This document shows, piece after piece, positions 1-20,602 of a stretch of 20,602 nt of DNA. Location of the stretch: the IMG/VR virus record IMGVR_UViG_3300006637_000054, positions 1 to 20,602 of that record, one strand, 5' to 3'. The notes below the pieces were generated by a model. The model made no database searches. It saw only the letters and a list, made by a program, of their open reading frames with translations, and was not told the origin of the DNA. The translations under genes and the position numbers were made by a program. Positions within the stretch are counted from its first letter, which is position 1. Every line of letters begins with the position of its first letter. Source of the stretch: a virus.

Positions 1-564
1 TAAAAATCGTTTTGCATATGTGGTATTAGCAAACCATTGAATATTACCTCTAGAGTCTGAAGATTGAACTGCAGGTCTAAAATAATAATTAACCGAACTG
101 CCTGAACTGTTTGAAACTTCTACCCTTGTATAAGTTTGTGATTGCTTTGAGGTGCTACTTGAAAAATTTGTTCTAACAACATCACCATCTGTAGTGCCTG
201 AAAATGTTGATCCAGTTTTATAATTTATTGCAGGTCCAAAATTGGTATTGCTTGCAAGGCTGAATTGTCCACCAGTTGCATAAATATTCATCCGAAAACC
301 AGTTGCTAATGCAATCGGCCCCTGAATAGTTCCAAACCCAATAAACAAATTACTGGCATCAGTAGTAACATTGCCTGAATCGGTAGAATCCTCAATGACT
401 GCACTTCTAAAAGTTATCATTCCACTAGGAAAAGTCGTATTTGACCCTAGTGTAAGCGTAGGATTATTTTGATTAACAGTTATCTGACCATCTGAAGCAA
501 TACTAATCGCTGAATTAGCGTTAGTTAGGTCACGAATGTTTGATACTTGAAGATCGCTAGGCAT
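1..564 (-). CDS. Tail fibre/adhesin-like protein, 3' end cut by window edge
   Basis: The minus-strand frame opens at an ATG (bases 562-564) and stays open for 188 codons to base 1 without a stop, so the C-terminus lies outside the window. The protein starts MPSDLQVSNIRDLTNANSAI, and an 'IASDGQITVNQ' turn follows. This N-terminal pattern (a short strand, 'NI+', then 'hASDG') recurs in the 256- and 131-residue proteins upstream and is common at the start of marine phage fibre-tip proteins. The rest is rich in Ser, Thr, Asn and Gly with alternating hydrophobics, as expected of beta-structured fibre or lectin-like domains. No clear Shine-Dalgarno precedes it; the gene starts 5 bases after the stop of the chaperone-like gene and may rely on coupling. 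The role in receptor binding is inferred from context and composition; no domain is recognised with certainty. Confidence 0.8.
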   Translation of the reverse strand, partial: MPSDLQVSNIRDLTNANSAISIASDGQITVNQNNPTLTLGSNTTFPSGMITFRSAVIEDSTDSGNVTTDASNLFIGFGTIQGPIALATGFRMNIYATGGQFSLASNTNFGPAINYKTGSTFSGTTDGDVVRTNFSSSTSKQSQTYTRVEVSNSSGSSVNYYFRPAVQSSDSRGNIQWFANTTYAKRFL

Positions 565-569
565 GATTA

Positions 570-794
570 TTATTCGGGTTTATTGGGCCAATTTAAATTA
601 TCTAAATCGCTAAAATCCATGTCTCTTAGTGCTTTTCTGTATGCTTTCCATTCAGTTTTTTTATCAGTTGGATAATCTTCAATCATGTATATATCAGACT
701 GAGCTAAATATTTATTTCTTAATGCTTTTTGATGTACTTCTTTTTGGTTAGTTCCTTCGGCAGGGTTGCCAGGATTATGTTGTATTCTTATCAT
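570..794 (-). CDS. Tail-fibre assembly chaperone-like protein (74 aa)
   Basis: I start this gene at the ATG of the ATGA overlap with the upstream stop (bases 791-794), giving MIRIQHNPGNPAEG at the N-terminus. A longer reading from base 824 would only add ten residues inside the previous gene. The C-terminal half reads 'TEWKAYRKALRDM', then an acidic linker and 'NWPNKPE'. This W-x2-YR-x-(A)LRD ... WP-x-KP arrangement is the signature of the phage tail assembly chaperone family (Pfam PF16778 type), small proteins found beside tail-fibre genes. Such proteins are thought to help fold or assemble fibre tips and are usually not part of the virion. Here it lies between two fibre-tip-like genes, which fits. 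The assignment rests on the motif; the partner fibre is not known. Confidence 0.72.
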   Translation of the reverse strand: MIRIQHNPGNPAEGTNQKEVHQKALRNKYLAQSDIYMIEDYPTDKKTEWKAYRKALRDMDFSDLDNLNWPNKPE

Positions 795-1561
795 GCTAAT
801 TTTAATCCATAAAGTGAATGCCAAGACCCTTGGTACATACTTGCGTTACTTTCATAAAAAAAAGTAAAGCCAGTCACAAATAGATTTGCATCTATTTTAA
901 ACCCGCCATAAATTAATTGATCTGCATCTCCATCATTATGACCTACTGTTTTGAAATAACCATGAGGCATATACCCATTATTTCTTGTGGAGTCATATTG
1001 ATTTCCATCTATGGTTGGTGTGTCACTAGCGCTTGCATAACAATTCCAAATACAAATTTCACCTTGTACACCACGACTACCTGCATTTTGAAAAACATCT
1101 GTGAATAAAAAAAGTTTACTAGCGCTACCATCATTTGAATAATTACCTGTGCCACCACCGGATTCTTTATAATCGGTGTAATAAACGTAATTATTTGTTG
1201 AATGGTAGGTTGATGCCCCTGTCATAAACTGAAACCTTAAATCTTTAGTACCAGTAGAATTACTAAGTTGAAAATATATTTTGTATGCAGAAAATTCACT
1301 GGATACTGTTAATGTGCTTCCTGCTTCATTTACTAATGGGAAATAAGACGAATCAGTTGGGCTAGTATTAGTATTATAATGCTTTGTACCTATATGTTGC
1401 CACCCATGAGGGCTTGCTCCATCTGCTATATTAACATTTGAACCAATAGTCCCTGCACTTAAAGTATTAGTAATACTTACATTCCCATCACTCGCCAGCA
1501 CCAGATTGTTACTGCCAGAACTAGAGTGCTTGATGTTGGTTACTTTTATTTCAGAACTCAT
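791..1561 (-). CDS. Tail fibre tip / adhesin-like protein (256 aa)
   Basis: The protein starts MSSEIKVTNIKHSSSGSNNL, followed by 'VLASDGNVSITNTLSAGTIG'. This is the same N-terminal design as the truncated protein at the left edge, and resembles the start of many marine phage fibre proteins. From about residue 50 to the end the sequence is rich in aromatics, Gly, Asn and Ser ('YFQLSNSTGTKDLRFQFMTG'), consistent with a beta-sandwich or lectin-like domain. It ends 'QGSWHSLYGLKLA'; a terminal YG(L/I)K is frequent in such tips. The start ATG overlaps the stop of the upstream gene as ATGA, and its own stop overlaps the next start the same way. Likely role: receptor-recognising tip attached to the fibre. 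No enzymatic motif is seen. The function is inferred from composition and position. Confidence 0.75.
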   Translation of the reverse strand: MSSEIKVTNIKHSSSGSNNLVLASDGNVSITNTLSAGTIGSNVNIADGASPHGWQHIGTKHYNTNTSPTDSSYFPLVNEAGSTLTVSSEFSAYKIYFQLSNSTGTKDLRFQFMTGASTYHSTNNYVYYTDYKESGGGTGNYSNDGSASKLFLFTDVFQNAGSRGVQGEICIWNCYASASDTPTIDGNQYDSTRNNGYMPHGYFKTVGHNDGDADQLIYGGFKIDANLFVTGFTFFYESNASMYQGSWHSLYGLKLA

Positions 1562-1749
1562 GATGCCTCACTAGGTGGATCTGGGACTTCATACGTTTCA
1601 ACTAAATGCCATTGTTCATGTTTTCCAGCAATTATTTTTGCACCTTCAGTATCACCATGAAATTCTTTAATCCCAACTTCACTTGCCTCCACCATTTCAA
1701 CATAAGTAGTACCATCATCACTTAGTTTTTCTATTCGATAAATAATCAT
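1558..1749 (-). CDS. Small acidic protein of the fibre cassette (63 aa), function unknown
   Basis: A 63-residue reading frame, joined to both neighbours by 4-base ATGA overlaps, which strongly supports that it is translated. The sequence begins MIIYRIEKLSDDGTTYVEMV and ends in a Pro/Glu-rich tail (VPDPPSEAS). It looks like a small soluble alpha/beta protein with no signal peptide or membrane segment. Small proteins of this size between fibre genes are often fibre-assembly helpers, but I recognise no family here and do not assign a function. Confidence 0.65.
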   Translation of the reverse strand: MIIYRIEKLSDDGTTYVEMVEASEVGIKEFHGDTEGAKIIAGKHEQWHLVETYEVPDPPSEAS

Positions 1750-2141
1750 ACTTTGTCCATTTCAATGGTGTAGGTAAAACCTTGTTGCATATAATGATTT
1801 CCAGTTGGGGCACTTGAATTTGAACTTGATAAAGAACCTGAATCAGAAGCAATTGTTGTACTGGCATTTATATAAGTCCAAGCCCAAGAACTACCATTAT
1901 GCGATTGAACGGCAACAGGTTGACCAAACCCAAAACCCATATAACTACCTCCGTAATAACTAGCTGTTATTCCGTATGCTATCCTAACCTTATTAGTATC
2001 AGTTGGATTTCCAGATGCTTTATAATTACTTACAAACTTCACGGCTCCCTCAAATTTCCCTGACAAACTTCCGTCAGAATTAATAGTAATTGCAGTTGTT
2101 CCATTTGAATGTTTTATTCCGTTGTCTGTTATTACTGTCAT
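1746..2141 (-). CDS. Small beta-rich fibre-associated protein (131 aa)
   Basis: The protein starts MTVITDNGIKHSNGTTAITI with 'NSDGSLSG' following. This is a third version of the N-terminal pattern seen in the 256-residue and left-edge fibre proteins. The middle is Gly- and aromatic-rich ('YYGGSYMGFGFGQPVAV') and the C-terminus is a polar Ser/Asn stretch followed by 'QQGFTYTIEMDKV'. It shares ATGA overlaps with the genes on both sides. The composition suggests a compact beta domain displayed on the fibre or its tip. No named family is recognised; the structural role is inferred from the shared N-terminal design and the cassette position. Confidence 0.68.
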   Translation of the reverse strand: MTVITDNGIKHSNGTTAITINSDGSLSGKFEGAVKFVSNYKASGNPTDTNKVRIAYGITASYYGGSYMGFGFGQPVAVQSHNGSSWAWTYINASTTIASDSGSLSSSNSSAPTGNHYMQQGFTYTIEMDKV

Positions 2142-2407
2142 ACGATCACCAAAGTTCCATTAACAGTAAGAGATCCATTTGTACCAATTGTTACTGGTCC
2201 TGCCATTACTGCATTTTCATCTGCACTTATTGTTACAGAAGAGTTAATGGTTGCTGGGTTTCTAAACAATCCAGATTCCGTTGACGATACATGTCCTGTC
2301 AAACCTGAAGAATCAGCCTGAAGAACAGTTTTATTCTCTGCTCTTAGATCAAGCTTGTTCTTGGTTGTTTCCTGAACACCAGTATTAAGAGTTCCTGTTT
2401 TCTTCAT
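2138..2407 (-). CDS. Short beta-repeat structural protein (89 aa; 92 aa if GTG start)
   Basis: The first ATG is at base 2407, one base after the upstream stop; a GTG at 2416 would add three residues (MLN) and overlap the upstream gene by 8 bases. Neither start has a clear Shine-Dalgarno, so the choice is open. The protein has 'LDLRAENKTVLQADSSGLTG' and ends 'GPVTIGTNGSLTVNGTLVIV'. The last 20 residues have the alternating hydrophobic and Gly/Asn pattern of a short beta-helix or stalk, and similar endings are frequent in marine phage fibre proteins. It probably caps or extends the fibre shaft. This is inferred from pattern and position. Confidence 0.62.
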   Translation of the reverse strand: MKKTGTLNTGVQETTKNKLDLRAENKTVLQADSSGLTGHVSSTESGLFRNPATINSSVTISADENAVMAGPVTIGTNGSLTVNGTLVIV

Positions 2408-2408
2408 A

Positions 2409-2735
2409 TTAAGCACTTGCGTTGTCTAATACAGAAAGCCAGCAATCGACTGCAACATCTGAACTAACTTTAACTGCATCATTGTTATCGAGAACAATCT
2501 TTCCCTGAATTACTTCAATTCCACCACCAGCAGGAATCTGTGCGCCTTTAGCTAAATAGATGTCGTCTGATCCATCATTGATGTAGGCATCGACTGTCGC
2601 GGTGCTAGATGCGTGTGTATTGGCTATGGAAAAACCAATCAAGATGTCAGCTTGTGCTGCATCAGAAGCATTCGATGTATGTACTGTTTGAACAGAAGTG
2701 ACATCGTTTTTTGTGTATCTTTCAAATGAAGCCAT
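2409..2735 (-). CDS. Small phage structural protein, beta-sandwich-like (108 aa)
   Basis: The gene starts 2 bases after the fibre stop; an AGGA sequence about 8 bases before the ATG lies in the end of the fibre gene. The sequence begins MASFERYTKNDVTSVQTVHT. Its middle and end ('VDAYINDGSDDIYLAKGAQI', 'PAGGGIEVIQGKIVLDNND', 'VKVSSDVAVDCWLSVLD') fit a small beta-sandwich of a kind common just after the fibre or tail genes in marine phages. It is thought to be a minor virion component, but its biochemical role is not known to me. The single Cys lies in the last strand. Likely made in the same coupled unit as the fibre. Confidence 0.7.
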   Translation of the reverse strand: MASFERYTKNDVTSVQTVHTSNASDAAQADILIGFSIANTHASSTATVDAYINDGSDDIYLAKGAQIPAGGGIEVIQGKIVLDNNDAVKVSSDVAVDCWLSVLDNASA

Positions 2736-2737
2736 GT

Positions 2738-3544
2738 TTATCCTAAAGCTATTGCCATAGCAATTGATGATGCCGAAGCAGTAGAAGCAGAAGCAGCGGC
2801 ACTGGTTGCTGAACTAGCAGCCGCAGTAGCTGAAGAAGCAGCATTAGTTTCTGATGATGCTGCACTTGTAGCAGAAGATGCTGCTGCCGTTTGAGAACTT
2901 GCTGCTGCTGTCGCAGATGTCGCAGCAGCCGTAGCTGATGTTGCTGCCGCTGTCGCTGAACTAGCAGCATTAGTTGCCTGCGTTGTAGCATCAGCAACTT
3001 GTTCATCGGGATCGTAGGTGCTAACCCCAACATCGCCGTTAGCATCAAACTTGATTGCTTTGCTTGCGCGATTTGCTTTGCTAACGGTAATATCGCTGGC
3101 TGCGGCGGCGGTGGTGTTAAAATCGTTGGTTGCTGTAAAACTTAAATTCAAGTCAGTCAGATTATTGTTAATCTGCTGCGCAATCATGATTGCTTTGTCA
3201 AAGTTCTGCTCTAGCGTTTCAGCATCTAGCGCACTCCCTTCGGTGTAATCTGTGTCTTGTGAAAACGTCATGTTCCGCGAAATAGTAATGTATTCCGTGG
3301 TGGCAGTAGGGACATGACTAGAAAGAAAACGGATGGTCACGCTGGTAGCAGAAGCGCCAGATTGAACACTATAATGCGTTCCTTCAACGTAATTTGTATC
3401 GGTAGCCGTAGTCGTATTGGTATGAACGACCTGGATTTCAGAAGTGCTTAAATAATTAAAGCTAGCAGTGAAATCCGTGCTAGTGGTGTAACCAGAATTA
3501 CCAGTATATTGTTTCCTGGTTTCCGTTGTAGCGTTTACAGTCAT
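2738..3544 (-). CDS. Tail fibre with T7-type N-terminal attachment domain
   Basis: Residues 1 to about 135 match the pattern of the T7 tail-fibre N-terminal domain (Pfam PF03906 type): 'YTGNSGYTTSTDFTASFNYL', a 'Y.eG..Y.' turn, 'TATTEYITISRNM', and 'LDAETLEQNFDKAIMIAQQI'. This domain docks the fibre to the tail. Residues 136-190 form a linker. Residues 191-260 are ten tandem seven-residue Ala/Ser/Thr repeats. The protein stops at 268 residues, far shorter than T7 gp17 (553), and carries no tip domain, so tip functions are probably supplied by the separate small genes downstream. The start ATG overlaps the previous stop as ATGA. T7-like fibres are trimers; the heptads could form a trimeric stalk. 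Confidence 0.88.
   Translation of the reverse strand: MTVNATTETRKQYTGNSGYTTSTDFTASFNYLSTSEIQVVHTNTTTATDTNYVEGTHYSVQSGASATSVTIRFLSSHVPTATTEYITISRNMTFSQDTDYTEGSALDAETLEQNFDKAIMIAQQINNNLTDLNLSFTATNDFNTTAAAASDITVSKANRASKAIKFDANGDVGVSTYDPDEQVADATTQATNAASSATAAATSATAAATSATAAASSQTAAASSATSAASSETNAASSATAAASSATSAAASASTASASSIAMAIALG
2765..2974 (-). repeat. Ten tandem heptad repeats (21-nt units) in the tail fibre gene
   Basis: Fibre residues 191-260 read as ten units of the form T-x-A-A-(A/S)-S-(A/Q/E), for example TNAASSA, TAAATSA, TAAASSQ and TSAASSE. At the DNA level the 21-nt units are similar but diverged by codon changes. Copy number in such arrays can change by slippage or recombination, which would change stalk length. 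Confidence 0.85.
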
Positions 3545-6123
3545 CGCATCAAATCCTGAATAGGTTCAAAGGCCGGCCATGTTGCTTTTCTTAGCGGGCT
3601 AGTCGTTGGTTTCATGTCAATCGGCTCGCGGATAAATTCCTGACCGTATTCTTTCTGAACTCGCCGTTCCATGCGTTTGAGATAGCCTGGATTAAATGCT
3701 TCCTGGATATTATACAAAAAAGCGTAGTTTAATGCAGTCCTAGCCCAAAAAAGATTTGCATACGGCGCATTTCTTATAATCGCATTGAAGGTTTCGGAAG
3801 CCGCATCGCCTTTGGTGACAAGGGCTGAACCCGCACGCGCGATGTCTTGCGCAGTCGCCATAGTTCGCCCGCCTATGACTTGACCCACGCTTACTCCATA
3901 TTTACCGAAATCATTCATGATGAAGTCTGCAAACACGCCACCGGTTCCGCTGTAGACCAGGGCGGCCGTGGCTGTCTTAATGAATGCAGGATCAGTCGGA
4001 TCGACAGGGCGCGGTTTCTTACCCTGGATGATGTCTTTAATGCTAAGAGAGATGTAGCCTAGCATCGTCATAGCGACCATGTTTGCCATCGTGAAGCCTT
4101 TGCCCATCTGCTGATAGCGCGGGAACATTTTCATAACGTAGGTCAGGCCGAAGCTACGAAACTGCCAGAACAGATCCATTGTCGTGCGCCAAGGTGTTCC
4201 ACGCTTGCTGCCGCCGAACATAAACGCGCGCTGGTTCGCTCCTGGTTCTGGGACTGCGGTTCTAGCTTCTTCTGCAAAGTAGGTTCGCATGCGCAAAGCC
4301 AGATCCTTGATGCCTGCACGTTCTGCTACTGGCGCGCTAGCAGCTAGTTCATCCAGGGCATCCGGTGTCACATAAGTTCGCTTCTCGCCTTTCGGCCCCT
4401 TAAATTCTTTAATACCGGCACGCTGGATCGTATTCCAATCCGCTTCTTCAATCCCATATTGGCGCATGGCGCGCTGCATCACTTCGTCAAGCTGGTCGTA
4501 GCGCTTGCCGATCTGCTTCGCAAGATGGCTGGAGAGCATCAGACTAAACGCATTTCGGTGCGAGGTTGTCCACTGCTGAAGAAAATTGAGCCGGAAAAAC
4601 GTGTCCTGCATGTTGGAAAGTCTGCCAGCAACAAAATCATCAGAACTAAAGCGCGCGTGAAACCCGCCAATCACATCGTCAAAACCTTCGCCCAGGTACG
4701 ACAGCACTTCATTCAGTTCATCCTGGTCATACCGGCGCAAGACGTTGCCAAAATGGTTATGAATGGATTCAAAGATGTTCATGCCGTTGTATGCAGCCGT
4801 TTGAATCACACTCGCAAGATCGCTGAAGCTGGCAATGGTCGCACCGCCCAGCGATGACATATTGTTCAGAGTCTTAATGTTGTGTGTGATGCGTGCGACA
4901 GAAGGTGCATTTGCAAAATTAGAATCGACATGGTAACTCTCACCGGTGACTTGCATGTAGCGTGACCGGATGCCGGCTTCGTCAAAGCCCTGCTGCGCGC
5001 GATTGTGAACTTTCTTAGCACGCTTAATCAGCTTTTCCATCATCAGATCGGGATTCGTTCCCAGGCGCTGAATCAGTACCACTTCATCCGATAAATTCTT
5101 CAAACCGTTGATCAGCGCAGTCTTGATGTCTCCGTGGCCGAATTCACGTTGATAGGCAAGCCAGCGATCTGCTGTGCGGAAATGCAGTTTACGATGCTGC
5201 GCCATGCGGGTTGCTAGCGCCTGCGATGATTTCATGATCGGTGCATCGTCTACCACGCGGCGCTTGCCATCCAGAATGTTATCGTAGACATGCTTCATGA
5301 ACTTCAGCTTCTCTTCTTCTGAAACACCCGCACCGAAAGTTCTTTCATGGTTGACGTAATCATCTAGCATCATCTTCGACCAATCGTCACGGCTCATCTT
5401 GCGGATCAGCGTAGGATCGTGATACTGCGTGGTCACATGATCTTCCAGCCAGCCAATAGCAGCACCTTCGCTGTTTGCTTCATCCACTAGATTTCGCTTG
5501 GCCTGGACGTACCCGCGCGCAAACTCAAATGCTGTTTGGTTCTGGGTGCGCTGCACTGGATTCTCTAGGCTGAAGCCTTCGCCATTTGGCCCGAAAAGCT
5601 CTGTGACAATATCTTCCACGTTGCGCTCGTCCTGAATCCATTTCATCAGCGCTTTGTTCTTCATGCCCATTGTCTTGGACACGTTGCGGAAAACATCGGT
5701 GTAGTTTTGTTTGAACTTGGCAAGTTGCCGGCCTGCGATGCTGTCAAGTCCTGCGAAGCGCTCATGCGTGCTGCCTGCAATAAATGCTTTTAGGTTCGCA
5801 TCAAGCCAGCCTTCATCGCGTATGTTCATCTTGGCAAACAGCTTCTGAAGATTACTTTTGGGCGTGAGCTTGCCCATCTGATCCACTAGGTAATTAATGG
5901 ATCGCTCCTTCAGGATGTTCTTTTTCGCAGCTAGCTTTTTCTGCTTGGCAAAAAACTTCTGCTCTGCGGTCATGATCTTGGTCAGCTTCTTAATCGTCAC
6001 ACGCACATCACCTTCACGGAATGAAGTGGCACGTTGACTGATTTCAGCTACCAGTTGATCAGCATCTTCTTGTGCTAGATTGTATTTTTTGGCGATCACT
6101 CGCCCGCAGTTTGTGTCTGCCAT
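3541..6123 (-). CDS. Large internal virion (ejection) protein, gp16-like C-terminal part (860 aa)
   Basis: An 860-residue, mostly alpha-helical, basic protein placed between the other internal proteins and the fibre, exactly where T7 has gene 16. Residues 40-75 are very Lys-rich ('KKLTKIMTAEQKFFAKQKKL'), and residues 300-375 are also strongly basic. Residues about 505-560 ('FFRLNFLQQWTTSHRNAFSL') and 645-700 ('TMDLFWQFRSFGLTYVMKMF', then a hydrophobic stretch near 678-697) resemble the C-terminal region of large phage ejection or polyvalent proteins (LPD38-like; not certain). In T7 the equivalent enters the cell with the DNA and forms the trans-envelope channel. No lysozyme or transglycosylase catalytic motif is visible. 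The start is at a TAATG overlap with the previous stop; its own stop overlaps the fibre start as ATGA. Role inferred from synteny. Confidence 0.72.
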   Translation of the reverse strand: MADTNCGRVIAKKYNLAQEDADQLVAEISQRATSFREGDVRVTIKKLTKIMTAEQKFFAKQKKLAAKKNILKERSINYLVDQMGKLTPKSNLQKLFAKMNIRDEGWLDANLKAFIAGSTHERFAGLDSIAGRQLAKFKQNYTDVFRNVSKTMGMKNKALMKWIQDERNVEDIVTELFGPNGEGFSLENPVQRTQNQTAFEFARGYVQAKRNLVDEANSEGAAIGWLEDHVTTQYHDPTLIRKMSRDDWSKMMLDDYVNHERTFGAGVSEEEKLKFMKHVYDNILDGKRRVVDDAPIMKSSQALATRMAQHRKLHFRTADRWLAYQREFGHGDIKTALINGLKNLSDEVVLIQRLGTNPDLMMEKLIKRAKKVHNRAQQGFDEAGIRSRYMQVTGESYHVDSNFANAPSVARITHNIKTLNNMSSLGGATIASFSDLASVIQTAAYNGMNIFESIHNHFGNVLRRYDQDELNEVLSYLGEGFDDVIGGFHARFSSDDFVAGRLSNMQDTFFRLNFLQQWTTSHRNAFSLMLSSHLAKQIGKRYDQLDEVMQRAMRQYGIEEADWNTIQRAGIKEFKGPKGEKRTYVTPDALDELAASAPVAERAGIKDLALRMRTYFAEEARTAVPEPGANQRAFMFGGSKRGTPWRTTMDLFWQFRSFGLTYVMKMFPRYQQMGKGFTMANMVAMTMLGYISLSIKDIIQGKKPRPVDPTDPAFIKTATAALVYSGTGGVFADFIMNDFGKYGVSVGQVIGGRTMATAQDIARAGSALVTKGDAASETFNAIIRNAPYANLFWARTALNYAFLYNIQEAFNPGYLKRMERRVQKEYGQEFIREPIDMKPTTSPLRKATWPAFEPIQDLMR

Positions 6124-7532
6124 TATGCTGCTGCTGTTTTTAGAACGCAGTTTGCGGCATCTTCAATAATGTCTGATGCTTGATCATGCGCTTGTGATTC
6201 TGTTTCGGCTGCGCGAATCGTTTCTGTTTCTTCTACAGTTTCAGGTTTTTCTGCCATCTGGTTTTGATATTCCTGGTCAACCAGCGCAGTTTCTTCATCA
6301 ACTCCCGCTTCGTCTAGTTTGGCGGCTGGTGGCGCTGTTTCAGGTTCTGGCTGCGCTGTGGTGTACTTAGGTTTTTCTTTGGGTTGAAATGTATCTTCGT
6401 ATCCGTTTGCTATCAGATCGTCTTTCATCCCAATGTAGAGCGCATCGCCGGTGTCAGGGTCGATGTGTTCATAAATGTTGTTCTGAAGCTTGTTAAACAT
6501 CTTTTCGCCGGTGCTATTCCATGCTTCTTTAAAACTATTGTGACCACTGATAAATTTTCCTTCCTGGTCAATCAGATTCCATTTGCCGGCAGGGATCTCT
6601 TCTTCTGGTACTTCTTCAGAAACCGCACGCGGCTCCGTTCCATCGCTTGCCTTGTCTCCAATCACGGATGCAACGTCAGGCGGTTCGCCATCGTCAAAAC
6701 GCTGGATAGAATGCCGTGCAGCCGCAGTCATTTCGCTGGGTGTCAGTTCCTCGACAATGCGCTCGCGGATCGGCGGCTCACCATCTGCACGCGTAGTAAT
6801 GACTGCATCGGAATCGGTTGCATCACCTTCGATGACTAATCGCCTGCGACCTAGCAACGCACGCCCACCTTCGATAGCAGTGCCAAAAAACATTCCTGCG
6901 CCCACGCCGGCAAGAATATCGAGTGATGCGCTCTTAGCATCCCATTCCTGCTGATAGGTTTTTCGTTCAAATGCAAGAGCAGGCTGGAGCGCTGCCGCGC
7001 CTAATCCCCCTTCAGCACCAGACATAGCAATGCGCCCCAGAGCCTTTTCGGTGTGCTTGTTTGCAGCCTTGTGAATCTTGGTTGCAGTTTGACCTAGCTT
7101 TGTGAGATAGCGCCCTTTGATCAGAAACCCAAATGGGATCAAGTTCACAGGGTCGGGGATCGCGCCCATGATCGTGCCGGTAGCATAACCAAACCATGCT
7201 AGCGCACCGGAGCGCTCCATCAGATATTCAGTCTGCCGTGCTTGGTCGTAGCGCTTGGCTAAAAGCTTTGCTGCTGCATCCGTAATTCCATCCTTGTATT
7301 CAAGACCAGGGCGATAGTCGCCGGATGCGCGCCATTCTTCTTCGACCAGCGGCATGCCTTGTGATTCTGCTTTCTGCATTTCTGCGATGCTAGAAACAAG
7401 GCCCAAGCTGCTAGTGCCGAAACTATCATCGAAAGCAACGCCTGCCATCTGCATGAACCCTGGGCTGTAGTTTTCCAGGTAGGATTGCTGAAGCCCTGGA
7501 TCTGGCCGGAATAGGTAGTCAGGTAGTCTCAT
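6123..7532 (-). CDS. Internal virion protein with hydrophobic segments (469 aa)
   Basis: The N-terminal 100 residues are soluble. Residues 108-139 ('ALAWFGYATGTIMGAIPDPV', then 'NLIPFGFLI') and 203-228 ('SLDILAGVGAGMFFGTAIEG') are hydrophobic and Gly/Ala-rich, with a further weakly hydrophobic segment at 169-187. The 'G...G.i.DPVNLiP' arrangement is typical of phage ejection proteins that enter the host membrane. Residues 235-469 are acidic, Pro/Glu-rich and probably disordered. The gene starts on a 4-base ATGA overlap and ends on a TAATG junction with the 860-residue gene. Together the two proteins total 1329 residues, close to T7 gp16 (1318), so this may be the upstream part of a split gp16-like protein. 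No catalytic residues for peptidoglycan cleavage are recognised. Confidence 0.7.
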   Translation of the reverse strand: MRLPDYLFRPDPGLQQSYLENYSPGFMQMAGVAFDDSFGTSSLGLVSSIAEMQKAESQGMPLVEEEWRASGDYRPGLEYKDGITDAAAKLLAKRYDQARQTEYLMERSGALAWFGYATGTIMGAIPDPVNLIPFGFLIKGRYLTKLGQTATKIHKAANKHTEKALGRIAMSGAEGGLGAAALQPALAFERKTYQQEWDAKSASLDILAGVGAGMFFGTAIEGGRALLGRRRLVIEGDATDSDAVITTRADGEPPIRERIVEELTPSEMTAAARHSIQRFDDGEPPDVASVIGDKASDGTEPRAVSEEVPEEEIPAGKWNLIDQEGKFISGHNSFKEAWNSTGEKMFNKLQNNIYEHIDPDTGDALYIGMKDDLIANGYEDTFQPKEKPKYTTAQPEPETAPPAAKLDEAGVDEETALVDQEYQNQMAEKPETVEETETIRAAETESQAHDQASDIIEDAANCVLKTAAA

Positions 7533-10500
7533 GGATACAACTTCAATGCTTCTTCAAGGCTGGTCATGTAGTCAATATCTTCCTGGGTCTTGGGAGTCAT
7601 TAAGCCTGTGCGCTGTTTATCTTTTTCCTGTTCGGTTTGATAAAGCTGCTCCAGCCCAAATTTATTGACTTCTCTCTGCCCGATCATAATAGGTTTGCCG
7701 GTAGAATCCTGGAGCGGCGTTTGACTCCCTTGTAGATTGCCAAACAAGAAATAAGTGCCATCACCTCGCCCAACAAAATAGTGCTGGTTGTCTTCGACTG
7801 CGCGCCTGGATGCAGTATTGAATTCGATCCCTTCAATATAGGTGTCTAACCCTTTTTTAATTGCTTCAGGTTGTTCCATCAGCAGCACGTTGAGATTTTT
7901 TCGATCAACAAGAAAATGAGAGCGGCCGTAGTTGCTAGGAACCATTGCGTATTTATCAGTAATCAAATCTTTCTTTGCTTGCTCAAATGCTGTTCCGAAA
8001 TCTGGCGCGCTTGGGTCACTTGACATCTTTGCGAGCGCATAGTTTCTAACTAACATGCTCATTGCCGATGCTGTTTTTGGATCAGCAGAAAAAGCACCTG
8101 AAAAAGCAATAACATCGTCATCCGAAAAAACTTCATCGTTGATGTCTTGGCGGTTTTCAGTCAATTCTCCGATTTTGGCAAATAGCTGATTGTTGTTCAT
8201 AGTCTTAGCCATGTGGATGCCTGCTATCACATGGTTCTTGCTGTAATCAGCATAAACTTGGTCAGTCATCTTAATGTCACTGCGACCATCAAGCTGGCGC
8301 ATAGCTTCTGGAAAGTGTTTGCCAGATTGCTCTTCAATGCTTTTGATTAGATTCGCACGCGCAAAAGGATCTTGATTGGTTCTGCCCCAAGCTTCATTGA
8401 TGTTTGTAATCTGATCATCGTCAAAGTACAAAGGAACGCGCCCAGGCTGCACTCTGCGCTGTTCCTGGGTTACAAAATCGATCCTGTCAGAATTAAAAAC
8501 ATTACCGCTCCACAAACGCGGATTTAACTGCTGAAAACTTGCTTCTGCATCTGATTTAGGAAGTAACTGTTCCTGCGTTAATGAGGATAAGAATTGAGCG
8601 GTGTGGATGCGCGAAGGATTGTCTTCACGGTCTTGTTTAATCTTGTTGATCTGGTTGTTAAATGCGCTGTTTTGAGTGGTCAAAGAGCTAAGATCCACTG
8701 ATTTTTGCGGGATGTCTCCTAACTCTGAGCGCATAAAATTAAGCGGCTCCAGCGTTTTCTGAATTGCGCTGATTGCAGCATCAGACTTGTATGCCAGCGA
8801 TTTTGTAGGCTCAAATTCTTCCGGTAAATCTTCTACTGTGCCACTGGTCAGCGCATTGAAAAGGATGCTGTAACGCTCCTGCGCTTTTGCGCCCTCGTAT
8901 CTGCTTTTATTAATATTCGGATCTTTGTCAAATTTTCCTTGATCGCGCAGATCCTCAAGAAGATTTGGATTAAATTCAGCCGCTCCGCTGCTAGCAAATA
9001 TGAAGTGATTGGATAACTCGTTTTTTAAACTTTGCGCATCTCTGGTCGTTAAATTATCTTCAGCAGTTTTGAATTGCTGGCGCAACGTCCTGCGAGGTGA
9101 TCCTATAATGCCAGGAAAGCCCGAACCATCGGACCCTGGTTCTTGAGTTAAGATCAAGCCCTGGCTAATTGCATCTCTGTCGCCGTCAAGTGCTTTGATT
9201 AGCAAATTATTGGCATCCATCGTGTCGATCTTAGTAGCATATTCAGCCACTATTCTGCGCACCTCACCTTCTTCGTAGATAGTCCCGATGCTAGGCCCGA
9301 AGATGCTAGCAATTGCACTGAGTCTTGGATCGCCTTCGCTCGCGCCTGCAATCACATCCCTTTCATCGTCAAAAGTCCGGTACATGTCTTGTAGCGTTGA
9401 CAAATCACCGGTCATGTCTGCAATCTGATCTGCGCGGGAAATATCTTGGTTACGTGTGCGGTCAATGTTGATCTTATCCATTTTGCCGACAAAGCTGGTG
9501 ACCATGCCTGGGATCGTAACTCGATGCTCTGCTGCTGTGTCAAAGTCTGATGCCACTGCTTTTAAATTATTGCTATTTAAATCAGCAACTATGTTTTTGC
9601 GTGACTCCATAGCAAACGCTTGAAGCTGCTCACCCGCTTTAATCGGATCTAATTCAAGGCTTTCTACTTGTTTTTCTAGCTCTGCCTGTTTTTCACGCAT
9701 ACCACCTAAATATGCTTCCATTTGACCACCAGCTTTGATTCGGATCTGGTTGCTATTGGTGGCTTGAGCAACTTGCTGTTCTCGCGATATTTGTATTTTG
9801 TTGAGTGCTAACTTAACATCACTGCGCTTGCCCAAAACACTTTCTTCGCTTTCTGGTGCAAATTCATCCAGCGTTTCTTCTAAAAATTGCAGTTGGGTCT
9901 GGCGAATGTTTTCTAAAGTGTAATTAGCATCTGGATCATTCTGCATATCCAGAGTGAATTCGACTAGCTTCCGGCGATATGCAATGGCTGCTTCGTCAAT
10001 GATGTCAGCTTTTCGCTTTTCATCCATGCGCTTCGTTTCGCGCTTCGTTTCTTCAGAGGTAGCATTCTGCCGATTCCCTTCTGTAGCACTTAAACGCTGG
10101 TTTAAACCGGATCGCAGTCCCTGGACTGTGTTTCGGATCTGAGTATTGAAAACATTTTGATCATCGCTCAAAGACTCAAAATCACCTGAAATCTGGAATT
10201 TCACTTCAGCAGCAGAAGCAGCCAAACCAAGCTCTGTTTGTGCTTCTTTTAGGCTTATCTCGCGATTGTTGTAGCGCTCTAAAATAGATGCCGTCTGATC
10301 TGTGTAAAATTCTGCTGCCTGCTGGCGAATCTGGTCATTGGTGACATCTCGCAACCGTTCAGCTTTTCTTTCTTTTTCATCTTCATCTCTGATGTAGCGC
10401 TGAATGGTTTCTGCTTGCAGAGCAAACGATTCCTGGGTGCTGATTTCTTGAAGATCCAGCGAAATCTGTTCTATGTCAGTAGATTCAGTAATGTTAAATT

Positions 10501-11515
10501 TTTCTGCTGCACTATTTACCGTTGCCTGGATCTTGGCTTGTATGGATTGCGCTAAAGTTTTTGCTTCTTCTGGGTCAGTTGTTTCTGCTAATCGCTGGCC
10601 CAGGCGCTCACTACGCGCAAGCTTGACAAATTCATTGCGTGCGGTGCGGCGTGCTAGATTGATGTTTTTTGCTTTTTCTTTTTCTTCTTCAGAAAACTGC
10701 TTGTTGATTGCCCATAACTGAAGGGAACCGTTTGAAGTGATAAACTGCCTGCGAAGTTCGTTTTCTAGTTGGCTGTGAAATCGTTCTGGCAGCTTGTTCT
10801 GCGCGCGTGTTTGAATAGTTGTTAGCAACTCATCTATATCATCAGATAATTTCCCTCTGTCAGAATCAGAATCATATTCTGCACGGAATGTTAAACCAGC
10901 AGCCTGGGCTGATTGTGCAAAATCCAGTTTTGCAGACTCTAAAACATTTAAATATTCTGACTGTTCTTGCTGCTGTTCGGCTGTGAATTTAGCAACAATA
11001 GTTTGCGTGGTGTCGCTGCGCGCAGCGTTTTGTAGCTGTGTGCGTGTGCGGGAAAGGAATTTCTTTTTTTCTTTTTCTGAATAACCGAACTCTTCAAAGT
11101 GCGCCTGAACAAGATCACCGTTTAGTAAAACACCTATTTCCCGATCAGTCACTTGATTCACATCTTTCATAAACTGCTCACCAGTGATTTCTGAATCACG
11201 CAGTTCATCCATGCGCGAGATCCGTTGATCTACCGCAAACTGTTTAATGCTGCTGGCAAGCGCATCGATGGTGTCACGCTCACCACGCCGGCGCTCGCGA
11301 TCTCCACGCTCCAGGTCATAGATGTAGTGATCGTATAACCGGTCAGCAGCTTTTCCTGCAACCTTGCCTAAGTTACTCACTGCTTGCGCCGGTCCAATGT
11401 CATACTGGAGAAACTGCATGACATTCGGCACTTGCCCGCCACGCAATTGCGCAGGCGCAGCAATATTAGGAACTTCTAGCTGCTGGGATGCTTGCTGAAA
11501 TCGTAGTCGTGGCAT
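7529..11515 (-). CDS. Giant internal virion / ejection protein (1328 aa), gp15-like by position
   Basis: The longest gene in the window. The protein is mostly alpha-helical and highly charged, rich in Glu, Gln, Arg and Lys, with long stretches suited to coiled coils (for example 'YDLERGDRERRRGERDTIDA' near residue 65). No signal peptide or membrane helix is seen. The last roughly 250 residues are less charged and contain 'HYFVGRGDGTYFLFGNLQG', a possible folded end domain. By position it matches T7 gene 15 (747 residues) but is almost twice as long. T7 gp15 stacks in the capsid core and is ejected into the periplasm during DNA entry. I see no enzymatic motif. The start overlaps the previous stop in TAATG; its stop overlaps the next gene as ATGA. 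Function inferred from synteny and composition. Confidence 0.72.
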   Translation of the reverse strand: MPRLRFQQASQQLEVPNIAAPAQLRGGQVPNVMQFLQYDIGPAQAVSNLGKVAGKAADRLYDHYIYDLERGDRERRRGERDTIDALASSIKQFAVDQRISRMDELRDSEITGEQFMKDVNQVTDREIGVLLNGDLVQAHFEEFGYSEKEKKKFLSRTRTQLQNAARSDTTQTIVAKFTAEQQQEQSEYLNVLESAKLDFAQSAQAAGLTFRAEYDSDSDRGKLSDDIDELLTTIQTRAQNKLPERFHSQLENELRRQFITSNGSLQLWAINKQFSEEEKEKAKNINLARRTARNEFVKLARSERLGQRLAETTDPEEAKTLAQSIQAKIQATVNSAAEKFNITESTDIEQISLDLQEISTQESFALQAETIQRYIRDEDEKERKAERLRDVTNDQIRQQAAEFYTDQTASILERYNNREISLKEAQTELGLAASAAEVKFQISGDFESLSDDQNVFNTQIRNTVQGLRSGLNQRLSATEGNRQNATSEETKRETKRMDEKRKADIIDEAAIAYRRKLVEFTLDMQNDPDANYTLENIRQTQLQFLEETLDEFAPESEESVLGKRSDVKLALNKIQISREQQVAQATNSNQIRIKAGGQMEAYLGGMREKQAELEKQVESLELDPIKAGEQLQAFAMESRKNIVADLNSNNLKAVASDFDTAAEHRVTIPGMVTSFVGKMDKINIDRTRNQDISRADQIADMTGDLSTLQDMYRTFDDERDVIAGASEGDPRLSAIASIFGPSIGTIYEEGEVRRIVAEYATKIDTMDANNLLIKALDGDRDAISQGLILTQEPGSDGSGFPGIIGSPRRTLRQQFKTAEDNLTTRDAQSLKNELSNHFIFASSGAAEFNPNLLEDLRDQGKFDKDPNINKSRYEGAKAQERYSILFNALTSGTVEDLPEEFEPTKSLAYKSDAAISAIQKTLEPLNFMRSELGDIPQKSVDLSSLTTQNSAFNNQINKIKQDREDNPSRIHTAQFLSSLTQEQLLPKSDAEASFQQLNPRLWSGNVFNSDRIDFVTQEQRRVQPGRVPLYFDDDQITNINEAWGRTNQDPFARANLIKSIEEQSGKHFPEAMRQLDGRSDIKMTDQVYADYSKNHVIAGIHMAKTMNNNQLFAKIGELTENRQDINDEVFSDDDVIAFSGAFSADPKTASAMSMLVRNYALAKMSSDPSAPDFGTAFEQAKKDLITDKYAMVPSNYGRSHFLVDRKNLNVLLMEQPEAIKKGLDTYIEGIEFNTASRRAVEDNQHYFVGRGDGTYFLFGNLQGSQTPLQDSTGKPIMIGQREVNKFGLEQLYQTEQEKDKQRTGLMTPKTQEDIDYMTSLEEALKLYP

Positions 11516-12177
11516 TAGCTTGTATAGAGAGAGTCAAAGTAAGACATGCCGCTACCTTGGCTGGGATCACCTCTGCCGGTTCGCACGCGCGAGGAATAAT
11601 CCATCGACAACATCTGCGATCCAGTGTCTGTGAATCCGGTCAACAAGGTCAGTGGGCGCATGCGTGCAATATTATTAGCAGCGCTGTTCTGCATGGAAGC
11701 CATGTCATAGTAATATTCACGTTCTGCTTCAGCATTCCGGCGAATAGCTCTGGCGTTCCTGGATGCCGTCACGCGCGCGTTCATAGCCCGCGCATTGATG
11801 TTCTCCCGCATGACATCCTGGTTAAATTTGTTTGCAAGCGCTTGAGTCATTGCTAGAGATCGAGGTGCGCCGTAGCCGACTACAGCACCACTGCTGCCGG
11901 ATCGTGAAACAATATCGGAAACTTTTTGCTGTGCTTTGTTGGCTTCATAGGTCAGAGCTAGCCCGCCCTGGCGCTCAAATAGCTGTGCTTGTTCTTCACC
12001 GACTTGTTCGGTTTGTTCAGCATTTTCCAGTGCTAGGTTGTAGCGCTTATCAGCATGCTTCCGGTACAGCATGGCTTGTTGCTTGGCACGCCGTTCAGCA
12101 GCTTCGCTTTGCATGTAGCCGCCGATTCCATCCAGCGCCATCTTCGCCATCATCAGATAGCCAACGTATTGGATCAT
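11515..12177 (-). CDS. Internal core protein, T7 gp14-like (220 aa)
   Basis: A small helical protein directly after the nozzle gene, as gp14 is in T7 (196 residues). The N-terminal 25 residues are amphipathic and mildly hydrophobic ('MIQYVGYLMMAKMALDGIGG'). Residues 25-85 form a charged helix ('SEAAERRAKQQAMLYRKHAD'). A Gly/Ser hinge at about 92-105 ('SRSGSSGAVVGYGAPRS') precedes another long Ala/Arg/Asn-rich helix containing 'NARAMNARVTASRNARAIRR'. This layout (short hydrophobic start, helix, 'G.SG....G' hinge, helix) is typical of gp14-family virion proteins, which are ejected first and may form the outer-membrane pore. The start lies 2 bases after the nozzle stop. Confidence 0.75.
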   Translation of the reverse strand: MIQYVGYLMMAKMALDGIGGYMQSEAAERRAKQQAMLYRKHADKRYNLALENAEQTEQVGEEQAQLFERQGGLALTYEANKAQQKVSDIVSRSGSSGAVVGYGAPRSLAMTQALANKFNQDVMRENINARAMNARVTASRNARAIRRNAEAEREYYYDMASMQNSAANNIARMRPLTLLTGFTDTGSQMLSMDYSSRVRTGRGDPSQGSGMSYFDSLYTS

Positions 12178-12179
12178 GA

Positions 12180-15100
12180 TTACTCGTTAGTTTCGTAGTC
12201 GATTGCGATATTCAAGATGCTGCTGGGAAAAGGCTGATCCTGGCGCAAGTAAATCTCGCCGGAAGTGTCATAGACTCCAGGCATCGTCAGTTCTCTGTCT
12301 CCGGTAAACAGAGGCAGCGCCGTGCCAATCGAGTCACTGGTCAGACGAAAGGTTTCAATGCTGAGATCATCCACGCTGATGCCGTATTTCAAGCCCATCG
12401 TATCCAGCAGCTTTACATGAATCCGGTGAATGCGTTTCTTGTTTCCGATGCTGGTCTGCGTGCTAGGATCACCGATGGCAAGTGCTAGGGTCTGAATATC
12501 GGAATTGTAGGCAAAACCCACGCGCGCAGTAGTTACCGAAAGTGCCAGTGAAAGCTCACCCGCAGTAATTACTTTGTCAGGCTGATCAGCATCATTTCCT
12601 AGAACAGAGAAAGTCTGACCTTCGGCGTAGTGCAGGCTGGTGAGTGTGCTGGCGCTGCTGCCGGAATAATTAGAACCGCAGTCAATAAAGTGCGCATCTG
12701 ATGCAGACATGCTGTTGTCGTAAAACTGCTCCAGATATTCAACATAGCGTTGCGTAACATCTTTCTTGTAGATGGTGTGTGTGCCACTGCCCTGGTCGAT
12801 GTCAATCGCATCGCCGCCGGAAGAAGCTGCAATCTTGAACGTGGTAGAAGTTTTATCGCGCACATAATATGTGGTTCCTGCGGTGACGTTTGCAGGCATC
12901 GTGTCGCTGGTCGTGAATTTGATAGCATCTCCATCACTCAAGCCGTGTGATGCGATGGTGATGACATTGGTGCTTGCATTTATATCGGTGTGGGGAAACT
13001 GAGTCAGATATTCATCGACATCGCGCTTGACGACCATCCAGAGTTGATCATGCCCAGATGCTCCCGATCCGCGCGGGATCACCGAAGCAGATTCGACTTT
13101 CGCGTGGTTGCCGTAGGTTGCATCGGTGTGCGCGCCGCCAATGATATGAAGCCCCCACGATGACATGTTTAGGTCAGTGTTATAGGTACATGTCGCAACC
13201 TTTCCATCGGTGCGAACCACCCAAAGCAAGGAAGCAGGCTGATCCTGAAACACCAGGGCTTTGATTCCGGTCTGTGTAATATCTTCTGCGCGCAACGTAA
13301 TATCTTTGGCGCTGTATTGTTCCTGCTCGCGGTCAAAGATCAGTTCCCGCACCTTACGGCCATTCTGCTGGACGTAAAGCACGTTGTTGCCGATCTGTGC
13401 CGGAGTAGCAGAATCATGCGCAGACCAGTTCGATATTTTCTCAACGGTAAAATTAAACGGCGTGATTGTCACATCATCGCGATTACCAAACATCTGGTAG
13501 ATCCCGCCCGATGTCCCAAGCGATAATCTGCGCCCCTCGTTGATCCATTCAATCTTGTCAACCGTGTCGGATGAAATAAGGAGCGAAAACGCATTGTCAC
13601 TGTAGATTTGCTCGCCCATGATGCTCGCGCCCGCAGAATTAAAGTTGCCGGTTTGCACGCCAATCGGTTCGCTGGCTGCAAAATTGTCAAAGTCTCCGGT
13701 CTTGCTGAAGTGAACGGTCTGCGGCTCTTTTGATGTGCCTGCTAGCACCAAGCGTTGCTGGTAGATTTGGACTGTTCTTGGGTGGCCTGTGGTCGAGGAA
13801 AAACTGCCAAGCTGCCACTCCGTTGTAGCATCGGTGTATGCTAGTGGTTCGGAGACAACTGCGGTGATATTTTTGGTGTCGGTGTGTGCGGTGATTTCGA
13901 CATAGCCCCATTTGATTTGTGGCGCTACTTCCGTGTTCATGCGGATGATTCTGCCGACATCTGTAGACTTGAAACCATCGCCATCATTGATGCCTGTGGT
14001 CGAGCTAGCTTCTAGGGTGACTTTGGTGTAGGCAGGAATGAATTTCTTGTAGAATTTTAATTCGGCTGTAACCGTGCCGCTTATGTCAATTTCATCACCG
14101 CCAACGCTGGTTGCTAGCTTAAAGGTGTTTGTGGTCGCACCTATGATAAAATACTCGTTACCTTCACCTGGAGAAACACCACTAAGACCAGTTCCTCCTA
14201 AATAAAAAACGCGCTGACCGTTGACAAGCGGGTGATTGATTAAAGTAAAAAAATTGTTGTCAACATCCGGCCCATCTTTCGACATTTCGCCAACAAGCTC
14301 ATAGCCGTATTGTTTATAGTAAAGTTTTCTTGCGCCTGTGCCGGCATCAGTAAATGTATCTGCGGAGCCGCCTTGACTAAGTGAAACCTGAAATTCGTCA
14401 AGCGTTGCACTGATTACGTGATAGTCAGTAGAAGCAGAGATCCCATTAGGTAAATCACTACCGTCAAAGTAAACCAAGCTGTTATCAACAAGTCCATGAT
14501 TCGGGATTTTAAATTTGTTTCCAGAAGCATCGATGTTCGTGTCTTCCAGTTCTGCAATCAGCCCGCGATCTGAATTACTGCTGATGCTGGTTGCAACTGT
14601 CAGAGTAGTGTCTTCTGTGTTCAACGGCAGATAAGGACCGTCTTTCAAAGTCAGATCCGTGAGTGTCCAATTCGTATCTGCTAGACGTTTCAGTTCTGCA
14701 ATCTTGTGGTCAGGGTGCGCGATAAAGAGAACATCCGCAGACTGCGTGAAAAACAGATCATCAATCTGTGATGTGGTGTAGGTGGTGGATCGTTCATAAA
14801 CGGATTTAACGGTGTGCGTTCCAGAACCGGCTGCTGAAGTCAAATCCAGTGCTGCTCCAATCGTATTGTCAGCCAATGAAAGTGTTATGTCATTGGTACT
14901 CTTGGTTTTGATAAAATATCGCTGATTCGTCAGCAGCCCGCCTGGAAGCGTTCCTGTGGTAGAAAAATAAATATCATCGCCCACGCTCAAAGGTGTTCCA
15001 CTCGCAACCGTGATGGTGTTCGTGCTGTGGTTGAAGCTGGAAATCGTAGTTGCATCGGTGGTGACAATAGAATCCTCCCTATAGAACCGGATGTAGTTGT

Positions 15101-15350
15101 TTCCGAATTCCAGGATGTAGCTCTGCCCGCTTCCGAAATTAAACGGAACTAAGCGAACCGCAGCATTGTCTTTAGATCGGGAAACGTAGAACGATCCTGG
15201 CCTGCGCGCGACTGAACCTTGCGGCAGCGGAACATAGTTCTGACAGATTTTTAAGCTGGTACGGTATGAAGGAAGATCGACATAGCCCTGCATGCGCGGG
15301 CTGATTTGACCGTCTGCGAAGCTGGTTTGAACGCTCTGAATGCGCGCCAT
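12180..15350 (-). CDS. Tail nozzle protein (tail tubular B-like, 1056 aa) with inserted modules
   Basis: The N-terminus 'QTSFADGQISPRMQGYVDLP' and 'PLPQGSVARRPGSFYV' is the classic start of T7 gp12-type tail tubular protein B, which forms the nozzle at the tail tip. 'HPRTVQIYQQRLVLAGT' (about 523-540) and 'RRLSLGTSGGIYQM' (about 607-620) also match the family core. T7 gp12 has 794 residues; the extra length is largely explained by four copies of a beta-rich module of about 75 residues, at residues about 105-182, 272-347, 362-437 and 788-864. An AAGGAG Shine-Dalgarno (bases 15354-15359) lies in the end of the preceding gatekeeper gene, whose TAG stop directly abuts this ATG. The modules may be additional outward-facing domains on the nozzle. 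Confidence 0.92.
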   Translation of the reverse strand: MARIQSVQTSFADGQISPRMQGYVDLPSYRTSLKICQNYVPLPQGSVARRPGSFYVSRSKDNAAVRLVPFNFGSGQSYILEFGNNYIRFYREDSIVTTDATTISSFNHSTNTITVASGTPLSVGDDIYFSTTGTLPGGLLTNQRYFIKTKSTNDITLSLADNTIGAALDLTSAAGSGTHTVKSVYERSTTYTTSQIDDLFFTQSADVLFIAHPDHKIAELKRLADTNWTLTDLTLKDGPYLPLNTEDTTLTVATSISSNSDRGLIAELEDTNIDASGNKFKIPNHGLVDNSLVYFDGSDLPNGISASTDYHVISATLDEFQVSLSQGGSADTFTDAGTGARKLYYKQYGYELVGEMSKDGPDVDNNFFTLINHPLVNGQRVFYLGGTGLSGVSPGEGNEYFIIGATTNTFKLATSVGGDEIDISGTVTAELKFYKKFIPAYTKVTLEASSTTGINDGDGFKSTDVGRIIRMNTEVAPQIKWGYVEITAHTDTKNITAVVSEPLAYTDATTEWQLGSFSSTTGHPRTVQIYQQRLVLAGTSKEPQTVHFSKTGDFDNFAASEPIGVQTGNFNSAGASIMGEQIYSDNAFSLLISSDTVDKIEWINEGRRLSLGTSGGIYQMFGNRDDVTITPFNFTVEKISNWSAHDSATPAQIGNNVLYVQQNGRKVRELIFDREQEQYSAKDITLRAEDITQTGIKALVFQDQPASLLWVVRTDGKVATCTYNTDLNMSSWGLHIIGGAHTDATYGNHAKVESASVIPRGSGASGHDQLWMVVKRDVDEYLTQFPHTDINASTNVITIASHGLSDGDAIKFTTSDTMPANVTAGTTYYVRDKTSTTFKIAASSGGDAIDIDQGSGTHTIYKKDVTQRYVEYLEQFYDNSMSASDAHFIDCGSNYSGSSASTLTSLHYAEGQTFSVLGNDADQPDKVITAGELSLALSVTTARVGFAYNSDIQTLALAIGDPSTQTSIGNKKRIHRIHVKLLDTMGLKYGISVDDLSIETFRLTSDSIGTALPLFTGDRELTMPGVYDTSGEIYLRQDQPFPSSILNIAIDYETNE
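12759..12989 (-). repeat. Nozzle inserted module, copy 4 (residues ~788-864)
   Basis: Fourth copy, separated from the others by about 350 residues of nozzle core: 'NASTNVITIASHGLSDGDAI', 'MPANVTAGTTYYVRDKTST', 'TFKIAASSGGDAIDIDQGSG', 'THTIYKK'. It has been inserted at a different place in the fold from copies 1-3. Confidence 0.72.
14040..14267 (-). repeat. Nozzle inserted module, copy 3 (residues ~362-437)
   Basis: Third copy, only about 15 residues after copy 2: 'NNFFTLINHPLVNGQRVFYL', 'NEYFIIGATTNTFKLATSV', 'GGDEIDISGTVTAELKFYKK'. The 'TT.TFKLA.S.GGD.ID' segment is almost the same as in copy 4. Confidence 0.72.
14310..14537 (-). repeat. Nozzle inserted module, copy 2 (residues ~272-347)
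   Basis: Second copy: 'NKFKIPNHGLVDNSLVYFDG', 'DLPNGISASTDYHVISATLD', then 'FTDAGTGARKLYYK'. It has the 'NHGL.D...VYF' strand-turn motif also seen in copies 3 and 4. Confidence 0.7.
14805..15038 (-). repeat. Nozzle inserted module, copy 1 (residues ~105-182)
   Basis: Beta-rich module following the shared scheme: 'N.ITVASGTPLSVGDDIYF', '.LPGGLL..QRYFIKTKSTND', 'ALDLTSAAGSGTHTV'. Recognised by comparison with the three other copies in the same protein. The similarity is at protein level; DNA identity is low, so the duplications are old or the copies were acquired separately. Confidence 0.7.
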
Positions 15351-15911
15351 CTATCTCCTTGCTTCAATGAAAACATCACTCCAGAGGGTGTCAACATTCG
15401 CACGCTCTGCCGAATCGATGGAGCGCGCTTCTGCAACAACGCTGAGAAACTTGGAAAGCATGTTGTTGCGCAGTTCCGGTCTGCCGGTCAAAGATTCTGC
15501 GATCTCTGATGCGAGCTTCAGCGCAATCGCTTGAATGATTACACTGTCAAATTCATTGGGATCAAGAACTTGTTTAACGTATTTGAGCAGGACTTTTTCT
15601 GCATCGGTGACGATGTTTCCGTTTTCGATGCGGAATGGTGTCTCCCATTCTTCAACGTCAAGAACGCGCAAACAGTCACTAGGCAACGAATAAGCATAAT
15701 CGAAGCCCCATACTGGCGCGGTGTCGTTACGTGCTAGCTGGGTGCGCTTGATGGCGCATGACCAAGGATGCGAGCGCAGGACTGAATCTCTGACATCATC
15801 GTACCGGAGATTGCAGACCCTGGCCCGCTCGTTGGCATCCGACAAGCTAGATATTTTCTGGTCGCCCAGATTGCTCAAAGCGATATTACAAATATCAACT
15901 ACGCTTGCCAT
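15351..15911 (-). CDS. Tail gatekeeper, tail tubular A-like (186 aa)
   Basis: The start 'MASVVDICNIALSNLGDQKI' followed by 'RYDDVRDSVLRSHPWSCAIK' is characteristic of the T7 gp11-type tail tubular protein A family (196 residues in T7). 'YSLPSDCLRVLDV' and the C-terminal helix with 'ALKLASEIAESLTG' also fit. The protein forms the ring between portal and nozzle that closes the DNA channel. It starts 8 bases after the stop of the decoration gene with no strong Shine-Dalgarno, so coupling to the upstream gene is likely. It abuts the nozzle gene directly, in the same order as T7 genes 11 and 12. Confidence 0.9.
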   Translation of the reverse strand: MASVVDICNIALSNLGDQKISSLSDANERARVCNLRYDDVRDSVLRSHPWSCAIKRTQLARNDTAPVWGFDYAYSLPSDCLRVLDVEEWETPFRIENGNIVTDAEKVLLKYVKQVLDPNEFDSVIIQAIALKLASEIAESLTGRPELRNNMLSKFLSVVAEARSIDSAERANVDTLWSDVFIEARR

Positions 15912-15919
15912 AGTGCTGC

Positions 15920-16357
15920 TTAGTCAACGGTGTAAAAGATCGTACACTTGACAACCTTGGTGTCTGCCAAAGCAGCAGATCCAAGTGTGACCTTTACATC
16001 TGACAAAGCAGTGGTTTTCGTTCCAGCAGTAACTACGCTGAAAAGATTAGGCACGCTAGCAGTCGCTGTAGCAGCAGCCCGCATGGTGGTAGCACCAACG
16101 GTGATTGCATAAGTACAACTACTGTTTGAATTATCGTGCTGCAAGATTCCATAAAGCAAAGTAGCGTTAGCAGGAACTTTACCCAGGAAGATTACATCAG
16201 AGTTTCCAGTATTACCGGAAGCTGTGAATGAATCGTAGCACACACGCACACGCCCACCCCACTCTGCGACATCGATGTTAGCAGCAAGAGCGCCGCTAGT
16301 GTCTCCAGCCGCAACGGGATCTTGAGCGGTGTAGTTTACACCGTATAAATTTGCCAT
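15920..16357 (-). CDS. Probable capsid decoration/cement protein (145 aa)
   Basis: A small Ala/Thr/Val-rich beta protein directly downstream of the capsid gene. It starts MANLYGVNYTAQ and contains 'EWGGRVRVCYDSFTASG', 'VIFLGKVPANATLLYGILQH' and ends 'VKCTIFYTVD'. The 'GRVRV.YD...........V...GK.P..A' pattern is seen in many environmental podoviruses just after this type of major capsid gene, where the protein is taken to be a head decoration or cement protein. A strong AAGGAG Shine-Dalgarno (bases 16362-16367), 4 bases before the ATG, fits high-level expression. The decoration role is inferred from position, size and composition; the protein could also be a different head-completion component. 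Confidence 0.75.
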   Translation of the reverse strand: MANLYGVNYTAQDPVAAGDTSGALAANIDVAEWGGRVRVCYDSFTASGNTGNSDVIFLGKVPANATLLYGILQHDNSNSSCTYAITVGATTMRAAATATASVPNLFSVVTAGTKTTALSDVKVTLGSAALADTKVVKCTIFYTVD

Positions 16358-16383
16358 AAGACTCCTTAGTGGCTAGTGGTTAA

Positions 16384-17325
16384 TTAAGAAGGATCGCAAG
16401 CAATTTCAACCACACGCTCTTCTTCCAATCGCACCGATCCGATGGTCATGTTCAGATAAACGTAGGTGCTGAATCGCTTGTCAGCCCGCTCTGTGATTCT
16501 CGCGCGCACATCTTCCCAAAGACAAAGGCCGATGCCGTCACGGTGGAATGCGATCACTTGATCATCGCTGTTTCCATCAGTAGTGATTCGCTCGCTTCTA
16601 ATAAACTGGAAACCCATGAAGGTGTCGAGTTCGCCGGATACCAGGGCGCGCACGCTGTTATAGTCAGCGCTAGCAGCACTGATGCCGCCTGAACCAGATG
16701 ATCCACCTAATGAAGTGTCACTGAGAAGCTTCGCCATTTGCTTGGCGTTTGCGACAATGAACAGATTAGGTCGTCCACCCATATCGTAATCGTCTGCTTC
16801 GCCGGCTCCTAAGATCCTGCGTGCTTCGATTAACTTACCGATGGTCAAACCTCTATCACCGGAACCTGAATCGTAGGTGTTAAAACTAACGGAAACTTTC
16901 TGCCCTGCGGGAAGAGTTTGTGAAGTTGCGCCACCTTTTCCAGTGAAAGCAGTTCCAAGCGCTTCAGAGATGATCAGATCATCCATTGCTCGTCCCATCG
17001 CATAGGCTGCGTTGACGGCATAAGGTGATGCTGGATCAATCAACATGCGAAGCTTGTCGCTGTTATCGACCATATCTCCCCAATCGTATGATTTCGGCAC
17101 AACGCGCCTGCGATCATGTGGGGTATCAATGAGCGGAGAATCCGCGTGGCGTGAAGTAACTTCTTGTGCGTTGGTGCTTCCAATACGCTCCATGAAGACT
17201 TCTTCACCGATTTTACCGGTTTCTAAGCGCACAGCATTTCGCAAACGCGAACCTTGCTGTTGCACTAGCAGCATCACGTTATCCGTGTACTGCTTAACAA
17301 ATGCAGTAGTAATCTGTGTAGACAT
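16384..17325 (-). CDS. Major capsid protein (313 aa)
   Basis: The gene lies directly after the scaffold and is preceded by its own promoter-leader region. The sequence starts 'MSTQITTAFVKQYTDNVMLL', with 'GSRLRNAVRLETGKIGEEVF' and 'RRVVPKSYDWGDMVDNSDKL' following. These match the ~310-330-residue phage capsid family found in BPP-1-like and many marine podoviruses, with an HK97-type fold expected. 'YAMGRAMDDLIISEALGTAF' and 'FHRDGIGLCLWEDVRARITE' are other typical segments. No N-terminal prohead protease cleavage site is evident and a separate scaffold is present, as in T7. A GGAG Shine-Dalgarno (17333-17336) sits 7 bases before the ATG, inside one arm of a predicted hairpin. T7's capsid gene frameshift has no visible counterpart here. 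Confidence 0.92.
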   Translation of the reverse strand: MSTQITTAFVKQYTDNVMLLVQQQGSRLRNAVRLETGKIGEEVFMERIGSTNAQEVTSRHADSPLIDTPHDRRRVVPKSYDWGDMVDNSDKLRMLIDPASPYAVNAAYAMGRAMDDLIISEALGTAFTGKGGATSQTLPAGQKVSVSFNTYDSGSGDRGLTIGKLIEARRILGAGEADDYDMGGRPNLFIVANAKQMAKLLSDTSLGGSSGSGGISAASADYNSVRALVSGELDTFMGFQFIRSERITTDGNSDDQVIAFHRDGIGLCLWEDVRARITERADKRFSTYVYLNMTIGSVRLEEERVVEIACDPS

Positions 17326-17469
17326 GGAATAACTCCAAAAACAAAGGTTTTGATCCCTTGCGTAACAATTGGAGTTATCCCGAACAGTGGGGTTCCGGCC
17401 TGCTAGCTACTTGGGCGCTCGCGCGTTGTCCTCAAGCTATGCTAGGCAAGCAAGGTGGATGAATTTCGT
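17326..17469 (-). promoter_or_regulatory. Structured 5' leader of the capsid gene with hidden Shine-Dalgarno
   Basis: This gap has no ATG-started reading frame in the transcript sense. In the RNA sense, a 10-base arm (complement of 17369-17378, AUAACUCCAA downstream of nothing coding) pairs perfectly with UUGGAGUUAU (complement of 17329-17338), which contains the capsid gene's GGAG. Inside it, CAAGGG (17355-17360) pairs with CCUUUG (17342-17347) around a 7-base loop, followed by a U-rich run. Upstream, bases 17398-17415 and 17430-17447 form an imperfect hairpin with a GC-rich loop. The outer stem would block ribosome binding unless opened by a protein, another RNA, or ribosomes. Pairings are read directly; the control function is inferred. 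Confidence 0.6.
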
Positions 17470-17475
17470 AGGTTA

Positions 17476-17504
17476 ATTATATCATTTAACCCATGTATTG
17501 ATAA
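17476..17504 (-). promoter_or_regulatory. Sigma70-like extended -10 promoter for the capsid gene
   Basis: In the minus-strand sense there is a perfect TATAAT at 17476-17481, preceded by TGA (bases 17482-17484) to make an extended -10 (TGnTATAAT). A TTATCA hexamer (4 of 6 to TTGACA) lies at 17499-17504, giving a spacing of exactly 17 bases. The -35 is inside the last codons of the scaffold gene. Transcription would start near base 17469, giving a leader of about 140 nt before the capsid ATG. This is the only place in the window with an intergenic gap of more than 100 bases. AT-rich stop-codon regions can give such matches by chance, but the full set of elements and the location in front of the most highly needed gene support it. 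Confidence 0.6.
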
Positions 17505-18307
17505 AGATCCTGCATGCGTTTTACAGCTTCACTGTGCTTCGGATGATACGCATCACGATAGGCTTCCATGAAATCTGCATCTGCGCGCAAGTCTTCCATT
17601 GTTGAGCTAGCCGTGGCTGGCGACATGCCGCCTAGCTGCTCGCCTGTGCCAAGCATGACAGAACCATCTTCAGAAAGCGCTTGGCCGATCTTGCTGAAGG
17701 TTTTGATCAGACCAGGATGGTTGCCCAAGCCGGACTGTTCCAGAAACTGTACTGTGTCTGCATCGCCGTAGCGCAAGAATGCGCGCCGTGCTAGCTCCAC
17801 GTTTTTGTTGTAGTCACCGCCAAATTCCTGCTGAAGCTGCTGCTGATACTCGACTTGTTGCTTGTCGAAATTATCACGCGCGCTCTGATTATCTTGCTGT
17901 GCAACATCAACCAGATAGCTCCGCAGTTGGTTTGCTTGATCTTGGTTTAATCCAATATCATGCGCGGTTTTCTTAAAATGATCCGGTGTCTCACCATCAA
18001 AGTTGTATCCGTCTGGAGATTCAGGCCGGCCCAGCCGGTTATAGATTTCTCCTTTGTCGGATTCGCCGTTGATTCGGACAAGCTCTTCTCCTGGTGCGCC
18101 CAGCTTGCGAACCGCGTGTACGTAGCTTTTTGCCAGCTTTTCGATGCTGTCAAAGTTCCGTAGACTAGGTTCGTTTGCCAACTCGCCAGGAAGCGTGGTC
18201 GGATCAAAGTTTCCAGTAGGTTCGGGTTGCCCTCCACCACCTAAGATGGTGCTAGGTTCCGGTGCTACTTCAGTATTCGTCGTCGAGGTTTGTTCTACTT
18301 CGCTCAT
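17486..18307 (-). CDS. Capsid scaffolding/assembly protein (273 aa)
   Basis: An acidic, Gln-rich protein between the portal and capsid genes, matching T7 gene 9 (307 residues) in position and character. Residues 1-45 are disordered (Thr, Pro, Glu, Gly). Residues 47-105 include 'NFDSIEKLAKSYVHAVRKLG' and 'YNRLGRPESPDGYNFDGETP', a signature of phage scaffolds of this class. Residues 110-190 form a helical region rich in Asn/Gln ('NQDQANQLRSYLVDVAQQDN'), and the C-terminus 'FMEAYRDAYHPKHSEAVKRM' is a short helical segment, the part that usually contacts the capsid protein. It would direct prohead assembly and leave before maturation. A GGAG lies 10 bases before the start; the first 38 bases overlap the end of the Bbp19-like gene. 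Confidence 0.87.
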   Translation of the reverse strand: MSEVEQTSTTNTEVAPEPSTILGGGGQPEPTGNFDPTTLPGELANEPSLRNFDSIEKLAKSYVHAVRKLGAPGEELVRINGESDKGEIYNRLGRPESPDGYNFDGETPDHFKKTAHDIGLNQDQANQLRSYLVDVAQQDNQSARDNFDKQQVEYQQQLQQEFGGDYNKNVELARRAFLRYGDADTVQFLEQSGLGNHPGLIKTFSKIGQALSEDGSVMLGTGEQLGGMSPATASSTMEDLRADADFMEAYRDAYHPKHSEAVKRMQDLYQYMG

Positions 18308-18545
18308 AGGATTCTCGCTCCATGCGTTCCAGGTCAGCGATGCTGATGTTTAAGTATGACAGCAGATCCGCTACTACAGAGCGCCTGCCATCGTTGAAAT
18401 GCGTATGGTACGGATCGCCCGCAACCATACAAGGACTGAAGATGAAGTTGCGCGAGCATAAGTCTGCTAGCACGCTTTTGCCATCTTCCGTGTCAAAGAC
18501 ACGTTCATAGAGCGCTTTACGCTCCTTCTCCCGCTGCTTTAGCAT
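18270..18545 (-). CDS. Bbp19-like small protein (91 aa)
   Basis: The pattern 'YERVFDTEDGKSVLADLCSR' followed by 'DPYHTHFNDGRRSVVADLLS' is the signature of the Bbp19-like phage family, named from Bordetella phage BPP-1, where it also lies near the portal. Its function is not known; the location between portal and scaffold suggests a head-assembly role. The gene overlaps the portal end by 29 bases and the scaffold start by 38 bases, each in different frames. The only ATG consistent with the family's N-terminus is at 18545; it has no clear Shine-Dalgarno and may be translated by reinitiation or coupling from the portal. Confidence 0.8.
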   Translation of the reverse strand: MLKQREKERKALYERVFDTEDGKSVLADLCSRNFIFSPCMVAGDPYHTHFNDGRRSVVADLLSYLNISIADLERMERESYERSRTNLDDEY

Positions 18546-20205
18546 TTGCTAATGATGCTTGTGAGCGATTGCGGTCTGCCATCGATATAAGGTTGTTGGC
18601 TTGCGCTACCGCCATTTGTTCTTGAAGCTGCTGCTGTCGCGCCATTTGTTCCGCTTCTGCTTCGATTTCTTCCTGAATCTCTTCGTCAGTTTTAAAAACA
18701 GAAGGTGGCACGCGCAGTATTTCAGCCGCCAGTGATGCAACTCTTCCAGTATCGAGCCTGCGCAGGATGTTTGGATCGATCTGCGCCATCGGAATGAGAA
18801 ACTGGATCAGCGCGCTCACACTGGTAAGCTCGCCAGTTCGCATCGAAATCCCAACCGGATTAGTGTACTCAATGTTGAAGTTTGCTTCCACAAGGGCCTC
18901 TGGGGGGTCTGGAAGCATCCGGTTCTTAATCATGATGTTCATCGTGCGCTCAACCAGTGGTCCCAGAAACTCAACTTCCTGGCGTGCGACAATCGGTCCC
19001 AGGATGCTAAGACGGTCCCGCTGGCGCTGGTTGACTTCGGTGGCACTGAAACGCAGCACATCACCATCGGGCGCAACCGGCCCAGGAAGCTCCAGCATAT
19101 CGAGATAGAATGCACGGTTAATCGAATCTTTCACCATGCCCATTTTGGCTTCATTCAGATCCGGCCTGCCTGCGGTTTGTAAAGGAATGATCCTGTCATT
19201 CGGAGACAAGCCTGCACGGAAAAAGTTCAACCCGCCTGGGGTGGTTCGTATCGGTGAAAGGAATCCATCGTCAGGAACCATCAGCGGGGGATCAACCAGT
19301 TTGGCAAGTGCTTTCAATCCTAGCTCTTCCATCTTGTTAAGCATCTTGGTATCCGCAAGTGCTTCGATCCCAGGCCCGCGCCCATAGATTTCTTGGCTGT
19401 TTCGTTCCCAGCGGCTGCACACGTATGGAAAGGTTTCAAAGCCGGAAATGTTGACGATGTGGCTTTCCTTGAGCGGGCAGATGTAGACTGACATGAACGG
19501 CATGTTCATCGCAGATTGATCACCGAATGCGCGCTCCTTTCGAGGTTTAACGACATGCAGGCACTCAAATTCTTCATACTGCTTACCGTCTGTAAATGCT
19601 TTGACTACCGATTCAGAAAGATTGTCGATGCCAAACTCTTCAACAAGCTGCTTCGCCGTCATCTTGATCTTGCGGAACACGGTGTCCACGCGCCCCAGGT
19701 AATTGACTTGGAGATAGCATTCTGCGAGCGAGAAGGTGCGGAACATCGGACCCTGCCCAGGCATGTCTAGCACCATCATCACACCAGTTCCGAATGCTCC
19801 CAGGTCACTGTAATATTCGTGTGCGGCGGGATGAAAATTGGATTCCGGTGAATTGAATAACATGGCTGCGCGCCGCTGTGCTTCTTCAAGCCATAGCTGC
19901 ACTTGCCGATCCTGCATCAGATCACGCTCCACCGTCAACTGGAACCAGGGAATGCTAGCATTGGTCAGAGTGTTATGGATGCCGCTGGAGAACCTTGTCA
20001 GCGCACGCACCGCAGTTCCTTCATAGATTTTGTTGCGGCGTTTCTCTCCTGGTGAGTATTCGGAGATAAAGTCAGCACGCCTGGGAAGCATGTACTCGCT
20101 AATCTCCTGCCAGTAGTTTTCCCAATTACGCCGGTCGGTTTCTAACTGCTGAAACTCCGTGACCAGTTCCTTGGTGAAGTCTCGCACTTGCGGGTCATTA
20201 ACCAC
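18517..20205 (-). CDS. Portal / head-to-tail connector protein (562 aa)
   Basis: Residues 19-75 ('LETDRRNWENYWQEISEYML', 'PRRADF', 'IYEGTAVRALTRFSSGIHNT', 'LTNASIPWFQL') are characteristic of the T7-type head-to-tail connecting protein (Pfam PF12236 type; T7 gp8 has 536 residues). 'RKIKMTAKQLVEEFG', 'YGRGPGIEALADTKMLNKME' and 'LRFSATEVNQRQRDRLSILG' match further along. The C-terminal about 60 residues are a Gln/Glu/Ala-rich helix ('EAEQMARQQQLQEQMAVAQA'), expected to line the crown. Twelve copies should form the ring through which DNA enters and leaves. The start is GTG at 20203-20205 with a strong GGAGG six bases upstream (20211-20215), inside the previous gene; the ATG nearby is out of frame. 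It overlaps the upstream gene by 8 bases. Confidence 0.95.
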   Translation of the reverse strand: MVNDPQVRDFTKELVTEFQQLETDRRNWENYWQEISEYMLPRRADFISEYSPGEKRRNKIYEGTAVRALTRFSSGIHNTLTNASIPWFQLTVERDLMQDRQVQLWLEEAQRRAAMLFNSPESNFHPAAHEYYSDLGAFGTGVMMVLDMPGQGPMFRTFSLAECYLQVNYLGRVDTVFRKIKMTAKQLVEEFGIDNLSESVVKAFTDGKQYEEFECLHVVKPRKERAFGDQSAMNMPFMSVYICPLKESHIVNISGFETFPYVCSRWERNSQEIYGRGPGIEALADTKMLNKMEELGLKALAKLVDPPLMVPDDGFLSPIRTTPGGLNFFRAGLSPNDRIIPLQTAGRPDLNEAKMGMVKDSINRAFYLDMLELPGPVAPDGDVLRFSATEVNQRQRDRLSILGPIVARQEVEFLGPLVERTMNIMIKNRMLPDPPEALVEANFNIEYTNPVGISMRTGELTSVSALIQFLIPMAQIDPNILRRLDTGRVASLAAEILRVPPSVFKTDEEIQEEIEAEAEQMARQQQLQEQMAVAQANNLISMADRNRSQASLANAKAAGEGA

Positions 20206-20590
20206 TATATCCTCCGATGCTTCGGCCGCTTCCGCTTCCGTATCCTGCGCCGCCGGTTAGGTTTGTTTCTGCGCGGCCGTATCTTCCTGCAAGCATGCGC
20301 CGGATCGCATCTAATCGCGCGCGCTCTTCTTCAGGACTGTTCTGATTTTGTTCCATTGAGCTATCGGCTGTGTCGGTGCTACCGCTGCCGCTGCCGCTGC
20401 TAGAAGAAGTGTCAATGTCATCATCACCACCACCTATGCCAAAGCGCTTCATCCAATTACCGCCGCCCCATGCTTTGTCAAACTCGCCCCCACCTATGCG
20501 ATCACGATAAAACGCACCTCCTTCATAATTAGTTTTAAAATCTTCATACATTTCAGGAATCATCAGCATCTTGCCTGGAGTCGTATTCAT
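20198..20590 (-). CDS. Gly/Ser-rich small protein upstream of portal (>=130 aa), unknown
   Basis: From the ATG at 20590 the protein has 130 residues, but the frame remains open through the last 12 bases of the window, so the true start could be further out. The N-terminal part contains 'IPEMYEDFKTNYEGGAFYRD', followed by Gly-rich 'GGGEFDKAWGGGNWMKRF', an acidic-Ser stretch (about residues 55-78), a charged helix with 'SPEEERARLDAIRRMLAGRY', and a Gly/Ser tail ending GGYSG. It looks mostly disordered, with one helix. The end overlaps the portal start by 8 bases and the portal Shine-Dalgarno lies in its last codons, so the two genes are coupled. I recognise no family; a role as a head-completion or packaging accessory is possible by position only. 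Confidence 0.6.
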   Translation of the reverse strand: MNTTPGKMLMIPEMYEDFKTNYEGGAFYRDRIGGGEFDKAWGGGNWMKRFGIGGGDDDIDTSSSSGSGSGSTDTADSSMEQNQNSPEEERARLDAIRRMLAGRYGRAETNLTGGAGYGSGSGRSIGGYSG

Positions 20591-20602
20591 CCATCGCCCG
20601 CC

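Follow-up and report, generated by a model that had tools for sequence, protein, structure and literature searches.

Are the repeated segments of a long phage tail nozzle part of the nozzle proper, or are they separate domains that could serve a purpose of their own? Nozzles are usually viewed as conserved parts of the channel, and studies of host range turn to fibres and spikes. The nozzle that raises this question is encoded in a virus record of 20,602 bases (the window throughout this text), in which the structural block consists of a portal-like gene, the major head protein gene, the adaptor gene and then the nozzle gene; a candidate tail fibre gene is also present:

18517-20205: portal-like gene (PHROG 332)
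16384-17325: major head protein (PHROG 3437)
15351-15911, minus strand: adaptor (tail tubular A, gp11-like), 186 aa, used as gene order marker (PHROG 394, E = 5.7e-58)
12180-15350, minus strand: tail nozzle gene, T7 gp12-like, 1056 aa (PHROG 376, E = 4.5e-160)
2738-3544, minus strand: candidate tail fibre, only 268 aa (PHROG 13481, E = 9.2e-9, and PHROGs 1640 and 36601)

The nozzle protein is about 260 residues longer than T7 gp12, as an earlier reading of the DNA letters had stated (1056 vs 794 aa, a difference of 262 aa). It is homologous to known nozzles (PHROG 376; 8ck1_A, the Carin-1 nozzle and its closest relative of solved structure, with a phmmer E-value of 1.1e-63), its gene adjoins the gp11-like adaptor gene (15351-15911), and its AlphaFold (AF2) model has the seven-bladed propeller, platform, dock and tip of the T7 gp12 type when compared with 8ck1 and 7ey9. 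The model of the whole nozzle has a pLDDT of 84 and superimposes on 8ck1_A with Z = 43 and rmsd = 1.8 Å over 653 residues; the corresponding Z values are 39 for 9efk and 27.6 for T7 gp12 (7ey9). A stretch of low pLDDT (about 42) at aa 561-581 (window 13608-13670, minus strand) is an extra loop of the window clade with respect to the HTVC010P group. By nozzle and portal the nearest cultured relatives are the HTVC010P-type Pelagibacter phages, at about 32-38% identity, and the source phage is a marine, short-tailed phage. The match of its candidate fibre (2738-3544, minus strand) is to the initial parts of longer tail-fibre families, and a distal part for receptor binding may be encoded by another gene.

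Within the nozzle protein there are four diverged copies, m1 to m4, of one domain of about 82 aa:

aa 97-188, 14787-15062, minus strand: m1, site A, in a propeller loop (leave-one-out i-E = 4.1e-6)
aa 267-348, 14307-14552, minus strand: m2, site B, at the inferred start of the nozzle-tip segment (i-E = 8.2e-9)
aa 357-438, 14037-14282, minus strand: m3, site B (leave-one-out i-E = 5.3e-9)
aa 784-867, 12750-13001, minus strand: m4, site C, in a late propeller loop (i-E = 4.1e-15)

Each copy was found by a leave-one-out profile built from the other three, with the search space set to 1000 sequences, and the rest of the nozzle protein gave no match to these profiles. The four copies of one module proposed in the sequence-only reading are thus recovered at levels far from background (i-E of 4e-6 to 4e-15), and the interval to which they had been assigned (12759-15038) agrees with the module coordinates (15062 to 12750). 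When pairwise scores were compared with those of 1000 shuffles, Z was 13.5-16.2 in four of the six pairs, and the pairs m1-m2 (Z = 4.1) and m1-m3 (Z = 3.2) were weak if taken alone. Identity among the copies is only about 25-37%, which points to an old, diverged family; a recent tandem duplication was ruled out by this value and by the clade-wide grouping of modules from the same site. Since about 78 aa of conserved nozzle separate m1 from m2, the window nozzle has three insertion sites: the earlier estimate of at least two places was right in that there is more than one, but it was an understatement, as relatives use six. The four copies make up about a third of the nozzle protein, and apart from the nozzle no module was found in the window or in the six related records scanned.

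The alignment with 8ck1 covers nozzle aa 7-96 and 187-252, and where the window nozzle runs from residue 96 to 187 the 8ck1 chain runs from 103 to 112; because eight chain residues alone bridge the aligned blocks, m1 is absent from 8ck1. In an alignment of cultured relatives m2, m3 and m4 are missing at clean borders from HTVC010P, HTVC035P, HTVC028P, Baldr and others, and HTVC028P also lacks m1. Modelled alone (AF2, from an alignment of 78 module copies), m4 has a pLDDT of 86. The modules are separate inserted domains outside the nozzle core, because they are cleanly present or absent in homologues and fold on their own, and because the match to 8ck1 does not depend on them; the sequence-only reading, which had regarded the segments as extra modules, is borne out by the homologue borders, by the isolated model and by 8ck1. 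Nozzles are beta-rich and propeller blades may look alike, but that the segments are conserved core merely resembling repeats is hardly conceivable and is refuted by the profile search, which picks out four copies only, by the homologues that lack them at clean borders, and by the superposition on 8ck1, which covers 653 residues, fewer than the 1056 present.

The module is a compact beta-barrel of the E1-FCCH / endosialidase-barrel superfamily. The m4 model has the FCCH fold (Z = 8.7, rmsd = 3.2 over 76-77 residues against the FCCH domain of Uba1, 181-263), and the module fold also resembles the barrels of the endosialidases of phi92 (256-340; Z = 7.3, rmsd = 2.3, 71 residues) and K1F (424-509; Z = 6.2) and those of siphophage tail tubes (T1, Mystique, FCWL1; Z = 6.0-6.9), it being understood that Z values below 8 can reflect a common arrangement. 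Likeness at this level is supported because the module profile matches by sequence too: it finds tail protein gp15 (E = 2.5e-6), the phi92 endosialidase (E = 4e-5), which backs the assignment to the End_beta_barrel fold of phi92 and K1F, and the KP34gp57 depolymerase (121-176; E = 6e-4), with K1F at an E-value of only 0.15 and ubiquitin E1 weakly matched. Among solved structures it matched no nozzle chain up to E = 1, 8ck1 and 9efk included. The Pfam family E1_FCCH (PF16190) matches 31 of the 78 modules (best E = 2.4e-15); its cut-off of 29.5 bits is exceeded by site-A modules of relatives (50.7-51.4 bits), and in the window m4 stays below it (18.3-18.4 bits, E = 0.0023) and m1-m3 have no match. 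For PF12195 (End_beta_barrel, cut-off 35 bits) m4 scores 15 bits, and the best of the 78 modules has E = 1.8e-4. Matches to Ig-fold families were limited to weak Ig_7 matches in three of the 78 modules, and by fold the best matches are FCCH-type barrels. Elsewhere among phages the module occurs under the annotations tail fibre, tail spike, baseplate wedge, minor tail and tail tube. In the module tree m2, m3, m4 and the nested modules described below form one group (support 89/92), which fits duplication within the window lineage; within the HTVC010P group the modules at site A form a subtype of their own (branch 1.71, support 100/100). The module also explains why the nozzles of some Vibrio phages (L018; MG592551, MG592403-5) bear the misleading annotation 'FCCH domain ubiquitin-activating enzyme E1'.

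The position of the modules in the nozzle can be judged from T7 gp12, a seven-bladed propeller whose tip domain is reached from the 'bottom' opening through a loop of blade 3 and whose fibre dock and platform lie on the C-terminal side (PMC6702177). WD40-type propellers align to nozzle residues of about 48-876, and a profile alignment with T7 gp12 pairs only its residues 336-462 with nozzle aa 519-661, at 66% probability. Upstream of the stretch paired with T7 lies the following segment:

aa 439-515, 13806-14036, minus strand: conserved segment after site B, likely equivalent of the tip domain

Its tip-like character is suggested because it stands between propeller strands and upstream of the part aligned to T7 336-462. 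Site B comes just before that part, where T7 inserts its tip. From this order and the domain description of T7, as distinct from a residue-level match, we infer a distal-tip position for m2 and m3.

Counting the modules of related phages, as had been proposed earlier, revealed wide variation. At least one module was present in 69 of the nozzle loci (denoted by L numbers) collected at that stage, and among 60 nozzles the number ranged from 0 to 5: none in 18, one in 16, two in 14, three in 5, four in 5 and five in 2. A module is thus dispensable, since 18 of 60 related nozzles have none. Six sites on the core hold from one to three modules each: A (aa ~99), B (~254-354), E (521), C' (750), C (778-783) and D (895-905). 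On the core tree at least 12 gains or losses are required at site A, 10 of them forced by well-supported branches, and fewer at the other sites (B 3, C' 4, C 2, D 4). As an example, L081 and L057 (88% identical) differ by a whole site-A module vs a short SGSA loop. Site E is used by one phage: L020 (MW202473) has three FCCH modules, two of them in tandem at 521, a site unused elsewhere in the set, and the 'tail tubular protein a' gene beside its nozzle is unusually long. At site C' HTVC010P (L016) has a different insert of ~100 aa where Baldr has an FCCH-type module, and insertion sites may accept unrelated domains too. Two loci, L012 and L116, are parts of a nozzle gene interrupted by the ends of a single 37-kb contig, which would be expected if this relative of the window phage is near-complete and circularly permuted.

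Some modules are inserted into others. In L024, L025, L109-L112, L115, L117, L119 and L121 the equivalent of m3 is split in the order first half (profile 5-34), complete module, second half (profile 35-85), the nested insertion falling at window aa ~389 within the m3 homologues; in the nested case of L124 the sequence ends after the second element. L027 and L028 (90% identical) differ by another insert in the same internal loop. Its sequence is different, and the loop of the module is therefore an acceptance site, apparently used at least twice; nesting apparently arose at least twice independently. Nested modules are a clear natural case of a domain that takes its own kind into a loop.

Close relatives differ in single modules also where the number of modules is not at issue. 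In the window and L004 the cores are 98.6% identical (dS = 0.17), whereas m3 is 77% identical (dS = 0.97); m4 is conserved like the core (99% identical). Synonymous divergence is likewise higher in m3 than in the core for L008 vs L009 (0.86 vs 0.26), and in m2 for L109 vs L024 (1.33 vs 0.11) and L111 vs L121 (1.16 vs 0.10). The values of pS are 0.54 in m3 vs 0.16 outside for the window and L004 (circular-shift p = 0.015) and 0.62 in m2 vs 0.11 outside for L109 and L024 (p = 0.003). The m3 of L004 is 75-77% identical to those of L005 and L014 and 77% to that of the window, whose core the L004 core resembles at 98%. Pooling m2 and m3, a subset picked after the data were seen, over three independent pairs gives a circular-shift p of 0.0085; with all four modules pooled over three pairs the excess is not significant (p = 0.11). 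Outside the window clade, excess divergence is recognized at site A of L034/L038 (p = 0.011) and at C' of L075/L084 (p = 0.016), and there is none in the modules of L083/L088, L032/L033 and L016/L045. For L008/L009 divergence also peaks in the core, at aa 700-779 and 900-959, near sites C' and D, which suggests that the loops at these sites, where other phages have insertions, are prone to exchange even when they hold no module.

Positive selection on amino acids was rejected as an explanation, as dN/dS is well below 1 (0.19 in modules vs 0.05 in the core for the window and L004): rapid amino-acid selection is not the cause because synonymous sites diverge as well, and for the same reason a diversity-generating retroelement is unlikely. 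To judge from the sequence comparisons, single modules have likely been replaced by recombination. All close relatives are metagenome contigs, and chimeric assembly or misalignment could mimic module-specific divergence; this would touch the claim of exchange only, and we consider it improbable, because both m3 alleles recur across records and metagenomes, the m3 alignments have few gaps, and divergence of this kind is seen in further modules and outside the clade as well. The m3 of L002 and that of L003 are identical to the one in the window, and the other allele is present in L004 and L013, from separate metagenomes, so that each allele is present in at least two metagenomes.

As to function, the modules might be near-neutral passengers, copies of a promiscuous domain that enters insertion-tolerant loops and is kept because it is harmless. 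A domain that is often gained and lost, enters its own loop and is present all over phage tail proteins is what one would expect in that case. This is nevertheless quite unlikely, given that every module is under purifying selection (dN/dS well below 1), that a few sites are reused instead of random loops, and that four copies amount to about a third of each subunit. The modules might otherwise be structural and help the hexamer, the fibre dock or the tip to withstand pressure and shear, with no host contact. There is precedent for such a role in domain 2 of the YSD1 tail-tube protein, an inserted beta domain that stabilizes the ring (PMC8718954); the fold is found in tail-tube proteins, and the conservation of m4 equals that of the core (99% identity between the window and L004). 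A purely structural role for all modules has to face the observations that 18 of 60 related nozzles have none, that their number shifts between near neighbours, and that m2 or m3 is exchanged without change elsewhere in the nozzle, which speaks against tight packing; we regard it as unlikely, although it deserves more weight than the passengers.

The interpretation that we prefer, with a probability of roughly one in two, is that the modules face outward in weak multivalent contact with glycans, the variable ones being exchangeable and m4 structural. The scaffold is a conserved T7-gp12-type nozzle (propeller, fibre dock, platform, tip segment) whose loops take up barrel modules, and the modules would be outward decorations of the tail end. 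With six nozzle copies per hexamer there could be up to 24 of them, and those at sites A and B might make weak, repeated contacts with host-surface glycans, helping the phage to stay on the cell and take up its orientation there until the fibre triggers gate opening. Exchange of a single module would retune the contact and leave the gate undisturbed. Contact would be made by the variable m2 and m3 and to a lesser degree by m1; for the conserved m4 a structural role, for example packing near the fibre dock, is more likely.

Surface contact is plausible because the module family occurs in fibres, spikes, baseplates and the barrels of capsule-degrading enzymes. The K1F barrel provides one of three polysialic-acid binding sites and is a hotspot of host discrimination in a deep mutational scan (PMC12632334). 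In KP34gp57 a barrel insertion completes the capsule-binding cavity, and residues R145 and D151 matter for capsule degradation (PMC10653864); both fall inside the stretch matched by the module profile (121-176). For Ig-type domains of tail tubes, contact with surface carbohydrates has been proposed and is unproven (PMC8718954). Likeness of fold is no proof of glycan binding, because the fold also decorates tail tubes and serves ubiquitin E1. Purifying selection within the modules and the 18 of 60 nozzles without a module count against glycan contact, and the core peaks of L008/L009 and the three pairs without excess divergence count against the proposal with exchange included. The small size of the candidate fibre (268 aa) leaves scope for nozzle modules in surface contact, which is suggestive only. 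On balance we would give host-surface glycan contact by the modules about even odds. That the nozzle is a combinatorial, multivalent glycan-contact array of up to 24-30 modules per virion, swapped and nested and evolving apart from the fibre, is a tentative and rather doubtful extension.

This analysis has shown the modular anatomy of these nozzles and the turnover of their modules. The nozzle, seen as a fixed DNA gate, also carries exchangeable domains that may contact sugars. Should the modules touch the cell surface, a variable surface component has been overlooked in host-range work on abundant marine phages. The natural pairs L081/L057 and window/L004 make a role in surface contact directly testable.

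These results can be compared with what is known of other phages. Repeated, exchangeable beta domains on tail parts are known already; as far as open-access papers and solved structures go, FCCH-type modules in nozzle loops, their nesting and their separate exchange are undescribed, and searches of open-access papers turned up no account of FCCH-type modules in phage nozzles. The nozzles of Carin-1, a Cobetia marina phage (8ck1), and LME-1 (9efk) have the same core as the window nozzle, but in 8ck1 site A is without a module, and neither chain matches the module profile up to E = 1. Tail tubular protein B of the HTVC010P group is a homologous nozzle (about 32-38% identity), in many cases with a site-A module; this group has mostly one or two modules and a distinct site-A subtype, and its aligned cultured members have none at B or C. 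The window modules have their fold in common with PF16190 E1_FCCH, but they are below its cut-off (18.3 vs 29.5) and have no E1 context. The barrels of phi92, K1F and KP34gp57 are, like the module, borne by a larger tail protein; they belong, however, to polysaccharide-degrading tailspike enzymes, whereas those of the window are carried in several copies by a hexameric nozzle with no enzyme. The decorations of siphophage tail tubes (SPP1, lambda, T5, YSD1; PMC8718954) likewise add small beta domains to a structural part of the tail, but they belong to another fold family and mostly consist of one terminal domain per subunit, whereas the modules of the window nozzle are internal and multiple and, in its relatives, nest within one another.

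What the first reader, a model, noticed from the sequence alone, without database searches (positions are those of the whole stretch)
17326..17504. Capsid gene has its own promoter and an RNA hairpin that hides its ribosome-binding site
The only sizeable gap in a densely coupled operon combines an extended -10 promoter (TTATCA, 17 bases, TATAAT with upstream TG) and a ~140-nt untranslated leader. A perfect 10-base inverted repeat (17329-17338 and 17369-17378), with a nested 6-base stem, encloses the GGAG of the capsid gene. A structure that shuts translation in front of the most abundant virion protein suggests control, for example by a capsid or scaffold protein, a host factor, or folding kinetics after transcription from the local promoter versus read-through. 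I do not know of a described element of this kind in podoviruses.
Basis: partly seen in the sequence, partly recalled or inferred. Interest (0 to 1): 0.72.

Follow-up and report, generated by a model that had tools for sequence, protein, structure and literature searches.

The report
Capsid-gene RNA switch in marine podoviruses
The start of this virus's capsid message folds into a structure that buries the ribosome-binding site and can refold to expose it; relatives from the ocean, soil and Vibrio/Yersinia phages carry versions of the same undescribed RNA, so capsid production in very abundant viruses may be controlled by an RNA switch.

Summary
The stem is 13 bp (17381-17369 with 17338-17326), ends next to the AUG and buries the GGAG completely (z -4.0). 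The extended -10 promoter is conserved in close relatives. The leader is about 90% identical between phages whose capsid third-codon positions are about 48% identical.

The window is one case of an RNA element found upstream of the major capsid gene in divergent podoviruses (SAR11 phages, soil phages, Vibrio VP2/VC8, Alteromonas ZP6, Yersinia YeP5). It has two hairpins with the same asymmetric internal loop: a 4-nt strand RYAR opposite one pyrimidine, with the first base coupled to that pyrimidine (81 A-C, 14 G-U, 10 other). Covariation is strong in the soil clade (16 of 23 pairs with compensatory change). Rfam has nothing like it.

In the window's clade, and in an unrelated soil clade, the strand that pairs with the Shine-Dalgarno is the motif strand itself. 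Motif and sequestration therefore exclude each other, which makes a translational switch the best reading. The ligand and the direction of control are unknown. Other clades keep the motifs but leave the Shine-Dalgarno open. A model trained on the soil clade does not hit the window directly.

The parts
17476..17504 (-). Capsid promoter: TTATCA - 17 nt - TATAAT with upstream TG (extended -10); predicted start near 17469
   Evidence: extended -10 TGnTATAAT exact in 8 of 13 unique clade-A loci (all of subclade A1) and at least 5/6 with TG in most clade-C loci, at a constant place just after the scaffold stop
17410..17436 (-). Motif T1: hairpin with internal loop GG-[ACAA]-CGC-GCGA-GCG-C-CC (17431-17413) inside CUUG/CAAG
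   Evidence: formed in the MFE and at most transcript lengths; aligned by model R1 as T1, 1.0 bit only; found by reading, not by the strict descriptor
17398..17450 (-). Larger 5' hairpin that contains T1 (GCUUGCCUAGC... / ...GCUAGCAGGC)
   Evidence: stable at every length from 72 nt on; conservation
17371..17396 (-). Motif T2: GGA-A-C-CCC-ACUGUUC-GGG-[AUAA]-C-UCC, the alternative to the sequestering stem
   Evidence: descriptor hits; equivalent T2 in all A/B relatives; in the window alone it is weak (p about 0.1 against shuffles)
17369..17381 (-). Switch strand b, GGGAUAACUCCAA: pairs with GGA in T2 or with the Shine-Dalgarno strand
17341..17361 (-). Nested 7-bp stem between switch strand and Shine-Dalgarno strand
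17326..17338 (-). Switch strand a', UUGGAGUUAUUCC: holds the Shine-Dalgarno GGAG 17336-17333 and the spacer; complement of strand b
16384..17325 (-). Major capsid gene (313 aa)
   Evidence: phrog_3437 major head protein, E 3.6e-76
17486..18307 (-). Upstream scaffold / capsid-assembly (protease-like) gene, 273 aa
   Evidence: phrog_3742 and phrog_458; synteny with annotated pelagiphages

Best explanation
The leader is a cis-acting translational switch for the major capsid gene, and a member of an undescribed RNA family of podovirus capsid leaders. Two hairpins (T1, T2) carry the same asymmetric internal loop: a strand RYAR opposite one pyrimidine, with an A-C or G-U wobble followed by a 3-nt bulge. 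I infer that this is the binding site of a factor, most likely a protein. In the window and its clade, the 3' strand of T2, including the AUAA of the loop, is also the exact complement of the Shine-Dalgarno and its spacer. When T2 is kept folded, the Shine-Dalgarno is released; when it is not, a 13-bp stem ending at the AUG shuts translation. Because the closed state is about 12 kcal/mol more stable, the decision is probably taken while the RNA is being made from the local promoter. Shown: structure, conservation, covariation, mutual exclusion of the pairings. Inferred: a ligand, its identity, that binding means ON, co-transcriptional timing.
For: Fold z -3.97 and GGAG unpaired probability 0.0. 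Leader 89-91% identical where capsid third positions are 46-50%. Sequestration z -3.7 to -7.5 in clade A, mean -4.1 in soil clade E (10 of 11 below -2), about 0 in clades C and F. In A/B sublineages the partner of the Shine-Dalgarno is always T2's 3' strand and changes with it: only 2 of 5040 permutations are as good (sequences). In soil phages the partner is the RYWR strand of T2 in about half and that of T1 in others, so what is kept is motif-strand pairing, not one fixed helix. Motif covariation: clade C outer helix 89% paired against 63 +/- 3% shuffled; soil clade T1-P2-P3-T2, 16 of 23 pairs with compensatory change, 97 cells against 26 shuffled, all slid controls far lower. Loop coupling A-C 81, G-U 14, other 10, with no constraint set on either base; 12 hits in the coding control against 105. 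A covariance model from soil phages alone finds the capsid leaders of other clades (16 of 17 matches at E up to 5). A and E are separate supported clades of the capsid tree. No Rfam match.
Against: No expression or binding data exist. T2 in the window is short (3 + 3 bp with an A-C mismatch) and not significant on its own. The soil model gives no significant match to the window, so window membership rests on the motif anatomy and on its A/B relatives (L415 matches at E 0.12 only). Most family members (clades C, D, F) leave the Shine-Dalgarno open, so the family's common job need not be sequestration. A 12 kcal/mol gap is large for an equilibrium ligand switch. The a:b (T2 outer helix) permutation test in A/B was not informative.
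Confidence: 0.58

Rival explanations
1. Kinetic timer without ligand. T1 and T2 fold first on nascent RNA and leave the Shine-Dalgarno open for a short time; the RNA then falls into the stable closed stem, so only fresh transcripts from the nearby promoter are translated, as in the MS2 maturation-gene leader.
For: The closed stem is about 12 kcal/mol more stable than the T2 state; partial T2 (CCC/GGG) appears in the optimal fold at 96 and 138 nt and the full stem only when the last bases of the leader are made; local promoter conserved in A1 and C.
Against: Does not explain the conserved loop letters and the A-C / G-U coupling, nor why clades without sequestration keep T1 and T2.
Confidence: 0.17
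2. RNA processing or stability element. The hairpins and the long stem are cut by RNase III or protect the 5' end; cleavage between the two arms would open the ribosome site, as at some T7 early sites.
For: 13-bp plus nested 7-bp stem; leader structures are present whether or not the Shine-Dalgarno is hidden.
Against: RNase III needs no conserved internal-loop letters such as RYAR opposite Y; strand identity switching between T1 and T2 in soil phages is unexpected for a cleavage site.
Confidence: 0.13
3. The motif pair is a translation-enhancing or ribosome-loading structure (standby site), and sequestration in clades A and E only tunes the level down.
For: In clades C, D and F the Shine-Dalgarno is strong and open, and UUAACUUUA-like tracts reminiscent of the T7 gene 10 leader lie before it (by eye).
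Against: In the window the site is closed completely, which would defeat an enhancer; exact complementarity through the RYAR letters points to mutual exclusion.
Confidence: 0.08
4. Chance or neutral structure.
For: Promoter-like sites are no more frequent than expected in the region; T2 alone in the window is not significant.
Confidence: 0.02

Closest known systems
MS2/R17 coat-protein operator hairpin (autogenous translational repression in ssRNA phages)
   Same: Phage RNA hairpin with a small conserved loop motif that controls translation initiation of a virion gene region
   Different: Here a leader of a dsDNA tailed phage, two motifs in opposite orientation, internal loop instead of hairpin loop, plus a competing stem; the binder is unknown
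T4 gene 43, gene 32 and RegA translational operators (review PMC3014915)
   Same: dsDNA phage mRNA leaders that regulate translation initiation through structure
   Different: They control replication genes; no UAAC hairpin loop or pseudoknot was identified here; no T4 capsid operator is described in the passages read
Shine-Dalgarno-sequestering translational riboswitches and r-protein leaders such as rpsO (S15)
   Same: Two mutually exclusive folds, one hiding the ribosome site
   Different: No Rfam family matches; regulated gene is a phage capsid gene; the motif strand itself is the anti-Shine-Dalgarno strand
T7 gene 10 leader
   Same: Leader of the major capsid gene of a podovirus, right after its own promoter
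   Different: Known as an enhancer leader with an open ribosome site (own knowledge); no T1/T2 pair recognised by eye
Glutamine riboswitches in marine phages (PMC9004378)
   Same: Regulatory RNA in phages of streamlined marine bacteria
   Different: Different RNA, gene and phage family

Membership tests
Podovirus capsid-leader twin-hairpin RNA (family defined here) | Lies between scaffold gene and major capsid gene | tested here: met
Podovirus capsid-leader twin-hairpin RNA (family defined here) | T1: outer helix - RYAR - hairpin - Y - outer helix, A-C or G-U coupled | tested here: met
   GG-[ACAA]-CGCGCGAGCG-C-CC at 17431-17413, A opposite C (by reading; partial alignment by R1); outer GG/CC is short, so the strict descriptor (outer helix 3 bp or more) missed it
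Podovirus capsid-leader twin-hairpin RNA (family defined here) | T2: outer helix - Y - hairpin - RYAR - outer helix | tested here: met
   has an extra A-C mismatch in the outer helix
Podovirus capsid-leader twin-hairpin RNA (family defined here) | Match to covariance model R1 built from soil-clade leaders | tested here: not met
   1.0 bit for T1 only; relative L415 matches the whole model at E 0.12, other clades at 2.6e-05 to 2
Shine-Dalgarno-sequestering switch | Ribosome site paired in the ground state | tested here: met
Shine-Dalgarno-sequestering switch | Conserved alternative fold that excludes the sequestering stem | tested here: met
   anatomy; strand b shared by T2 and the stem in all A/B lineages
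Shine-Dalgarno-sequestering switch | Alternative fold frees the ribosome site | tested here: inconclusive
   With T2 enforced, GGAG unpaired probability rises only to 0.01-0.54 because a weak downstream pairing takes over
Shine-Dalgarno-sequestering switch | A ligand or condition shifts the balance | not testable with these tools
   needs binding or expression assays
Known Rfam families | Score above gathering threshold | tested here: not met
   best sub-threshold hits are chance-level
MS2-type coat operator | Bound by the phage's own capsid protein | not testable with these tools
   no binding data
Intrinsic terminator | GC-rich stem followed by a T run | tested here: not met
   none at 17326-17470

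The most novel reading that the evidence does not exclude
Twin RNA operator bound by a phage structural protein (capsid or scaffold): a general autogenous translational control of HK97-fold capsid genes in tailed dsDNA phages, shared by SAR11, soil and Vibrio/Yersinia phages, with the sequestering switch added in some lineages by making the ribosome site complementary to the operator strand.
Probability: 0.27. Interest if true: 0.88.

Novelty: new variant of a known kind. Interest (0 to 1): 0.74.

Why it matters
Close homologues of these capsid genes belong to some of the most abundant ocean viruses (HTVC010P-type pelagiphages). A covariation-supported RNA element in front of the capsid gene, absent from Rfam and not found in the papers searched, would make the old question of how tailed phages time and dose capsid synthesis directly testable. 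Cultured carriers exist (VP2, VC8, K300, ZP6, YeP5, Baldr, HTVC010P). The A-C / G-U coupled internal loop, present in two opposite orientations, is also a defined target for structural work.

Tried and rejected
Rfam searches, gathering and permissive: nothing. RNAalifold on the MAFFT alignment of clade C misaligned the first hairpin and kept only 13 pairs; replaced by a sequence-anchored count. Testing the Shine-Dalgarno helix on one fixed register in soil phages gave only a modest covariation signal, because lineages use either T1 or T2; replaced by own-versus-cross duplexes. Permutation test of T2's outer helix in the A/B group was not informative. Alignment A3 of A/B leaders is out of register for the stem, so pairs were not counted on it. 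Idea that the motif recurs elsewhere in the genome: no second GC-rich pair of motifs near other genes in the window, VP2 or Baldr. lambda/P22 boxB, kink-turn, MS2-type AUUA loop and twister were considered from memory and dropped because the letters or topology do not fit. Thermosensor rejected: the stem is too stable. Reinitiation after the scaffold stop rejected: 160 nt away. Literature searches found no description of such an element, within an open-access library only.

Full report
What is there. The window is a minus-strand structural operon of a podovirus (portal, scaffold, capsid, tail tube) whose record is a 20.6-kb fragment. The promoter, the inverted repeat and the buried GGAG are all real. 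The repeat is longer than stated: 13 bp, GGGAUAACUCCAA (17381-17369) with UUGGAGUUAUUCC (17338-17326), which ends directly before the AUG, with a 7-bp stem nested inside. The fold beats all 200 shuffles (z -3.97) and the GGAG is paired with probability 1.0.

Selection. Close relatives in IMG/VR (L001-L014) keep the leader at 89-91% identity while capsid third-codon positions are 46-50% identical and the end of the scaffold gene 70-76%. The extended -10 (TGnTATAAT) is exact in subclade A1 and recurs 8-13 nt after the scaffold stop in most clade-C (Baldr-like) loci; it is not evident in the A2, B, E and F leaders.

The wider element. Reading capsid leaders of increasingly distant relatives showed a recurring anatomy: a 5' hairpin T1 (outer helix - RYAR - inner hairpin - Y - outer helix) and a 3' hairpin T2 (outer helix - Y - inner hairpin - RYAR - outer helix), often with further hairpins between them. 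In clade C both hairpins have the T2 topology. Examples: VP2 GAGG-[GUAG]-CGGAAGCCUCCG-U-CCUC and GAG-U-CCGGAAACGG-[GUAG]-CUC; HTVC010P GGUAAG-[ACAA]-UUCGCAAGAA-C-CUUACU. A scan that fixed only Y and A inside the loop, and left the first base and the opposite base free, found 105 distinct motifs in leaders: 81 with A opposite C, 14 with G opposite U, 10 others; the same scan of capsid coding sequence gave 12 with no pattern. A-C and G-U wobbles are isosteric, so this looks like one three-dimensional motif. These counts are not corrected for relatedness.

Covariation. Clade C, anchored on sequence and not on pairing: 29 distinct strand pairs, 89% paired against 63 +/- 3% when partners are dealt out anew and 46% one position off; the second pair alone occurs as C-G 13, U-A 9, G-C 5, A-U 1. 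Soil clade E, MAFFT alignment of 32 leaders: RNAalifold by itself recovers T1 with the 4-nt loop strand and the single opposite base, two middle hairpins and T2; 16 of 23 pairs show compensatory change, 97 compensatory cells against 26 +/- 5 in shuffles, covariation score 0.352 against 0.04-0.09 for slid versions. A covariance model built from these soil leaders alone (R1) was run over 333 kb of other loci: 16 of 17 matches up to E = 5 lie on the capsid leaders of clades F, G, D, C, MEP301 and L415/L411 of the window's own superclade, the best at 2.6e-05. It does not match the window significantly; the window's version has diverged, and its membership rests on T1/T2 anatomy and on its A/B relatives.

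The switch. Duplexes of the Shine-Dalgarno region with the rest of the leader were compared with shuffled leaders. Sequestration is specific to the window's clade A (z -3.7 to -7.5) and to soil clade E (mean z -4.1, 10 of 11 below -2); clades C and F are at zero. A and E are separate, well supported clades of the capsid tree, so the trait probably arose twice or was lost repeatedly. In A/B lineages the partner is always T2's 3' strand: window CUCC/GGAG, L396 UCCGC/GCGGA, L405 UCCG/CGGA, L015 UCCAUA/UAUGG. Matching each strand b with its own a' is better than all but 2 of 5040 permutations across seven sublineages. In soil phages the partner contains the RYWR loop letters of T2 in about half and of T1 in others, and the spacer before the AUG follows them (GGAUAA with UUAUCC, GGGACAA with UUGUCCC, GAUUAG with CUAAUC, GGUCAA with UUGACC). 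So what is kept is that the ribosome site is complementary to a motif strand. That is hard to explain except as mutual exclusion between motif formation and sequestration.

Mechanism. Best supported: a translational switch in which keeping T2 (or T1) folded leaves the ribosome site free. I infer that a protein holds the motif, because the loop letters and the A-C / G-U coupling are conserved even in clades where nothing is sequestered. In the window the closed state is about 12 kcal/mol below the T2 state, so the choice is likely made during transcription. Enforcing T2 in silico did not fully open the GGAG (0.01-0.54 unpaired), which is a caveat. Rivals are a ligand-free kinetic timer, an RNase processing element, and a loading structure tuned down.

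Scope and limits. Capsid relatives in Acinetobacter TPWB-05, Alcaligenes Piluca and E. coli phage vB_EcoM_APEC have capsid genes directly behind the upstream gene and no such leader. No second GC-rich copy of the motif pair was found near other genes in the window, VP2 or Baldr. No paper describing the element was found in the open-access library; subscription papers and preprints were not searched. Nothing here measures transcription, translation or binding.

Noticed in passing
L315 (VP2) gap before capsid gene; L126 (MEP301); window 17491-17471: The capsid promoter -10 sits inside an inverted repeat in VP2 (GTGTTCTCCCTATG..CATAGGGAGAACAC, 14-bp arms) and MEP301; the window has a weaker one (GGTTAA-ATGATATAA-TTAACC, p about 0.1). 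Across 70 promoters only 4 are significant. Possible operator of a transcription regulator.
   Followed up: partly
L122 (VC8) 1306-1357: The deposited 'rho-independent terminator' in front of the capsid gene of VC8 falls on this promoter-flanking inverted repeat (by reading), so the annotation may be wrong.
   Followed up: no
clades C, D and F leaders, e.g. L031, L232, L110: UUAACUUUA-like tracts lie just before the Shine-Dalgarno, resembling the T7 gene 10 leader enhancer.
   Followed up: no
L109 1424-1516 (Lederberg_17): Annotated 93-nt gene overlaps the capsid leader and capsid start; probably a spurious ORF on a structured leader.
   Followed up: no
L108/L321 (OQ414636) and L127 (OQ414635): Locus tags of the two records look swapped: the Baldr record carries EXVC031PHodr tags and the Hodr record EXVC032PBaldr tags.
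   Followed up: no
L263, L234, L238, L240, L266 and L246-L275: F sub-clades use AYAC instead of AYAA in both hairpins, and several have an extra small gene (about 60 aa) between scaffold and leader.
   Followed up: partly
window 15920-16357 and L108 2380-2832: The small gene right after the capsid gene has no PHROG match in the window; in Baldr and Skadi the gene at that place is named TonB-dependent receptor domain protein. It may be a decoration protein.
   Followed up: no
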